Below, piece after piece: positions 1 to 64,000 of a stretch of DNA of 64,000 nucleotides (position 1 is its first letter; each line of letters starts with the position of its first letter). The stretch is from Natronococcus sp. AD-5 (lineage in GTDB: Archaea; Halobacteriota; Halobacteria; Halobacteriales; Natrialbaceae), in the NCBI RefSeq assembly GCF_030734285.1, contig NZ_CP132294.1, positions 62,001 through 126,000 of the forward strand, read 5' to 3'. A model generated the notes under the pieces. It was not told the DNA's origin. It saw nothing but the letters and a program-made list of their open reading frames with translations, and ran no database searches. The position numbers and the translations under genes were made by a program.

Positions 1-1179
1 CTCGCCGTCCTCCACGGCGACCTCCGCCGGGCGGGGCTGGGAGTGGAACTGGCTGGCCAGTTCGTAGCCGTAGGAGCCGGCGTTGCCGATGGCGACGACG
101 TCACCGCGCTCCGGGCGGGCGACGGGGCGGTCGTGGGCGAAGACGTCCGCGCTGGTACAGACGGGGCCGCCGACGGTGACCGGGTGCGGGTCGCGATCCG
201 GCGCGCTGACGTTCAGCACGGGGTGGTAGGAGCCGAACATCGCGGGTCGAATGAGCGTCGCCAGGCTGGCGTCGACGCCGACGACCGTCGCGTCGGGGGC
301 CTCCTTGACCGTGTTGACCTCGCTCAGAATGAGTCCCGCGTCGGCGACGACGTACCGGCCGGGCTCGAGTTTGAGCGTCGCGTCGAGGTCGCCCACCGCC
401 TCGCGGACCAGCTCCGAGGTCTTCTCGAGGTCCAGCGGCTGTTCGTCCTCGCGGTACGGCACCCCGTAGCCGCCGCCGACGTCGACGAACTCGAGGCCCT
501 CGTCGCCGACGCGGCGGGCCATCTCGCCGACCCGTTCGATCGCCCGACAGTGCTCTTCGAGCCCGTCGGTCAGCACGCCGCTGCCGGCGTGGGCGTGGAG
601 CCCGACGAGATCGAATTCCTCGCGGACCCGCTCCGCGACCTCGGGCACCCGCTCGTAGGGGACGCCGAACTTCGCGTCCGCGCCGGTAGCGACCTTCTCG
701 TGGTGACCCGTGCCGATGCCGGGGTTGATCCGGATCGCGATTCGGCCGTCGTAGCCCCGCTCGGCGAGGCGCTCTACGGTGTCGGTCGCGCCGATGGTGA
801 TCGTCAGGCCCGGCGCGTCTTCGGCGAGGTCGACGGCGTAGTCCAGATCGTGATCCGGCGGGTTCACCGCCGTGTACTGCAGCGCGTTCGGGTCCGCGCC
901 GGCGTCGATCGATCGCTGGAGTTCGCCCCAGGCCGCGCACTCGATGGCGCCGCCGGCCTCGAGCACCGCCTCGAGAACGGCCTTACCCGTGTGCGCTTTC
1001 GCGGCGTACATGACCTCGGCGTCCGGGAAGGCTTCGGCGAAGCGGGTGTAGTTCTCCTTGACGCGATCGAGGTCGATCACGTACAGCGGGGTGTCGTACT
1101 CGTCGGCGAGGGACTCGAGTCGCTCGTGGTCCCAGTCGGAAAGCCGGCGAACGGCCGGCGAGTCCGCGAGATCGGTCAT
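1..1179 (-). CDS. lysA: diaminopimelate decarboxylase (3' end outside window)
   Basis: PLP-dependent, fold-type III decarboxylase that turns meso-diaminopimelate into L-lysine, the last step of the pathway. Read from the ATG at 1179 it gives 393 residues and stays open to the left edge, so the C-terminus is missing. The N-terminal barrel has the PLP lysine at about K61 in YAAKAHTGK and the HAHAGSG and GGGYG phosphate-binding stretches. Near the visible end are the GGPVCTSAD cysteine motif and GNAGSYGYE. The start follows a 74-nt gap after the co-oriented aldo/keto reductase. It belongs with dapA-dapB-dapD upstream, although 2.5 kb now separates them. Confidence 0.95.
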   Translation of the reverse strand, partial: MTDLADSPAVRRLSDWDHERLESLADEYDTPLYVIDLDRVKENYTRFAEAFPDAEVMYAAKAHTGKAVLEAVLEAGGAIECAAWGELQRSIDAGADPNALQYTAVNPPDHDLDYAVDLAEDAPGLTITIGATDTVERLAERGYDGRIAIRINPGIGTGHHEKVATGADAKFGVPYERVPEVAERVREEFDLVGLHAHAGSGVLTDGLEEHCRAIERVGEMARRVGDEGLEFVDVGGGYGVPYREDEQPLDLEKTSELVREAVGDLDATLKLEPGRYVVADAGLILSEVNTVKEAPDATVVGVDASLATLIRPAMFGSYHPVLNVSAPDRDPHPVTVGGPVCTSADVFAHDRPVARPERGDVVAIGNAGSYGYELASQFHSQPRPAEVAVEDGE

Positions 1180-1253
1180 CGTCCGGCCAAAGTGACCGCG
1201 AGAAGTCAAGGGTTTGGGTTCGCCGCGTCGCTCCGGTTCGGATCGGTCGATCC

Positions 1254-2018
1254 CTACTCGGGAAACAGCTCCTCGGTTCGGTCGATGCCGTCGATCCGAT
1301 CGATCTCCGCCGGCTCGAGTTCGAGATCCCGGGCCTCGAGGTTCGCCTCCAGGTGCTCGCGGCTGCTGGCTTTCGGAATCGTCACGACGCCTTCCTTCGC
1401 GGCCAGCCACGCGAGACAAACCGCTTCGGGCGTCGCGTCGTGTCTCTCGGCGGCGGCGACGACCTCGTCGATCCCGCCGGCGCGACCGTTGGCGAGCGGC
1501 GAGTAGGCCACCAGCGGATAGCTATGTTCGCGCGCGTGCGAAAGTAGCCCTTCGGGCTGGAACAGCGGGTGGTACTCGACCTGGTGGGCCGCGATCGGCG
1601 CCTCGAGGACCGTCCGTGCGGTCTCGAGTTCCTCGACGGTGAAGTTACTCAGTCCGACGCCCCCGATGACGCCTCGGTCGTACAGTTCGTCGAACGCGGG
1701 GAGCGTCCGCTCGGGATCGTACGCCTCGATCGGGCGGTGAACGTACAGCAGGTCGACCGACTCGCGTCCCAGCCGCTCGAGGCTTTCCTCGGCCGTTCGG
1801 CGGACGTCTTCGGGTGCGAGGCTGTCGGCCCAGACCTTCGTCGCGACGATCGCGTCCTCGCGGGGGACGGTGCTTCGAGCCAGTCCCTCGCCGACGACGG
1901 CCTCGTTCTCGTAGATCTGTGCCGTGTCGAGGTGTCGATAGCCGCACTCGAGCGCCGTCGCGATCACGTCGGGATCGTCGATCCCCATCGTCCCGAGACC
2001 GATCGGTGGAAGCTGCAT
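1254..2018 (-). CDS. aldo/keto reductase
   Basis: A 254-residue NAD(P)H-dependent oxidoreductase of the aldo/keto reductase superfamily, of the short 2,5-diketo-gluconate reductase-like type. The tetrad is visible as D31, Y36, K61 and H94 (LDTAQIY, ATKVW, LYVHRP). GLSNF and the PKASSREHLEAN NADP-binding segment lie further on. I chose the ATG at 2018 because the longer open frame adds only a low-complexity, non-homologous N-terminus. The substrate cannot be read from sequence. It sits between the interrupted lysine genes and lysA in the same orientation and may share a transcript with lysA, but nothing ties it to lysine synthesis. Confidence 0.9.
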   Translation of the reverse strand: MQLPPIGLGTMGIDDPDVIATALECGYRHLDTAQIYENEAVVGEGLARSTVPREDAIVATKVWADSLAPEDVRRTAEESLERLGRESVDLLYVHRPIEAYDPERTLPAFDELYDRGVIGGVGLSNFTVEELETARTVLEAPIAAHQVEYHPLFQPEGLLSHAREHSYPLVAYSPLANGRAGGIDEVVAAAERHDATPEAVCLAWLAAKEGVVTIPKASSREHLEANLEARDLELEPAEIDRIDGIDRTEELFPE

Positions 2019-3171
2019 AGGCGGACGTTCTCGGTTCGATCGGAAGAGCCCTCGTATCCTCGCCGCGGCGGCTCGATTGACAGCAGTTCGAACGGTAGTG
2101 GTGGACACTCGAGTGTGAGGGACTACAGCGTTCGGTACAGGCGAGCAGGTACCGGAGTGGCAATCGATTTTCCCGGTGGCTGTCAAAACTGCGCGCTGAA
2201 TACAGAGGACGGATTCGGCGCGAGAATCAGTTTTAATTCAGCCGAACGCGGTCGGATCGGTTCCTCTCGTTGGTACACCCGGGCGGCCGACTCGCGCCGG
2301 CGTATCGAACCCGCGCCGGTACATCGACAGTCGGGCCTACCCGGACGAGCGGGTATCGACCCTGTTATTAAACAAAGGAGAGTATTTCAATTACCATCCG
2401 TAGCCGTCACCGTTTCGGAAATGACTGCTTTCGGGTCTAAGCCGACCAATATATTGAAGGATTTACGTTCAAGTGTCGTTCCGATACTGTTTCGCAGGAA
2501 AATAGTTTAGGAGGGCGATGAGAGTGAAAAGGGAGCAACAAAAGGGCGGCATCATTTCCCTGTTTTTCACCCGTACCGCGGTATTAGTAGCCGAATTAGG
2601 GCGTACGGCGAGCGAAAGACCGTTCCCGATAACCGAGGGTGTGCTCCAAACGAGTCTCCCACTAGCTGGCAAAATCCGTTCTTTTAATACTCCGTTCGAT
2701 ATCCGGAATACCCGAGATGACCCGGTGACAGTCTGTGTGGCCCCGTATATTCAACGAGAAATTCCCTATTTCGTGTGTTTCCAGTTACGGAGTCGTTTGC
2801 AAGATCCACTTGCATACACGTACGCGAGCATTTCTGTCACGCCGGAATTCGTCCACCGGTCACTCGAAAACGCACCTGTACTTTGGGCGTCATTAGCAGG
2901 AGACTCACTCGATAATCGGTGGACGACCCGCCGCGATAACGTACTGGTACTACGATTTTCACATCCGTGCCATTATGGATTGCCAATATTCATACTTCGA
3001 TTACAATAATCGATCTGTGAGAAACGATTGTCCGCGTTTTTCCCTCCTGCTGAGTATACGTACTAGTGCTCCCGGAGAAGGAGAATACAAAATAGGCGTG
3101 AATCAACCGATAACTGGCCGAACGAGGGATAGATCACGAATACACTGAAAATAGAGGAATAAGAAGTACGT
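2019..3171. other. low-GC intergenic stretch, no convincing gene
   Basis: About 1.15 kb, much richer in A and T than the flanking genes from about 2200 onward. Open frames exist (for example 2518-3009 plus and 2469-2672 minus), but their translations lack the acidic composition and GC-rich third positions of neighbouring genes and I recognise nothing in them. The part next to 3172 holds the promoter of the small secreted peptide gene. With that gene and the following 317 bp it separates dapD from the aldo/keto reductase and lysA, so it looks like inserted or decayed DNA. Confidence 0.6.
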
Positions 3172-3426
3172 ATGAAAAAGGCACTCAGAATCCTCCTCGT
3201 CTTACTAATCGCCGGAATGATTGTGGCGAGCGTGGGAGCAACCCAGGTGGCTGCAGATAAACCAAAATTCACTGGTGGCGACAACCCCTGTAAGAATTCA
3301 AACCAAGGTGCTCATCACCCGAACTGTCCCGCTGGGAAACACCACACCCACGGTAACCTCGCGCCGTTCCTTCTGTTAGCGCCACTGTCGCTGCAGGGGA
3401 GATCGCTCGAATCGCTACTCGACTAA
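3172..3426 (+). CDS. small secreted Cys/His-rich peptide, unknown function
   Basis: An 84-residue predicted precursor. Residues 1-28 form a clear Sec-type signal: two lysines, a hydrophobic core LLVLLIAGMIVASVG, then a likely cut near ATQVAADKP. The mature part is short and carries two cysteines and a histidine cluster (NPCKNSNQGAHHPNCPAG followed by KHHTHG), a pattern suited to metal binding or a disulfide. A second hydrophobic patch, NLAPFLLLAPLSL, lies near the C-terminus. It is alone on the plus strand in low-GC DNA between lysine genes. I do not recognise a family. A peptide antibiotic (halocin-like), a metal-binding secreted peptide and a chance ORF are all possible, though the signal sequence argues against the last. 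Confidence 0.55.
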   Translation: MKKALRILLVLLIAGMIVASVGATQVAADKPKFTGGDNPCKNSNQGAHHPNCPAGKHHTHGNLAPFLLLAPLSLQGRSLESLLD

Positions 3427-3743
3427 CGATTCAACGGTCACGCGGTGTTTTTTCGCACAGAAATCAGGATTCTATCTGTTTCGGGCACGAGATTTCTGCT
3501 ACTGAGAGATACGCTATCCGTATTGAACGACCGCCGTGGAGCGGTGATCAGCCTCCGACTGGTACTGCACTCCACCCTGCATTCAGTACGACTCTGCTAA
3601 TATCACCGGTAGCTGACAGAAGTACCAGCAGTAGATGTGGACTAGCTACGTAACGACTGTTTCGAACGATACGCTACTTGAAGACTCAAATTTCGAACGG
3701 ACCAAAGCAGGATCGATATCGGGAGCGAGGTGTCGTCCGGGAC
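3427..3743. other. intergenic, nothing recognised
   Basis: 317 bp between the small secreted peptide gene and the 3' end of dapD, also of lower GC than the genes. I see no coding frame with haloarchaeal character and no strong hairpin. It is the right-hand part of the interruption in the lysine cluster. Confidence 0.5.
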
Positions 3744-4580
3744 TTACTCCCGCAGCGCGTCCTCGCGTTCGGTCGCCTCGAGCGTCTCCGTCTCGAGGTC
3801 GGTCGCGACGACGGCGGGCTTGTACGCGCCACCCTCGAAGAGGTCGTGGTCGCTGATCGAGGACTCGACGAACCGCGTGAAGGCGCGTCGGTCGGCCGGC
3901 AGTTCGCCGTACAGCACCTCCTCCTCGACGAGGTCGTAGACCGGAATGCGCGGCGTCAGTAGGGTGTTCTCGCCGACGACGCTGTTCTCGCTGACGACGA
4001 AGCCCGACGTCACGCGGCAACCGGCGCCCAGCGAAACGTTATCCTCGACGATGACGGGCGCGTTCTCGACCGGCTCGAGTACCCCTCCGATCAGGGTGTT
4101 CGCACCGAGCTTGACGTTCTCGCCGATCTGGGCGCAGGAGCCCACCGTATCGCAGGAGTCGACGAGGGTGCCGTCGCCGACGTAGGCGCCGATGTTGACG
4201 AAGCTCGGACTCATCATGATGCAGTCCGAGCCGAGGTAGGCGCCGCGGCGGATCGTCGTCCCGTCCGGCGTGTTTCGGGTTCCGCGCTCGCCGAGGTCCT
4301 CGGTCTCGCGAAGCGGCAGGACGTCGTAGTGGTCGACGTCGCCGTAGCCGTACGCCCGGTTCCGCCGCAGGCCGAAGTTCAGCAGGATGCCTCGCTTGAC
4401 CCACTCGTTGGCCTCCCATTCGCTGCCGCGCTTCTCGGCGGCGCGGATCTCGCCGCCCTCGAGGGCCTCGAGGAAGGCCTCGAGCGTCGCGTGTGCGTCC
4501 TCGCCGGCGGCGTCCGCGTCGATCTCTCCGTCGTCGTACGCCGTCCACAGGTCGTCGATTTCGCTCTCGAGCGTGCTCAT
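3744..4580 (-). CDS. dapD: 2,3,4,5-tetrahydropyridine-2,6-dicarboxylate N-succinyltransferase
   Basis: Acyltransferase step of the diaminopimelate route to lysine, using succinyl-CoA. The protein has 278 residues: a helical N-terminal part followed by a left-handed beta-helix of hexapeptide repeats from about residue 100 (GAYLGSDCIMM, VNIGAYVGDGTLVDS, GENVKLGANTLIGG, VIVEDNVSLGAGC). The ATG at 4580 overlaps the dapB stop as ATGA, which settles the start within a much longer open frame and implies translational coupling. It is the last gene of the dapA-dapB-dapD run before the low-GC interruption. An acetyltransferase (DapH-type) is a less likely alternative. Confidence 0.93.
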   Translation of the reverse strand: MSTLESEIDDLWTAYDDGEIDADAAGEDAHATLEAFLEALEGGEIRAAEKRGSEWEANEWVKRGILLNFGLRRNRAYGYGDVDHYDVLPLRETEDLGERGTRNTPDGTTIRRGAYLGSDCIMMSPSFVNIGAYVGDGTLVDSCDTVGSCAQIGENVKLGANTLIGGVLEPVENAPVIVEDNVSLGAGCRVTSGFVVSENSVVGENTLLTPRIPVYDLVEEEVLYGELPADRRAFTRFVESSISDHDLFEGGAYKPAVVATDLETETLEATEREDALRE

Positions 4581-5344
4581 TCGTCGATCACGTCCGCAAA
4601 CTCGTAGTAGCCCGCCTTCCGTCCTGCGATCCACGCCGCCGCGTCGACCGCGCCGGCGGCGAAGACGCCGCGGTCCTCGGCGCGGTGCGCGAGGCGCACC
4701 TCCTCGTGGTTGCCCGCGAGGATCACCTCGTGCTCGCCGGTGACGTCGCCGGCGCGCAGCGCGTGGACCCCGATTTCGCCCTCCTCGCGGGGATCGTCGC
4801 CTTCGCGGCCGTGCGCGCGTCCCGAAAAGTCGCCGTTGTCCTCGATCTCCTCGAGCAACCGGTTCGCGGTTCCGCTCGGCGCGTCGCGCTTCGCGTTGTG
4901 GTGGGTCTCGACGAGTTCGACGTCGTACCCCGGCAGGTTTCGGACCGCCTCGCCGACGACGTTCACGAGCGCCTGGACGCCCCGAGCGAAGTTCGGCGCG
5001 TGCAGAACGGCGATCTCGTCGCTCGCGGCCTCGAGCGCGTCGCGCTGGTCGTCGTCGAAGCCGGTCGTTCCCGTGACGAAGGCGACGCCGGCGTCGGCGC
5101 ATGCCTCGGCGTAGTCGGCCGCCGACGCCGAGCCGGTGAAGTCGATCACGGCCGTCGGTTCCCGTTCGGTCAGCAGCGAGTCGAACGCTTCGGCGGGTTC
5201 GACTTCGACGCCCTGGACGCGGTCGCCGTCCGGGTCCCGGTTGACGGCGAAGGCGACCGCACACTCCTCGCGGTCGTCGACGGCGGCGATCACTTCGCGT
5301 CCCATCCGTCCGGTCGCGCCGGTGACGCCGATTCGGACCGTCAT
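4577..5344 (-). CDS. dapB: 4-hydroxy-tetrahydrodipicolinate reductase
   Basis: NAD(P)H-dependent reductase of the second committed lysine step. The 255-residue protein starts with the Rossmann motif GVTGATGRMG and contains the VTGTTGF loop and the signature VETHHNAKRDAPSGTA, whose histidines and lysine form the catalytic and substrate site. The ATG at 5344 overlaps the dapA stop by 4 nt, and its own stop overlaps the dapD start by 4 nt, so dapA-dapB-dapD form one tightly coupled unit. Length matches the family. Confidence 0.96.
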   Translation of the reverse strand: MTVRIGVTGATGRMGREVIAAVDDREECAVAFAVNRDPDGDRVQGVEVEPAEAFDSLLTEREPTAVIDFTGSASAADYAEACADAGVAFVTGTTGFDDDQRDALEAASDEIAVLHAPNFARGVQALVNVVGEAVRNLPGYDVELVETHHNAKRDAPSGTANRLLEEIEDNGDFSGRAHGREGDDPREEGEIGVHALRAGDVTGEHEVILAGNHEEVRLAHRAEDRGVFAAGAVDAAAWIAGRKAGYYEFADVIDE

Positions 5345-6273
5345 CGATCGCCCTCTGTGCCCGCGCCGACGTCGGCCACGGCGGTCGCCTCTCGCTCGAG
5401 GTCCTCGAGCACGGCCCCGAGGTCGTCGCGGTACTCCTCTGCGAGCCGGGTCAGCGGCGGACGCAGGCGCGCGGGGCCGTAACCCCGGATCTGCATGGCC
5501 TCCTTGACCGGGATCGGGTTGGTCTCGACGAACAGGGCGCGAAAGAGCGGGCCGAGTTCGTGGTGAATCTCGCGTGCGCGCTCGTAGTCGCCGTCGAGGG
5601 CGGCGCCGACCATCGCGCAGGTCCGCTCGGGTTCGACGTTCGCGGCGACGCTGATCGTCCCGGTGGCGCCGACCGAGATCGTCGGGAGGGTGAGCGCGTC
5701 GTCGCCCGAGAGGACGGCGAAGTCCTCGTCGGTCGTGCGCTCTGCGATCTCGCCGATCTGCCCCAGGTCGCCGCTGGCGGCCTTGTACCCCGCGATATTT
5801 TCGTGACCGGCGAGTTCGACGGCGGTGTCCGGCTCGATGTTTCGGCCCGTCCGCGAGGGGACGTTGTAGACGATCTGCGGCAGGTCGACGGCGTCGGCGA
5901 TCGTCCGGTAGTGGTCGATCAGCCCGCGCTGCTCGGGCTTGTTGTAATACGGCGAGATGAGCAACAGGCCGTCGGCGCCGGCCTCGGCTGCGCGCTCGGA
6001 GAGTTCCAGCGCCTCGCGGGTGTTGTTCGAGCCCGTGCCCGCGATGACGGGGACGTCGTCGACGGCCTCGATCACCGCCTCGACGACCCGGACGTGCTCG
6101 TCGTGGGTCAGCGTCGCCGACTCTCCCGTGGAGCCGACGGGAACGAGCCCGTCGACGCCCGCGGCCTCGAGTCGCTGTGCGTCGGTCTGGAGCGTTTCGA
6201 AGTCGATCTGTTCGTCCTCGTCGAAGGGCGTACACATCGCCGGAAAGACGCCCGAAAGGTCGAGTGCTGTCAT
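5341..6273 (-). CDS. dapA: 4-hydroxy-tetrahydrodipicolinate synthase
   Basis: Class I aldolase-fold enzyme that condenses pyruvate with aspartate semialdehyde, the first committed step to lysine. In the 310 residues I see the substrate loop GSTGESATL (44-53 region), YNVPSRTG with the catalytic tyrosine Y136, and the Schiff-base lysine K164 in IAGYKAASGD. It is the first gene of the minus-strand dapA-dapB-dapD operon, so the operon promoter should lie in the gap just above 6273. Related pyruvate aldolases share this fold, but the neighbouring dapB and dapD make the assignment secure. Confidence 0.95.
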   Translation of the reverse strand: MTALDLSGVFPAMCTPFDEDEQIDFETLQTDAQRLEAAGVDGLVPVGSTGESATLTHDEHVRVVEAVIEAVDDVPVIAGTGSNNTREALELSERAAEAGADGLLLISPYYNKPEQRGLIDHYRTIADAVDLPQIVYNVPSRTGRNIEPDTAVELAGHENIAGYKAASGDLGQIGEIAERTTDEDFAVLSGDDALTLPTISVGATGTISVAANVEPERTCAMVGAALDGDYERAREIHHELGPLFRALFVETNPIPVKEAMQIRGYGPARLRPPLTRLAEEYRDDLGAVLEDLEREATAVADVGAGTEGDR

Positions 6274-6611
6274 GGTTGTCGCGTGGTGTTGGAGTGGTCA
6301 GTCGCTTTCGCTATCGTCTGATATCGCCGGTCCTGCGCGGCCGAACCGCACCCGGGACGGGGACGCTACGCCCGCCGCGAGCACACGCACACGCGTTTCG
6401 GTTTCGAAAAACGAGGGGCGACGCCGCTCACGACGCCGGTAACGGATCGGCGAGCGACGCGGCACATACTCGAACCAGCTACCCGGACGAACTTATCGGT
6501 TGTGACTTCGGCACATCTGTCCGAGCCGCGAGCCCGAACCGCCGGTGGTCAGGACGCTGTGACGTTCGACCTCGGCGCGCTCGTCCGGTTCGCTCGACGT
6601 TTCCCGCGTCA
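6274..6611. other. divergent intergenic region between dapA and htpX
   Basis: The gap between the divergent genes must hold the dap operon promoter on the left and the htpX promoter on the right. I see no coding frame with proper composition, and only the htpX TATA box is clear. Confidence 0.5.
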
Positions 6612-6619
6612 TTTATACT
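6612..6619 (+). promoter_or_regulatory. TATA box of htpX
   Basis: TTTATACT begins 30 nt before the htpX ATG. Haloarchaeal TATA boxes usually sit about 27 nt before the transcript start, so the mRNA is probably leaderless or has a leader of only a few bases. Confidence 0.6.
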
Positions 6620-6641
6620 TCTCGATTGCTAACCGACTGGT

Positions 6642-7463
6642 ATGCGCAATCCACAGCTAAAACTTCGGATGGTACTGGTCGGAACCATCCTGTTTGCTCT
6701 CTACTTCGGCGCCGCCCTGTTCTTCTCGGTCGGATGGGGCGTTCCGCTGATTCCCGTGTTGCTGGTCAGTCTCGTCGTCATCCCCGCAGCGCAGTACAAG
6801 ATCGGGAAGTGGTTGGCACTCAGGGGTGCAGAGGAGATGCCCGAGAGCGGGCAGTACCGCGATATCCACCGGATGACCGAATCCCTCTCGCGGGATATGG
6901 GTCTCGAGAAGCCGAAACTCGTGGTCCAGGACATGGGCGTTCCCAACGCCTTCGCGACCGGCCGCAAGGGCGCCGGCGTCGTCTGTCTCTCGCCACAGCT
7001 CGTCCAGTTGCTCGACCGCGACGAACTCGAGGGCGTCATCGCCCACGAGCTCGCCCACCTGAACAACCGCGACACCATCACGATGATCCTCGGCCAGTCG
7101 GTCGGGATGGTCGTCAGCTACGCGGTGTTCTTCTTCGTCCGCGACTCGGGCGAGGGCATCGGGAACTTCGTCGTCGCCTACGCCGCGTCGATCGCGGCGC
7201 AGATGCTCACGCTGATCTTCGTGATGGCCATCTCGCGGTACCGCGAGTACGTCGCCGACGACGATGCCCGCCAGTACATCGGCAGCGGCGACCCGCTCGC
7301 CCGCGCGCTCGAGAAGATTCAGCGCGGCGCCGAGGGTCGCGAGTCGAAGGTCGACGACAACGTCAGCGCGCTCTGCATCCTGAACACCGATCGGAGCGTC
7401 CTCCAGCAGCTCTTCGCGACCCACCCGCCGACCGAAAAGCGAATCGAAAAGCTTCGGAGCTGA
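6642..7463 (+). CDS. htpX: HtpX-type membrane zinc metalloprotease (M48)
   Basis: Membrane-bound endopeptidase of the M48B family, linked to quality control of membrane proteins. The 273 residues begin with two membrane segments (about 9-30 and 33-50). The zinc site HELAH is at 135-139, with the third ligand E202 in SRYREYVAD. Two further hydrophobic segments (about 148-166 and 173-197) follow the zinc helix, giving the usual HtpX topology. The C-terminal FATHPPTEKRIEKL is also typical. It stands alone on the plus strand with its own TATA box. Confidence 0.95.
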   Translation: MRNPQLKLRMVLVGTILFALYFGAALFFSVGWGVPLIPVLLVSLVVIPAAQYKIGKWLALRGAEEMPESGQYRDIHRMTESLSRDMGLEKPKLVVQDMGVPNAFATGRKGAGVVCLSPQLVQLLDRDELEGVIAHELAHLNNRDTITMILGQSVGMVVSYAVFFFVRDSGEGIGNFVVAYAASIAAQMLTLIFVMAISRYREYVADDDARQYIGSGDPLARALEKIQRGAEGRESKVDDNVSALCILNTDRSVLQQLFATHPPTEKRIEKLRS

Positions 7464-7572
7464 ACCGCCGCCCGGTTTCGGTTTGTCGCGCACCTTCCGA
7501 CGGCGTCCGGCGATTAGCGAGCAACCGATCGCTGTGGGAAGGGTTTTCAAGATTGCCCGTCACGGATAAGAT

Positions 7573-8070
7573 ATGACCGAAATTCATCCGGGCCAGCGCG
7601 TCGCCGTTCTCGTCGACGCGCAAAACCTCTATCATACGGCACAGAGTCTCCACAGCCGCAATATCGACTACTCCACGCTGCTCGAGAAAGCGGTTCAGGA
7701 CCGCCAGCTCACGCGAGCGATCGCGTACGTCATCCGGGCGGAAGCACCCGAGGAAGAGAGCTTCTTCGAGGCGTTGATCGATATCGGGTTCGAGACGAAG
7801 ATCAAGGACATCAAAACCTTCTCGGACGGGACGAAGAAGGCCGACTGGGACGTCGGCATGAGTCTCGACGCCGTCACGCTCGCCAACCACGTCGACACGG
7901 TCGTGCTCTGTACGGGCGACGGCGACTTCTCGCGACTCTGCTCGCACCTGCGCCACGAGGGCGTTCGCGTCGAGGTGATGGCGTTCGAGTCCTCGACCGC
8001 CGAGGAACTCATCGCCGAGGCGGATTCGTTCCTCGACCTCGAGGAGCGCCACGAGACGTTCCTGCTCTGA
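7573..8070 (+). CDS. NYN domain protein (LabA/DUF88 type), predicted RNase
   Basis: A single NYN/PIN-like domain of 165 residues. The acidic residues expected for a metal-dependent nuclease are present: D15 in VLVDAQNLY, D91 and D93 in KADWDVGMSLD, and D116 and D118 in CTGDGDFSRL. Archaeal members are predicted RNA-processing or RNA-decay nucleases, but the substrate here is unknown. It has its own ATG at 7573, 109 nt after htpX in the same direction, and may or may not share its transcript. Confidence 0.88.
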   Translation: MTEIHPGQRVAVLVDAQNLYHTAQSLHSRNIDYSTLLEKAVQDRQLTRAIAYVIRAEAPEEESFFEALIDIGFETKIKDIKTFSDGTKKADWDVGMSLDAVTLANHVDTVVLCTGDGDFSRLCSHLRHEGVRVEVMAFESSTAEELIAEADSFLDLEERHETFLL

Positions 8071-8090
8071 TCGTCGACTGGATCTCGCTC

Positions 8091-8264
8091 CTACGACTGG
8101 GCGTCGCGGGCGACGCTGACGAGCCACGCACCGGCACCGAGTACGAGTGCCGAACCTGTAAGCGCATAGACGAGTCCGTACGACTCGAGCAGGGACGACC
8201 CGGCGAACGTCAGGCTACTGACAGCCAGCAGCACCAGTCCGAGCACGACTTGTGGAAGATCCAT
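8091..8264 (-). CDS. small two-helix membrane protein
   Basis: A 57-residue ORF on the minus strand: MDLPQVVLGLVLLAVSSL leads into a first membrane helix, then a short loop with LLESYG, then a second helix (LVYALTGSALVLGAGAWLV) and a short charged end. Codons have GC-rich third positions, and a TATA box lies 25 nt upstream of the ATG, which supports a real, probably leaderless gene. It converges with the NYN gene, 20 nt apart. The family is not recognised. Confidence 0.6.
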   Translation of the reverse strand: MDLPQVVLGLVLLAVSSLTFAGSSLLESYGLVYALTGSALVLGAGAWLVSVARDAQS

Positions 8265-8288
8265 CCGACCGTTGAATACACCACGAAC

Positions 8289-8296
8289 TATATAAT
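8289..8296 (-). promoter_or_regulatory. TATA box for the small membrane protein gene
   Basis: TATATAAT-like sequence in an AT-rich patch, 25 nt upstream of the minus-strand ATG at 8264. The patch lies between two divergent genes and could also serve the PUA gene, but that start is 110 nt away. Confidence 0.45.
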
Positions 8297-8406
8297 ATTC
8301 CTGATGACAGTCGCGGATAGATGTCCGTCAGCACGAGACACCTCTCGAGGTCGGCCGCCCGCAGGTCGAAGGGCTTTCGACCCACCGCGGCAAAGACCGG
8401 CCAATA

Positions 8407-8895
8407 ATGAGCGACCCAGCCGACGGGAACGCGGGGCTTTCGAGTCTTCGGACGATCGCGGACTACCAGTTCGGTGCCGGTGCGGGCGAGGCGCTCTTCC
8501 CGCTCGAGGAGTCGCTGACGGTCAAACGCACCTCCTCCGGCCGACCCCAGCAGGTCCACTGCGGGGCCGGTCGGCTCGTCTCCTTCGGCATCGATGGCCG
8601 ATTCACGCTCGGAATCGAGGGCGGGCGCCGACTCGACGCCGCCCTCGAGCACCCGGCCTACCGCGTGATCGTCGACGACGAGAGCGAGCCGTTCGTTCGC
8701 GACGGGAAGAACGTCTTCGCGAAGTTCGTCCTCGAGGCCGGCCCGGAAATCCGACCCGGTGACGAGGTCCTGGTCGTCCACGAGCGCGGCGAACTGATCG
8801 CGGTCGGGACGGCGGAACTCGACGCCGCGGCGATCGAGGATTTCGAGACCGGAATGGCCGTAAACGTGCGCGAAGGTACCCCGGCGGAGAACTGA
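8407..8895 (+). CDS. PUA domain protein
   Basis: A 162-residue protein with a C-terminal PUA domain, an RNA-binding module of tRNA- and rRNA-modifying enzymes. The PUA part spans about residues 80-155: AYRVIVDDESEPFVRDGKNV, then the glycine-rich RPGDEVLVVHERGELIAVGTA and a short final strand. The N-terminal half is a conserved archaeal extension I cannot assign to a catalytic fold. It lies upstream of NAC and trmI, separated from them by a structured repeat. A role in RNA modification or translation is inferred from the domain only. Confidence 0.82.
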   Translation: MSDPADGNAGLSSLRTIADYQFGAGAGEALFPLEESLTVKRTSSGRPQQVHCGAGRLVSFGIDGRFTLGIEGGRRLDAALEHPAYRVIVDDESEPFVRDGKNVFAKFVLEAGPEIRPGDEVLVVHERGELIAVGTAELDAAAIEDFETGMAVNVREGTPAEN

Positions 8896-8958
8896 GGCCC
8901 TGGCAAACGCCGTTGCTGTGGCCGGGAGCGTGGCTCGAGACGCTCGAGAGCCGCGTGA

Positions 8959-9157
8959 CCCGGGGAAGGGCAGGCCGCTTACCGAAACCTACCGCGAGAG
9001 CGTACCGGCGTGCGCTCTCGCGGGCCGACGACTGACTCGGAGTGAGTGAAACGCACGGAGAGGAAGGAGGTGTGCTTGATCAACCTTTTACCGAGGGGCA
9101 GCAGGCCCGTGACAGGAGTCCTGTCACGGGCGCGGAAGACCGCAGAGTAAAAGGTTG
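8959..9157 (+). repeat. structured intergenic repeat, copy 1
   Basis: A roughly 200-bp element also found at 17684-17878. Shared blocks in order: CCGGGGAAGGGCAGG, a hairpin, GCCGACGACTGA, GGAAGGAG, TTGATCAACCTTTTACCG, a second hairpin, and CGCAGAGTAAAAGGTTG. Hairpin 1 pairs 8992-9002 with 9013-9023 (11 bp, perfect). Hairpin 2 pairs 9106-9116 with 9120-9130 (11 bp, perfect) and is enclosed by a 10-bp outer stem, 9082-9091 with 9147-9156. The right end is 20 nt before the NAC start. A TTG-started 24-codon frame fits inside this copy but is broken in the other, so pairing rather than coding seems conserved. Confidence 0.8.
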
Positions 9158-9177
9158 CGGGTAGCGACGTGTCGGGT

Positions 9178-9558
9178 ATGTTCGGAGGAGGCGGCGGGCT
9201 CAACCCGCGCAAGATGGAACAGATGATGGAACAGATGGGGATCGACGTCGAGGACGTCGAGGCCGAGGAGGTCATCATTCGGACCGACGAGTACGACCTC
9301 GTCTTCAACGACGCCGAGGTCACGAAGATGGACGCCCGCGGCCAGGAAACCTACCAGATCATCGGCTCGCCGGAGCAGGTCGAATCCGGCGCGACGGGCG
9401 GCGCCGCGGCCGGTGCCGACGAGGAGGGCGGCTCCGCGATCCCCGACGAGGACGTCGAGATCGTCGCCACCCGCACGGGCGTCAGCGAGGACGAGGCCCG
9501 CGAGGCGCTCGAGGCGAACGACGGCGACCTCGCCGCCGCTGTCGAGGATCTCGAGTGA
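9178..9558 (+). CDS. nac: nascent polypeptide-associated complex protein
   Basis: Archaeal alpha-NAC homologue that binds the ribosome near the exit tunnel and contacts nascent chains as a homodimer. The 126 residues show the glycine-rich start [16 protein letters not shown], the NAC barrel (about 30-70, with [12 protein letters not shown] and GQETYQIIG), an acidic linker, and a C-terminal UBA domain ([17 protein letters not shown]). I prefer the ATG at 9178 over the GTG at 9169 because family members begin MFGGGG. trmI starts 7 nt after the stop, so the two are probably one operon. Confidence 0.95.
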
Positions 9559-9565
9559 CCCGGGC

Positions 9566-10300
9566 GTGAGCGTCCCGGTCCTGCTGGTCCGCGACGACCG
9601 CGAGTACCTCGTCGAACCCGGCGAGGAGATGGGAACCGACCTCGGCGTGCTCGAGGTGCCCGAGGACGTCGAGCCCGGGCAGACGCTCGAGACCCATCTC
9701 GGGAACGAGTTCCGGGTGCGACGGCTCCGAGGGCCGGACCTGTTTCACCACTTCGAGCGCACGGGCGCGCCGATGGTGCCCCGCGACGTCGGCCTGGTGA
9801 TCGGCGAGACCGGCGTCTCGCGGGGCGACCGCGTGCTCGACGCCGGCACCGGAACGGGCGTCCTCGCGGCGTCGATGGCCCGCGCCGGCGCGTCGGTGGT
9901 GACCTACGAGCGCGACCCCGACTTCGCCGACGTCGCCCGGGAGAACATGAAGCTGGGCGGCGTCGGCGACGCCGTCGACGTCCGGACGGGCGATCTCACC
10001 GACGAGATCGAGACGCTCGAGGCGTCGTCGTTCGACGTCGCCACCCTCGACACGGGCGACGCACCGTCCGTGGTGGCACACGTACACGAACTGCTGGTCG
10101 AGGGCGGCTTCGTCGCGGTCTACAGCCCGTTCGTCGAGTCGACCCGGGAGGTCGCCGAGACCGCTCGAGAGGCGGGGCTTTCGAACGTCCGGACGCGAGA
10201 GACGATCCAGCGCGAGATGGAGTTCGACGACCGAGGGTCGCGCCCGTCGACGGCACCGGTCGGTCACACCGGCTACCTGACGATCGCACGCAACGAGTAG
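9566..10300 (+). CDS. trmI: tRNA (adenine-N1)-methyltransferase, TrmI type
   Basis: SAM-dependent enzyme that methylates N1 of adenine 57/58 in the tRNA T-loop. The 244 residues have an N-terminal beta domain (1-65) with a family-typical RRLRGPDLFHHF. A Rossmann methyltransferase domain follows, with motif I LDAGTGTGVLAASMA at about 91-105 and the acidic YERDPDF. The GTG at 9566 is the only sensible start after the NAC stop at 9558; upstream in-frame sequence overlaps NAC in another frame. The NAC-trmI pairing ties it to translation. Confidence 0.92.
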   Translation: MSVPVLLVRDDREYLVEPGEEMGTDLGVLEVPEDVEPGQTLETHLGNEFRVRRLRGPDLFHHFERTGAPMVPRDVGLVIGETGVSRGDRVLDAGTGTGVLAASMARAGASVVTYERDPDFADVARENMKLGGVGDAVDVRTGDLTDEIETLEASSFDVATLDTGDAPSVVAHVHELLVEGGFVAVYSPFVESTREVAETAREAGLSNVRTRETIQREMEFDDRGSRPSTAPVGHTGYLTIARNE

Positions 10301-10533
10301 CGGGTGAGCATCCGGCGGTGACGCGACGCTCCTGTCATCCCAAATATCATTGGAAAATCTATTATGCAGCTAGGTCGACAATTCCGACGTGCCGTTCGTG
10401 ATCAGTCGCCGCTGTCAAGCGACGCCCTCCCCCGTCGCTCAGAGGCACCCGCGTATCGTCGCGCCGACGGCAGAAACGCCGGTTCCCCGTTACCGTTCCG
10501 GCGCGACGAGTTTCGCTCGCCCGCTTCGAATCG

Positions 10534-10842
10534 TCAGTTGTCGTCCTCGCGCCACTTGTGCTCGCACTCGGTACAGATGAAGAATCGCGTTTCGGACTCG
10601 TCGGCGGACCGGATCTGCTGCATGTACCAGTACGCGCGGTCGTTTCCGCACTCGGGACACTGAGCGTCGGTCTCCGGCAGCGACGTCTCCTCCGAGGACT
10701 CGATGATCTCGCTCGCCTCCTGGTCTTCGGTCACCGTATACTGCGAGGCGTCGCCTTTCGGTTTCGTAAAGCCGCAGCTTCCGCACTCCCACGTGCCGTC
10801 CTCCGCTTTCATCATCGAACCGCATTCGTCGCAGAATTCCAT
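10534..10842 (-). CDS. tfs: transcription factor S (TFIIS/RPB9-like)
   Basis: RNA-polymerase cleavage factor that rescues backtracked complexes. The 102 residues contain two zinc ribbons: C4, C7, C20, C23 at the N-terminus and C62, C65, C90, C93 at the C-terminus, joined by an acidic linker. The tip of the second ribbon keeps the catalytic acids D81-E82 in QIRSADESETRFF. The ATG at 10842 gives the canonical MEFCDECGSMM start; the longer open frame upstream is not homologous. The 233-bp gap to trmI at its 3' side shows no feature I recognise. Confidence 0.95.
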   Translation of the reverse strand: MEFCDECGSMMKAEDGTWECGSCGFTKPKGDASQYTVTEDQEASEIIESSEETSLPETDAQCPECGNDRAYWYMQQIRSADESETRFFICTECEHKWREDDN

Positions 10843-10940
10843 CGTTGTCCGGGTTACGACGGTCGAGCGACTTAAGCGACCCGTTTGGGGTCGTCGGCGA
10901 GCCACGAGCGTCCCTCGTTTCGCGACCGGTTCGCGGACGG

Positions 10941-11198
10941 CTACCCTTCGCCCTCCGACTGGTACGGCTCGCCGACGGCCTCCCGCGGCAACACGTTGTG
11001 CAGTTCCGTCTCGATGTCGTTGACCGACTCGAACCGATCGCTGGGACTGCGCTCGATCAGTTCGCCCAGGTTTCGCTCGCCGTCGGCGAGCAGGAGCGTG
11101 ACATCTTCGAGTTCGCTCGCCGCCGCGTCGGCGTCGATCGGATACTCGAGCGTCTCGAGCGTCGCGTCGATTCGACTGAGTTTGACCTCCGAGCACAT
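10941..11198 (-). CDS. DUF5789-like haloarchaeal protein
   Basis: A small acidic protein of 85 residues with no catalytic motif. Its layout matches what I recall of the DUF5789 family: an ATLETLEYPIDAD start, a central VTLLLADGERNLGELI, and a terminal NVLPREAVGEPYQSEGEG. It precedes tfs on the same strand with 98 nt between them and may be co-transcribed. Function is unknown. Confidence 0.65.
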   Translation of the reverse strand: MCSEVKLSRIDATLETLEYPIDADAAASELEDVTLLLADGERNLGELIERSPSDRFESVNDIETELHNVLPREAVGEPYQSEGEG

Positions 11199-11313
11199 AC
11201 GACAAGGGAGGGCGGCCGACGTCTTGTAATGTCGTTCTGGCTGTTCGAACTATCCCGCTCTCCCGAATTTCGATTCGAAACCATAATCGGGATGGATCGC
11301 GCAGTCCGATTCG

Positions 11314-12636
11314 ATGCGGCGTCCCGATCGATCGATTCTCGCACGGCTTTCCGGCCTCGTTCAGCTGGTTCTCGCGCAGTTCGCCGTCGACAGACGGGTG
11401 CTCGCGCTCGCGTTCGCCCGGATGGCCGACGGGGTCGGTAACTCGTTCCTGATCATCGTTATTCCCCTCTACGTCGCAAACGGCGTCGTCGGCGGATCGA
11501 CGTTCGGACTCGACGAGTCGATGATCATCGGCGTTATCCTCTCACTGTTCGGGTTTCTAAACAGCTCGTTTCAGCCCCTCACCGGCCGGCTCTCGGACCG
11601 AACGGGGCGACGAAAGACCTTCATCCTGACCGGACTCGGCGGGCTGGCGGTGACGAACGCGTCGTACCTCTTCGCAGAGACGTACGTGTCGCTGCTGGCC
11701 ATCCGCGGCCTGCAAGGCGTCAGCGTCGCCTTCATCATCCCCGCGTCGGTCGCGCTGGTCAACGAACTCGCGACCACCGGCGACCGCGGCGGGAACATGG
11801 GCGTCTACAACACGTTCCGTCTGGTCGGATTCGGCGCCGGGCCGGTCGCCGCCGGGGCGGTTGTCAGCGCCGGTCCCTACGGCCTGCTCGCCGGATCGAC
11901 GATCAGCGGTTTCGACGCGGCGTTCTCCATCGCCGCGACCACGGCCGTGATCAGCTACCTGCTGGTGACGGTGCTGATCACGGATCCCGAGTCGAAGGGA
12001 GCGACCGCGGGCGCCGATCTCTCGATCGACGTCTTCGATTCGTCCGGGCGGAACCTGCTCGACCCCATCTTCACGCTGGGGGTCGTCTCGCTGTTCATGG
12101 CGACGGCGATCGCTCTCTTCGCGACGATCCAACCGCAGGTCAACGACCACCTAGAGCAGGGATCGACCTGGTTCGGCCTCCAGTTCTCGGCGTTTATCAT
12201 CGCGCAGATCGCGTTACAGACGCCGATCGGGCGGGCGTGCGACCGGTACGGGCGGCGGCCGTTCATCCTCCTGGGAATGGTGATCCTGGTCCCCTCGACG
12301 CTCGCGCAGGGACTGGTCACGACCTCGGAAACCATGTTCCTGGCCCGACTCGTCCAGGGGATCGCCGGGGCGATGGTGTTCGCGCCGGCGCTGGCGCTGG
12401 CCGGCGACCTCGCGGGCGAGGGCGAGTCCGGCTCGAAGCTCTCGGTGCTCACGATGGCGTTCGGCTTCGGGATCGCGATCGGTCCGTTCTCCTCCGGCGC
12501 GCTGATCAGCTACGGCTTCGAGGTTCCGTTCGCCTTCGGGACCGTGCTCGCGGCGTTCGGGGCGATCCTCGTCTACACGCAGGTCGAGGAGACCCTCGAG
12601 ACGACGGCGTCGGTGCCGGTCGTCGGCGACGATTGA
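11314..12636 (+). CDS. MFS transporter
   Basis: A 440-residue major facilitator superfamily carrier with about 12 membrane helices. The loop 2-3 motif appears as GRLSDRTGRRKTF and its second-half counterpart as GRACDRYGRRPF. RGLQGVSVAFIIPASVALVNE and RLVQGIAGAMVFAPALALAG are the paired helix motifs seen in drug and metabolite exporters. The substrate cannot be told. It is monocistronic, divergent from the DUF5789-like gene. Confidence 0.9.
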   Translation: MRRPDRSILARLSGLVQLVLAQFAVDRRVLALAFARMADGVGNSFLIIVIPLYVANGVVGGSTFGLDESMIIGVILSLFGFLNSSFQPLTGRLSDRTGRRKTFILTGLGGLAVTNASYLFAETYVSLLAIRGLQGVSVAFIIPASVALVNELATTGDRGGNMGVYNTFRLVGFGAGPVAAGAVVSAGPYGLLAGSTISGFDAAFSIAATTAVISYLLVTVLITDPESKGATAGADLSIDVFDSSGRNLLDPIFTLGVVSLFMATAIALFATIQPQVNDHLEQGSTWFGLQFSAFIIAQIALQTPIGRACDRYGRRPFILLGMVILVPSTLAQGLVTTSETMFLARLVQGIAGAMVFAPALALAGDLAGEGESGSKLSVLTMAFGFGIAIGPFSSGALISYGFEVPFAFGTVLAAFGAILVYTQVEETLETTASVPVVGDD

Positions 12637-12773
12637 CCGTTTCGTCGTACTCCTGCGTTTGCCGCGGCCGTTCGATCAACGGACGCAACACCGGCCGAGG
12701 AGCGCTTTCAGGCGTAAGTTGCGGCCTTCAGGGAAGAGCGAACGGTGTGGGTGACGCCGTTCGCGTTCGGCTG

Positions 12774-13175
12774 TCAGAGATCGACGAGGAGATCGTCCAT
12801 GAACCCGTCGCCGAGGACGTCGTCCACGTCGAGTGCGTCCTCGAACTCGTCGGAGAGGACGTCGTCCAGGTCGAGTTCTTCGTCGAGATCGTCAGGAATA
12901 GTTTCGTCTACGTCGTCCGAGACGTTTTCATCCGGAGCGTCGGGGGCCGTCTCTTCGACTGTCTCCTCTTCCTCGACCACCGACTGCTGTTCGTTGCTAA
13001 CCTGTTCGTTCACTTCGTCGGTCGATTGGTCTTCGACGTTCTCATCGAGTTCCTCCTGCGCCGTCGCCGCTGCCGCCCCGAGGCCGGCGCTCAGCGCGAG
13101 CAGGCCGATGGCGACTACGACTATCGTCACCGTCCGCCGATGCGTTCGAAGCCAATGTGTGATCCGATCGGTCAT
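12774..13175 (-). CDS. membrane-anchored acidic protein, unknown
   Basis: 133 residues: a short basic start (RITHWLRTHRRT), one strong hydrophobic segment (about 16-40) that may be a signal or an anchor, then an extracellular-type tail made almost entirely of Asp, Glu, Val, Ser and Asn. The tail includes near-repeats such as LDLDDVLSDEFEDAL and LDVDDVLGDGFMDDL. A minus-strand TATA-like ATTTAT box lies about 46 nt upstream. No family recognised; a surface-exposed low-complexity protein is the plain reading. Confidence 0.6.
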   Translation of the reverse strand: MTDRITHWLRTHRRTVTIVVVAIGLLALSAGLGAAAATAQEELDENVEDQSTDEVNEQVSNEQQSVVEEEETVEETAPDAPDENVSDDVDETIPDDLDEELDLDDVLSDEFEDALDVDDVLGDGFMDDLLVDL

Positions 13176-13625
13176 GGTTTGTTGCCCACGGTAGGCAGAG
13201 ACGTGTCACCGATAGTAGCGATAAATACTCCCAACCGTTCAGTCTGCAAACAGATTGTTTAGACGATTAAACCAACATCTATCGACCGTGAGCGATCGGT
13301 CGATAGGACGGAGTTCCGCCCTCCTATCGCTCCCGCAGTCGCCGCGTTCGATACGGCGACCCCCACCGACGGCGGGAGTCTACCGGAGACGGCGGCTAGC
13401 CGATCCCTGACGTTCTAGGTCCACAGTAACGCGTCGGTTTTCCTACCGTTCGAGGGATTTCGGTTCGCTCGCGGTGCAGCACTCGTCTTCACTTCCTCGC
13501 CGGTCAACCCTCGACCGACGACGTCGAGACGCCACCGCGGCCGGCGGGCCGTCCGTCGCTTCGGGCGACCGAAATCAACTGGCAGGACGCAACGCAAAAG
13601 TACCGGATCCGCATAGCTCTCGACG
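13176..13625. other. divergent intergenic region
   Basis: 450 bp between divergent genes. It contains the upstream region of the acidic membrane protein and a perfect 10-bp inverted repeat at 13279-13306. I see no coding frame with haloarchaeal composition in the rest. Confidence 0.5.
13279..13306. repeat. perfect 10-bp inverted repeat
   Basis: CTATCGACCG at 13279-13288 and CGGTCGATAG at 13297-13306 with an 8-nt centre. It lies about 100 nt upstream of the acidic membrane protein gene and over 300 nt from the DUF5797-like gene. It could be an operator or a hairpin; it lacks the trailing T-run of an archaeal terminator. Confidence 0.5.
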
Positions 13626-14126
13626 ATGACGCTCTCGGACGAGGCCAGGGAACGGTTGGCCGACGTGGTGGAACTACAGCCGACGAAGAACTCCGAGCTG
13701 CAGGACCGGTGGGGCGTGGAAAGCGGCAGCGAAGTCCACCAGTACCTGGAGAACGAACTCGGGGACTACTACTTCCGGGACGACAACAGCCTGATCCGCG
13801 CGACCGCCGAGGCGGCGGACCTCGTCGACGTCGAACCGGGTATCGAGAGCGATCCGGACGAGGGCACCCCCTCCCGGATTCGCGTTCCCGAGCTACAGGC
13901 GCAAATCGTCGACGTCCTCGCCGGTCCCGACGAGGAGTCCCAGAGCGTCGTCTCGGTGCTGCACGAGCTCCGCGACGCCTACGGCGTCGACCCCGACTCC
14001 GAGGACGTCCGCTCGAGCCTCCAGAGCCTCCGCCGCAAGGGCGTCGTCGAGGTCGAGTACCGGACCGTTCCCACGTTCCGGCTGTCCGTCGAGCGCGACG
14101 ACCTCGAGGTCGCGATCACCGATTGA
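13626..14126 (+). CDS. DUF5797-like haloarchaeal protein
   Basis: A 166-residue acidic protein whose start (LSDEARERLADVVELQPTKN followed by SELQDRWG) matches my memory of the DUF5797 family. The C-terminal half (VVSVLHELRDAYG, then RSSLQSLRRKGVVEVEY) has the shape of a winged-helix domain ending in a beta hairpin, so a DNA-binding role is plausible but not shown. It converges with the DUF5787-like gene. Confidence 0.72.
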   Translation: MTLSDEARERLADVVELQPTKNSELQDRWGVESGSEVHQYLENELGDYYFRDDNSLIRATAEAADLVDVEPGIESDPDEGTPSRIRVPELQAQIVDVLAGPDEESQSVVSVLHELRDAYGVDPDSEDVRSSLQSLRRKGVVEVEYRTVPTFRLSVERDDLEVAITD

Positions 14127-14171
14127 GACCGCCGCCCGGCGGCGATCGAAACGGCGCCGTCGGGTCGGAAT

Positions 14172-15224
14172 CTACAGCCCGGGTCGTCGACGGCGTCGAC
14201 GATCCTCGAGCAACTGCGCGATCCGTTTTCCGGGTCCGCCTTCGATGGGCCAGCCGCGGGTCCGCCAGATCGGCGGCTCCGGCTCGAAGGCGGGACAGGA
14301 GCCGGAACACTCCGCGGCCGTCTGACAGCGTTCCTTGGACTCGCAGTAAGGGAGCAACTGCACCCCGTCGGTTCCGCGCAGCGCGAAGTGGCGACAGTCG
14401 GGACGCATCGTATCGACGAACGAGCGCCAGCCGCGCTCGTAGGCGCGCTCTGCGATCCGAAGCCGGATCTCGCTTTTCTCCGCGGGGTCGAGGTGCTCGA
14501 ACCGGGCGGCGGAGCCGTCCCGGCTCCCGCCGTCCGGCCGCTCGAGGATTCGCGTTCCCGGCTCGTCGACCGCGAGCGAGCGCGGGTACCACGAGACGTC
14601 GGCGGCGAGCGCCGCGGGATCGAGCGCGAGCACGCCGGCCTCGACCGGCAGGTCCTCGAAGAGCACCGGTTCGACGCGCTCGCCGGTCTCCCGGGTGGCG
14701 ACCCAGACCTCGTCGGCGAGCGCGAGCGCGACGTCGTACTCGAGCTGCGCGCCCAGCGTGCGGGCGGCGCTCGCGTCGAGGTCGGGCTTGTTCTCGATGG
14801 CGACGATGCGGTCCACCCAATCGGGATAGGTCCACTTCCGACGGATCTCGATGCGGTTGCCGTCCTTGCGGGTCTCGAGGATGCCGCGGTCGTCGGCTCG
14901 GTGGATCGCCTCGCGGACGTACCGCCACGGGTAGCCGGGATGAGGGAGCGCGTCGCGGTAGTACGCCCACTCGGCGGGGGCGTTCCGAACGACGTGTAAG
15001 AGATCGCTATCGAGCCGTTCCGGTCCGAAGTTCGCGCGCCGCTCGAGGGCGTCGCGGTCGCACTCGAGGACGATCGTGTCCCAGCGACGGCGCTTCGTCC
15101 CGAGCTGGCGGGCGACGACGGTCGCCCGATCGGCCTCGGGGGAGTCCGCCGGGGGCCACGCGCGTTCGGCCCAGCGACACGTTCGAAGCTCGAAGGCGAA
15201 CTCGCTGTCGTCCGGGCGGATCAT
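14172..15224 (-). CDS. DUF5787-like haloarchaeal protein, possible nuclease fold
   Basis: 350 residues. An N-terminal region (FELRTCRWAER) leads into a winged-helix-like segment (GYPWRYVREAIHRADDRGIL). A stretch DRIVAIENKPDLD followed by LEYDVALALADEVWVAT resembles the E-x-K core of restriction-endonuclease-like domains. The C-terminal part has four closely spaced cysteines (YCESKERCQTAAECSGSC), suggesting a metal site. I recall this architecture as DUF5787. The nuclease suggestion is inference from the local motif only. Confidence 0.7.
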   Translation of the reverse strand: MIRPDDSEFAFELRTCRWAERAWPPADSPEADRATVVARQLGTKRRRWDTIVLECDRDALERRANFGPERLDSDLLHVVRNAPAEWAYYRDALPHPGYPWRYVREAIHRADDRGILETRKDGNRIEIRRKWTYPDWVDRIVAIENKPDLDASAARTLGAQLEYDVALALADEVWVATRETGERVEPVLFEDLPVEAGVLALDPAALAADVSWYPRSLAVDEPGTRILERPDGGSRDGSAARFEHLDPAEKSEIRLRIAERAYERGWRSFVDTMRPDCRHFALRGTDGVQLLPYCESKERCQTAAECSGSCPAFEPEPPIWRTRGWPIEGGPGKRIAQLLEDRRRRRRPGL

Positions 15225-15368
15225 GACCGTTCGTAGGGAGATAGACGATAAGTGCGCTGTGGTCCGGCGTCGAGCGCGTCAGGCGCTGAACGCGCTACGG
15301 CGGGTGCTCCCGGTGGGGCGAACGCACCGCGGCTCGTTGGTCACGGTCCGTCGGGCGCGATTCGGCGG

Positions 15369-15806
15369 TTACTCCTCGTCCTCGTCTAGGATTTCGTCGA
15401 GGAACTCGTGTGCCTCCTCCAAGATTTCTCGCGGACCGTCCTGCGTGACGGTGTTGACCGCCTGTTCGTAATCGCGCCACTGGAGGTCGCGGTGTTCGTT
15501 CGAAAGCTCCGCGCTGGCCTCGAAGGATTTCGCGATAAAGAGATGAACGGTCTTGTGGATCGTCTTGCCGTTCGCCTCGAAGACGTAGTCGTAGTCCTCA
15601 CGAAAGCCGTCGAGTAGTCGGAACTGATCGATACCTGCCTCTTCCTTTACTTCGCGGATCGCCGTCTGCTGTAGCTCTTCATCTCCTTCGACACCGCCCT
15701 TCGGAAACTCCCAGTCGCCCGGGCGGCTCTTGAGTAGAAGATACTCGCGCCGGCCCCGCGTATCGCGGAAGAGGATCGCGCCTGCGCTCGTAGCTTCGAC
15801 TGCCAT
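15369..15806 (-). CDS. Nudix hydrolase, bis(5'-nucleosyl)-tetraphosphatase type
   Basis: A 145-residue Nudix enzyme related to archaeal Ap4A hydrolases. The Nudix box covers about residues 38-59 (GVEGDEELQQTAIREVKEEAGI), preceded by DWEFPKG. The downstream Y-rich segment (DYDYVFEANGKTIHKTVHLFI) fits the asymmetrical dinucleoside tetraphosphatase group. The ATG at 15806 is chosen because the longer frame adds sequence unlike the family. It diverges from the uS10-like gene, whose start is 111 nt away. Confidence 0.85.
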   Translation of the reverse strand: MAVEATSAGAILFRDTRGRREYLLLKSRPGDWEFPKGGVEGDEELQQTAIREVKEEAGIDQFRLLDGFREDYDYVFEANGKTIHKTVHLFIAKSFEASAELSNEHRDLQWRDYEQAVNTVTQDGPREILEEAHEFLDEILDEDEE

Positions 15807-15917
15807 TATCCGGAATAGCAGGCGGGACGTTAAGAGAATATCGGACTGTTCGTCCAACGTAGACGTATCTCAGCAGGTTTTTACACGCTGACCGTCCACG
15901 GTTGCACAACACCAGCC

Positions 15918-16256
15918 ATGACCTTCGTCACTCGTCTCACGCTTCAGAGCGGCGACAGAGCCGCGCTCGATGGCATCGTCGAAGATATCAAGTCCACCGC
16001 CGAGCGGAAGGGGGCGGCGCTGAAAGGTCCTCACTCGCGCCCGCCGGAAAAACTGACCGTTCCCCAGCACGCTCGCCTGCACGGCGACGACGAGCGGCGG
16101 TTCTCCTCGTGGGAGTACACGGTCTTTACGCGCGAACTCGAGATTCACGGGCACGACAACCTCGCGCGCAACATCGCCGAACAGAACTTCCCGGATTCGG
16201 TCCACATCGAGGCCGAGGTCGAGCAGATCCACGGGGCGGGACGCGGCGCAAACTGA
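15918..16256 (+). CDS. uS10/mL48 family protein (S10 paralogue)
   Basis: A 112-residue protein with the ribosomal protein S10 fold: a leading strand MTFVTRLTLQSGDRAALD, the IKSTAERKGAALKGPHSRPP loop region, and the terminal strand SVHIEAEVEQIHG. It differs from the main rpsJ of haloarchaea, which sits beside the elongation factor 1-alpha gene. It is therefore probably a paralogue seen in haloarchaea. The plus-strand amidohydrolase begins 81 nt downstream. A role on the ribosome is not established. Confidence 0.8.
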   Translation: MTFVTRLTLQSGDRAALDGIVEDIKSTAERKGAALKGPHSRPPEKLTVPQHARLHGDDERRFSSWEYTVFTRELEIHGHDNLARNIAEQNFPDSVHIEAEVEQIHGAGRGAN

Positions 16257-16337
16257 GCGTCGCGCCCGTCCAGCGGGGGTGAAATGGGCGCGGGCGTCTT
16301 CGATAGCACTTTTTAACGCTCACGACGAGTGCAGGAT

Positions 16338-17612
16338 ATGACCGACGAGACGCTCGTTTCGTTGCGCCGCGACCTGCACCGCAAACCGGAACCCGCCTGG
16401 CGCGAGTTCTACACCACGGCCAGAATCGTCGAGGAACTCGAGTCTCGGGTCGACCTCGACGAACTCCACGTCGGCCGGGACGCGATCGCCGCCGAGCACC
16501 GGATGGGCGTTCCCGACGAGGCCGAACTGACCGCCTGGTACGAGCAGGCCCGCGAGTACGACGTCGACGAGTCCGTCCTCGAGTCGCTCGAGGGCGGCTA
16601 CACGGGCGCCGTCGCCGTTCTCGAGAAGGGCGAGGGACCGACCGTCGGCCTCCGCGTCGACATCGACGGCCTGCCGCGGGCCGAAGCCGACGACGGCGAC
16701 CACGCCCCCGCGGCGAAGGGGTTCCGCTCGGAACACGAGGGCGCGATGCACGCCTGCGGGCACGACGCCCACGCGACGATCGGTATCGGCGCGCTCGAGC
16801 GGGTCGCCGATAGCGACTTCTCGGGGACGCTGAAGGTGTTCTTCCAGCCCGCCGAGGAGGTCGTCGGCGGCGGGAAGTCGATGGCAAAGAGCGAGCATAT
16901 CCGGGACGTCGACCACCTGCTCGCGCTCCACATCGGCCTGGACCACCCGACCGGCGAAGTCGTCGCGGGGATCGACGGCTTCCTCGCGGTGCGCCACCTC
17001 GAGGCGACCTTCTCCGGCGAACCCGCCCACGCGGGCGGCCACCCCGAGCAGGGTCGCAACGCCGTCCAGGCGATGGCGACTGCGGTCCAGAACTGCTACG
17101 CCATCCCGCGCCACAGCGACGGCGCGACGCGGGTCAACCCGGGCGTCGTCGAAGGTGGCAGCGCCGCGAACGTCATCCCCGAGGAGGCCCGGATCGTCGC
17201 CGAGGTCCGGGGCGAGACGACCGAGCTGATGGAGTACATGCACGACCGCGCCGAGCGGGTGCTCAAGTCCGCCGCCGAGATGCACGACTGCGAGGTCGAG
17301 ATCGAGATCGGCGCCGCCGCGCCGAGCGCGACGAGCGACCAGGAACTCGTCGATATCGTCGCCGACGTCGCGGACGGCGTCGCCGGCGTGGAGACCATTC
17401 TCGAGCGCGACCAACTCGGCGGCAGCGAGGACGCGACGTTCCTGATGCGGGAGGTCCAGCAGAACGGCGGCACGGCCTGCTACGTCGGCGTCGGAACCGA
17501 CCACCCCGGCGGCCACCACACCGCGACGTTCGACGTCGACGAGCCGAGTATCGGCCACGCCGCTGAGACGCTTGCGGGCGCGATCGAGCGGATCGGCCTC
17601 GAGCACGAATAA
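16338..17612 (+). CDS. M20-family amidohydrolase
   Basis: Metal-dependent amidohydrolase/peptidase of 424 residues, similar to aminobenzoyl-glutamate and N-acyl-amino-acid hydrolases (M20D). Metal-site motifs: C140 and H142 in HACGHDAHATIGIG, and E173-E174 in FFQPAEEVVGGG. The dimerisation domain lies in the middle (about 220-330) and a final metal ligand in GGHHTATFD. I chose the ATG at 16338 (TDETLVSLRRDLHRKPEP) over a GTG 9 nt earlier. The substrate is not evident from the neighbours. Confidence 0.9.
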   Translation: MTDETLVSLRRDLHRKPEPAWREFYTTARIVEELESRVDLDELHVGRDAIAAEHRMGVPDEAELTAWYEQAREYDVDESVLESLEGGYTGAVAVLEKGEGPTVGLRVDIDGLPRAEADDGDHAPAAKGFRSEHEGAMHACGHDAHATIGIGALERVADSDFSGTLKVFFQPAEEVVGGGKSMAKSEHIRDVDHLLALHIGLDHPTGEVVAGIDGFLAVRHLEATFSGEPAHAGGHPEQGRNAVQAMATAVQNCYAIPRHSDGATRVNPGVVEGGSAANVIPEEARIVAEVRGETTELMEYMHDRAERVLKSAAEMHDCEVEIEIGAAAPSATSDQELVDIVADVADGVAGVETILERDQLGGSEDATFLMREVQQNGGTACYVGVGTDHPGGHHTATFDVDEPSIGHAAETLAGAIERIGLEHE

Positions 17613-17683
17613 CCGCTCGACACGCCCGATCCGAGGTATCGATGGCCGAGAGCGCGGCTCGAGCACCGCGAGAGGCGCGCGAT

Positions 17684-17878
17684 CCGGGGAAGGGCAGGTG
17701 ATTCACCGGTTCCGACCGCGAGCCTCGAAGAGGCGAGCGGGCCGACGACTGATGTGGAGGGCGCGTAGCGTCCGGAACGGAAGGAGGAGTCCTTTTGATC
17801 AACCTTTTACCGAGCGACAGCGCGACGTGCGACAGCAACGCTGTCGCCGTCGCGTCTCGAACGCAGAGTAAAAGGTTG
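17684..17878 (+). repeat. structured intergenic repeat, copy 2
   Basis: Second copy of the element at 8959-9157 with the same block order and orientation. Hairpin 1 pairs 17716-17726 with 17730-17740 around two central G-A mismatches. Hairpin 2 is a long stem at 17821-17854 (7 bp plus 7 bp with one bulged base). The outer stem pairs 17801-17810 with 17868-17877 perfectly. The hairpin sequences differ from copy 1 while the pairing is kept. It lies between convergent genes and ends 4 nt from the stop of the geranylgeranyl reductase, so it is not tied to a gene's 5' leader. Confidence 0.8.
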
Positions 17879-17881
17879 GTG

Positions 17882-19288
17882 TTAGTACTTCGGCTCCGCC
17901 CCGGTCGTCTCGTAAACCTGCTCCATCAGGTCGTCGCGGCGGTCCTGCCAGCTGTCGAGCGCGCCGGGGTGGGACGGGTAGTTCTCGTAGTGGGCGAGCA
18001 GTTCGTCGGCCCGCCGCTTCGTCCGGTAGAGGTTCCAGATGGTGCCCCAGTGGCCGCGGCTCTTGAGCAGGGCCTCGACCTTGAGCTTCGTGCCGATGTC
18101 CGTGCTCCCCGAATAGAGGGCTTCGGCGAGCTTGTCGCCGGGCATCGCCGCGAGCAGGCTCATCAGGTCGTCGACGTCGACCGCCGTCGAGAGGATGTTG
18201 TAGACGTCCAGCGCGGCGTACCGGGCGCCGAAGTGGTCCATCACGCGCTGGTTGTACCGCCAGAGGGTGGCCTCGCCGCAGTCGCCGGTCTCGAGCGCCT
18301 CGATCGCCTGGTCGGCGGCGTACTTGCCGGCGTAGGCGGCGCCGGCGATGCCGCCGCCGGTGGTCGGGTTGACGTGGCCGGCGGCGTCGCCCACGGCCAT
18401 GTAGCCGGGATGCACCGCGGAGTCGTACGGCCGACGGGTCGGGAGCGCGGCGCCGAGTTTGTCGTCGACCTGCGCGCCGTCGAACTCGGCGCGGTTCTCG
18501 AGGTCGCGCTTTAGGTCCTCGACGAGTTCCATCGGCTCCTCGGTCATCTGGAAGCCGAGTCCGGCGTTGATCTCCGTCTCCGTGCGCGGGAAGTACCAGA
18601 GGTAGCCCGCCGCCCGCTCGGTCGGCTTGAAGACGAGCGCGTCGGACCACTCGACGGGCTCCTCGACGGTGACGATCTCGCGGTAGGCCGAACAGAAGTG
18701 CGTGTAGTTGACGTTCGTATCGAACGTCGAACCCGAGAAGTCGACGTTGTCCTGCAGCACCGACAACGAACCGGCGGCGTCGATGACGATGTCGGCCTCG
18801 TACTCGAGGGGCTGGCCCTTTCGAATCGCCGTGACGCCGGTCACCCGGCCGTCGTCGGCCTGGGTGACGTCCTGAACGACGGTGTCGTAGTGGAGTTCGG
18901 CGCCGGCCTCGTCGGCCCCCTCGATGATCCGTTTTCCGTACTCCCAGCGGTCGATGACGGCCAGTTCCCCGGGGACGGGGATCTCGAGGACGGTGTCCTC
19001 CTGGGGGATCTCGAAGCGGCCGTGGTCGACGTCCGTGTTGGTGAAGGCGGGTTCGATCTGCGATTTCGGGATCGACTCGGGGAAGGCGTCGGCGCCTTTC
19101 AGCGCGTCCCCGCAGGCGATGTGGCCCGCTTCGTCCGCCGATTTGCGCTCGAGGACGACGGCGTCGTAGCCCTCGCGTGCGACGGTCGCTGCGGCGTAAC
19201 AGCCCGCGGTTCCAGCGCCGACGACGACCACGTCCGGGGATCGAGTCTCGGGTGTCGCGGCGGTGGCCGACTGCTCCTGCGTGCTCAT
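17882..19288 (-). CDS. geranylgeranyl reductase family FAD protein
   Basis: Flavoprotein that saturates the isoprenoid chains of archaeal lipids; digeranylgeranylglycerophospholipid reductase is the likely role. The 468 residues begin with an FAD Rossmann motif VVVVGAGTAGCYAAATVAREG-like at about 20-40. The second FAD motif HPGYMAVGDAAGHVNPTTGG lies near 325, and the prenyl-reductase feature YLWYFPRTETEINAGLG is present. The ATG at 19288 is taken because the extra upstream residues are not homologous. It diverges from the ferredoxin gene, a possible electron source. Confidence 0.88.
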   Translation of the reverse strand: MSTQEQSATAATPETRSPDVVVVGAGTAGCYAAATVAREGYDAVVLERKSADEAGHIACGDALKGADAFPESIPKSQIEPAFTNTDVDHGRFEIPQEDTVLEIPVPGELAVIDRWEYGKRIIEGADEAGAELHYDTVVQDVTQADDGRVTGVTAIRKGQPLEYEADIVIDAAGSLSVLQDNVDFSGSTFDTNVNYTHFCSAYREIVTVEEPVEWSDALVFKPTERAAGYLWYFPRTETEINAGLGFQMTEEPMELVEDLKRDLENRAEFDGAQVDDKLGAALPTRRPYDSAVHPGYMAVGDAAGHVNPTTGGGIAGAAYAGKYAADQAIEALETGDCGEATLWRYNQRVMDHFGARYAALDVYNILSTAVDVDDLMSLLAAMPGDKLAEALYSGSTDIGTKLKVEALLKSRGHWGTIWNLYRTKRRADELLAHYENYPSHPGALDSWQDRRDDLMEQVYETTGAEPKY

Positions 19289-19460
19289 ATCAACAGTGTG
19301 GATTCCACGGTAAGAAAACGTTTTATGTGCGATCCGGCGATCCGCCGGGGACAAAACCCGACCGTAGCTCGGAGTTCGGCCGGGTTTCGACCGGCGCCGT
19401 CGGAACCGTCACGGCGGATTGTAATAAAGAGTTTTAGTGGACTCTTTCGTATCATCCCGT

Positions 19461-19796
19461 ATGACAGAGTACACCGTCGAGTTCGTCGGCACGGGCGAGA
19501 CGATCACCTGTACGGACAAGGAGACGATCCTCAGTCGCTGTCTCGAGGAGGGGATCGCCCAGGAGTACTCCTGCCGCGTCGGGATGTGTCTGGCCTGTTC
19601 GGCGGAGATTCTCGAGGGTGAGGTCACCCAGCCGGCGGCCCGCGGGCTCACGGAGGAGGAAGCCGAGAACTACGCGCTCACCTGCATGGCGCGGCCGCAG
19701 TCGGACCTCAAACTCGATCGCGGGAAGTACCCGCCGAGCATCGAGGGCAACCTCGAGTCGGGCGCCGGGAACGAACCGACGCCGGCCGACGACTGA
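19461..19796 (+). CDS. fdx: plant-type [2Fe-2S] ferredoxin
   Basis: 111 residues with the ferredoxin cluster ligands C38, C43, C46 and C75 (YSCRVGMCLACS then ALTCMARP). The core is preceded by VEFVGTGETITCTDKETI and followed by an acidic tail typical of halophiles. It lacks the long helical insert of the major Halobacterium-type ferredoxin, so it is probably a secondary ferredoxin. The ATG at 19461 is the canonical start. It is divergent from the geranylgeranyl reductase (172 nt) and convergent with ftsZ1. Confidence 0.92.
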   Translation: MTEYTVEFVGTGETITCTDKETILSRCLEEGIAQEYSCRVGMCLACSAEILEGEVTQPAARGLTEEEAENYALTCMARPQSDLKLDRGKYPPSIEGNLESGAGNEPTPADD

Positions 19797-19885
19797 CGCT
19801 GCGTCCCCCCCTTTTTGGACGAACGCTCGAGAAACGGCGATAGCGGTAGAACAGGTCGAACTCGCGCCGGCGCGCGACCGCTCGA

Positions 19886-21043
19886 TCAGTCGACGAAGTC
19901 GATGTCGTCGCCTTCCGCAGCGGGACCGGGCTGGACCGCTTCGCCCTCCCCGCGGCCGTAGATCTGGGGCGACTCGACGCCCGTGACGACGATCATCGTT
20001 CGCATGCTGCCCTCGAGGGTCTCGTCGATCGAGGTCCCCCAGATGATGCGGGCGTCGGGGTCGATCCGGTCGTAGATCTCCTCGACGACGCCCTCCGCCT
20101 CTTCGATGGACATGTCGTTGCCGCCGGTGACGTTAACCAGCGCGGAACTCGCGCCGGAGATGTCGACGTCGAGCAGCGGCGATCGAAGGGCGGTCTTGAC
20201 GGAGTCTTCGGCCTTCGCTTCGGAGTCGGACTCGCCGAGGCCGATCATGGCGACGCCGCCGCGTTCCATCACGGTGCGAACGTCGGCGAAGTCGAGGTTG
20301 ACGAGGCCGGGTTTCGTGATCAGTTCCGTGATCCCCTTCACCGAGCGCATCAGCACCTCGTCCGAGACTTTGAACGCCTGGCGGACGGGCAACTTACCGA
20401 CGGAATCCAGCAGGCGGTCGTTCGGGACGACGATGACGGTGTCGGAGACGTCGCGAAGGCGCTCGAGGCCGGCTTCGGCGTTCGTTCGGCGGACCTCTCC
20501 CTCGGCGGTGAACGGCGTGGTGACGATCGAAATCGTGAGCGCTCCGGACTCGCGGGCGGCTTTCGCGACGACGGGCGCAGACCCGGTACCGGTGCCACCG
20601 CCGAGACCGGCAGTAACGAAGACCATGTCGGAACCGTCGATCGCGTCGTAGATGTCCTCCTGACTCTCGAGGGCGGCTTCCTCGCCCACCTGAGGGAGCG
20701 AGCCGGCGCCGCGGCCGCCGGTCTTGTCCTCGCCCATCAGGATCTTGGTGTCGGCCTCGATCTCCACGAGGTGCTGGACGTCGGTGTTCGCGGCGACGAG
20801 TTTCGCGCCGTGGATTCCCTCCTCTTCCATCCGGTTGATCGTGTTTCCGCCGGCTCCCCCGCAGCCGACGACCGTGATATCGGTCTGGAGATCCTGCAGA
20901 ACGTCTTCCAGTTCGTCGTCGGTCATCGTCCCGCTGTTGGCGTCCGATCCGTCCGCGGCCGACTGGCCGGCCGGCGACGCGTCGGGCACCTCCCCCTCCG
21001 CGTTCTCGGCCTCGTCGATCGCGTCTTCGATGAGAGAGTCCAT
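19886..21043 (-). CDS. ftsZ1: cell division protein FtsZ1
   Basis: Tubulin-superfamily GTPase that builds the division ring in haloarchaea together with FtsZ2. The 385 residues begin with an acidic, disordered extension (1-50) and [20 protein letters not shown], typical of FtsZ1. The tubulin signature GGGTGTG is at 148-154, preceded by GCGGAGGN (60-67). The T7 loop has [10 protein letters not shown]. The C-terminus ends in the acidic DDIDFVD. Length and both ends match FtsZ1 rather than FtsZ2. It is monocistronic. Confidence 0.95.
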
Positions 21044-21199
21044 TCCTGGCCCCCACTAGTAGGTGGAGCGTAATTACCTTTCCCCTACACGTCAGACTTC
21101 TGGCGCACGAATAAGAGCGGATTACTTATCACATATCTACGATCAGCAAATCCCAGAACGGGGTGAGTATACTGAGATTACTGTACTATTTCGATCCGG

Positions 21200-22519
21200 T
21201 CAGATCGGGAACCGGCGCGTCCGCTCGCGGTGAACTGTTTCGGGTTTGATGGTTTCCCCGTCGACCGTGACCGGCTCGCCGGAGGCGAGCGCGCCGAACT
21301 CCGGTCCCTCGGGAACGCCGAGCGTGCGGGCGCGTTCCGGATCGAAGGCCAGTTCCTCGGCGACGACGGCGTCGCCCTCGACCGCCACCGACTCGTACTT
21401 CGCCTCGAGCACGCCGGCGACCTCCTCGACGATCCGTCGTCGCATCTCGCGTTCCGCCACGGCGGCCCGCGTGCCGACGCGGCTTCCGCCGTTCTCGGTG
21501 TCGAACGCGACGCTGTGGCGCTCGACGATCTCGCGAACCCGATCGGGATCGATCCCTTCCGCGGTCTCGAGCAACTCTTCGGGGAGGTCGACGACCGCGA
21601 ACGAGCCGTCGCGACGGTCGCCGAACCGGACGCCGCGCTCGACGGTGCCGAGTTCCGACTCGACGGCGTCGACGAGGTCGAGCGGCCGGTCGCCGACTTC
21701 GCGCAGCCAGGTTTCGCCGACGATCCGACGGTCGAGGTCGGCCAGCGTCTCTTCGAGCACCGGCCACTCGCCGTCGAGCACGGCCACGTCGGCCCGGCTC
21801 GCTTCGAACGCCCGCTCGAGGACCGCCCGGTGATTCTCGGGATGGCCCATCGCCTCGAGCGCCCAGTCGGCGGCGACGTGGCCGACCGCCCACGGCGTCT
21901 CCCGGACGACCCGCTCGAACCGCGGCGCGTAGTGGTTGCCGCCGAAGCCGACGAACTGCTTATCGCGGTGAGGATCGACGTCGCGTAGCTCGAGGACGGC
22001 GCGGGCGACCGCCTCCGCGCCGGCGGGGTCGTCCCACTGCTCGTCGCCGCTGCCGAGTTCGGCGAACAGCGACGGGCAGCCGACATCGCTCGGCCCGTGG
22101 TGGGTACACTCCATACCGACGTCGTACCCGGCCGGGGCGTGCTCGTCGAAGGCCTCGAGCAGCCGAGCGAGGGCGCTCGGACACGCTTCCGCCAGCGCGC
22201 CGTCCTCGCCGCCGAACTCGGCCGATCCGAAGTTCCCCGTGAAGTGGCCCGTGAGCAGGGCGCCGGTGTCGCCCGAGTGGCGCGACGCGAACACGAGCAG
22301 GTCGGGGTCGCGGTCGAACGCTGCGGCCGGGCGCTCGAGTTCGAGATGTAAGTCGTCGAAGGAGCGGAGTTCCGCGTTCTCGAGTCGGTAGTAGGTGCCG
22401 CCGCCGTCGGCGTCCGGACGGAAGTCGTCCTCGCGGGCCGTCCAGTCGGCGAGCTCGCGGAGGCGGTCGCAGATGCGGACGGACGCGCGGTCGGCGCGGC
22501 TCTCGACGATTGCGATCAC
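21200..22519 (-). CDS. dtdA: D-aminoacyl-tRNA deacylase
   Basis: Archaeal/plant-type (GEK1) zinc-dependent enzyme that removes D-amino acids from tRNA. The 439 residues show the family stretches LVFASRHSGDTGALLTGHFT, MECTHHGPSDVG, FVGFGGNHYAPRF and VGHVAADWAL, with several histidines suited to zinc binding. A C-terminal extension of about 170 residues ends in PETVHRERTRRFPI; such extensions occur in haloarchaeal members. The neighbouring Nudix gene is on the same strand 72 nt upstream. Confidence 0.92.
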   Translation of the reverse strand: MIAIVESRADRASVRICDRLRELADWTAREDDFRPDADGGGTYYRLENAELRSFDDLHLELERPAAAFDRDPDLLVFASRHSGDTGALLTGHFTGNFGSAEFGGEDGALAEACPSALARLLEAFDEHAPAGYDVGMECTHHGPSDVGCPSLFAELGSGDEQWDDPAGAEAVARAVLELRDVDPHRDKQFVGFGGNHYAPRFERVVRETPWAVGHVAADWALEAMGHPENHRAVLERAFEASRADVAVLDGEWPVLEETLADLDRRIVGETWLREVGDRPLDLVDAVESELGTVERGVRFGDRRDGSFAVVDLPEELLETAEGIDPDRVREIVERHSVAFDTENGGSRVGTRAAVAEREMRRRIVEEVAGVLEAKYESVAVEGDAVVAEELAFDPERARTLGVPEGPEFGALASGEPVTVDGETIKPETVHRERTRRFPI

Positions 22520-22591
22520 GACTCGAGTATCGGTCGCGGTACCTCGAATACCCTGCGCTTTCGGGCGTTCGAGCCGCAGGTCGAGAAGCGG

Positions 22592-23059
22592 TTAGTCGGA
22601 GGCGATCGGTTGCTCCCGTCGCGGAGTCTCCGTTGAGAGGAGCTGTACGTAGTCGTCGAGATCCAGCGCGAATTCCTGACGGGTCGTCGGCTCGACCCAC
22701 TCGAACTCGAACTCGGCGCCGTGCTCGTCGCCGCCGTCGGCGACCGTGTGGTTCCACTGGTCGCGCGGTTCGTGGACCGTCGCGTGGAAGAAGTGGCGCA
22801 CGTAGCGCTTCGGGGGCGACCGGCGGCGAGTCCAGACGTCCGTCGTGACGTGTCGCGTTCCGTGCAGGTTCTCGAGCCCGCTCTCTTCTTCGACTTCCCG
22901 GAACAGCCCCTCTCGGGGGGATTCGCCCGTCTCGAGCGTCCCCTTCGGGATTTGCAGGCCGTCGTGGCCCGGTCCCTCGAATACGAGCAACTCGCCCGTC
23001 TCTCGCGTGATGTACGCGCAGGCCTTGTGGACGTACGTCACGTCCTGCGTCTCGTTCAT
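22592..23059 (-). CDS. Nudix hydrolase
   Basis: A 155-residue Nudix protein with the box at about residues 40-62 (GTLETGESPREGLFREVEEE followed by SGL). It lacks features pointing to a specific nucleotide; the VHKACAYITRETGELLVFEG start and QIPKG are shared with general NUDIX proteins acting on diverse diphosphates. I chose the ATG at 23059; an ATG 15 nt upstream is possible. It may be co-transcribed with dtdA downstream. Confidence 0.85.
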   Translation of the reverse strand: MNETQDVTYVHKACAYITRETGELLVFEGPGHDGLQIPKGTLETGESPREGLFREVEEESGLENLHGTRHVTTDVWTRRRSPPKRYVRHFFHATVHEPRDQWNHTVADGGDEHGAEFEFEWVEPTTRQEFALDLDDYVQLLSTETPRREQPIASD

Positions 23060-23135
23060 ACCCGTACCTATCACACGTTTCAGGTAAAGCCCTCTCCCAA
23101 AGTGATTGGGGGTGAGAGCATCCTCGGCTCGCCGA

Positions 23136-24068
23136 TCAGGGGACCAGCAGGTAGACGAACGCGACGTAGCCGGCGACGAGCGCGGCCCCGTCGACGCGGG
23201 TGAGTCGTCTGCCGTAGCCCATCATCGCGACCAGCACGACGGTAAAGCCGACCAGCACGGGAAGTTCGAACCGGAGCGTGCTCGAGGCGATCTCGATCGG
23301 CGTGATCAGCGCGACGACGCCGAGCACCGCGAGGACGTTGTAGATGTTCGAACCGACGACGTTTCCGATGGCGAATGCCGTCTCGTCGCGGATCGCGCCG
23401 ACGGCCGACGCCGCGAGTTCTGGCAGCGAGGTACCGAGCGCGAGCACCGTGAGCCCGACGAACAGCTCCGAAAAGCCCAGTTCCAGCAGGAGTTCGGAAC
23501 CGCCGGCGACGAGCCAGCGCGACCCGACCACGAGCACGAGGAGCCCCCCGAGGACGAGCGCGACGTCGCGAGGTTCGACGCCGGTTCCGGCCTCGGGAGT
23601 ATCCGCGACCGGCGCGGGATCGGCGCTGACGGAGCGGCGCAGGTACGCGGTGAAGCTGGCGAGAACCAGCAGGAAAATCGTTCCTTCGAGGCGACCGAGA
23701 GTTCCGTTCGCTCCGAATGCGACGAGCAGGATCGCCGCGACGACCATGAACGGCACGTGTCGCTTCAGTACGGTCTCGCTGACCGAAAGCGGCTTGATGA
23801 GCGCGGCGACGCCGAGCACCAGTCCCACGTTCGCGATGTTCGAGCCGATGACCGCGCCGAGACCGATGTCCGTCGAGACGTCGAGCGCGCCGACGGTCGC
23901 GACGAACAGCTCCGGCGCGGTCGTCGCGAACGCGATCACCGTCACGCCGACGGTCGCCGCCCGGAGGCCGATCCCGAGCGCGAGCCGGCCGGCGCCGGCG
24001 ACGAGCAACTCCGCGCCGGCGTAGAGGGCGACGACGCCGGCCGCGAGCAGAAGGACGTCCGAGAGCAT
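23136..24068 (-). CDS. sodium/calcium (CaCA family) antiporter
   Basis: A 310-residue cation/calcium antiporter with about ten membrane helices in two inverted halves. The alpha repeats are visible: FATTAPELFVATVGA with GSNIANVGLVLG in the first half, and GTSLPELAASAVGAI with GSNIYNVLAVLG in the second. The start at 24068 (MLSDVLLLAAG) is preferred over a longer frame without homology. It is divergent from the histidine kinase gene, 94 nt away. Confidence 0.92.
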   Translation of the reverse strand: MLSDVLLLAAGVVALYAGAELLVAGAGRLALGIGLRAATVGVTVIAFATTAPELFVATVGALDVSTDIGLGAVIGSNIANVGLVLGVAALIKPLSVSETVLKRHVPFMVVAAILLVAFGANGTLGRLEGTIFLLVLASFTAYLRRSVSADPAPVADTPEAGTGVEPRDVALVLGGLLVLVVGSRWLVAGGSELLLELGFSELFVGLTVLALGTSLPELAASAVGAIRDETAFAIGNVVGSNIYNVLAVLGVVALITPIEIASSTLRFELPVLVGFTVVLVAMMGYGRRLTRVDGAALVAGYVAFVYLLVP

Positions 24069-24162
24069 GGTACGCGATACTCGAGAGGGATGTATAAGCG
24101 GCGCGAAGTACGCGAGCGAGTGGCGAGCCACTATTATGTGATCGGGACTGGTACAGCTACCA

Positions 24163-25734
24163 ATGAGTGACCGGTCAGAGTTATCTGCGCCCCTCACCGC
24201 CGAGACCGCGGCGGATGTGTACGATCGCATCAGCGACGCCGTCTTCGCGCTCGACGAGGAGTGGCGGTTCACCTACCTCAACGAACGAGCGGAGGACATG
24301 CTCCGGCGGAGCGAGGAGGAGCTGCTCGGACGGAACGTCTGGGAGGCGTTTCCCGGCGCAGCCGGATCGACGTTTCAGCGCGAGTACGAGCGTGCGATGG
24401 AAACCCAGGAGGCGGTCTCGTTCGAGGAGTTCTACGAGCCGCTCGACGCCTGGCTCGAGGTTCGCGCGTACCCCTCGGAGAACGGACTCTCCGTCTACTT
24501 CCGCGACATAACCGCCCGCGTCGAACGGGAGAACGAGCTTCGAAGGCGCGAGCGAGCGCTTCGTCGAACCTACGAGATCGTCGCGGACCCGGATCGGACG
24601 TTCCCCGAGCAGGTCGACGCGCTTCTGGAGACCGTCCGCGACGCGGTCGGAACCGACTACGCGACGCTCTCGCGCGTCCACGAGGACGCGGACGAGTACA
24701 TCTTCGAAAAGATCGCCGTCCCGGAGGGAGTCGACCTCCGGGAAGGCGACGCGGTGTCGCTCTCGGTCCTGCCGAACTGCGCGACGGTCGTTCGGACCGA
24801 ACGGACGCTCGTCCTCGAGGACGTGGCGGCGGAGGCGCCGGAGCTGGTGGATCCCGAGTTCGGTATCGCCTGTTACCTCGGGGCGCCGGTAACCGTCGAC
24901 GGAGAGGTGTACGGGACGTTCTGCTTCTACGGAACGGAGGCGCGATCCGAGGCGTTCACCAAGTGGGACGTGACGTTCGTCGAACTGCTGAGCAACTGGG
25001 TGAGCTACGAACTCGAGCGCGAACGGCGCGAGCGCGAACTCGAGGCCTCGAACGAACGCTTGGAACAGTTCGCTTACACCGTCTCTCACGACCTCCAGGA
25101 ACCGCTGCGGATGGTCTCGAGCTACCTGCAACTCATCGAACGACGGTACGAGGACGAGTTCGACGAGGACGGCCGGGAGTTCCTCGCGTACGCCGTCGAC
25201 GGCGCCGACCGGATGGGCGAGATGATCGACGCGCTGCTCGCGTACTCGCGGATCGAAACCCAGGGCCAGGAGTTCGAACCGGTCGACCTGGACGCCGTCA
25301 TCGAGGACGTGCTCGACGACCTCCAGTTGCAACTCCGGGAAACCGACGCGGCGGTCTCGGCGGAGTCGTTACCCCGCGTCGAGGGAGACAGGGACCAACT
25401 GCGGCAGGTGTTCCAGAACCTGGTCGAGAACGCGATCGTGTACTGCGGGGACGAGCCGCCGGAGATCGAGATCGTCGCCGAACGAGACGACGAGCGGTGC
25501 GTGATATCCGTCAGCGACGACGGGATCGGGATCGATCCGGATGAGACCGACCGAATCTTCGAGATCTTCGAGCGTCTCCACGGCCAGGAGGAGCACGACG
25601 GCACCGGGATCGGGCTCGCGCTGTGTGAGCGGATCGTTGAGCGCCACGGCGGCGAGATCCGGGTCGACTCCGAACCCGGCGGCGGGTCGACGTTCTCGTT
25701 CACGCTGCCGGCGGCGGACGCGACCGACGAGTGA
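24163..25734 (+). CDS. PAS-GAF sensor histidine kinase
   Basis: 523-residue soluble sensor kinase. Domains in order: PAS (about 14-120), GAF (about 140-285, with LSRVHEDADEYIFEKIAV and GAPVTVDGEVYGTFCFYG), a short coiled coil, the dimerisation domain with phospho-acceptor H309 in YTVSHDLQEPLRMVSSY, then an ATPase domain with N box QNLVENAI, G1 SDDGIGIDP and G2 GTGIGLALC. No membrane segment, so the signal is cytosolic; the GAF domain could sense redox, a small ligand or light. No response regulator is adjacent; the closest in this window is at 38648. A TATA-like patch lies about 30 nt upstream. Confidence 0.93.
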   Translation: MSDRSELSAPLTAETAADVYDRISDAVFALDEEWRFTYLNERAEDMLRRSEEELLGRNVWEAFPGAAGSTFQREYERAMETQEAVSFEEFYEPLDAWLEVRAYPSENGLSVYFRDITARVERENELRRRERALRRTYEIVADPDRTFPEQVDALLETVRDAVGTDYATLSRVHEDADEYIFEKIAVPEGVDLREGDAVSLSVLPNCATVVRTERTLVLEDVAAEAPELVDPEFGIACYLGAPVTVDGEVYGTFCFYGTEARSEAFTKWDVTFVELLSNWVSYELERERRERELEASNERLEQFAYTVSHDLQEPLRMVSSYLQLIERRYEDEFDEDGREFLAYAVDGADRMGEMIDALLAYSRIETQGQEFEPVDLDAVIEDVLDDLQLQLRETDAAVSAESLPRVEGDRDQLRQVFQNLVENAIVYCGDEPPEIEIVAERDDERCVISVSDDGIGIDPDETDRIFEIFERLHGQEEHDGTGIGLALCERIVERHGGEIRVDSEPGGGSTFSFTLPAADATDE

Positions 25735-25823
25735 CGCCGATCGCGTGATCGGCGAGCGCGGAGCGCCGCGTCGCCGAAGCCACACCGATTATGAGCCCGC
25801 CGGATCGACTATCGGCCATGACG

Positions 25824-26624
25824 ATGGACGTTTTCGGACTGATCGGCAACCCCGTCGGACACTCGCTCTCGCCGCCGATGCACGAGGCGGCCTACGACGA
25901 CCTCGGCCTCGAGGCGCGATACGTCACCTTCGAACCCGCTTCCGACGAGATCGAGGACGCGATCCGCGGCGCCGACGCGCTCGGCGTTCGCGGGCTGAAC
26001 GTGACGATTCCGTTCAAGCGGGACGTCCTCGAACTCGTCGACGCGGACGAGCTGGCGGCCCGGATCGGCGCGGTGAACACGATCGACTTCTCCGGCGACG
26101 CGCCGACCGGCCACAACACCGACGCCGCCGGCGCGCTGCGCGCGCTCCGCGACCACGACGTCGACCTCGAGGGCGCAGACGCGGTGATCGTCGGCGCCGG
26201 CGGCGCCGGCCGGGCGATTTCGTTCGGACTCGCCGACGCGGGAGGGACGGTGACGATCGCGAACCGGACCGAGTCGACGGCTCGCGAACTCGCCGACGAG
26301 GTGCCCGGCGCGTCGGAGCGAGGGCTCGAGAACCTCGCCGACCCGCTCGCGGACGCCGACGTGCTCGTCAACGCGACGAGCGTCGGGATGGAGGAGGACG
26401 CGACGCCGGTTCCGGCCGACGCGCTCCACGGCGACCTCGCCGTGATGGACGCCGTCTACCGTCCGCTCGAGACCCGGCTGCTTCGCGACGCCGCCGCCGC
26501 CGGGGCGACGACCGTCGACGGGGCCTGGATGTTGCTCTATCAGGGCGTCGAGGCGTTCGAGCTGTGGACGGGGCGCGAGGCGCCGGTCGCAGCGATGAAC
26601 GAGGCGCTCCGATCGCGGCTCTGA
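25824..26624 (+). CDS. aroE: shikimate dehydrogenase
   Basis: NADPH-dependent enzyme that reduces 3-dehydroshikimate in the chorismate pathway. The 266 residues have the substrate motif GHSLSPPMH (12-20), catalytic K65 in NVTIPFKRD, the conserved aspartate in GHNTDAAGA, and a Rossmann dinucleotide motif [11 protein letters not shown]. An ATG two codons upstream (25818) is also possible; [10 protein letters not shown] matches family starts better. The pab-like operon that uses chorismate begins about 750 bp downstream. Confidence 0.94.
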
Positions 26625-26699
26625 GCAGCGCCCGCGGGAACGGTCGCTCGCGCTGGTATCAGGCGAATTTAAGTGATGGGAGGGGACTATATCCAGCTA

Positions 26700-27281
26700 A
26701 TGGCAATCCTCCAAAAGCTGAAGTCGCTGTTGGGGTTCGACGACTCGGGCTCGGAGCGAGGGGAGAGAGAGGTCGGGGTAACGGTCGAGCGGGAACGGAC
26801 GGGCACAGCCGAAGCCGAGGAATCGGCGGCGGCCGACACCGACGCCGCGGCGTCGACCGATTCGATGACGGAACCGTCGGACGCCCCGGACGAGCCGGCG
26901 GAACCGGCGGAAGCGACGGGGCCGGATCAGACGGACGCGGCGCCGGAAGAGGAGAAGGTACCCGGCGGAGCGGACGTCGAGGAAGTTACGGAAGAGACCG
27001 ACGAGGAACCCGCGGAACCGACGGAGACGGAAACCGAAACGGAAACGGACGCAGAAGCGGACGTCGACGCCGACGCCGAGCCCGCGGCCGAAACGGACGA
27101 GCAGAGCGACCCCGTCGACGTGATCAAGGGCATCGGTCCCGCCTACGCCGACCGGCTGGCCGATGCGGGCGTCGAAACCGTCGCCGACCTCGCGGACGCC
27201 GACGCCGCCGAACTCGAGTCCGAGACCGACATCTCGGAGAAGCGCATCCAGGGCTGGATCGACCGGGCGCAGGTCCGATAA
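26700..27281 (+). CDS. helix-hairpin-helix protein with acidic linker
   Basis: 193 residues in three parts: a short basic amphipathic start ([15 protein letters not shown]), a long disordered acidic stretch (about 20-140) of Glu, Thr, Asp and Ala with [14 protein letters not shown]-type repeats, and a C-terminal helix-hairpin-helix domain ([20 protein letters not shown] then VADLAD). Such HhH modules bind DNA without sequence specificity; here the domain may be a recruitment module. The ATG at 26700 is preferred over the upstream one at 26673. Confidence 0.75.
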
Positions 27282-27378
27282 CGAACGCTCGCTCTCTACT
27301 CTTCGCCGTCTGGTTTTCGTCACGCGACTCGAGCCCGGAACCGCAAGAGAATTAGGCGTACGCTCCGTCAGCGAGGGT

Positions 27379-28941
27379 ATGAGCGATCCGCGCGTCGTCA
27401 CGTCCGTCGACTCGTTTCGCGCCGCCGCCCGCGGCGCCCTCGAGTCCGGCGGAGTGGCCGAGGCGACGCGCACGATCCGCGTTCCCGTCGAAATTCGCGT
27501 CGAAGGCGTCGACCCGTTCTCGGCGTACCGACGGGCGCGCGAGGAATCCGGCGGCGTCTATCTCGAGACGACCGGCGGTCAGCCCGGCTGGGGCTACTTC
27601 GGCATCGACCCGGTCGACCGTCTCACGGTCGGCCCCGACGCGACGGCGTGGGAACGAAACGGCGAGTCGCCGACGCTCGCCGCGCTCGAGGGCCTGCTCG
27701 AGCGCGACCGACTCGTCCGCGGCGACTGCGACGTTCCCTACCCCTGCGGCGCGGTCGGCTGGCTCTCCTACGACGTCGCGCGCGAACTCGAGGCGCTGCC
27801 GGCGTCGGCCGTCGACGACCGAGGGCTGCCGCGGCTCGAACTGGGAGTTTACGACCGCCTGGCGGCCTGGAAGGCGCCGGCGGATGCGACGACCGATGAG
27901 ATCACGCTCCGGATCACCGCCTGTCCGCGGCTCTCCGGTGACGACGTCTCGACGACCGACCTCGAGGCCGCCTACGAGCGCGGCCGCGAGCGAGCGCTCG
28001 CGCTCGCTCGCGCGTGTCTCGAGGGCGATCCGGGGATCGGCGAGGCGCCGGTCGACGCCGCCGAAGCGAACTTCGAGAGCGACTGCGGCCGCGACGCGTT
28101 CGCCGACCGCGTCCGTCGGGTCAAGGAGTACGTCCGCGACGGCGACACCTTTCAGGCGAACGTCTCCCAGCGGCTGGTCGCCCCCGCCGCGGTGCACCCC
28201 GTCGCCGCCTACGACGCCCTGCGGCGGGTGAACCCGGCGCCCTACTCGGGGCTGCTCGAGTTTCGATCCGCCGACCTGGTGAGCGCGAGTCCCGAACTCT
28301 TGCTCGATCGCGACGGCGACTTCGTCAGAACGGAACCCATCGCGGGAACTCGACCCCGGGGCGAGACCCCGGCCGAAGACGACGCGCTCGAGGAGGAGTT
28401 ACGAACCGACGAGAAGGAACGCGCCGAGCACGCGATGCTCGTCGACCTCGAGCGCAACGACTTCGGCAAAGTCAGCGAGTACGGTTCCGTCGCGGTCGAC
28501 GAGTACCGACGGGTCGACCGCTACTCCGAGGTGATGCACCTCGTCTCGAACGTGACCGGTCGGCTCCGTCCGAACGCGACGCTCGCGGACGCCGTCGCGG
28601 CCACGTTCCCGGGCGGGACGATCACCGGCGCGCCCAAGCCCCGGACGATGGAGATCATCGACGAACTCGAGGCGACCCGGCGCGGCCCCTACACCGGCAG
28701 CGTCGGGATCTTCGGCTTCGACGGCCGCGCGACGCTCTCCATCACCATCCGGACGCTCGTTCGCCACGCCGACGAGTACCACCTCCGGGTCGGCGCGGGG
28801 ATCGTCCACGACTCGGTGCCGAACCGGGAGTACGACGAGACCCTCGACAAGGCGCGGGCGCTGCTCACCGCCATCGACGAGGCGCTCGGCGAGCGAGCAG
28901 AAATGGCGCTCGAGGCGGACGGAGGTAAGGGAGATGAGTGA
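27379..28941 (+). CDS. pabB: aminodeoxychorismate synthase component I (chorismate-binding)
   Basis: Chorismate-utilising enzyme of 520 residues. The C-terminal domain has [11 protein letters not shown], the PIAGTRPRG motif, [16 protein letters not shown], and [20 protein letters not shown] near the end. It overlaps the amidotransferase gene by 8 nt, and an aminotransferase class IV gene follows, so the trio looks like pabB-pabA-pabC making 4-aminobenzoate. Anthranilate synthase (TrpE) is the main alternative, since the motifs overlap; the PabC-like neighbour favours PabB. The ATG at 27379 gives the usual length. Confidence 0.82.
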
Positions 28942-29725
28942 CGAGCACAGCACCCGCGAGCGAGCGAATCCGCGGCGCTTCGCGCCGCGGGAAGGCGAAC
29001 AGCAGGGCAGTAAGCCAGCGAGTGACCTCAGCAAAAGGGTGCTGGTCATCGACAACTACGACTCCTTCGCGTACAATCTCGTCCAGTACGTCGCCGAAGC
29101 GATCGCTTCAGCGGGCCCTGCGACGTCGTCGCAGGACGTCGGCGAAGTCGCCGACGAGGTCGTCGTCCGGCGCAACGACGAGATCGACCTCGAGGGCGTT
29201 CGAGACCTCGACCCGACGGGAATCGTCGTCTCGCCGGGACCGGGGACGCCTCGGGAAGCCGGCGTCTCGATCCCGCTGTTCGCCGAGACCGAGTATCCGA
29301 TCCTCGGCGTCTGTCTCGGCCACCAGGCGCTGTGTGCGGCCGAAGGCGCTCCGGTCGTCCGCGCGCCACACGTCGTCCACGGGAAACCGTCGACGGTCTC
29401 CCACGACGGCGAGGGACTCTTCGCGGGCCTCCCGGAGACGTTCCAGGTCGGCCGCTACCACTCGCTTGCGGTCGAGCGCGAGGACCTGCCGGGGACGCTC
29501 GTCGAGACCGCCCGGACGACCGACGAGCGCGGCGTCCTGATGGCGGTTCGCCACCGCGAGAAGCCCCACCTCGGCGTCCAGTTCCACCCCGAGAGCATCC
29601 TCACGCGGGGCCACGAGGACGCCGCCGAGGGAGACGGCACCTCGCTCGCGGCCGGCAAGCGGATGATAGCGAACTTCTGTGAATTCGCCGCCGGCCGCGA
29701 GTCGACCGAATCGAACCGAGGGTGA
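28934..29725 (+). CDS. pabA: glutamine amidotransferase component II (PabA/TrpG family)
   Basis: Class I amidotransferase of 263 residues that supplies ammonia to its chorismate-binding partner. The catalytic triad is visible: C127 in [10 protein letters not shown]218 and E220 in GVQFHPESI. The conserved start [17 protein letters not shown] appears only at residue 36; the first 35 residues (low complexity, encoded across a GC-rich hairpin at 28970-28990) are not part of the family. The start overlaps pabB by 8 nt, so the extension may be translated, or a later start may be used. pabC begins 4 nt downstream. Confidence 0.88.
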
Positions 29726-29729
29726 GCCG

Positions 29730-30602
29730 ATGGACGACGAGTTGCTGTACCACGTCGACGGCGAACTCGTCCCCGCCGGCGAGGCGACCGTCAGCGTCGA
29801 CGACCGCGGCTTTCGTTACGGCGACGCCGCCTTCGAAACCTTGCGCGCCTACGGCGGGACGATGTTCGAGTGGGAGGCCCACCTCGAGCGCCTCGAGCGA
29901 ACCTGCGACGCGCTGTCGCTCGAGCACGGCCTCTCGGCGGCCGACCTCCGCGAGCGAGTCCGGGAAACGCTCGCGGCCAACGGCCTCGCGGACGCCTACG
30001 TGCGACTGTCGATCACCCGCGGCGTCCAGCCGGGGAAGCTGACGCCCCAACCGGAGGTCGACCCCACGGTCGTCGTCTACGTCGCGCCGCTCCCATGCGG
30101 CGGCCTCGAGGGCGAGTCCGTCTGGGACGGCCCGGCGACGGTCCGGTCCGTCGAGACCAGGCGGGTTCCCGACGCGGCGCTTCCGGCGGGTGCGAAGACC
30201 CACAACTACCTGAACGGGATCCTCGCGCGGGCGGAACTCGAGGGCGACGCCGACGAGGCCCTGCTCTTCGATCTCGAGGGGAACGTCGCCGAGGGGGCGA
30301 CGAGCAACCTGTTTTTCGTCAGCGACGGCGCGCTCCACACGCCGACGACCGACGGCGATGTGCTGCCGGGGATCACCCGCGAGATCGTCCTCGAGCTAGC
30401 CGGCGAGATCGACGTACCGACCGAGGAGGGACGGTACGGGCTCGAGGACGTCCTCGCAGCCGACGAGGCGTTTCTCACGAACCGGACCTGGGAGATTCGG
30501 CCGATCGGCTCTATCGACGGAACTGGGATCGGCGGGGGATCGCTGACCGAGCGGCTCGCGAACCGGTACGGCGAGCGCGTCGAACGAGCCTGCTATCGGT
30601 AG
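29730..30602 (+). CDS. pabC: aminotransferase class IV (aminodeoxychorismate lyase-like)
   Basis: PLP enzyme of 290 residues in fold type IV. It has VSVDDRGFRYGDAAFETLRA, the PLP lysine K156 in AGAKTHNYLNGILAR, and the phosphate-binding NVAEGATSNLFF and LPGITREIVLEL. Branched-chain and D-amino acid aminotransferases share these motifs; its place 4 nt after pabA and behind pabB points to 4-amino-4-deoxychorismate lyase. The ATG at 29730 follows the pabA TGA and a GGGTGAG stretch. Confidence 0.85.
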   Translation: MDDELLYHVDGELVPAGEATVSVDDRGFRYGDAAFETLRAYGGTMFEWEAHLERLERTCDALSLEHGLSAADLRERVRETLAANGLADAYVRLSITRGVQPGKLTPQPEVDPTVVVYVAPLPCGGLEGESVWDGPATVRSVETRRVPDAALPAGAKTHNYLNGILARAELEGDADEALLFDLEGNVAEGATSNLFFVSDGALHTPTTDGDVLPGITREIVLELAGEIDVPTEEGRYGLEDVLAADEAFLTNRTWEIRPIGSIDGTGIGGGSLTERLANRYGERVERACYR

Positions 30603-30615
30603 TCTCGTCGGCCCG

Positions 30616-30813
30616 CTACTCCGAATCCCGACCGCTGGGGAACCGAAGCGGAACCACCCGGCCTGCAGCGGTCAGCCCGAGCCCGCAGCCGAGCGCTCCC
30701 GGAACGTAGCTCGGCCACTCGAGTCGACCGAAGACGAGCAGCTCGAAGGCGGCGATGGAAACGTATGCAAAGAGGGTCCACGGCACGAACGAGCGAAGGA
30801 AAGAACGGCCCAT
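30616..30813 (-). CDS. small membrane protein
   Basis: 65 residues from the ATG at 30813. Two hydrophobic stretches: PWTLFAYVSIAAFELLVFG and SYVPGALGCGLGLTAAG, then a short charged tail. It converges with pabC at 13 nt. I recognise no family; size and composition resemble many haloarchaeal two-helix proteins. Confidence 0.55.
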   Translation of the reverse strand: MGRSFLRSFVPWTLFAYVSIAAFELLVFGRLEWPSYVPGALGCGLGLTAAGRVVPLRFPSGRDSE

Positions 30814-30958
30814 TCGTCTCGAGGTAGCGCTTCTCGGCTCATAACAGTTCACCTCTCCAACGTCTATTCGAGCACCCGTTTAGGCGAGCGGTTCGTGCGG
30901 CCGACCCGACTCGATCCCCGCCTCGAGTGCCGCTTGCAACAGCTTCAAGCACCGCACA

Positions 30959-32356
30959 GTGCGAGTTCGAAGCGTGTTCTCGAGGGGGCGCCGGCGGCTG
31001 CTCGAGGTCTGGCGGCGGATATTCGACCTCTCGTGGCCCGTGATGGCCGAGCAGTTTCTCCGGACGCTGATGCGGACGACGGACGTGGCCGTCACGGGGC
31101 TCTTCTCGCCGGCGGCGGTCGCAGCCGTCGGCCTGGCGGACCTGTACGCCCGGCTTCCCCTCCGGATCGGGTTGGGGCTGGGTAGCGGCGTCATCGCGCT
31201 CTCGAGCCAGGACACCGGAAGCGGCGCGACCGGCAACCGGGACGAGGCGATCGCGCAGGCGGTGCTGATCGGCGCGCTGGCGGGGATCCCGTTCGTGCTC
31301 TTCGGCTTCCTCCTCGGCCAGTGGGCGATCCGAATTCTGGGTGCCGAAGCGGAAGTCGCCCGCACGGGCGGGATCTACCTGGCGATCATCTTCGCGACGA
31401 GCCCGGCCCGACACGTCGCGATCATCGCCGCGCGGTCGATCCAGGGGGGCGGCGACACGCGAACGCCGATGTACGTCAACGGGGTCTCGAACGCGCTCAA
31501 CATCGTGGGGACGGTCATCCTCGGACTCGGGCTCGGTCCGGCACCGGAGCTCCACATCGTCGGCGTCGGCGTCGCGACCGCCTTCGGAAACGTCTTCTCC
31601 GCGCTCGCGCTCGTCGGGGTCATCCACTCGTCGTGGACGCCCGCCGGCTTTGCCCGCCCCGCCCGGTTGACGATCACCAGGCAGTTGCTCGCGATCAGCG
31701 CGCCGCGGATCGTCGAGGGAATGGTGACGTTCGCGCTGGAGTTCCCGTTCAACTCGATCCTGCTCCTGTTCGGGACCGAGGTCAACGCGGCCTACCAGAT
31801 CGGCCGGCGCGTCCACCAGCAGCTCACCGCGCCGCTCTCGCGTGGCTACCGTACCGGCACGAGCATCGTCGTCGGGCAGAGCCTCGGCGACGGCGATCCC
31901 GCCCGAGCGCGGTACGACGGCTGGGCCGCGGCCGCGCTCGGGCTCGTAACCGTCGGCTCGCTCGGCGTCGTCCTCTTCGTGCGAGCCGAGTGGCTGGTCG
32001 CCCTGTTCACCGACGATCCGGGGACGCTCTCGTACGCGGCCGGCTTCGCGAAAGCTTACGCCGCGGCGGCGCCGGTCACCGTCCTGTACGTCGTCCTCGC
32101 GGGGGCGCTGACCAGCGGCAGTGACACGATGACGCCGCTCGTCGCCCGCGTGACGGGGATGTTCTTCGGGATGCTCGGGATCTCGTACGTCGTCGGCATT
32201 CGCCTCGGCTACGGCGTGCCGGCGATCTACGCGTCGATCGTCGTCTACTACCTCTGGGCGACGGCCTACGTCGCGGTCGGCTTCTACCGCGGCGGCTGGA
32301 TCGAGCGCACCCGGTCGATGATGGACGAGCGGGGAAGCACGACCGCGGAGGACTGA
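30959..32356 (+). CDS. MATE family efflux transporter
   Basis: A 465-residue multidrug and toxin extrusion carrier with about 12 helices in two related bundles. Typical stretches are IFDLSWPVMAEQFLRTLMRT (helix 1) and IQGGGDTRTPMYVNGVSNAL, a MATE hallmark. LFGTEVNAAYQIGRRVHQQL and GTSIVVGQSLGDGDPARA belong to the second half. The frame opens with GTG at 30959; the membrane domain starts near residue 20, so a slightly later start is possible. It converges with the reductase gene downstream. Confidence 0.92.
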   Translation: MRVRSVFSRGRRRLLEVWRRIFDLSWPVMAEQFLRTLMRTTDVAVTGLFSPAAVAAVGLADLYARLPLRIGLGLGSGVIALSSQDTGSGATGNRDEAIAQAVLIGALAGIPFVLFGFLLGQWAIRILGAEAEVARTGGIYLAIIFATSPARHVAIIAARSIQGGGDTRTPMYVNGVSNALNIVGTVILGLGLGPAPELHIVGVGVATAFGNVFSALALVGVIHSSWTPAGFARPARLTITRQLLAISAPRIVEGMVTFALEFPFNSILLLFGTEVNAAYQIGRRVHQQLTAPLSRGYRTGTSIVVGQSLGDGDPARARYDGWAAAALGLVTVGSLGVVLFVRAEWLVALFTDDPGTLSYAAGFAKAYAAAAPVTVLYVVLAGALTSGSDTMTPLVARVTGMFFGMLGISYVVGIRLGYGVPAIYASIVVYYLWATAYVAVGFYRGGWIERTRSMMDERGSTTAED

Positions 32357-32374
32357 CGGCGCGGGCGGCCGCGC

Positions 32375-33472
32375 TCACTCGCCGGCCTCGAGCGGCGCCG
32401 ATCCGGCTTCGTCCGGCGTCTCGAGTAGCTCGCGATCCGTTCCCGAAAGCTCCAGCGCGAAGTCGGCGCCGAGCGCCCGGGCGGGGGTCTGGAATCCCGG
32501 CTCGATCCGCTCATCCGCGAGCACTCGCTCGGCGGCGCGCACCGCGGACTCGGCGGTCAGCGCGTACGGGTTGGGCGTTCGCAATCGACCGCGGACACAC
32601 CGGCCGGTCCGGCCGTTCCGGACTTCACCCCAGACGACCGCGGTCTCCGTCGCCAGCGCGCGCTCGTCGGGGCCGTCGACGACGGCGTCGATCGCGCGGG
32701 TCGCGGCGCGTTCGACCGGTTCGCTCTCGAGGAGCCACCGCAGCGAGTCGGCGGCCGACAGCAGCGGTTCGGCCCGCGCGGGGAGGGCGCCGTACACCTC
32801 GACCGAGTCGATATCCGTGGTGTGGGCCGCGGTAACGACGTCGCCCGTCGGGATCGTGACGGCGTGTTGGGATCCGTCGCCGAAGTCGATCTCGCGGCTG
32901 CGGTAGGTCGCGGGCACGCTGAGCAGGCGGCCGTTCCGACGAACGACGCTCCCGTGATCCGCGAGTTCGACGAACGTCCGCGCGGTTCCCCGCGAGAAGG
33001 TGAGGTCGCCCTTGATTCCGAGCCGCAACCGGTCGCCGGCGGGGAATCGCTCGTGGAGGGTCGCCGCCAGACAGTCCGTCGGCACGACCTCGAAGCCGAC
33101 GCCCGGAAGCAGGGTGATGCGGGCCGCTCGAGCCGCCTCGTCCTTCCGACGAAGCCGCTCGAACACCGGGAACTCGCCGGTGACGTCGAGGTAGTCCGTT
33201 CCCGTCTCGAGACACGCGCGAGCGAGCGGTTCGGCCGTCTCGACGAAGGGGCCCGCACAGTTCAACACGGCGTCGAAACTCCCGATCTCGGCCTCGAGGT
33301 GGTCCGCCTCGAGGTCGACGGTTCGTCCCTCGAGGCCGAATTCGTCGGCCTGGTCGGCGACGCGGCGGCCCTCGCGTCCGGCGATCGTCGGCGAGCCGCC
33401 GCGCGCGACGGCTTCGCGCGCGACCAGCCGCCCGGTGTAGCCGTACGAGCCGTAGATGAGAAGGGAGTCCAT
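32375..33472 (-). CDS. saccharopine dehydrogenase-like / trans-acting enoyl reductase family protein
   Basis: 365 residues with an N-terminal Rossmann fold of the saccharopine-dehydrogenase NADP-binding type: LLIYGSYGYTGRLVAREAVA, FDAVLNCAGPF, and YLDVTGEFPVF. The GVGFEVVPTDCLAA segment matches the family that includes mycobacterial trans-acting enoyl reductases. The start (MDSLLIYGS) is well placed. The substrate is not known; in haloarchaea a lipid or isoprenoid role is only a guess. It diverges from the Rieske gene. Confidence 0.82.
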   Translation of the reverse strand: MDSLLIYGSYGYTGRLVAREAVARGGSPTIAGREGRRVADQADEFGLEGRTVDLEADHLEAEIGSFDAVLNCAGPFVETAEPLARACLETGTDYLDVTGEFPVFERLRRKDEAARAARITLLPGVGFEVVPTDCLAATLHERFPAGDRLRLGIKGDLTFSRGTARTFVELADHGSVVRRNGRLLSVPATYRSREIDFGDGSQHAVTIPTGDVVTAAHTTDIDSVEVYGALPARAEPLLSAADSLRWLLESEPVERAATRAIDAVVDGPDERALATETAVVWGEVRNGRTGRCVRGRLRTPNPYALTAESAVRAAERVLADERIEPGFQTPARALGADFALELSGTDRELLETPDEAGSAPLEAGE

Positions 33473-33556
33473 AGCCGTCGTTGCGTACTCGGCCTGTTAA
33501 AACTCCGTCAGACGGTCTCGAAACGTTCACCACCGGGGACTCGTAACCCGGGTGTG

Positions 33557-33988
33557 ATGGCGGCCACACAGCGGATCACGGCGCTCGAGGAGGTGCCCGC
33601 GGAGTCGACGTTTCTCTTTCGCGTCGCCGACGGACTGGGCGACGAACGGGAAGCGATTCTCGTCACGAACGGGGCGGAGTCGAAAAGCGGGGACGTCTCC
33701 TGCTGGCTAAACTACTGTCAGCACTTCACCCACATCAAACTCGATAAAGGCGACGGCGCGCCGATTCGCGGCGGCGAAGTGATCTGTGCGAACCACGGGG
33801 CGTACTTCGACGCCGACTCCGGCGAGTGTACGTTCGGCCCCTGCGAGGGGGCGTACCTGAACGAACTCGAGGTGACGGTCGACGACCACGTCGTCTACCT
33901 GATCGACGACGAGTACGAGTTCGTCGGAACGGGTCCGGTCGACACCGACGACGCGGACCTGACCTCGACCTCGAACGTCGAGTTCTGA
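33557..33988 (+). CDS. Rieske [2Fe-2S] protein
   Basis: 143-residue soluble Rieske-type protein. Cluster ligands are C54 and H56 (YCQHFTHI) and C77 and H80 (ICANHGAYFD), close to the CxH/CxxH pattern of dioxygenase ferredoxins; the usual CPHxG is changed to CQHFTH. No membrane anchor, so it is an electron carrier rather than a bc1-type subunit. The ATG at 33557 begins the homologous part (AATQRITALEEVP). No oxygenase is adjacent in this window. Confidence 0.88.
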   Translation: MAATQRITALEEVPAESTFLFRVADGLGDEREAILVTNGAESKSGDVSCWLNYCQHFTHIKLDKGDGAPIRGGEVICANHGAYFDADSGECTFGPCEGAYLNELEVTVDDHVVYLIDDEYEFVGTGPVDTDDADLTSTSNVEF

Positions 33989-34470
33989 GCGGCCGTCGTC
34001 GTTCGACGGCGACTAGACCGGCGGCTTCGTACGAATACCGTCGCAGCACTGGTGATGCGTTGGTCGGGTATCTCGACGAGCGACGGTTCCCGCTTTCCGC
34101 GAGTATCGGCGCGGATTCTCGCGAGAACGGCTGAGAGGCGCGCTCGGTGCGTGATTCGGTTCGCCGATCCGACGGTACCGGTCGTACCATTCCCACTCGC
34201 TGGGAGCAAGTTCGGCGATTAATGTGAAACGCGATCGGACGGGTAGATGTCGCGCGTTCCTACCGGCGCGCGACCGCGCCAAGTGCGACGGTTCGTACCA
34301 CCATCGCGATACCCCCATCGCACTCCCATCCCGCCCACCCGAGCGCCGATTGAGAGGACGAACATTCCCCTCCCCTTTTTCGACGATCTGACGGACAGAC
34401 TCCCTATTCGTATCTGAGCGGTCGGCGTGCGATAGGTCCCGGTTGCGAACCGTTCGTCGAACGCGTCCGA
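33989..34470. other. intergenic, no gene recognised
   Basis: Part of a 733-bp gap with mixed composition. A minus-strand frame stays open across it but translates into Arg/Ser-rich sequence with none of the acidic character of the neighbours, so I treat it as non-coding or decayed DNA. Confidence 0.5.
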
Positions 34471-34623
34471 TTACGGCTCGGTCGTCCCTTCTCCGACGCC
34501 GCGTACGGCCTCGAGTTTCTCGCGATCGGCCCGGCACCCGCCTCGAGCGGGTCGAATCCGCGGACAGTGGGTGCAGACCGCCGCCACGAGGAGCATTACG
34601 ATCGTGAGAACCCGCGGGATCAC
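34471..34623 (-). CDS. possible small Cys-containing membrane peptide
   Basis: A 50-codon frame opening with GTG: a hydrophobic stretch (VLTIVMLLVAAVCTHC) followed by a basic part with a third cysteine (RPARGGCRADREK) and EAVRGVGEGTTEP. It lies in an otherwise empty gap. There is no clear Shine-Dalgarno sequence or TATA box, and an internal hairpin overlaps the Cys region. It could be chance. Confidence 0.22.
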   Translation of the reverse strand: MIPRVLTIVMLLVAAVCTHCPRIRPARGGCRADREKLEAVRGVGEGTTEP

Positions 34624-34721
34624 TTTGGGGAAGAATTCCGACGAAATCCGCGATCGTCCCGAGGATTCCGTCGGCCGACACCGTTCCCGCTCTCGAGTTC
34701 GAGACCGACGCGCAGCGCAAT

Positions 34722-35096
34722 TCAGGGCGTGTGATCCCGAACCTCGACCGGGATGACCAGGTCTCGCTCCTGGTCGTACTCGAGCAGCCCAGCCTCGACC
34801 AGCCGCGGCATGTGGTCGTGGTACAGCGAAATGTAGACGTTGGCGACCCGCTCGGCGGAGAGCTCCGTCACCTTGCGGCCGTCCTCGCGGACCGCGACCT
34901 CCTCGGCGGCGTCCGGCAGCGTGACCTCCTCGCCGTAGGTGCGCATCACCTCGAGCAGCAGTCGACGCCGCTCGTCGGCCAGCAGCTCGAAGGCCTCGTC
35001 GACCGCTTCCGGCGACTCGTCGCGCTGTTCGAGCCAGTCGAGCAACGCCAGGACGAACCCGACGCAGTCGAAATCCGAGTGAGACGTGTGAGTCAT
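34722..35096 (-). CDS. DUF7344-like winged-helix protein
   Basis: 124 residues with a winged-helix core: AFELLADERRRLLLEVMRTY, LPDAAEEVAVRED, then LYHDHMPRLVEAGLLEYDQE. This is the layout of the haloarchaeal DUF7344 regulators that often sit near sensor or response-regulator genes. A related gene is at 38270, with the same order of helices and the shared ending LIEYDRKRD versus LLEYDQERD. The target is unknown. Confidence 0.75.
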   Translation of the reverse strand: MTHTSHSDFDCVGFVLALLDWLEQRDESPEAVDEAFELLADERRRLLLEVMRTYGEEVTLPDAAEEVAVREDGRKVTELSAERVANVYISLYHDHMPRLVEAGLLEYDQERDLVIPVEVRDHTP

Positions 35097-35289
35097 ACGT
35101 ATCTTCCGTCGGTTCCGGAGTCGAACGGACGACTGCTGGAGACGAGAGACGACCGTCGTCCGAGAGAGACGCGGATCGTCCGTTCGCTCGCGGGTACGTA
35201 TCGGGTCGTTGCTTCGCCCACGGATAGGAGTGTCGAATCCGATTCGCCGCCGTTCGGCGGCGGGACGGGCGCCGGAACGGGCGTTTCGC

Positions 35290-35580
35290 CTACTCGATCG
35301 TGTACGTCGGTTCGTCGACGGCCTCGCTCTTGCACTCGGGACAGCGCGACGGCAGGTTCAGCAGGTCGTCGAAGTCGTCGAAGCCGCAGTCCCGACACGT
35401 CGGCGGCGCGACGAGAAACCGCTCGTCCGGGCCGTCGACCGACCGCGAGACGTGCGCTAAGTGTCGGAGCACCGCGTTCGTCGTCAGGTCGAACTGCGTC
35501 GCGAGTTCGCTCGGCGTCGCCGGTTCCGCGCGGAGCGCGTCGGCGAGTCGCTGTCGGGTCGTTTCGTCGGCCTCTCGCAT
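35290..35580 (-). CDS. winged-helix / zinc-ribbon transcriptional regulator
   Basis: 96 residues. The N-terminal half is a helix-turn-helix (LADALRAEPATPSELATQFD then LTTNAVLRHLAHV). The C-terminal half is a zinc ribbon with two CxxC pairs (PTCRDCGFDD and SRCPECKSEA). This small HTH plus ribbon layout is common in archaea and suggests DNA binding with a structural or redox-sensitive zinc. The ATG at 35580 is preferred over the GTG at 35586. Confidence 0.82.
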   Translation of the reverse strand: MREADETTRQRLADALRAEPATPSELATQFDLTTNAVLRHLAHVSRSVDGPDERFLVAPPTCRDCGFDDFDDLLNLPSRCPECKSEAVDEPTYTIE

Positions 35581-35706
35581 ACGCACACTCTCCCCTGGGG
35601 GCGGTTAGCTCTTCGGCTTCCGGCGGCCGGTATCCGGCGGCGAGAATCGCGCGGCGGTACCCGTGTAAGGGCAAACGACTTACATCACCCGGGTGAACAC
35701 CGAGGC

Positions 35707-36681
35707 ATGAAGGCCGTCGTCCTTGCAGGCGGATACGCGACCCGAATGTGGCCGATCACGAAGCATCGTCCGAAGATGTTCCTTCCGATCGGCGACGCCA
35801 CGGTCATCGATCGGATCTTCGAAGAGCTCGAGGCGGACGGCCGGATCGACGAGGTCTACGTGAGCACGAACAAACGGTTCGCGTCCGACTTCGAGGCCCA
35901 CCTCGCCGACAGCGAGTTCGACAAGCCGACGCTCTCGGTCGAGGAGACGACCGAAGAGGACGACAAGTTCGGCGTGGTCGGCGCGCTCGCCCAGCTGATC
36001 GACCGGGAGAGCGTCGACGACGATCTGCTGATCGTCGCCGGCGACAACCTGATGAGTTTCGACGTCTCGGACTTTCTCGACTACTTCCAGGACCACGACG
36101 CGCCGACGCTCGCCGCGTACGACGTCGGCTCCCGCGAAAAGGCCAAATCCTACGGCCTGGTCGACCTCGAGGGCGACCGCGTCGTCGACTTCCAGGAGAA
36201 ACCGGACGACCCGAAGAGCACGCTGGTGTCGATCGCCTGTTACGCGTTCCCCCGGGACGCCCTCTCCCTGCTCTCGACGTATCTCGGGGACGGGAACAAC
36301 CCCGACGAACCCGGCTGGTTCGTCCAGTGGCTCCAGAACCGGGAACCCACCTACGCCTACACCTTCGAAGGGGCGTGGTTCGACATCGGGACCCCCGAGA
36401 GTTACCTCGACGCCGTCGCCTGGCACCTCGACGGCAAGTCGCTCGTCGCCGAGTCGGCGAGCCTCGAGAACGCGACGATCGGCGACAACGTCCACGTGAT
36501 GGACGACGTGACGCTGACGGAGACAAATCTCGACCACGCGGTCATCTTCCCGGAGGCGCGCGTCGAAAACGCCGACATCCGGCGCTCGATCATCGACGAG
36601 GGAACCCGCCTCGAGGACCTCGATCTCGCCGGCGCGCTCATCGGGGCGCACACGACGATCACGAACGGGTCGTCCGAGTAG
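35707..36681 (+). CDS. sugar-phosphate nucleotidyltransferase
   Basis: 324 residues of the glucose-1-phosphate thymidylyl/uridylyltransferase family, which makes nucleotide sugars for surface glycans. Motifs: KAVVLAGGYATRMWPITKHR with the signature G-rich loop and RPKMFLPIGD lysine, IVAGDNLMSF for metal binding, and WFDIGTPESYLDA. Hexapeptide-like repeats at the C-terminus (ATIGDNVHVMDDV, ARVENADIRRSII) suggest a small left-handed helix. It stands alone here, without other glycan genes adjacent. Confidence 0.88.
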   Translation: MKAVVLAGGYATRMWPITKHRPKMFLPIGDATVIDRIFEELEADGRIDEVYVSTNKRFASDFEAHLADSEFDKPTLSVEETTEEDDKFGVVGALAQLIDRESVDDDLLIVAGDNLMSFDVSDFLDYFQDHDAPTLAAYDVGSREKAKSYGLVDLEGDRVVDFQEKPDDPKSTLVSIACYAFPRDALSLLSTYLGDGNNPDEPGWFVQWLQNREPTYAYTFEGAWFDIGTPESYLDAVAWHLDGKSLVAESASLENATIGDNVHVMDDVTLTETNLDHAVIFPEARVENADIRRSIIDEGTRLEDLDLAGALIGAHTTITNGSSE

Positions 36682-36857
36682 GCGCACGCGGATCGCGACG
36701 TTTCCGCGAAGCGGAGACCAGTACGCTACCGTGTCGGAAGGTTGACGATCGTTCACCAGCACCCGCAGACGGGTCTGAACGACCTCACCGGTTCCGCTCT
36801 GGATCGAAAGCCCCGTTCGTTCCCGGTGCCCTCGAGCGGTTCTCCAGCGTCGACGGA

Positions 36858-37328
36858 CTACGCTTCCGCTGTCAGTTCCTGCAACCGGTCGAGGCCGCCT
36901 TCCGCCTCCCGCTTCGTCTCCTGGAGCGGATCGACGATCTCGTTCGGCAGGTTCATCCGATCCGCGAGTTCCAGTAGCGTCTCGAGTCTCGTGATCTCAA
37001 GGCGCTCGATCGCTCGTCCGAGTTCGGCTTCGACGAGGTCGCCGAGGACCGGCCGCTCGAGGTCGTCGACGAGGTCGTCGCGCTCGGAGCGAAGGGTGTC
37101 GAGGGGCGCGTGCTCGATCGGTCCGGGCTCGGCGTCGACGCCGTCGAAGATCGCGTCGAGCCGCCCCACCTGGTCCGTCGTCGCCTCGCTGTGGGCCATG
37201 TAGAACTCCTCGAGTTCCTCGTCGGTCGCGGCCTCCGCCAGCTCGGTCTGTAGGTCCTCGAGTTCGCGCTCGAGGTGGTACAGCTCGCGAAGCTTTCGCA
37301 CGAACAGATCTCGTTCCGATTCGATCAT
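36858..37328 (-). CDS. DUF892 (YciE/YciF-type) protein
   Basis: A 156-residue all-helical protein: LFVRKLRELYHLERELEDLQ, LEEFYMAHSEATTDQVGRLD and VEAELGRAIERLEI. The pattern of Glu and His in pairs matches the ferritin-like DUF892/YciF family, whose members are stress-induced and may bind a di-metal centre. The ATG at 37328 is taken; the longer frame adds only a few residues. The role in archaea is not known. Confidence 0.78.
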   Translation of the reverse strand: MIESERDLFVRKLRELYHLERELEDLQTELAEAATDEELEEFYMAHSEATTDQVGRLDAIFDGVDAEPGPIEHAPLDTLRSERDDLVDDLERPVLGDLVEAELGRAIERLEITRLETLLELADRMNLPNEIVDPLQETKREAEGGLDRLQELTAEA

Positions 37329-37463
37329 ATCATCAGCGTGGTCACTGCCGACGCACAAAGCGCTTCGGCCGTCATTCGAAACGCGCCGACGACTCTGCGT
37401 ACGGGGCTTGACCGCTACCGGATCACGGACGGAACCCCTCGACGACTACCACCTCTCGATTCA

Positions 37464-37470
37464 CTTATAT
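37464..37470 (+). promoter_or_regulatory. TATA box upstream of the HTH regulator
   Basis: CTTATAT starts 29 nt before the ATG at 37493 in an AT-rich patch, consistent with a leaderless transcript. Confidence 0.5.
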
Positions 37471-37492
37471 CGGTTTAGGAAAATTGGGCGCT

Positions 37493-38164
37493 ATGAGTCT
37501 CTTTGGGGAATTTCACGTACCCGCCGAAGCGTTCGCGCTTCACGAAACGCTTCGGGCCGTTCCCGATCTCGTCGTCGAAGTCGAGCGCGTCGTCGCGAGC
37601 GACGAAATTCTCACACCGTATTTCTGGATCTCCGGCGTCGATAACGACGCCTTCGAGCGGGCGACCGCGTCCGATCCGACCGTTCGAGACGTCCGACACA
37701 TCGACGACTACGACCGCTCGACGCTGTACTGCGCGGAGTGGACCGAGAACGTCGAGTCGCTGGTCTACGCCTCCACGGAAGTCGGCGTCACGATCCTCGA
37801 GGCGTCCGCACAGCACGACGAGTGGGAGCTTCGAATGCGGTTTACGGACCGCGACGGACTCGACGAGTTCCAGTCATACTGCGCCGACTACGACATCCCG
37901 TACCGACTCACGCAGCTGTTCGCGCGCGCCCATCCGCGCGGCGTCGGACAGTACGGGTTGACCGAAAAACAGCACGAGGCGCTCGTCACCGCCTGGGAGA
38001 TGGGTTACTTCTCGTCGCAGACCATCTCGCTCGCGGACGTCGCCGACGAACTCGACATCACGCAGCAATCGCTCTCCAAACGCTTACACCGGGGCCACGA
38101 GGCGCTGATCGGGAATACGCTCGCCGTCACGCCGCCCGCCGAGGAATCGTCGGTCGCCGAGTAA
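37493..38164 (+). CDS. bacterio-opsin activator-type HTH regulator
   Basis: 223-residue regulator. The N-terminal half is the haloarchaeal sensory module of this family (FGEFHVPAEAFALHETLRAV, VESLVYASTEVGVTILEA). The C-terminal HTH-10 domain reads YGLTEKQHEALVTAWEMGYF, then ISLADVADELDITQQSLSKR with the LHRGHEALIGNTL end. A second gene of this type is at 47740. The target genes are not indicated, but a DUF7344 winged-helix gene follows at 105 nt. Confidence 0.9.
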   Translation: MSLFGEFHVPAEAFALHETLRAVPDLVVEVERVVASDEILTPYFWISGVDNDAFERATASDPTVRDVRHIDDYDRSTLYCAEWTENVESLVYASTEVGVTILEASAQHDEWELRMRFTDRDGLDEFQSYCADYDIPYRLTQLFARAHPRGVGQYGLTEKQHEALVTAWEMGYFSSQTISLADVADELDITQQSLSKRLHRGHEALIGNTLAVTPPAEESSVAE

Positions 38165-38269
38165 CCCGAACCGGCCCGCCGGCGTCGGATCCCGACCGCC
38201 CTCGTGACTTAAAGGATTGATTATACAGTCCAACGGCTCAATCGCGTTCGCCGTAAATTACACGTATCT

Positions 38270-38641
38270 ATGGGACACGGCTCATCGGAGCTCGACGTCG
38301 TCTTCGAACTTCTCGCGAATCATCGGCGACGCCGGGCTCTTGCCGTGCTCAAGACCGACGACCGGCGGCTGACTTTGAACGACCTCACGAAGGAGATCGC
38401 CGTGCAGGAATCCGACGCGCGGATCACGGAAATTCCCGGGGAGGACGTGTGCGATATCTTTCTCTCGCTGCAGCACATCCACGCGCCCAAGCTCGCAGCG
38501 TTCGAGCTCATCGAGTACGATCGAAAACGGGACATCGTCGAGCCGACCGATCGGCTCGAGACCCTGGAACCGTACCTCTCGCTCGCGACGGGCGCCGATT
38601 TCGACCCCGAGCCGCGAACCGGCCAGACCGGCGCGCAGTGA
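38270..38641 (+). CDS. DUF7344-like winged-helix protein
   Basis: 123 residues: VVFELLANHRRRRALAVLKT, LNDLTKEIAVQESDARI, then LQHIHAPKLAAFELIEYDRK. Same build as the product of 34722-35096. It sits 3' of a bacterio-opsin activator-type regulator and converges with a response regulator 6 nt away, suggesting a small regulatory cluster. Confidence 0.75.
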   Translation: MGHGSSELDVVFELLANHRRRRALAVLKTDDRRLTLNDLTKEIAVQESDARITEIPGEDVCDIFLSLQHIHAPKLAAFELIEYDRKRDIVEPTDRLETLEPYLSLATGADFDPEPRTGQTGAQ

Positions 38642-38647
38642 GTCGGC

Positions 38648-39115
38648 TCAGCGACCGGGCGGAAGGGTCGCGGTCGCGAGCCAGAACTGCTCGATCGACT
38701 GCACGAGATCGACGAACTTGCCGGGGTCGACGGGTTTCGTCAGATAGGCGTTCGCGCCCAGTCGATAGGCCTGTCGCACGTTTTCGGGGGTGTCGGAGCT
38801 CGTCAGCATGATCACCGGAATTTCGCAGTAATCGGCGTCGGTTTTGAGGGTGTCGAGAACCTCGTCGCCGGACAGCTGTGGCAGGTTCAGATCGAGGAGA
38901 ACGAGGTCCGGACGCGGAGCTTCCTCGTACCGTCCCCGCTGCTGGATGAACTCGAGCGCCCGTCGCCCGTCGGAGACGGCGTGAATCCGGTGTGAAATCT
39001 CGGCTTCGTCCATCGCCTCCTCGAGCAATCGGACGTCTCCGGGATTGTCTTCGACGAGCAGTATTTCTCTCGTCCGGGGGTTCCGGTCACCAAAATCGTT
39101 CCCGTGTGCGGTCAT
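38648..39115 (-). CDS. single-domain response regulator
   Basis: 155 residues with one receiver domain and no output domain. Acidic pocket E22-D23 (LVEDNPGD), phospho-acceptor D75 in LVLLDLNLPQLSG, T105 in VIMLTSSD and K127 in YLTKPVDP. The insert around 60-69 (RGRYEEAPRP) is typical of the Rcp1-like response regulators common in haloarchaea that pair with PAS/GAF kinases. No kinase adjoins it. The ATG at 39115 (TAHGNDFGDRNPRTRE) is chosen over a longer frame. Confidence 0.92.
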   Translation of the reverse strand: MTAHGNDFGDRNPRTREILLVEDNPGDVRLLEEAMDEAEISHRIHAVSDGRRALEFIQQRGRYEEAPRPDLVLLDLNLPQLSGDEVLDTLKTDADYCEIPVIMLTSSDTPENVRQAYRLGANAYLTKPVDPGKFVDLVQSIEQFWLATATLPPGR

Positions 39116-39474
39116 CGTCCGTTTCCAGTCAACCCCGGATCCGCCGAGCGGTGTCTCCCTCCCGAACGCGCTCGCCGAGCGCACGAGAACTCCTCGTCAC
39201 TACGTCCTCTTCGACCTCGTCGCAACTGGAGACCGTGCGCTGGCGCTTCATTCACCTCGGGTTATGGGCGACCGGCACATAAGAGACCGGTCAAAAGGAA
39301 TTGGGCCTCCGGTCTGTCAGGATAGTTCGGCGCACTCGACGAGAATCGTTCCGGAGCCACCTTTTTCCGCCTCGGATCGCCTCCGACGACCGCTCGGCGC
39401 AAAAATCTGTCCGGCGAGAGCACGGCTCTCGCTGACCGTCGCTCACACTATTCGCGAAGAGACCAAAAAACCCC
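39116..39474. other. intergenic region with a fragment of the dph6 end
   Basis: 359 bp between two minus-strand genes. It holds the response-regulator promoter side on the left and a short duplicate of the last 12 codons of dph6 at 39317-39353. Otherwise I see no gene. Confidence 0.5.
39317..39353 (-). repeat. partial duplicate of the dph6 3' end
   Basis: 37 nt that match 39475-39511 at 31 positions, including the stop codon. Read on the minus strand it gives GTILVECAELS and stop, against GTIRIERAELS and stop in the real gene. The copy is 158 nt downstream of the true dph6 end. Similarity does not extend beyond these 37 nt on either side. Confidence 0.7.
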
Positions 39475-40200
39475 TCAGGATAGTTCAGCGCGTTCGATAC
39501 GAATCGTTCCGCGGGTTCCGTCCCACTCGGTTTCGTACTCGAGGTCGATCCGCCGATCCATGTGCGGCCCGTCGACGACCAGCGTCTCGAACTCGCCGCC
39601 TTCTCCGAGGATGTGGACGCCGTACGCCTCGTTGAGGGCCTCGAGTTCCGCGAGCGCCTCCGCGTCGACGGTCCGGCCCAGCCAGGACTCGTCGAGGCCG
39701 CGGGCTGCGACCTGGACGATCGTGATCTCGAAGCCGGCCTCGAGCATCGCGTCGGCGAGTTCGCGGGGGTCCTCCCGCCACAGCGGCGCGAACAGGTCGC
39801 AGCCGAGGCGGTCGCACATCCTTTCGATCCGACTCGTCTGGTACTCGCTCTCGACGGCTCCCGCGGTGACGCCCGCGATGCCGCCGGGCAGGGCCGCGTC
39901 GAGGTCCGTCAGGGCGGCCTCGAGCGGCTCGAGTTCGTCGTCGCCCTGAACGCTCGAGTCCGCGGCGGAGTCGGCCTCGAAATCGGCGGGTTCGACGTCG
40001 ACCAGCGGAATCCCGACGCTCTCGGCCGCCAGTTCGGCGAGTTCGGTCGCCGGAACGTGGTACATGTACGAGTCGCCCGTCGGGTGGACGGTGACGAGTC
40101 GCTCGACGTTCAGTCCGCGCTCGAGCGCCTGGTACAGCGCCCACGCGGAGTCCTTGCCGCCGGAGAACAGGCTGATCCACGCTCCGTCTGCGTCGCTCAT
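39475..40200 (-). CDS. dph6: diphthine--ammonia ligase
   Basis: ATP-dependent ligase for the last step of diphthamide synthesis on elongation factor 2. The 241 residues carry the PP-loop SGGKDS at 13-18 (LFSGGKDSAWALYQAL), the family motifs HVPATELAELAAESVGIPLV and IAGVTAGAVESEYQTSRIER, and CDLFAPLWREDP. LNEAYGVHILGEGGEFET and the end GTIRIERAELS are also typical. The length is right for archaeal Dph6. A 37-bp fragment of its 3' end is repeated downstream. Confidence 0.94.
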   Translation of the reverse strand: MSDADGAWISLFSGGKDSAWALYQALERGLNVERLVTVHPTGDSYMYHVPATELAELAAESVGIPLVDVEPADFEADSAADSSVQGDDELEPLEAALTDLDAALPGGIAGVTAGAVESEYQTSRIERMCDRLGCDLFAPLWREDPRELADAMLEAGFEITIVQVAARGLDESWLGRTVDAEALAELEALNEAYGVHILGEGGEFETLVVDGPHMDRRIDLEYETEWDGTRGTIRIERAELS

Positions 40201-40247
40201 ACCGACTGCTGGCCGCACGGGAGTAAAGGGGTGACGAGTTTCGGCCG

Positions 40248-41564
40248 TCAGCGGGACGGATCGAGATCCGAGTCGTCGTCATCGTCGGGAGCCGGATCCG
40301 CCGGCTGTTCGGCGTCGGACTCGGGCGGCTCCGATTCGGTATCGGACTCGAGTTCGGCCCTCGTACGGAGCGCGGACTGCGGCCCGCCGTCGGTGAGCTC
40401 CGACTCCGGGCCGGCCTCGACGAGGGCCGTCTCGTCGCTCGCCTCGCCGTTCGTTCCGCTGAACGCGGAGGCGATCCAGGCGCCGACGAGACTGACGACG
40501 ATCGCGCCGACGACGTATAGCGCCAGCCGTTCGCCGGCCGTGATGGCGAACGTGTCGATCGAGAGAACCCCCTGCTCGATCGCGGGCACCCGGACCGAGT
40601 CGATGAGACGCTGTTGCTCGAGGAAGTACGCCGAGAACCCGCGGATCACCAGCCCGACGGCGACGACGATGAAGGGCAGGTTGAGGTAGGAGCTCCGGAT
40701 CGGCTCCTCGCGGATGACCTCGTCGAGCAGTCGGCCGGCGCTCGCCGTGAGCGCGGCGGCGGCGAGCCAGGGGACGCTGTCGAAGGCGAACTGCACCGCG
40801 GGGAGTACGATCCCCGACGGATCCTCGAGGCTCGAGACGCCGAGCGCGCCGGCGAAGAGCCCGACGAGCGTCAGTCCGGCCGCGACGACGTAGGTGACGA
40901 CCGACACCTGCCCGGAGTACAGCGACTCGCGGACCTGGTGTGCGAACCCGGTCATGATCTCGTCGATGTTGAACCCCTTGTAGAGCAGGAAGAGGCCGAT
41001 CACGGTCGTAATCGCAGCCGCGCCCTCAGCGGGGCCGACCACGGTCGCGAGCACCGGGAACACCAGCAGCGTCAGCCCGATCGGGACGAGAACCGTCTGG
41101 CGGAGTTCCTCGTCGGCGAGGAACTGCTTGAGCAGGTAGTACGTCGACTCGATGTCGCGGGCCTGGCGGACGACCACGCGGTCGACGGAGTCGACCTGGA
41201 CGCGACTCTCGACGATCGGCACCAGTCGCTCGTCCTCGGCGCTGTCGATGACGACGACGGCCGAATCGGGGTCGTGGGTCGCCATGAGGTCGTCTATCTG
41301 TCGTGCGACGGACCGGTCGGCCGAGACCATCGACTCCCGGTCCCCCGAGACGACCGCGACGACGACGTCCTCGTTCTCGTCGCGAAGGCTCTGGGCGACG
41401 CGCAGGGTCTCGAGCAGGGAGTTGACCCCCGAATCCTCGGGATCCGCGAGGCCGACGTCCGTCACGAGCGCACGGATTGCCTCCCAGCCGACGATGGGCG
41501 ACCGAAGTCCGGTCTTTCGTCCGACGTCGTCGGTCCGGTCGAGACAGACGACCAGCGTTGTCAC
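40248..41564 (-). CDS. DUF373 family membrane protein
   Basis: 438 residues. The soluble N-terminal part (about 1-140: TLVVCLDRTDDVGRKTGLRS, LRVAQSLRDENEDVVVAVVS and AVVVIDSAEDERLVPIVES) looks nucleotide- or ligand-binding. It is followed by about six to seven membrane helices (150-390) and an acidic disordered tail. This is the archaeal DUF373 architecture; function unknown. The gene is followed by dph6 after 47 nt and preceded by sppA after 51 nt on the same strand. Confidence 0.88.
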   Translation of the reverse strand: MTTLVVCLDRTDDVGRKTGLRSPIVGWEAIRALVTDVGLADPEDSGVNSLLETLRVAQSLRDENEDVVVAVVSGDRESMVSADRSVARQIDDLMATHDPDSAVVVIDSAEDERLVPIVESRVQVDSVDRVVVRQARDIESTYYLLKQFLADEELRQTVLVPIGLTLLVFPVLATVVGPAEGAAAITTVIGLFLLYKGFNIDEIMTGFAHQVRESLYSGQVSVVTYVVAAGLTLVGLFAGALGVSSLEDPSGIVLPAVQFAFDSVPWLAAAALTASAGRLLDEVIREEPIRSSYLNLPFIVVAVGLVIRGFSAYFLEQQRLIDSVRVPAIEQGVLSIDTFAITAGERLALYVVGAIVVSLVGAWIASAFSGTNGEASDETALVEAGPESELTDGGPQSALRTRAELESDTESEPPESDAEQPADPAPDDDDDSDLDPSR

Positions 41565-41615
41565 GGTAGGCGTTCCATTCCGTGCGACGATAAAACCACG
41601 GACTCGTTCACCGGC

Positions 41616-42608
41616 TCAAAACCGGAGGCGAAACCCTCGGTCGCCGGCGACGCTCGCGATTCCGGCGCCGAACGCGTAGGCGAGGCTCCTGGCGCCGCCG
41701 CCGACGCGAGCCATCAGCGGCCGTTGGGGTTCGAATTCTTCGACGGTCACCGCGCCGACCTCGAGGCGGTCCGCGAGCTCGTCTTCGATATCGCGGCGGG
41801 TGCCGAGTTCGTCGATAAGTCCCATCTCGTGGGCCTGCTCGCCGAGGTAGATCCTGGCCTCGGTCTCGCGAACGAACTCGGGCTCCAGGCCCCGGCCGTC
41901 GCTGACGCGTTCGACGAACGTCTCGTAGTAGTCGTCGATCAATCCCTGGAGGTACGCCCGCTCGCCGTCGTCCATCTTCTTCAACGGGCTGCCGGCGTCC
42001 TTGTACTCTCCCGCGGCGAATCGTTCGTAGGAGAGCCCGACCTTGTCGGCGAGGTCGCTCGCGTTGACTCGCGAACCGATGACGCCGATCGAGCCCACGA
42101 TGCTACCGTCCCGCGCCCAGAGTTCGTCACAACCGCTCGCGATCCAGTACCCGCCGCTCGCGCAGACGTCGGTCGCGTACGCGATCGTCGGCCCGTCGAA
42201 CCGCTCGGCCGCGAGTTTGATGTCGTCGCTGGGAACGACCTCGCCGCCGGGCGTGTTCAGCTTCAGGAGGAGCGCGTCGACGCTGTCGTCGTCGTTCGCC
42301 CGGTCGATCTGCTCGACGATGTCGTCGGCCGGCGTCGAGCGCGGGCTCGAGGGGAACCGTCCGCCGCCGTTGCGGGTGATCGGTCCCTCGACGGTGACCT
42401 CGGCGACGTCGTAACCGGGAAACAGCGTGTCGGCGATCGAGCCGGCGATTCGAACGCCGAGGACGACCACGGCGAGGGCGACGAGCACGCCGGCGAGGTC
42501 CGCGAGCGTCTCCGGATAAACGACGAACAGCGCGACGCCGATCGCGGCGAACACCGCGGCGCCGACCGCGACGATGACGAGTCGGCCGATTCCTTCGCTA
42601 CTGATCAC
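41616..42608 (-). CDS. sppA: signal peptide peptidase SppA (S49)
   Basis: Membrane serine protease of the S49 family that degrades left-over signal peptides. The 330 residues start with two membrane segments (about 8-30 and 38-58). The protease core has LLLKLNTPGGEVVPSDDI, the nucleophile S151 in DVCASGGYWIASG, and the general-base lysine K203 in EYKDAGSPLKKM. A GTG start at 42608 is chosen because GAGGTG lies 6 nt upstream of it; another GTG 9 nt further up overlaps that sequence. Confidence 0.92.
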   Translation of the reverse strand: MISSEGIGRLVIVAVGAAVFAAIGVALFVVYPETLADLAGVLVALAVVVLGVRIAGSIADTLFPGYDVAEVTVEGPITRNGGGRFPSSPRSTPADDIVEQIDRANDDDSVDALLLKLNTPGGEVVPSDDIKLAAERFDGPTIAYATDVCASGGYWIASGCDELWARDGSIVGSIGVIGSRVNASDLADKVGLSYERFAAGEYKDAGSPLKKMDDGERAYLQGLIDDYYETFVERVSDGRGLEPEFVRETEARIYLGEQAHEMGLIDELGTRRDIEDELADRLEVGAVTVEEFEPQRPLMARVGGGARSLAYAFGAGIASVAGDRGFRLRF

Positions 42609-42614
42609 GGCACA

Positions 42615-42620
42615 CACCTC
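42615..42620 (-). promoter_or_regulatory. Shine-Dalgarno sequence deciding the sppA start
   Basis: GAGGTG on the minus strand, 6 nt before the GTG at 42608. It complements the 3' end of archaeal 16S rRNA and picks this GTG over the in-frame GTG inside the site. Confidence 0.55.
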
Positions 42621-42723
42621 GAGTCATATCCGACGGTGGTACTCCCGCCCCGTTAAGCGTTGACTTTTACGGGGCCGGGTGGCTGCGAGAGTCCGGTTCG
42701 GGACGGGGTATCCCGTCGAATTT

Positions 42724-44025
42724 TCACTCAGCCGTCACGCTGCCCGGTGCGTCGGCGGCGTCGCGATCGGTTTCCGGCCGCTTCCCCGACTCGTCGGTAC
42801 GGGAACGCTCCTCGTCGGCCTGCGCCGTCCAGTCGTCGATCCAGTCCTGGAGGACGTTCCAGCTGTCGCGGACGAACGGAACCGGATCGTCGGTGACCGC
42901 GTAGTCGAACCGGGGTTGACGAACGAACGACCTGGCGACATCGCGCAGGGCCGTCCTGAGCGGCGGCCGTTCGACGAGCGGGTACTCCTCAGTCAGGACG
43001 CTGTGAACGTAGCTGAGCTCCCCCCGGATGAGGTGGCCGCCGATCCCGGCCCGGTAGGTCGGCTTCCCCGGGATCGGCTCGCCCATCGCGAGCTGCCAGT
43101 AGTAGAAGGGAAAGTCCGCCCCCGTCTGGACGGAAAAGGGCAGCGACGACCAGAACCGCGGGTTGATCTCCATCAGCTTGAACTCCTCCGTCCGGGGATC
43201 GCGAAGGAACTCGACCATCGCCAGCCCGTGCCACTCGAGTTCGTCGAGCAGCGCCCGGCCGGCCGTCTCGAGTTCCGGGATGTACACCGACTCGCGGTAC
43301 GCGCTCGGCCCGCCGCAGTACTTCCAGCCGCGCCGTTGACAGTGCTGGAAGGTCGCGACCGGCTCGCCGCGGTCGTACAGCGCGAAGAAGCCGTACTCCC
43401 TGGAGTCGGGAACCCGCTCCTGGACGAGCGGCACGTGTCCCCGCTTCTCGATGCAGGCCGCCTCGTTCGGCGGCTTCCCGGGCGTCTGGTACACCGTCGA
43501 CCCGATCTCGCCCCGATCGAACGCGGAGCCGAGGTACTCCGGTGCGGCGACCGTGTACCGGGGCTTGACGATGGTTTCGCGATTCCAGTCGTCCCACTCG
43601 TCGAGGAGGGCGGTTTCCGGCGCCGCGACGCCGGCTTCGTCGGCCGCCTCGAAGAGTTCGATTCGGTCCTGGACCCGCCGGAGCGTCTCGAACGTCGGCC
43701 AGGGCGTCGCGATCTCCGCCGCGAACGCCTCGCGGTTTCGTGCGAGGGAGTAGACGTCCTCCTCGCGGACCGGGATGATCGTCTCGACGTCGGGCCGATC
43801 GGCGATCGAGAGAAGGGCGTCGCCGTAGGCGAGCAGATCGTCGGTCGGATCCGGAAGCTGAACGAACTCGTCGCAGTACCTCGAAAACGCCGCCGGCGTG
43901 GTCGAAGTCTCGGCGCCGACGACTGTTCGGACGCCGCGTGGATGAAGTGAACGAAGACAGGCGACCGTGCTCGGGGCGTCGATCCCCGGCACGAGAACGG
44001 CCGCGTCGTCCCTGGGTTCGTGCAT
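42724..44025 (-). CDS. ATP-grasp carboxylate-amine ligase
   Basis: 433 residues of an ATP-grasp enzyme. The N-terminal Rossmann-like part has AAVLVPGIDAPSTVACLRSL and DVETIIPVREEDVYSLARNR. The ATP-binding core has ETIVKPRYTVAAPEYLGSAF and PLVQERVPDSREYGFFALYD, and metal ligands lie in EFKLMEINPRFWSSLPF. The C-terminus is an acidic tail. The family joins a carboxylate to an amine or thiol; the substrate is unknown and no neighbour hints at one. The start at 44025 fits the fold. Confidence 0.85.
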   Translation of the reverse strand: MHEPRDDAAVLVPGIDAPSTVACLRSLHPRGVRTVVGAETSTTPAAFSRYCDEFVQLPDPTDDLLAYGDALLSIADRPDVETIIPVREEDVYSLARNREAFAAEIATPWPTFETLRRVQDRIELFEAADEAGVAAPETALLDEWDDWNRETIVKPRYTVAAPEYLGSAFDRGEIGSTVYQTPGKPPNEAACIEKRGHVPLVQERVPDSREYGFFALYDRGEPVATFQHCQRRGWKYCGGPSAYRESVYIPELETAGRALLDELEWHGLAMVEFLRDPRTEEFKLMEINPRFWSSLPFSVQTGADFPFYYWQLAMGEPIPGKPTYRAGIGGHLIRGELSYVHSVLTEEYPLVERPPLRTALRDVARSFVRQPRFDYAVTDDPVPFVRDSWNVLQDWIDDWTAQADEERSRTDESGKRPETDRDAADAPGSVTAE

Positions 44026-44330
44026 GGGGTATGCACCCAGGGATGATTGTATTGTTATGGCCGGGCTAACGCTGGACGACGGCGCTAGCGGCCCGTTTCG
44101 GCGTGATCCCGGCCCGCTAGGTGGCGACTACCGGGGTCCCCGAATACGGCGGCAGCGCTCGTCGTCCGATTTCGGACGTTACAGAAGAACGAATAGTAGT
44201 CGCGGCGTGACGCGTCGAACCGATCGACTACGTTCGGCCGATGACTCTCAACGTCGTCGGTTCGAGTCGAGAACGAAACGACGGCTACCGGCAAAAACGA
44301 ACGGCAGCAGACACAGGTTGACGAATCGAG
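44026..44330. other. intergenic, nothing recognised
   Basis: 305 bp between the ATP-grasp gene and the end of the coiled-coil gene. The minus-strand frame 44085-44294 is open but has no haloarchaeal codon bias, and its translation is unremarkable. Confidence 0.45.
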
Positions 44331-45212
44331 TTAGAGCAGTCCCGTCTTCTGGAGCTTCATCAGGTCCTCGGTATCGAGGGTCTCGCCTTCCTTGAACTTC
44401 TGATAGATCTCTTCGGCCTCCTCTTTGGCCTCCTCTTTCTTCTTGTCGCGCTGGGACTTGCGCTCCTCTTCCTCCTGTTTGTCCAGTTCGCGGAGGCGCT
44501 TCTGGACGCGGACGAAGTCCTCGTGGTGGCGGTCGGCGGCTTCCTGGGCCTCGACGAACTTCTCGTGCATCTCGTCGGCCTCGTCGCGGATGTCGTCGGC
44601 CTCGCGGTAGGCCTCGATCATCTGGTTGTGGTGTTCCTGGGCCTTGTCAGCGAGCTCCGTCACCTTCTGGTGGTGCTTGGAGGCCTCGGAACGAACGTCC
44701 TCGGCTTCCTCGACGAGCTCCTCGAGGTCCTCGTTTTGCTCGAGTTTCCCCTTGCGCTCCTCGTACTCCTCGCGCTTGGACTCGATCTTCTCGATGAGTT
44801 CCTTCTCCTCTTCGCTCGAGAGGACCTCGGTCTGCTGTTTGAACTCGAGCTGTTCGATCTCCTCCTCGAGTTCCTCGAGGTCCTTGCCCTCGTTGAGCTC
44901 CATGTCCGACTTGAGCTCCTCGACGCGGTCGAACAGCTCGTTGGCCTCGGCGTTGAGCTCGTTGCGCTTGTCCTTGTGCTCCTGGACCTTCTCGTTTAAC
45001 TCGTCGCGCTTCTCGCGGTGTTCCTGGGCCTCGTCGACCTTCTCTCGCGTCTTCGCGTTGAGTTCGTCGCGCTTGGAGGCCCGTTCGGAGGCCATCTGGT
45101 TCAGCTCGTTTCGTCGGTCTCGGAGCTGACCGGCCTTCTTGATGAGCTGTCCCTTGGAGTTGTTTTCGAGGTCGTCCTCTGTCAGTTCGATGTTTTTCGA
45201 TTCGTCTACCAT
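44331..45212 (-). CDS. archaeal coiled-coil protein (COG1340-like)
   Basis: 293 residues, almost wholly coiled coil from about 20 to 270, with heptads rich in Glu, Lys, Arg and Leu (KRDELNAKTREKVDEAQEHR, ELNEKVQEHKDKRNELNAEA). HHQKVTELADKAQEHHNQMI is a likely bend, and the C-terminus is KFKEGETLDTEDLMKLQKTG. No membrane segment. Long soluble coiled-coil proteins of this type are conserved across archaea; a structural or SMC-like scaffolding role is possible. Its unusually high lysine content for a halophile fits the coiled coil. Confidence 0.88.
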   Translation of the reverse strand: MVDESKNIELTEDDLENNSKGQLIKKAGQLRDRRNELNQMASERASKRDELNAKTREKVDEAQEHREKRDELNEKVQEHKDKRNELNAEANELFDRVEELKSDMELNEGKDLEELEEEIEQLEFKQQTEVLSSEEEKELIEKIESKREEYEERKGKLEQNEDLEELVEEAEDVRSEASKHHQKVTELADKAQEHHNQMIEAYREADDIRDEADEMHEKFVEAQEAADRHHEDFVRVQKRLRELDKQEEEERKSQRDKKKEEAKEEAEEIYQKFKEGETLDTEDLMKLQKTGLL

Positions 45213-45436
45213 GTGTTAGTCAAACCTCTGTGCCATACCCGCACCGGGGATGCGATCGGACGGGAGTCGTCGCCGGCGGTCGCCAACTAGTAGTTCGGCG
45301 ATGTCCCGGCTCGTCCCACTCCGCCGCGCACAGCGTTCGCTCACGATCTGCGAAACCTCGGTGAATAAGATTTCCTGTCATCGATCGTCGAGCGATACGC
45401 GCCCCGGTGGCGTTCTGGTAACTGCAACTACTGTCG

Positions 45437-45457
45437 CCGGTAATTTAAATGTACCGG
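45437..45457. promoter_or_regulatory. TATA-like core inside an inverted repeat
   Basis: CCGGTA and TACCGG flank ATTTAAATG. The core is a good archaeal TATA element, and the 6-bp arms could be an operator over it. Read leftwards, a transcript would start near 45415 and run about 200 nt before the coiled-coil start; read rightwards it would have no gene ahead except antisense to the CetZ gene. Confidence 0.4.
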
Positions 45458-45564
45458 TCAGACGACCCGTGAAAACCGTTAGCAGGACTCGCGTCGGGCC
45501 GTGTCGGAGGATACCACGACCTGTGGGACAACCATAAAGGTGAGCCGTGTTCGGAGCGCTCGAT

Positions 45565-45589
45565 CGTCGACACGCTATATACGTCGACG
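45565..45589. promoter_or_regulatory. second TATA-like core inside an inverted repeat
   Basis: CGTCGAC and GTCGACG, a perfect 7-bp pair, flank ACGCTATATAC. It lies 107 nt right of the similar element at 45437-45457. Confidence 0.35.
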
Positions 45590-45652
45590 CGTTGCGCGCC
45601 CGCTCGGCGGACGGCGGACGATTTTCCGGAACGGTCCGTCGGCTCGAGCCGG

Positions 45653-46732
45653 TCAGAACAGGTTTTCGAGCCGGTCGTCGGCGAACCGTTCGGCGGGATC
45701 ATCGTCCGCTTCGTCGTTCGTCCGCGCCTCGCGAGCGCGTTCCACGAACGCCTCGAGCCGATCGGAGCGTTCGGCGCCGCCGAGCAGGACGAGCGCGCCG
45801 AGTCGGTCGCTCTCGAGCGGGAAGTCGCCGCCGCGGACCTGCATGCTCCCGGTCTCGTCCTCGACCCACCGCCGCGCTTTCTCGACGCCCTTCCGGGGGA
45901 TGGCGTCGGGTTTGCCCGCGATGACCAGCAGGGCAGAATCGGCCGTCGTCGCATCGGGCATGCCGGTGCCAGTAAGCAGCGCCTGACGGGAGACGGTGAG
46001 GACGGTGTTGATGTTCTCAGCGCTGTCCTCGGCCGCGGCCGCGCTGGCGTAACCGAGCGTCGCGACGCCGCCCGAGCGAAGGGTGTTGATAACCTCGCTC
46101 GAGTCCACGACACTTTCCCCGACTCCATCGACGGCCTCGCCCGAGGCGAAGAGCAGTCCGACCCGTCGAGCGATCTTTCGGTTGATCGTCTCGAACGCCC
46201 CTTCCACGCTCTCTCCCTCTTCGTGCCAGGCGTCGTTGTCGATCAGCAGCGTCGCGTCGGCCTCGCGCACGAGCGTCTTCAGCGACCGTCCGGCGTTGGC
46301 CTGGTAGAGCGAGCCTTCGTTGCGTCCCGGCAGGATCCCGAGCGCGTACACGGGGACGTCGTACACTCGCTGGAGGCGGTGAACGAGGACCGGTGCGCCG
46401 CCGCTCCCGGTGCCGCCGCCGAGCCCCGCGACGACGAAGATGGCCTCGGCGCTCGAGGAGATCCGGCCGTCGAGGGCGTCGAGCACCTGTTCGCCGTCGG
46501 ATTGCATGATCTCGGTTCCGAGTTCGTTGTTGGCGCCGACGCCGTGGCCGTTCACGCGGTCGGTGCCGATCAACGCGGTGCCGACGAATTCGAGCCCCGC
46601 GAGATCCGCCTTCGCGGAATTGACCGCCAGTGCACCCTGCACAGCACCGAATCCCATCTCCGCGTCGAACCGAACGAGCCGCTCGGTTACCTTTCCACCG
46701 GCCTGCCCGACCCCGATCAGGGCAACCTTCAT
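45653..46732 (-). CDS. cetZ: CetZ-family tubulin-like protein
   Basis: Tubulin-superfamily GTPase of the archaeal CetZ group, which affects cell shape and motility rather than division. The 359 residues start directly with the fold, KVALIGVGQAGGKVTERLV, unlike FtsZ1. GTPase motifs: NSAKADL, GTDRVNGHGVGANNELG and the signature GGGTGSG at 105-111, followed by APVLVHRLQRVYDVPVYALG. The C-terminus ends ERFADDRLENLF. It is at the short end for CetZ1, so it may be a CetZ2-like or other paralogue. Confidence 0.9.
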   Translation of the reverse strand: MKVALIGVGQAGGKVTERLVRFDAEMGFGAVQGALAVNSAKADLAGLEFVGTALIGTDRVNGHGVGANNELGTEIMQSDGEQVLDALDGRISSSAEAIFVVAGLGGGTGSGGAPVLVHRLQRVYDVPVYALGILPGRNEGSLYQANAGRSLKTLVREADATLLIDNDAWHEEGESVEGAFETINRKIARRVGLLFASGEAVDGVGESVVDSSEVINTLRSGGVATLGYASAAAAEDSAENINTVLTVSRQALLTGTGMPDATTADSALLVIAGKPDAIPRKGVEKARRWVEDETGSMQVRGGDFPLESDRLGALVLLGGAERSDRLEAFVERAREARTNDEADDDPAERFADDRLENLF

Positions 46733-46865
46733 AACCCCCGTATCTCGTGGCGGCCTGTTGAACGTTCCGATCCCGAAACCGGTCAGCAGGCCGATCGGAG
46801 CGTCGACTCGAGCGGGTCGTTCGGCAATAGCAATCCACTTGTGGCCGACCGCTGTGGTGTCGCGT

Positions 46866-47291
46866 ATGTTCTACGAACAGCGGATGACCGTCCCGGAGAC
46901 GCCGACCGACCTCCGGTCGGAGTACGAAACGGATCTCGCGGCGATCGTCGACCGCCGCGGTGCCGATACGGTCGCCGAGCGGACGAACGTCGATCGCGAG
47001 ACGCTCGAGGCGCTGCTCGAGGGCGAGTCGCCGACGCTGTCGCTCGAGGAGGCCGCGGAGATCCGGGCGCTCGAGGAGGGCGAACCGGACGCGGAGACGA
47101 TCGTGACGATGGCCTGCGAGCACCTGCTGCTGGGGATGTCGTCGGCCGTCCTCGACGTCGAGACGGTCGAGAGCTACCTCGAGATCGACCTCGACGCGAA
47201 GGAGGTCCAGCAGAAGATCGAACGGCGGACGCCGATGTCCTTCGAGGAGTACGTCCACATCCAGCACGTCATCGTCGACCGGATGCCGTAG
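46866..47291 (+). CDS. DUF5791-like haloarchaeal protein
   Basis: 141 residues from the ATG at 46866: MFYEQRMTVPETPTDLRSEY, then an HTH-like helix set (RGADTVAERTNVDRETLEAL followed by LEGESPTLSLEEAAEI). It ends YLEIDLDAKEVQQKIERRTP and MSFEEYVHIQHVIVDRMP. This matches my recollection of DUF5791. It is divergent from cetZ (133 nt). No function is known. Confidence 0.72.
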   Translation: MFYEQRMTVPETPTDLRSEYETDLAAIVDRRGADTVAERTNVDRETLEALLEGESPTLSLEEAAEIRALEEGEPDAETIVTMACEHLLLGMSSAVLDVETVESYLEIDLDAKEVQQKIERRTPMSFEEYVHIQHVIVDRMP

Positions 47292-47382
47292 CGAGGGTGC
47301 AGAGTCTCAGGGAACTGTAAAAGCGTTCGCGAGAGCGGGAGAGAGTCGAGAGAAACGCGACGATCGATACAAGCAGCCGTCG

Positions 47383-47685
47383 CTACGCCGCGAGCGTCAC
47401 CTGTCCGGTCTGGTCGACCGTGATCCGGTAGCCGGCGTACTCGAACGCGACGGCGCCGACCGATCGGTCGGTCGAGCCGGACGAGCGAAACAGGGAGTCG
47501 AGCGCCGTCGGATCGATCGCGTCGTACAGGGGTTCGTGCTCGTCGGCAAGCTCGAGCTGATCGACGCCTTCGACCGCCGCGACGGCCGAAATGACCGCTT
47601 CGCTGAGCGGCGTGTCGGGAGTAGACTGGTACGTGAACGATTCCTGCGCGTCCGGAGAGACGTTCGTCGACTGCGTTGATCTCAT
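47383..47685 (-). CDS. HalOD1 output-domain protein
   Basis: 100 residues forming one HalOD1-type domain: SEAVISAVAAVEGVDQLELA, EPLYDAIDPTALDSLFRSSG, then FEYAGYRITVDQTGQVTL. This small haloarchaeal module often occurs near signal-transduction genes or fused to receivers. Here it follows the HTH regulator gene on the same strand, 54 nt apart, and may be its partner. Confidence 0.8.
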   Translation of the reverse strand: MRSTQSTNVSPDAQESFTYQSTPDTPLSEAVISAVAAVEGVDQLELADEHEPLYDAIDPTALDSLFRSSGSTDRSVGAVAFEYAGYRITVDQTGQVTLAA

Positions 47686-47739
47686 ACTATCGGGTACTGG
47701 ACCGACGGGTGAAACGGCACTCGTTGGGTGGTCAACGCT

Positions 47740-48381
47740 TTAAGTGGGGTCGTCCGCGATCGTGTTCCGCAGGAGGTTGGCGTGGCCGCGCCGGAGCCGC
47801 GCCGACAGCGCCTGGTCCGAGATCTCCAGCCGTTCGGCGATCGAGGAGAGCGTCGCCTCGCGCGGAACGTCGAAGTACCCCGCCTCGAGCGCGGCCAGCA
47901 GGGCTTCCTGCTGTCCGTCGGAGAGTCCGTACTGGCCGCTCTCGGACGCCGTCTCGCGGTAAATTCGCTGGAGCCGAAACGGAACTTCTCGCTCGCGACA
48001 GCTCTCGCGGTACGCGAACAGCGCGTCGCGCGACGGAACGCGAGCGCGGATCCGGGTGTCGCCGGTGACGGTGATCTCGAGGAACGCGATATCGTACGAG
48101 GCAGCCGCGGGGTAGGTCAGCCGTTCGGCGCCCCACTCTGTCAGAGCCGCGCTGTACAGGCGCTCGTCGGCCAGTTCCTCGAGCAGGGAGTACTCGTCGA
48201 CGGACCGGTCGGCGTCGAGGGCGCCCTCGAACCGCTCGAATTCGTCGCCGTCGGCCCAGAAGACGAGCTTCGTCGCGCCCGTCTCCGCCCGGTAGACCTC
48301 CTCGATGTAGAGTTTCGAGGTCGCCGCGGCCGCCTCGCGGAGGATGGGCGTCGAGAGCTCGAACTCGACGATGAACGTCAT
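47740..48381 (-). CDS. bacterio-opsin activator-type HTH regulator
   Basis: 213 residues: an N-terminal sensory half (TFIVEFELSTPILREAAAAT, then TRIRARVPSRDALFAYRESC) and a C-terminal HTH-10 domain (GLSDGQQEALLAALEAGYFD, then RLEISDQALSARLRRGHANL). Same architecture as the product of 37493-38164. The HalOD1 gene is 54 nt downstream on the same strand, so the pair may be co-transcribed. Confidence 0.9.
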   Translation of the reverse strand: MTFIVEFELSTPILREAAAATSKLYIEEVYRAETGATKLVFWADGDEFERFEGALDADRSVDEYSLLEELADERLYSAALTEWGAERLTYPAAASYDIAFLEITVTGDTRIRARVPSRDALFAYRESCREREVPFRLQRIYRETASESGQYGLSDGQQEALLAALEAGYFDVPREATLSSIAERLEISDQALSARLRRGHANLLRNTIADDPT

Positions 48382-48494
48382 CGGTCGACGGTTCGGGCCG
48401 GACGATTGTTAGTTCCACGTCTGGTATCACCGGGTGGTAGCCTGGACGGACGTTCGAGCGGTGCGATTATGGGAGTTCGCTCCCGAGTCGACGT

Positions 48495-49385
48495 ATGCGA
48501 GTTGCGATCCTCGGCTGCGGGTACGTCGGCCGCGAACTGGGCCGGCAACTCACGGCGCGCGGCCACGACGCGATCGGCGTCCGCCGATCGGACGACGGTA
48601 TCGCACGGATCGAGGGCGCGGGTTTCGACGCCGTCCGGGCCGACGTCGCCGATTCGGCGGCGCTCGAGGCCGTGCCGTCGGTCGACGCGATCGTCTTCGC
48701 CGCCAGCAGCGGCGGCCGAGGAGCGGACGCCGCGCGCGAGATTTACGTCGACGGACTTCGGACGGCGATCGAGGCGTTCGGCGCGCGCGATGACGCACCC
48801 GAGCGGCTGCTCTACACGTCTTCGACCGGCGTCCACGGCGACCACGACGGCGACTGGGTCCACGGGGAGACGCCGATCGAGCCCACCACCGAAAAGACCG
48901 AGGTGCTCGCGGAGGCCGAGCGAATCGCCCTCGAGCAGCCGCCCGAGTACGGCTTCGACGGCACCGTGGCGCGCTACGCCGGGCTGTACGGCCCCGATCG
49001 GTATCGGCTCGAGCGCTACCTCGAGGGACCGGTCACGGAGGGGTACCTGAACATGGTCCACCGGGACGACGCCGCCGGCGCGGTCCGGTTCCTGCTCGAG
49101 GAGGATCTCGCCCGGGGCGAGGTCGTCCAGGTGGTCGACGACGAGCCGGTCTCGAAGTGGGCCTTCGCCGACTGGCTCGCCGACGAGGCGGGCGTCGACC
49201 GACCGCCGAAGCGAACGAACGCCGAGCGCCTCGCGGACGACGACCTCTCGGAGGCCGCTCGACGACGGATCCTGACGAGCAAGCGGTGCTCGAATGAAAA
49301 GCTGCGCGACCTCGGCTACGAGTTCGAATATCCGACCTTTCGGGAGGGGTATCAGGACGCGATCGCCGCTTCTGGCCGAGTATAG
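48495..49385 (+). CDS. NAD-dependent epimerase/dehydratase family protein
   Basis: 296 residues of an atypical short-chain dehydrogenase. The nucleotide-binding loop is GCGYVGRELGRQL at 7-19. Later come LLYTSSTGVHGDHDGDWVHG, RYAGLYGPDRYRLERYL and VHRDDAAGAVRFLLEEDLAR. The YxxxK of classical epimerases is not clear, which is common in YeeZ/SDR_a5-type members. The substrate is unknown. The membrane DHH gene follows 62 nt downstream. Confidence 0.85.
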   Translation: MRVAILGCGYVGRELGRQLTARGHDAIGVRRSDDGIARIEGAGFDAVRADVADSAALEAVPSVDAIVFAASSGGRGADAAREIYVDGLRTAIEAFGARDDAPERLLYTSSTGVHGDHDGDWVHGETPIEPTTEKTEVLAEAERIALEQPPEYGFDGTVARYAGLYGPDRYRLERYLEGPVTEGYLNMVHRDDAAGAVRFLLEEDLARGEVVQVVDDEPVSKWAFADWLADEAGVDRPPKRTNAERLADDDLSEAARRRILTSKRCSNEKLRDLGYEFEYPTFREGYQDAIAASGRV

Positions 49386-49447
49386 GCGCTGACTACGCGG
49401 AATGAACCGACAGGAAACTTCTTAGGGATCCGATCTGATGGTGTGAT

Positions 49448-50626
49448 ATGCGATACCAGGGCGACGGGATCGGGGAACCCACGCTGGCCGTCGAGACCGT
49501 CGTGGAGACGGTCCGCTCTCTCGAGCCGCTCGTCCTCTCGTTGCTCGTCGTGGCCGTCGTCGCGCTCCTGCTCGGAGGGTGGTGGCTCGTCCGGTGGCTC
49601 CGCCGGCCGCCGGGGTCGCGGCTGCGACGCCTTCTGGGCAGGTACGACGAGGTGGCGGTGGTGATGCATCCGAACCCGGATCCCGACGCGATGGCGTGTG
49701 CGATGGGCGTCGCCGAGATCGCGTCGTCGGTCGACACCGACGCGACGCTGCAGTTTCCGGGCGAGATCCGCCACCAGGAGAACCGCGCGTTCCGAACCGT
49801 CCTCGGGCTCGACCTCGAGCGAATCGAGGCGGCGTCGGAGCTGGCCGCGGACGCGATCGTCCTCGTCGATCACAACACGGCGCGCGGCTTCACCGGCGCG
49901 CAACTCGTCGAACCGATCGCCGTCGTCGACCACCACCCCGGAAACGGGACCGGAACGGAGTTTACGGACGTCCGAACCGACTACGGAGCGGCCTCGACGA
50001 TCGTCGCCGAGTACTTCGACGACCTCGGCGTGGCGACCGATTCGTCCGACGACGGGGACGATCCGGAGCTCTCCTCGGAGCTCGCGACGGGGCTGCTCTA
50101 CGGGATCCAATCGGACACGAACTACCTGACGAACGGCTGCTCGCAGGCCGAGTTCGACGCCTGCGCCGCCCTCTACGACGGCGTCGACGAGGACCTGCTC
50201 GACCGGATCGCCAACCCGAAGGTCAGCGACGACGTCCTGCAGATCAAAGCGCAGGCGATCACGGAGCGGCGCATCGAGGGTCCCTTCGCCGTCTGCGACG
50301 TCGGGACTATCGCGAACGTCGACGCGATTCCCCAGGCCGCGGACGAACTGATGCACCTCGAGGGCGTCACGGCCGTCGTCGTCTACGGCGAGTACGATGG
50401 CACGCTCCACCTGTCGGGGCGCTCGCGGGACGACCGGGTCCACATGGGCGAGACGCTTCGACACGCGGTCAGCGACATTCCGATGGCCAACGCGGGCGGT
50501 CACGCCCGGATGGGCGGCGGTCAGGTGTCGGTCGACCACATGGAGGGGATCGGCCCCTCCGGCGGCGTCGACAGGGCGGAGTTCGAGGACCGCCTCTTTT
50601 CGGCGATGGCCGGCAACCGGCAGTGA
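49448..50626 (+). CDS. membrane-anchored DHH-family phosphoesterase
   Basis: 392 residues. One membrane helix (about 28-50), then a DHH domain with HPNPDPDAMACAMG (74-87), LVDHNTA and the signature DHH at 161-163 (VVDHHPGN). A DHHA1-type substrate-binding domain ends in NAGGHARMGGGQVSVD. Anchored DHH-DHHA1 enzymes often cleave c-di-AMP or small oligonucleotides, and haloarchaea are known to make c-di-AMP, so a cyclic-dinucleotide role is a reasonable inference. It converges with the PfkB gene. Confidence 0.88.
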   Translation: MRYQGDGIGEPTLAVETVVETVRSLEPLVLSLLVVAVVALLLGGWWLVRWLRRPPGSRLRRLLGRYDEVAVVMHPNPDPDAMACAMGVAEIASSVDTDATLQFPGEIRHQENRAFRTVLGLDLERIEAASELAADAIVLVDHNTARGFTGAQLVEPIAVVDHHPGNGTGTEFTDVRTDYGAASTIVAEYFDDLGVATDSSDDGDDPELSSELATGLLYGIQSDTNYLTNGCSQAEFDACAALYDGVDEDLLDRIANPKVSDDVLQIKAQAITERRIEGPFAVCDVGTIANVDAIPQAADELMHLEGVTAVVVYGEYDGTLHLSGRSRDDRVHMGETLRHAVSDIPMANAGGHARMGGGQVSVDHMEGIGPSGGVDRAEFEDRLFSAMAGNRQ

Positions 50627-50650
50627 ACCGCGGCGAGCGGCCGCGCCCGC

Positions 50651-51688
50651 TCACCGGCGTTCCCGGACGAACGACGTTAGCGCCGAGCGGTCCCCCGTCT
50701 CCCCGGTCGCGACGAAGTACGAGGCGCAGGCGTTGCCGAGCGCGATCGCGTCGTCCCACGGCCAGTCGCGAGCGAGCGCACACGCGAGTCCGCCGGTGAA
50801 CCGATCGCCCGCGCCCATCGTGAGCTGCGGGTCCCCGACGTCGGGCGTCTCGACTCGGGTCGTCCCCGCTCCGGTCGCCGCGATCGCCTCGTCTGCGCCG
50901 TGGAAGACGACGGCGGTGATCCCGAGCGCCGACCGGACCGCCGAGAGCACGGCTGCCGGATCGTCGCCCGAGACGTCGACGACGTCGGCTGCCGCCTCGT
51001 ACTCGCTCCGGCTCACGCTCAACGCGACGTCGAGCGATTCGTCGGCCGCGGCGAGCGCGTCGAACAGGGCAGCGACCGCCGCGCGCTCCGCCAGCCCGAT
51101 CGCTCCGGGGTCGAGAACGAGGGGGCAGTCGACGGCCCGCGTGGCGAGGCGTTCGAAGACCTCGGTGAGGCCGCGAAAGGAGATCCAGTTCCCGCAGCAC
51201 AGCGCGTCCGCGTCGGCGAGGTCCTCCCAGTCGACGACCGCCAGGAGGTCGTCGACCCCCCAGTCGGCCGATCGCCCCGCTCGTTCCGGAAACAGGCACT
51301 CCTCGCCGTCGAACGCGAGGACCCGGATCGTCGCCGGCGATCCCATCGAGCGGGTCTCGAACGGCAGGTCGGCGAGCGCGCGGTGGTCCAGGTGCCCGAC
51401 GAGCGTCGGGTCGTCGCCGAGCGCGCGGATCTGGACCGACGCGTTGACCGCCTGTCCGCCGGGGCGAACCTCGAGGCGCTCGAGCGGGAACGTCTCGCCG
51501 TCCTCGAGCAGCTGTCGGCCGAGATCGGCCCTGGACTCGAGGGGCGCTCCTCCGGGGCCCGTCACGCGATAGCAGTGGTCCACGCTGCCGTCGGGCAGCG
51601 AGACGATGCGCTGTGGATCGGTAGTAAATTCGTCACCCAGGCGATCGACGAGCTCGGCGTAGCTCACGCCCGCTACTGCCACGATCAC
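50651..51688 (-). CDS. PfkB-family carbohydrate kinase
   Basis: 345 residues of the ribokinase superfamily. It has RLEVRPGGQAVNASVQIRAL (substrate loop), LVLDPGAIGL, and the C-terminal PfkB motif LTMGAGDRFTGGLACAL with the catalytic aspartate. The sugar or nucleoside is not identifiable. I take the GTG at 51688 (IVAVAGVSYAELVD) as the start; a TTG two codons earlier is possible. It diverges from an aldo/keto reductase gene. Confidence 0.82.
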   Translation of the reverse strand: MIVAVAGVSYAELVDRLGDEFTTDPQRIVSLPDGSVDHCYRVTGPGGAPLESRADLGRQLLEDGETFPLERLEVRPGGQAVNASVQIRALGDDPTLVGHLDHRALADLPFETRSMGSPATIRVLAFDGEECLFPERAGRSADWGVDDLLAVVDWEDLADADALCCGNWISFRGLTEVFERLATRAVDCPLVLDPGAIGLAERAAVAALFDALAAADESLDVALSVSRSEYEAAADVVDVSGDDPAAVLSAVRSALGITAVVFHGADEAIAATGAGTTRVETPDVGDPQLTMGAGDRFTGGLACALARDWPWDDAIALGNACASYFVATGETGDRSALTSFVRERR

Positions 51689-51752
51689 TACCAAAAGGCG
51701 TGCCCTTGGAACCAGCCGCGCCCTTTTGTTTCGGCCCGTCGAAGAGTCGGAT

Positions 51753-52847
51753 ATGGCGACCGGACCTGCAACCCGAGCCTATCGGGACGAGCGCCAGCAA
51801 CCGTTCGGCGACCACTACTTCCGGGCGTTCGACGACGCCGTCGTCTCGAGTATCGGACTCGGTACCTACCTCGGCGATCCGACCGACGCGGTCGACGACC
51901 GCTACGCGTCCGCCATCCTGACCGCCCTCGAGTCCGGCTGTAACGTCCTCGACACGGCGATCAACTACCGGTGCCAGCGCAGCGAGCGCGTCGTCGGCCG
52001 CGCGCTCGCGGGGAGCGAGGTCGGCCGGGAGGCGGTTCTGGTCGCGACGAAAGGCGGGTTCATCCCGTTCGACGGATCGCGACCGCCAAACCCGGGCCAG
52101 TACGTGATCGAGGAGTATCTCGACACCGGGATCGTCGACCGCGAAGACCTCGTCGCGGGTAGTCACTGCATCGCCCCCGACTACGTCGAGACCCAACTGG
52201 ATCGGTCGCTCGGGAACCTCGAACTCGAGTCGATCGACCTGTACTACGTCCACAATCCGGAGACTCAGCTTCGGGAGCGGCCGCCGGAAGCGGTCTACGA
52301 TCAGCTCGAGGCGACGTTCACTCGACTCGAGGAACGAGCCGCCGCCGGCGACGTCGGTCGCTACGGCGTCGCGACCTGGGAGGCGTTCCGGGTCCCCCCC
52401 GATCACTCGTCGCACCTCTCGCTGGTCGAGATTCTCGAGCGAGCGCGGGCGGCTTCGCGGGCCGCCGGGACCGACGAAACCCACTTCCGGGCGATCCAAC
52501 TCCCGTTCAACGCCGCGATGCCCGAGGCGTTCACCGTCGCCGCCCAGGACGCGCCCGACGGCGGGTCTCCCGTCCCCGTTCTCCGGGCCGCGGCCGACGC
52601 CGGAGTGGCCGTTTTTACGAGCGCGAGTATCGCGCAGGGCGAGCTCGCCTCGAGGCTTCCGAACGCGATTGCGGAGCGCGCTCCCGGCGACCGTCCGGTC
52701 CAGCAGGCGCTGACGTTCGCCCGTTCGGCACCGGGGGTGACGTCGTCGCTCGTCGGGATGAGTCGACCCGCTCACGTCGAAGAGAACGTCGCGTCGGGGA
52801 TCCACAACCCGCTCGAAGACGACGCGTTCGAAGCGATGCTCGAGTGA
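51753..52847 (+). CDS. aldo/keto reductase, long form
   Basis: 364 residues; longer than the usual 280-330, with insertions. Tetrad residues D67 and Y72 in VLDTAINYRCQR, K100 in VATKGGF and a histidine in DLYYVHNPE. The sequence after it (HFRAIQLPFNAAMPEAF and TSSLVGMSRPAHVEENV) matches the Mgs/YccK-like aldo/keto reductases. A different subfamily from the enzyme at 1254-2018. Substrate unknown. Confidence 0.88.
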   Translation: MATGPATRAYRDERQQPFGDHYFRAFDDAVVSSIGLGTYLGDPTDAVDDRYASAILTALESGCNVLDTAINYRCQRSERVVGRALAGSEVGREAVLVATKGGFIPFDGSRPPNPGQYVIEEYLDTGIVDREDLVAGSHCIAPDYVETQLDRSLGNLELESIDLYYVHNPETQLRERPPEAVYDQLEATFTRLEERAAAGDVGRYGVATWEAFRVPPDHSSHLSLVEILERARAASRAAGTDETHFRAIQLPFNAAMPEAFTVAAQDAPDGGSPVPVLRAAADAGVAVFTSASIAQGELASRLPNAIAERAPGDRPVQQALTFARSAPGVTSSLVGMSRPAHVEENVASGIHNPLEDDAFEAMLE

Positions 52848-52878
52848 TCGTCGTCGGGGGTCGCCTCGAACTACTGCC

Positions 52879-53049
52879 CTACCGGATCTCTTTCCACTCC
52901 GCGGCGCAGTCGGGACAGATCCGGACCGTCTTGATCTGATCCGGGTCGTTCTCGGTCTTCAGCGGTTTCTCGCACTGGCCGCAGACGAGTCGGTCGTAGG
53001 TGTCTTTCTCGAGTTCGCCCTCGCGAAGTGCCTTCCGGACTGATTTCAT
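52879..53049 (-). CDS. HVO_0758-type zinc finger protein
   Basis: 56-residue small zinc protein found by reading the minus strand: KSVRKALREGELEKDTYDRL, then two cysteine pairs (CGQC and CPDC, 22 residues between) and WKEIR at the end. The layout matches the HVO_0758 family of haloarchaeal zinc finger micro-proteins. Its start at 53049 follows GGGGGCGAAC-like sequence upstream. A regulatory or adaptor role is likely but not established. Confidence 0.82.
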   Translation of the reverse strand: MKSVRKALREGELEKDTYDRLVCGQCEKPLKTENDPDQIKTVRICPDCAAEWKEIR

Positions 53050-53244
53050 GTTCGCCCCCTACGGAGGTAGGGGTGAAAAAGACTGGTGCTTTTTCTGGTA
53101 ATACAGAAGTCAGTGACCGTTTTCGAGTCGAACGGTAAACGCGCGGCTACCCCGTTCCAGCGCGAACGGCTGCCCGGCTCTCTCGATACCCTTCGGCTCG
53201 CCCGAGTCGTGGCCGTTTTATCGGTTCGCTCGAACAGTGTACCG

Positions 53245-54372
53245 ATGGAGTACGTCCAGGAGCGAATCGCGACGCTCCACGATCTCGGCGACGCGGCGGT
53301 CCCCGATGGCCTCGAGCGCGATCCCGTCGCCGAGACGGCCGTCGTCGTTCCGATGACCGACCGGGAACACGAGAGTCCGGCCGCCGCGCGCGTGCTCTCG
53401 GAACTCGAGGCGCTCGACCCGGCCGCCGTGTTCGTCCCCGTCCGCGCTTCGCCGGACCGCATCGAGCCGTTTCGCGAGTGGCTCGAGTCGTTCGCGCTGC
53501 CGATGCGGGTGCTCTGGTGTAATGCCCCCGACCTCGAGGCGCTGCTTTTCGACGTCGGCCTCGCCGACGGCGCCGGAAAGGGCCGCGACGTCTGGCTCGC
53601 GCTCGGTCCCGCCGCCGAGGCCGCCGAGTACGTCGTCGTGCACGACGCCGACGCCCGGAGTTACGAGGCCGATCACGTTCGCCGCCTGCTCGCGCCCCTG
53701 ACGATGGACTTCGCCTTCTCGAAGGGGTACTACGCGCGCGTCGAGCAGGGTCGGCTCTACGGCCGACTCTTCCGACTGTTCTACGCCCCCCTGCTCCGGG
53801 CGCTCTCGGCGGGTCACGACGCGCCCGTCATCGCGTACTTCGACGCGTTCCGGTACGCGCTCGCCGGCGAGTTCGCAATGCGGGCCGACCTCGCCGAGCG
53901 ACTCCGGCCGCCCCGAGCGTGGGGGCTCGAGGTCGGAACGGTAGGGGACGCCTTCGACTACGCCGGCTTCGCGGGGACCGCGCAGGTCGACCTCGGCCGC
54001 CACGAACACGACCACCGCGCCGTCGCGGGCGACGCGGGCCTCGAGGGGATGAGCCGCGAGGTGGCGGCCGAACTCCTGCGCGCCTTCCAGGAGCGCGGCG
54101 TCGCGCCCGACTACGAGAGCCTGCCGGCCCGATACCGCGCGGCCGGCCGGGAGTTGATCGAGCAGTACCGGGCGGACGCGACGTTCAACGGCCTCGCGTA
54201 CGATCCAGCGGAGGAGCGCGATCAGCTCGAGCGCTACGCCGAGTCGATCGCCCCGCCGGGCCCCGACCGCCGACTGCCGCGCTGGACGAACGCGCCGATC
54301 ACGCCGCAGGCGGTCGTCCACGCGGCCGATCCCCGGCTCGAGCGACCGGTCGACTCGGCGGGCGGCGACTGA
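53245..54372 (+). CDS. glycosyltransferase (glucosyl/mannosyl-3-phosphoglycerate synthase-like)
   Basis: 375 residues of a GT-A fold transferase. ETAVVVPMTDREHESPAAAR begins the nucleotide-sugar fold. VVHDADARSY gives the DxD metal site at D134/D136. FSKGYYARVEQGRLYGRLFR and GTVGDAFDYAGFAGTAQVDL follow, as in GpgS/MpgS enzymes that make compatible solutes. The start ATG at 53245 trims a non-homologous extension. No phosphatase partner is adjacent, so the sugar and the role are inferred only. Confidence 0.8.
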   Translation: MEYVQERIATLHDLGDAAVPDGLERDPVAETAVVVPMTDREHESPAAARVLSELEALDPAAVFVPVRASPDRIEPFREWLESFALPMRVLWCNAPDLEALLFDVGLADGAGKGRDVWLALGPAAEAAEYVVVHDADARSYEADHVRRLLAPLTMDFAFSKGYYARVEQGRLYGRLFRLFYAPLLRALSAGHDAPVIAYFDAFRYALAGEFAMRADLAERLRPPRAWGLEVGTVGDAFDYAGFAGTAQVDLGRHEHDHRAVAGDAGLEGMSREVAAELLRAFQERGVAPDYESLPARYRAAGRELIEQYRADATFNGLAYDPAEERDQLERYAESIAPPGPDRRLPRWTNAPITPQAVVHAADPRLERPVDSAGGD

Positions 54373-54391
54373 CCCGCGGTCCTCGAGGCGC

Positions 54392-54934
54392 TCAGTCGAT
54401 CCGTTCGAGAAGCGTTCTTCCGCGCGTACAGAACCGGTCGCGAACGGCGGCTATCGAATCGGACCGGAGATCGTAACGCAGGTCGGGCGGATCGTCCGCC
54501 CAGGAGCCGTCTTCGAGGAGTTCGTGGGCGAGTAACCGATCGTCCGCGGCCAGTACGCGCTCCCACTCGTCGGTCGTCGGCGGATCGACGTCGAAGGACT
54601 CCCAGACGGCTTCGAGAACGCGCGCTTCGGTCCGTTCGATCACCTCGAGTCGGTCCTTGATCGGTCGGGGAATATCTCCGAGGTAGGCTTCTCCCGCGTC
54701 GTGGAGCAACCCGAATAGCTGAAGCCGAGGGGTATCGGACGACAGTTCACGACTCACGTGAAGACAGTGATACCCGACGCTGTAGAAGCGGGTACAGTGA
54801 CCGCCGAACCGGCACGTGTGTGCGAGTCCTGCGGCGATATCCAGCAAACAGATCTCCTCGGGTGTTAGATTAAACGGGTCAACGCGTCGTCCCGAGTACG
54901 TCTCGATAGCGGATTCGGACGCCGATTCGGACAT
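54392..54934 (-). CDS. HD-domain phosphohydrolase
   Basis: 180 residues of the HD superfamily. The motif CRFGGHCTRFYSVGYHCLHV leads to the metal-binding LLHDAGEAYLGDIPRPIK, with the HD pair at H78-D79; a later aspartate at DDRLLAHELL completes the site. Similar to the YfbR-like and phage-type nucleotide phosphohydrolases. The ATG at 54934 is taken because upstream in-frame sequence is poor. It converges with the glycosyltransferase gene. Confidence 0.88.
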   Translation of the reverse strand: MSESASESAIETYSGRRVDPFNLTPEEICLLDIAAGLAHTCRFGGHCTRFYSVGYHCLHVSRELSSDTPRLQLFGLLHDAGEAYLGDIPRPIKDRLEVIERTEARVLEAVWESFDVDPPTTDEWERVLAADDRLLAHELLEDGSWADDPPDLRYDLRSDSIAAVRDRFCTRGRTLLERID

Positions 54935-55431
54935 GACCGAAATGTAACATTCCCATTCGATAAGTTTGCTGCTATTCCGGCGTTCTCGCGTAGTTTGCGT
55001 CCGATCCGTACTGAACACGACTAGCAACACGCGCGAAAGCCGGGCTGTTGCACACGCGATACTCCTGAAGCGAACGCGGGAATTTCTCGGCTCGTGAGTC
55101 TGGACCACCGACTTATTCCTCAGAATCCCGCGGGTCTTTGCAGACGATCTCGCGCAGTTCGTCGCCGAGGGTGTCGTGGTTCTCGTCGCGGCTCTCCAGG
55201 TCGTCCTCAAGCTGCTCGTGATCGTCTACCGCACGCGAGGACCCAGAACCCCGGGATGCAGATCCCAGATTCCGCCAGAACACCAGCGTGCTCGAGAAGG
55301 TCATCGAGCGGTACATCCCGCAGGTGACCGTCATCGGTGACGCGCTGGTCGGACCGCTCGCGGTCACGCCAAACGTGCTGAGCACCATCGAAACGGTCTC
55401 CGGCGCCGGGTCCAACGACGCCCGCGCGCCG
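54935..55431. other. intergenic region including an unassigned open patch
   Basis: 497 bp. From about 55113 to 55430 both strands stay open with GC-rich codons. Minus strand: an acidic C-terminal-like run, HEQLEDDLESRDENHDTLGD then ELREIVCKDPRDSEE and stop, in frame with antisense of the FG-GAP gene. Plus strand: hydrophobic runs such as VVVLVAALQVVLKLLVIVY and VLEKVIERYIPQVTVIGD in two different frames. Neither has a credible start, and I cannot name either. It is most likely a gene remnant of unclear orientation. Confidence 0.4.
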
Positions 55432-56754
55432 CTACAGTTCGAACGCGTACGCGGCGCCCGGGCCGGGGGTGGCGCCCGGGTCGCGGGCGTCGTCGCCGAC
55501 GAGCGCGACGGTGCCGTCGAGCGCGACGGCTGCCCCGAACCCGTCGGCGCTGTCGGCATCTTCGGAGACGAGGTTCGCCCGCCGTCGCCAGGCATCGTCG
55601 TGCCGCTCGTATGCGTACGCCGTCCCCGTCCCGTCCGGGTCGGAGTTGCTATTGGGAGCGCCCACGAGCGCGGTGCCGTCCCCGACTGCAACCGCCGCAC
55701 CGAACCCAAGTTCGTCGCCGTCGGGCTCGAGGACCGCACGCCTGCGCCAGTCCCCACCCGAGCGCTCGAAGACGTACGCGGCTCCCGCCCCGTCGGTGGC
55801 GAAACCGCGGCGAGGCCCCCCGACGAGGGCGACGTCGCCCGCCACTGCGACCGCGGTGCCGAACTGGTCGGCGCTATCGGCACCCTCCGGTTCGAGATCC
55901 GCTCGTTGGTGCCACGTTCCGTCCGTTCGCCCGAACGCGTACGCGACGCCCGGTCCGTCACCCGGGGCGCCCACGAGTGCAGTCGCCCCGTCGAGCGCGA
56001 CCGCCGTCCCGAACCGGTCGTCGCCATCGCCGCTTTCGGGTTCGAGCGTCGCATGCCGGCGCCAGGTCTCGTCTGACCGCTCGAACGCGTACGCGACACC
56101 CGGTCCGTCGCCGGGAGCGCCCGCGAGCGCGGTCGTTCCGTCAAGTGCAACGGTCGTCCCGAACCAGCCCCCTGGGCTCCCGTCTTCCGGCGCCAGATTC
56201 GCCGGCCGGCGCCAGTTCCCATCCGCCCGCTCGAACGCGTACGCCGATCCGGACTCGAACCCCCCGGGACCGTCGTCGACGGGTGTCCCGACCAGTGCGT
56301 CGTCGCCGTCGAGCGCAACAGCCGCGCCGAACTCGACGTCCGCGCCGTCGTGATCCAGGACCGGCGCCGGGCGCCGCGACCAATCGTCGCCCGACCGCTC
56401 GAAGCCGTACGCCGCGCCCACGCGGTATCCGGTGTCGTCGGCGACGCCGGGGGCGCCCACGAGCGCTGCGCCGTCAGCGAGTGCGATCGCCGTCCCGAAT
56501 CGGTCGCCGCTCTCGCCGCTCTCCGGCGTCAACTCGGCGACGATCGCCGGTTCGTCGACTTCGATCTCCTCGGTCTCGTCGGCGTCTTCCGGCGTCTCCG
56601 TCTGCGGGCCCGTATCGTTCGTCCCTTTCTCGCCGTCGGCGGCGTCCGTCTCCCGGTCGCTCCTGTCCCCGACGCACCCCGCCGCTCCGATTGCCGCGAG
56701 AATCCCCCCGTATCGGAGGATGCGCCGTCGACTCGCGCTCCACTGCTTCATCAT
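55432..56754 (-). CDS. FG-GAP-repeat Tat lipoprotein, seven-bladed propeller
   Basis: 440 residues. N-terminus: twin-arginine type SASRRRILRYGG, a hydrophobic stretch and the lipobox cysteine C27 (IGAAGC), so an exported lipoprotein. A Thr/Glu/Asp linker follows (about 30-70). Seven repeats of about 50 residues each contain the core DRFGTAVALDGATALVGAPG or a close variant (first GDRFGTAIALADG, last DGFGAAVALDGTVALVG), a complete seven-bladed FG-GAP beta-propeller ending ...YAFEL. These propellers bind ligands or proteins on the cell surface. The gene has no clear partner; an unassigned open patch follows its 3' end. Confidence 0.9.
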   Translation of the reverse strand: MMKQWSASRRRILRYGGILAAIGAAGCVGDRSDRETDAADGEKGTNDTGPQTETPEDADETEEIEVDEPAIVAELTPESGESGDRFGTAIALADGAALVGAPGVADDTGYRVGAAYGFERSGDDWSRRPAPVLDHDGADVEFGAAVALDGDDALVGTPVDDGPGGFESGSAYAFERADGNWRRPANLAPEDGSPGGWFGTTVALDGTTALAGAPGDGPGVAYAFERSDETWRRHATLEPESGDGDDRFGTAVALDGATALVGAPGDGPGVAYAFGRTDGTWHQRADLEPEGADSADQFGTAVAVAGDVALVGGPRRGFATDGAGAAYVFERSGGDWRRRAVLEPDGDELGFGAAVAVGDGTALVGAPNSNSDPDGTGTAYAYERHDDAWRRRANLVSEDADSADGFGAAVALDGTVALVGDDARDPGATPGPGAAYAFEL

Positions 56755-57003
56755 TATTAGCTATACGTTCGATAGGCAAAAAATCGGCTCATTCTTCAGC
56801 GTCGCCGTTGCGAGACCCACCCGCGACGACCGAACCGGCATGGCCACGCCGGCGCCGCGCTCGACGAATCTCGGGGTGGGGGACGTCCCTCTACCTGCTC
56901 GGGATGCTAGTAGTCAGTAGTCGGTCGTCGACGGTAGCGCGTCCCGGCGGGGTCGTCCGTCCGGCTATCAATCTTTATCAGTACACCGACCGTTGGACGG
57001 CGT

Positions 57004-57519
57004 ATGGACGCGACCGCCGACGAACTCGCCGGCGTCGTCGACCTCTTCGGCGGCCTCACGCGATCGGAGCTCGAGCGGGCGCTCGCCGAGGCGGCCTTCC
57101 GCGCCGACGGGGCGTCCGTCGACGAGGACGCCCTCGAGGAAGCGATCGCCGACGCGCTCGAGTCGTTCGCGCTCGTCGCTTACGAGCCGTCGGGCCGGAA
57201 CGGGGACGCGGGAGCGGCCGCGTCGGCAGCCGGCGACGGCGACGAGACGCTGCTGGTCGCCGGCCCGACCGCGTTTCCGTCGGTCCCGGACCGCGCGGAG
57301 GACGTCCCGCACATTCTCGACGTCGAGCCGCGGCGCCTCGAGCGCGCAGCCCTCGGCGAGACGGTTCGCGACGAGTTCGCGAACGCGGCCGACGACGCCG
57401 TCGCCGCCGGCGACGCCGAACGGATCGAGACGCTGCTCGACGTCAGCTACGACGTCGAGGCGTGGGCGCCGGTCGAACTGGACGACGAACGAGCGCGGCT
57501 GGAAGTCGCCCTCGAGTGA
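57004..57519 (+). CDS. DUF7109-like haloarchaeal protein
   Basis: 171 residues with two helical parts: TADELAGVVDLFGGLTRSEL with ERALAEAAFRADGASVDEDA, then LVAGPTAFPSVPDRAEDVPH and ETVRDEFANAADDAVAAGDA. No catalytic motif. A TATA-like TTTATC lies about 30 nt upstream of the ATG. It precedes a Nudix gene by 4 nt and is probably co-transcribed with it. The family number is from memory and uncertain. Confidence 0.68.
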   Translation: MDATADELAGVVDLFGGLTRSELERALAEAAFRADGASVDEDALEEAIADALESFALVAYEPSGRNGDAGAAASAAGDGDETLLVAGPTAFPSVPDRAEDVPHILDVEPRRLERAALGETVRDEFANAADDAVAAGDAERIETLLDVSYDVEAWAPVELDDERARLEVALE

Positions 57520-57523
57520 TCGC

Positions 57524-58117
57524 ATGGTAGGGCCGAGACTGAATCTCGAACCGATCGCGGACCACCCGCCCGTCGGGATCGACGACCAGGAGCACGACGC
57601 GGCCGTCCTCGCGCCGGTCATCGAGCGCGAGGAGGAGGACTACCTGCTGTTTACTCGCCGGGCGGACCACCTCGGCAAGCACCCCGGTCAGATGAGCTTC
57701 CCGGGGGGCGGGGCCGAACCGGAAGACGAGACGATCCTCGCGACCGCGCTCCGGGAGGCAAACGAGGAGATCGGACTCGAGCCCGCGGAGGCGGCAATCG
57801 TCGGTCAGCTCGACGACATCCGGACGATCACCGAGTACGCCGTCACGCCGTTCGTCGCCCGGGTCCCCGACCGGGAGTACGAGCGCGACGGCGACGAGGT
57901 CGCCGAGATCGTCGTCCTGCCGCTGTCCGGATTTCTCGACCCGGAAAACTACGAGACCGAGCGTCGAACCCACCCCTACTACGGCGACGTCGTCATCCAC
58001 TACTTCCACGTCGACGGCTACACCGTCTGGGGCGCGACCGGCCGCATCCTGGTCCAGTTGCTCGAGCTGACGACCGAGTTCGAGGCGCCGGAGCGCATCG
58101 ATCGGTCGACGCCGTGA
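57524..58117 (+). CDS. Nudix hydrolase, CoA pyrophosphatase type
   Basis: 197 residues with the UPF0035/CoAse-type motif LLFTRRADHLGKHPGQMSFP followed by GGGAEPEDETILATALREAN and EEIGLEPAEA, which includes the Nudix box. The extended motif before the box is typical of the bacterial and archaeal NUDT7/CoA diphosphatase group. It follows its DUF7109-like neighbour by 4 nt. It may cleave CoA or related diphosphates; substrate not proven. Confidence 0.87.
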   Translation: MVGPRLNLEPIADHPPVGIDDQEHDAAVLAPVIEREEEDYLLFTRRADHLGKHPGQMSFPGGGAEPEDETILATALREANEEIGLEPAEAAIVGQLDDIRTITEYAVTPFVARVPDREYERDGDEVAEIVVLPLSGFLDPENYETERRTHPYYGDVVIHYFHVDGYTVWGATGRILVQLLELTTEFEAPERIDRSTP

Positions 58118-58243
58118 GTAGAATACTGCGCGGAACGTCACCTTTTTGCGCGCCGGTCACCCAGCACGCCTATGGTCGCGCAGACGAGTGATCGAGTTCC
58201 GCACCGACTGTAGCAACTTCTTCGTCGCGCGAGGTGAGTCCCG

Positions 58244-59023
58244 ATGTTAACCACGAGCACCGTCGCCCGCGCCGGACTGGATGCGATCGCCCTCAAACCC
58301 ACCGAGTGTGACGTCTCGGCGGCCGCGTCGATCCCGGTCGAGACGATCGCGATCGACTACGAGGGTCGCGAGTACCTTCCCGACCCCGCGATCCTCGAGT
58401 CGCTCTCGGCCGACGCGGACGTGCTGGTCACGACCCCGGTCCGAGCCGACGGCTTCGACCCGCTGGGCGACGACTCCGTGCTCGCCGAGCTCCCCGCCGA
58501 CGTCAGCCGGGTCCTGGTGGCTGGCCACCCCGCCTACCTCACCGACGACGAGCGGGCTCGAGCGGTCGCCCCGCGGTTGGGGAAGGCGCTCGAGCGCGAT
58601 CCCGACGCCTGGGTCGGCACCGAGAGCGTCGAACGGATCGCCATGGCGACGGGAGCGACCCAGTACGACCTGCTCTCGCGAACGACCGGACGCGAACTGC
58701 GCGCGCTCCGATCGGCCGGGTTCGACGGCGACCTCGCCATTTACGCGCCGACCGTCCTCACCGACGACGACGACGACGTCCTCGACGCCGTCGGCGCCTA
58801 CGTCGCACGCCGGCGTCCGGTCGCGGCGGCGCTGCCGGAGGGCGCACCGACCGATTCCCGCGCCGCCGGCCGCGCACGCGACGTCTTGCTCGAAGCGGTC
58901 CAGGACTACGCGCTCGTCGGTACCGAGGACGAGATCCGCGAGCAGACCGACGTCCTTCGCGAGGCCGGGGCGACGACGATCGTCGGCTATCCCGCGCGCG
59001 GTCTCGAGGCCGTGCTCGAGTAA
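58244..59023 (+). CDS. conserved haloarchaeal protein, luciferase-like C-terminus
   Basis: 259 residues: an alpha/beta protein with VARAGLDAIALKPTECDVSA, VETIAIDYEGREYLPDP, RVLVAGHPAYL and a C-terminal VGTEDEIREQTDVLREAGAT with TIVGYPARGLEAVL. The last part resembles the end of F420-dependent luciferase-like monooxygenases, but the full fold is too short for one. No catalytic residues are certain. It is monocistronic between the Nudix gene and the membrane-protein pseudogene. Confidence 0.62.
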   Translation: MLTTSTVARAGLDAIALKPTECDVSAAASIPVETIAIDYEGREYLPDPAILESLSADADVLVTTPVRADGFDPLGDDSVLAELPADVSRVLVAGHPAYLTDDERARAVAPRLGKALERDPDAWVGTESVERIAMATGATQYDLLSRTTGRELRALRSAGFDGDLAIYAPTVLTDDDDDVLDAVGAYVARRRPVAAALPEGAPTDSRAAGRARDVLLEAVQDYALVGTEDEIREQTDVLREAGATTIVGYPARGLEAVLE

Positions 59024-59078
59024 TCGGTCGCCCCGCGAGAACGGTCCGTCGCTCCGGGTAGATCCGTTCGCTCGAGAG

Positions 59079-60469
59079 CTATCCTGCCGGCTCGTCTCTT
59101 CCGCCCGGAAGCCGTCTTTCGGACGATAAACGATCGTCTTCGCTCGTGGCGATCATCTGCTCTGCTTTGTCCAACGATCGTTGGACGAGTCGCTCTGAAT
59201 ACTCTCCCAGAAACGCGACGAACAGGATCGATAGCGGGTTTTCACGGAGCGAATCCTCGAAGAACGCGTCCCCGATGCTCGACAGCAAGAGCACGTAGAG
59301 AACAAGGCGGATACGCCACCGATCAATAGGCCTACGAGAATCGTTTCTCGCAAGATCGTCGGATCGGGAATCGATCGGTAGCTCGTCACTTGAGACGTGG
59401 TGTCGCGCATGAACAGGGCCATACTGAATAGCGCTCCGAGGATACCGGTACCGACGACGAGGAGCACGAACCAGCTTTCGAAGAGCGCTCCGTCGACGGT
59501 GCCGTTCGCGGCCAATTCGTCGATAAACCCTCCAGGATTCACGTGGACCGTCGCTACCACGAAAACCAGCAACGCGGCGAGCGCGGGAACGAGATACCGG
59601 AGCGTCCGTTTAATACTCATGAGGTCACTGATCCGCTGAATGTCCCACATGTGTATCACTCCCAGAGCCCGGTAGAGTTCCTGTGGCGAGAGCGATCGTT
59701 TTAGCTCGTTGTCGTCTCTGAGAAGGTACTCGTTGACTTCCTCGCGTTCGGACTCGGGTAACGACCGCGAGGTCAGCCAGAGCCACTTCGTCAGGTTCCA
59801 GAGCCGCGTCCCGGAGCGGTTAGTGGCCGGAACGTCGATCGTTCCTTCTTCGCGGATCTGTCGCCCCGATAACCGCGCGAGGTCGATATCGAGCGACCAG
59901 TTGATACGTTTCGAACCGTCGTCGAGTTCTGCAGCGTCGAGGAGATCGTAAATAAATATTCGCTGCGCGTTCGCCCAGTAGTACGCCGTGAGAAAAGAGA
60001 CGTAATCTTCGCGATAAACGGCGCGTCTCACTTCTGTGAGTTGCTTGCGGGCGGTTCCGATTCTGGCGATCGTTTCGGCTCGTTCGACTCGTGCCTGCCG
60101 GTCGAGCTTCTCCGCCGGAAGGTAATCCTTGAGTAATCGATCGTATTCGCCTAGTTCGTCTCGTTCGCGGTTGACGATGTCGAGATAGTGCTGTTGCTTC
60201 TTGTTCAACCGACAGAACCACAGCCCGAGTCCGCCAACGATCAACGCTCCGATGGCTATCGCTACTATGGTTGGCGGTTCGTCTCCCGGAATTACGGCGA
60301 GAACTAGTAAAATACCGAGGAACAGCAAAGAACCGAGTAAAAACGCCGTTGCGCTCAAGTAAAACATCGGCCGTTTGTGCCAGTATTCGTCGACGTAATC
60401 GGTGAACGCGTTCCAGCGCCCCAGAATACCGGAGTCAGCCGTCGACCGATGTTCGCTCGTGTCACCCAT
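59079..60469 (-). pseudogene. frameshifted membrane protein, copy 1 of duplicated family
   Basis: Paralogue of the gene at 61543-62991. From the ATG at 60469 it runs in frame for about 390 residues to 59304: membrane segments near 36-60, 67-86, 291-310, 329-353 and 376-395, with conserved WFCRLNKKQQHYLDIVNRER, YYWANAQRIFIYDLLD, GTIDVPA, LWNLTKWLWL, SPQELYRAL, WDIQRISDLM and SYRSIPDPTI. There one base is missing (TTG TTC instead of TTG GTT C); in the other frame 59079-59303 supplies the missing end (LSSIGDAFFEDSLRENPLSI, YSERLVQRSLDKAEQMI) matching copy 2. So it is a one-base frameshift or an assembly error. No family I can name. Confidence 0.82.
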
Positions 60470-60726
60470 GCAACTAGATGGCGCCGCGAAATCGTATTAA
60501 TACCCACTCTACGAAACCAAGAAAAACTGCGTTCGATGTTTGAACGTATATTCTAGACGTATCGGATTTTGCTAAACCAGTTTCAGAATATTCTCCGAAA
60601 GAATAGTATATCTGGACCAGACGCACTGGTCGGCGTCGAGACCGACCCGATTAGAATCACGTTCCCCGAACTCATCAATGATCCGAACCACCTACAGGTA
60701 AGTAGGCCGCACCCCCAGCATCCCCC
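60470..60726. other. AT-rich divergent region of module copy 1
   Basis: 257 bp between the divergent membrane-protein pseudogene and the creatininase gene, much lower in GC than the genes. It contains the shared promoter-like block at 60686-60704. No other feature recognised. Confidence 0.5.
60686..60704 (+). promoter_or_regulatory. upstream block shared by both creatininase copies
   Basis: AACCACC, 5 nt, GTAAGTA, then exactly 22 nt to the ATG at 60727. The same words with the same spacings (5 nt and 22 nt) precede the remnant at 63157. It may be the promoter region, but which element binds TBP or TFB is unclear. Confidence 0.55.
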
Positions 60727-61491
60727 ATGTCACTGCTCGCCGAATACACGACGACGACGGCCGCCGACGAACTCGAGGCGGCCGAGGTCGCGGTGCTCCC
60801 GGTCGGGAGTACCGAACAGCACGGCCCCGCGCTGCCGCTGGGGATGGACCACATGGCCGCCGAGGCGTTCGCTCGTACCGCGACCGATCACGACGACGCG
60901 GTCGTTCTGCCGACGCTTCCGGTCGGCGTCAGCGAACACCACCGCCAGTTCGACGGCACGCTGTACGTCTCCGCGGAGACGTTCGAGCGATACGTCGCGG
61001 AGACGGTCTCGAGTCTCGCCGAACACGGCGTCCGGAAAGCCGTCGTGGTCAACGGCCACGGCGGGAACTCCGACGCCCTTCGTCGGGCCGCCAGGTCGCT
61101 GCGCCGGGAGCGGACGGCGTTCGCACCGCCATGGAACTGGTGGGACGGCGTCGCGGACCTCGCGGCCGACCTCTTCGACGAGGACGGCGGCCACGCCGAC
61201 GCGATGGAGTCGAGTCTGCTGTGGTACGTCCGCGATGACCTTATTCGACCGGCGGAACTCGAGGCCGCCGAGGCCGGCGCGAGCGAGGGCTGGGGCGAGT
61301 CCGTCCACGGCGCCGCGCTCGGCTTCGACACGATCGACTTCTCCGACAGCGGTGCGGTCGGCCGACCGACGCAGGCCGACCCTGAGAAGGGCGAACGACT
61401 GTTCGAGACCGGCCGCGACCAGCTTCACGCGCTAATCGACTGGCTTGCGGAGCGCCCGCTCGAGGCCTGCTGGCCGCGTGATCACGCGTGA
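60727..61491 (+). CDS. creatininase-family amidohydrolase
   Basis: 254 residues of the creatininase fold (creatinine amidohydrolase / ArfB-like deformylase group), a zinc or iron enzyme. Metal-site residues: E30 and H32 in PVGSTEQHGPALPLGMDHM with D41, H111 in VVVNGHGGNSDALRR, and E161 in GGHADAMESSL. Substrates in the family range from creatinine to riboflavin/F420 intermediates; none is implied here. It is divergent from the membrane-protein pseudogene. Its end, WPRDHA and stop, is repeated at 63213-63234, next to an FAD oxidoreductase. Confidence 0.9.
   Translation: MSLLAEYTTTTAADELEAAEVAVLPVGSTEQHGPALPLGMDHMAAEAFARTATDHDDAVVLPTLPVGVSEHHRQFDGTLYVSAETFERYVAETVSSLAEHGVRKAVVVNGHGGNSDALRRAARSLRRERTAFAPPWNWWDGVADLAADLFDEDGGHADAMESSLLWYVRDDLIRPAELEAAEAGASEGWGESVHGAALGFDTIDFSDSGAVGRPTQADPEKGERLFETGRDQLHALIDWLAERPLEACWPRDHA
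61470..61485 (+). repeat. 16-bp direct repeat, left copy
   Basis: CTGGCCGCGTGATCAC inside the last codons of the creatininase gene; identical to 63213-63228. The two copies bracket the intact membrane-protein gene. In both, six bases later the frame ends in TGA. Confidence 0.85.
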
Positions 61492-61542
61492 GTCGAGAGG
61501 CCGTCCGGTGTCGGGACGGACACGTTCGCCGGTCGCCAGCGG

Positions 61543-62991
61543 TCAGGTGGACGGCTCGCCCTCGACCTCGTCGGTCGGCAGCGACTGCGGAACCGTCCCG
61601 GTTTCGCCCGTCGCGCCTACACTAATCATCTGTTCTGCGTTGTCGAGTGAGCGCTGGACCAAGCGCTCCGAGTAGCCGGCGAGAAACGCGACGATCAGGA
61701 TCGTAAGTGCGTTGTCCCGGAGGCTTTCGTCGAAGACTGCGGCACCGATACCCGACTGGAGGAGTGCGAAGAGAACGAGTGCCGCGATTCCACCGACGAG
61801 GAGTCGGACGACGATCGCTTCGCGCATCACCGTCGGATCCGGAATCAGTCGATAGCTCGACATCGGGTAGGTGGCGTCTTTCACGGAGAGGGCCATGCTG
61901 AACAACGATCCGAGAACGCCGAACACGACGACGAGCGTCACGTACCAGGGTTCAAACAGGACGGAATCCGCCCCGGAAGTGGTCTCGCCGACGATCAGGT
62001 CGGCGGGGACGTTGGCTTCGACGACCCCCCATCCGAGTATCGGAAGGAAAATCAAGACTCCGAACACGAGCGGAATGAGCCACCGCAAGAATCGACGGAG
62101 GTTCATCAGGTCGGAGATCCGTTGAATATCCCAGCCTTGGATGACCAGGACCGCCCGGTAGAGTTCCTGTGGTGTAGCGGTGCGCTTTAGTTCGCCATCG
62201 TCGTCAAGAATGTAGCTGTCGATCTCGTCCTGTTTGTACGCGGGCAGCGATTGTTTGCTTACCCAGATCCACTTCGTGAGATTGTAGAGCCTCTTCCCGG
62301 CGAAATCGTCGGCCGGAACGCCGATCGTTCCGTCCTTTCGAATTGGCTGATCGGTAACCCAGTCCAGTCCGATCTCGAGACTCCAGTCGAGTCGGTGCGG
62401 TTCGCGATCTGACGATGCTTCATCGAGAAGCTCGTAGACGAAAACGCGCTGTGCGTTCGCCCAGTAGTACGCCGATAAGAACACGACGTACTGTTCGCGT
62501 CGTACGGCGCTTTTGGCCTGGTCTAACTGGCTCATCGCGACGTCTATTCTGTTCTTCACTTCCGCGGATTTTAGCCCGTCCTCGAATTGGCTGTTCGATT
62601 CGTCGCCTTGGTCGTCCCCCTCGTCGTCACCGGTGAGTAATTCGTTGTACTTACACAGTTCCTCACGTTCGCGGTCTACCAAGTCGAGATAAAAGCACTG
62701 CTTCTTGTTCAGTCGACAGAGGAAGAGACCGGTGAATCCGAGCGCGAGGAGGCCAGTTGAAGCGATTCCGAAGGCGAACGGAACGATCGCGAACCAGCTC
62801 GCACCCAGACCGAGGAGAGCGACGACGCTGAAGAGGACGCTCGCGTAGAACAACGGGGTCTTCTGCCAGTACTGGTGAATGTACGTTCGGACGCTTCGGA
62901 ACAGTCGGACGGCGGTGTCTACCCATGTTCCAGCAGATTGACCGTTCGTCGAATCCCCACCGTTTCCCTCCGACGGCTCGCCTGAACACAT
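61543..62991 (-). CDS. polytopic membrane protein of unknown family, copy 2
   Basis: 482 residues from the ATG at 62991 (MCSGEPSEGN). Layout: a Ser/Gly/Asn-rich start, helix pair at about 50-102 after TYIHQYWQKTPLFY, LCRLNKKQCFYLDLVDRERE, a long soluble middle (about 105-305) with AYYWANAQRVFVYELLDEAS, GTIGVPA, LYNLTKWIWV, TPQELYRAV and WDIQRISDLMNLRRFLRWLI. Four or so helices (about 308-440) follow, with SYRLIPDPTVMREAIVV between, then a tail with YSERLVQRSLDNAEQMI. It aligns throughout with the frameshifted copy at 59079-60469. Function unknown; the cytosolic middle domain and conserved tail suggest a signalling or effector protein rather than a transporter. Confidence 0.82.
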   Translation of the reverse strand: MCSGEPSEGNGGDSTNGQSAGTWVDTAVRLFRSVRTYIHQYWQKTPLFYASVLFSVVALLGLGASWFAIVPFAFGIASTGLLALGFTGLFLCRLNKKQCFYLDLVDREREELCKYNELLTGDDEGDDQGDESNSQFEDGLKSAEVKNRIDVAMSQLDQAKSAVRREQYVVFLSAYYWANAQRVFVYELLDEASSDREPHRLDWSLEIGLDWVTDQPIRKDGTIGVPADDFAGKRLYNLTKWIWVSKQSLPAYKQDEIDSYILDDDGELKRTATPQELYRAVLVIQGWDIQRISDLMNLRRFLRWLIPLVFGVLIFLPILGWGVVEANVPADLIVGETTSGADSVLFEPWYVTLVVVFGVLGSLFSMALSVKDATYPMSSYRLIPDPTVMREAIVVRLLVGGIAALVLFALLQSGIGAAVFDESLRDNALTILIVAFLAGYSERLVQRSLDNAEQMISVGATGETGTVPQSLPTDEVEGEPST

Positions 62992-63115
62992 GTGAATAGA
63001 ACAACACGAACCCGATAGTAGTAATACACCCCTCAGTCGCATGGCCCTCATATTACGCAGCACCCACCAACTCGGAACCGAACATATCGGATTGAAAGAC
63101 AGTTACTTCGACCGA

Positions 63116-63134
63116 AACCACCGAGATGTAAGTA
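63116..63134 (+). promoter_or_regulatory. upstream block of the creatininase remnant
   Basis: AACCACC, 5 nt, GTAAGTA, then 22 nt to the ATG at 63157: the same words and spacings as upstream of the intact creatininase. It probably now drives the FAD oxidoreductase gene behind the remnant. Confidence 0.5.
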
Positions 63135-63156
63135 CGTGCGTTTCTCAGTCGTCATC

Positions 63157-63234
63157 ATGAAACCACTCGTCGACGATACGGACGAGCGCGTTCCCGGGGC
63201 GTTCTCGAGCAACTGGCCGCGTGATCACAAATGA
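63157..63234 (+). pseudogene. internally deleted creatininase remnant
   Basis: A 25-codon frame that starts MKPLVDDTDE (compare MSLLAEYTTT of the intact gene) and ends AFSSNWPRDHK and stop (compare LEACWPRDHA and stop). The whole catalytic middle is absent. Its stop overlaps the oxidoreductase start as ATGA, so translation of the remnant could still feed the next gene. It could instead be an independent short leader peptide, but the shared promoter spacing and the 16 identical bases at the end argue for a deletion product. Confidence 0.6.
63213..63228 (+). repeat. 16-bp direct repeat, right copy
   Basis: CTGGCCGCGTGATCAC, identical to 61470-61485, at the end of the creatininase remnant and just before the FAD oxidoreductase start. 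Confidence 0.85.
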
Positions 63235-64000
63235 CCGAGGAAGCGGAACTCGCCGTCGGCGCGGACGCGTTCACGCAACGGGGCGCGGACCTCGAGGTCG
63301 CCGTCGTCGGCGCGGGTGCGATCGGTGCGACGGCCGCCTATGACCTGGCGCGCGAGGGCGTAGACGTGACCCTGTACGACCGCGGCTCCATCGCGAGCGG
63401 TTCGAGCGGCCGCGCCGCGGGCGTTTGCTACGACGCCTTCGCGGACTCGCTCGACGCCGAGATCGGCAGCGACGCGATCGAGCGGTTTCGGTCGCTCTCG
63501 GGCGACGACACGTTCCCGTTCGTCGAGTGTCCCTACGTCTGGCTGGCTCGCGAAGGGGACGAGCGGAACGTCGAGGCCCTCCGCGAGCAAGTAACGCGAA
63601 TGCAGCAGAACGGGACGATCGCGCTCGAGGTCGACGGCGACGAACTGGCCGAGCGGTTCCGCGCCCTGCGGACGGACGACGTCGCGGTCGCGGGCATCGC
63701 CGGCGCCGCGGGGTACACCGATCCGGCGAGGTACACGGCCTGTCTCGCGGCCGCCGCGGAGGGGGCCGGCGCGACGCTGCGACCGGAGACGCCCGTCCGG
63801 GTTCGCACCGACCCCGCGCGGGTCGTCCTGGACGCCGACGGCAGCGTCCACGAGGTCGACGCCGTGCTCGTCGCCGCGGGAGCCCACACGAAGCGCGTGC
63901 TCGCGGAAGCCGGGATCCCGATCGCACTGAAGCCGTACCGCGTCCAGGCGCTCGTGGCTACCTACGACCTCGCGGAGCCGATGTGTTACGACGCGACGGC
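63231..64000 (+). CDS. FAD-dependent oxidoreductase, DAO family (3' end outside window)
   Basis: 256 residues are visible before the right edge. An FAD Rossmann motif AVVGAGAIGATAAYDLAREG is at about 24-43. It is followed by DRGSIASGSSGRAAGVCYDA, a D-amino-acid oxidase/glycine oxidase family feature, GAAGYTDPARYTACLAAAA and VDAVLVAAGAHTKRVLAEAG. The ATG at 63231 overlaps the stop of the creatininase remnant, suggesting an ancestral creatininase-oxidoreductase operon. The substrate (an amine or amino acid) is unknown. Confidence 0.9.
   Translation, partial: MTEEAELAVGADAFTQRGADLEVAVVGAGAIGATAAYDLAREGVDVTLYDRGSIASGSSGRAAGVCYDAFADSLDAEIGSDAIERFRSLSGDDTFPFVECPYVWLAREGDERNVEALREQVTRMQQNGTIALEVDGDELAERFRALRTDDVAVAGIAGAAGYTDPARYTACLAAAAEGAGATLRPETPVRVRTDPARVVLDADGSVHEVDAVLVAAGAHTKRVLAEAGIPIALKPYRVQALVATYDLAEPMCYDAT

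Follow-up and report, generated by a model that had tools for sequence, protein, structure and literature searches.

Two copies of a structured element in the window

The window analysed here—64,000 nucleotides from Natronococcus sp. AD-5—holds two copies of a non-coding structured element, the first between a PUA/TGT_C2 gene (8407-8895) and nac (9178-9558), the second between an M20 peptidase gene on its left (stop 17612) and, on its right, a convergent geranylgeranyl-reductase-family gene (17882-19354, minus strand; Pfam/NCBIfam). An earlier note, made from the letters of the sequence, had placed repeats at 8959-9157 and 17684-17878; both were confirmed, and both extend further left to a conserved boundary (GGCCGGGAGCG at 8920 in copy 1, GGCCGAGAGCG at 17644 in copy 2). 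The interval of 20 nt between the stem of copy 1 and the start of nac at 9178 was likewise as the note had it. Of the architecture that it had described, two hairpins plus an outer stem, the outer stem stands in both copies, but the two hairpins give way to at least four helical modules:

8920-9157 (+): copy 1, full element
8920-8974 (+): copy 1, module A, CCGGG-hairpin-CCCGG then GGGGAAGGGCAGG (aligned by eye)
8992-9023 (+): copy 1, module C hairpin, fully paired here, with tandem GA/GA interruptions elsewhere (sequence, fold)
9025-9075 (+): copy 1, module D, CCGACGACTGA/GAGGAAGGAGGTGTGC helix with tandem G.A pairs, which holds GGAAGGAGG
9081-9157 (+): copy 1, module F, CAACCTTTTAC (9081-9091)/GTAAAAGGTTG (9147-9157) outer stem around an 11-bp CCCGTGACAGG/CCTGTCACGGG hairpin (model R1, pair counts)
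9145-9157 (+): copy 1, right-arm end GAGTAAAAGGTTG, probably serving also as TATA region of nac
17644-17878 (+): copy 2, full element
17716-17740 (+): copy 2, module C, CCGC-GA-GCCTC-GAA-GAGGC-GA-GCGG, with tandem GA/GA (sequence, loop statistics)
17742-17796 (+): copy 2, module D helix, CCGACGACTGA ... GGAAGGAGGAGTCC, with TTTT directly after it (sequence, covariation)
17800-17878 (+): copy 2, module F stem-loop (outer stem 17800-17810/17868-17878), with a minus-strand T4 8 nt past the convergent gene's stop (17882-17884)

Only TT is left of the first T tract in copy 1. Against dinucleotide shuffles, the predicted folds scored z -5.1 (copy 1) and -4.4 (copy 2) as RNA, and -5.5 and -5.3 as DNA. 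R1, a covariance model built on the element's right half (41 sequences, 31 pairs), matched copy 1 at 9061-9159 (79.8 bits) and copy 2 at 17778-17880 (101.2 bits). Elsewhere in the window, seven direct repeats of ~85 nt with a spacing of 150-168 bp (55482-56526) probably belong to a repeat protein gene.

Modules, covariation and distribution

Across loci, the consensus modules read as follows on the element strand:

Module A: CCGGG-hairpin-CYCGG, then GGGRAGGGCAGG
Module C: CCGC-GA-GC-GA-hairpin-GA-GC-GA-GCGG
Module D: CC-GA-C-GA-CY-GA-hairpin-GA-RG-GA-G-GA-G-TGC, then TTTTGATC
Module F: CNACCTTTTRC-C-GA-GN-GA-hairpin-GA-N'C-GCA-G-M-GYAAAAGGTNG

Module A is common mainly within Natrialbaceae, other families retaining mainly D-F, and the left-end pattern GGCCGGG was present at 60 of the 78 loci of family f1. 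That pairing is kept while hairpin sequences change, as first proposed from the two copies alone, held across the 41 sequences, with 93.9% of pair cells paired, against only 33-44% in a slid-partner control, and with double changes in 22 of the 31 pairs. The CY/RG positions of module D covary (35 CT/AG, 31 CC/GG and 11 GC/GC among 95 loci), as do N/N' of module F (GC 29, CG 24, TA 7, other 4). The T4/A4 of the outer stem is near-invariant while neighbouring positions covary, but this invariance is partly ascertained, because the first loci were gathered with a TTTT-containing pattern that the model inherited; distance to the stop codon is the sole feature independent of that pattern.

Within the family, the core pattern had matches in 56 of 125 genomes, and a reversed-pattern control gave next to none. 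R1 found about 13 separate copies in the Natronococcus sp. AD-5 genome and matches in 192 of 392 Halobacteriales genomes (52 of 95 genera), while all 27 positive genomes in a phylum-wide sample of 295 were Halobacteriales. Since relatives carry copies and the pairs covary, neither of the two findings that the earlier note had named as counting against its proposal—no copies elsewhere, no covariation—was obtained. A search of open-licence literature turned up no description of the element, and the family is apparently undescribed.

At nac, the proposal of a structured leader with an internal initiation site was not supported: GGAAGGAGG is the purine strand of the tandem-G.A helix in module D, paired with GCCGACGACYGA, and the CY/RG covariation marks it as a helix strand, on which ground the Shine-Dalgarno reading was rejected. 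In the 30 nac loci read, a GTAAAAGG-like motif lies about 26-30 nt upstream of the ATG, at the same distance with or without the element; given this independence, the motif probably marks the TATA region of nac, in which case the element would lie mostly upstream of the transcript. Where nac lacks the element, the bases ahead of the motif (GACCGCAG or CGAACGACA) correspond to the right arms of two element variants, so that right arm and nac core promoter, judged also from the position of GTAAAAGG, coincide. The overlap reflects either remnants of lost elements or merging at a shared sequence. Five nac loci of genus g10 (L198, L202, L207, L208 and L217) have the element complete, right arm included, immediately ahead of a second copy of the ACCGCAGAGTAAAAGG promoter.

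Folding statistics and turnover of hairpins

Mismatches and loops were counted with a Watson-Crick-only hairpin finder at 181 loci; the hairpins are homologous, and the counts are thus not independent events. Isolated stem mismatches were divided evenly between G.T (29) and A.C (31), where a structured RNA would tolerate G.U over A.C. Three-base loops closed 293 of 400 hairpins, with C(GNA)G frequent and GNA triloops outnumbering TNC (110 vs 37), while tetraloops comprised two GNRA and no UNCG; internal loops were GA/GA in 211 cases and TC/TC in none. Flanking DNA, the control, gave 25% triloops, GNA and TNC at 33 each, and GA/GA and TC/TC at 42 and 31. Triloops made up 61-73% of Watson-Crick hairpins vs 9-14% when the same finder was run on 23S rRNA, or 47-53% vs 12-20% with G.U pairs allowed. 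The strand bias of the fold is independent of the direction of neighbouring genes, GA/GA loops numbering 1.53 per element at (-,-) loci vs 1.44 at convergent loci. The oligonucleotide d(GCGAAGC) is well known to form a compact DNA hairpin. PMC5430850 lists structures 1KR8 and 1PQT.

From the mismatch, loop and internal-loop counts together with the fixed strand, the statistics look like the outcome of a single fixed strand folding as single-stranded DNA, or of hairpin-templated mutation on that strand. Of the earlier suggestion of a functional RNA or REP-like element, the REP-like structure is upheld; the mismatch and loop statistics do not resemble selection on RNA. A structured RNA in mRNA 3' ends, or a small RNA, would account for the strong covariation, for tandem G.A pairs (stable in RNA too) and for a strand-specific fold that puts a hairpin before UUUU; we nevertheless consider it quite improbable, in view of the equality of G.U and A.C mismatches, the triloop excess over 23S rRNA, the scarcity of GNRA, and a fold retained whichever strand a gene would transcribe. 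Rfam gave no match in the 64-kb window at gathering threshold, and relaxing the cut-off to E 10 brought in matches at chance level only. No TATA-like or other promoter signal was found upstream of the element's left end, and an independently promoted RNA was dropped on that ground.

The same loops and fixed strand, with the sharp left boundary, would suit an element that is or was mobile through single-stranded DNA, like the IS605-derived PATEs that exist in haloarchaea (PMC3119063), and that later settled at gene ends. Hairpin traffic adds to this: particular hairpins reappear at different loci, some in flipped orientation, which suggests that modules are exchanged between copies, and variant elements at five loci (L006, L030, L031, L041 and L054) carry an extra multi-hairpin module, GTTCGAGACG...TCTCGAACGACAG, nested inside the F stem. 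The almost identical F hairpins of two diverging copies at L037 (G000:C1:2477850-2478816), separated by about 760 bp, suggest gene conversion between inverted copies. Set against mobility, none of the 16 TnpB-like loci of this genome coincides with an R1 copy; the best within-genome pairs, with overlapping loci set aside, are 72-92% identical over partial lengths; all 13 copies of this genome sit on the larger contig (P 0.057); and the same sites are retained across families. We therefore regard mobility as unlikely. Near-identical or fresh duplicates were absent within the genomes compared, except for a same-strand pair (L191:1501-1577 and 1677-1753) whose members score equally under the model at a spacing of 176 bp, possibly a recent tandem duplication. 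Viral contigs and phage collections gave no matches at the patterns used, and carriage by viruses or phages was dropped; a second plasmid search returned unrelated chance matches only. Some copies in named relatives lie on large secondary replicons.

Placement at gene ends and proposed function

Gene neighbours were assigned with codon-model gene calls. At 112 loci about 4 nt or less separates the right end of the element from the stop codon of an opposite-strand gene, and for 106 of these 112 abutting genes a T4 tract follows 3-10 nt past the stop; among background genes, T4 started within 0-9 nt in 32 of 286, with a peak at 5-9 nt here too. Convergent gene pairs are over-represented (71/173 loci vs 34/196 background; P 5e-7) and divergent pairs depleted (11/173 vs 57/196; P 7e-9). 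The right-hand gene ends towards the element in about 75% of loci; where it points away, a gap of mostly 30-55 nt with TATA-like sequence leads to its start codon, which sets the element at the promoter edge. Spacing on the left is looser. Among the element's neighbours in this genome are EngB, TbsP, thermosome, ribosomal protein L16, PolD large subunit, IlvE and an Lrp-like regulator, and the core genes EngB, TbsP, thermosome, PolD large subunit and acyl-CoA dehydrogenase recur as carriers across genera and families. One PolD large subunit beside a copy (L069:1-1497) has a LAGLIDADG-like domain, probably an intein. A pre-existing target site at stop codons was ruled out at the locus of copy 2, where the element-free L239 and L244 lack ACCTTTTAC.

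With modular hairpins on one fixed strand and T4 tracts on both, the element may be a gene-boundary element that acts as a bidirectional transcription terminator or insulator. A two-sided terminator at a gene boundary is the most economical function, and on the sequence evidence we give it a probability of about 0.5. An RNA polymerase exiting the abutting gene would run into CCTTTTAC no more than about 10 nt past the stop and terminate; one arriving from the other side would meet the tandem-G.A helix, then GCTTTTG, then CCTTTTAC. The hairpins would help to block read-through, formed either by the exposed strand as single-stranded DNA or by the nascent strand. Stems would turn over as whole modules, either by template switching at hairpins or by gene conversion among copies, and pairing would in this way stay perfect without wobble intermediates.

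Several observations sit awkwardly with a terminator: T4 is short, about 240 nt of conserved modules exceeds what termination needs, the fixed-strand fold is kept equally at (-,-) loci where termination does not require it, 11 of 173 loci are divergent, and the first T tract of copy 1 is only TT. The one-strand fold and the long modules leave some probability to readings based on a single-stranded DNA-binding protein or a mobile element. In a REP/BIME-like site for DNA binding or chromosome organisation, a protein of the nucleoid, of repair or of DNA topology would recognise a hairpin or cruciform; the multi-copy palindromes at extragenic gene 3' ends would fit, and conserved blocks that termination leaves unexplained (GGGGAAGGGCAGG, GATC) would find a role. 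With only about 1-22 copies per genome, no candidate protein identified, and T tracts and promoter-edge placement that such a site does not predict, we doubt it strongly.

The terminator and boundary reading extends, as a tentative and rather doubtful proposal, to an order-wide class of folded single-stranded DNA boundary elements with sheared G.A helices, GNA triloops, insulation and whole-hairpin swapping. The ending and insulation of archaeal transcription units have so far been described mostly by short T tracts. An element with DNA-type folding, retained at the same gene ends in several families of one order, would mark boundaries with a defined and testable signal and could serve haloarchaeal genetics as a portable terminator that works from both sides. 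It would also be a clear instance of covariation pointing to DNA structure or hairpin-templated mutation, not RNA.

Among known systems, the T-stretch terminators of Haloferax volcanii are alike in placing an intergenic T run downstream of genes, as at the 106 abutting genes here, sometimes with a hairpin upstream; a T stretch is a validated intergenic terminator there, 95% efficient in a reporter, and hairpins lie upstream of 503 termination sites, one tested hairpin giving 59% (PMC7237163). Those terminators are short tracts, whereas the element is a conserved modular unit of ~240 nt that has T4 on either strand and folds on a fixed one. PATEs of Haloquadratum are likewise non-coding, palindrome-rich, haloarchaeal and suggestive of single-stranded DNA, with palindromes near their ends, IS605-like ends and strain-specific insertions (PMC3119063); the element differs in having neither a TnpB association nor fresh or near-identical copies in the genomes compared. 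Bacterial REP/BIME sequences (PMC2817692) share multi-copy palindromes in extragenic DNA at gene 3' ends, no called gene covering an element at the 181 loci. Against the more than 100 copies per genome taken as typical of them, the element has far fewer (1-22 in the genomes searched), and it is set apart by its four-module architecture, its tandem G.A helices and sites shared across genera and families.
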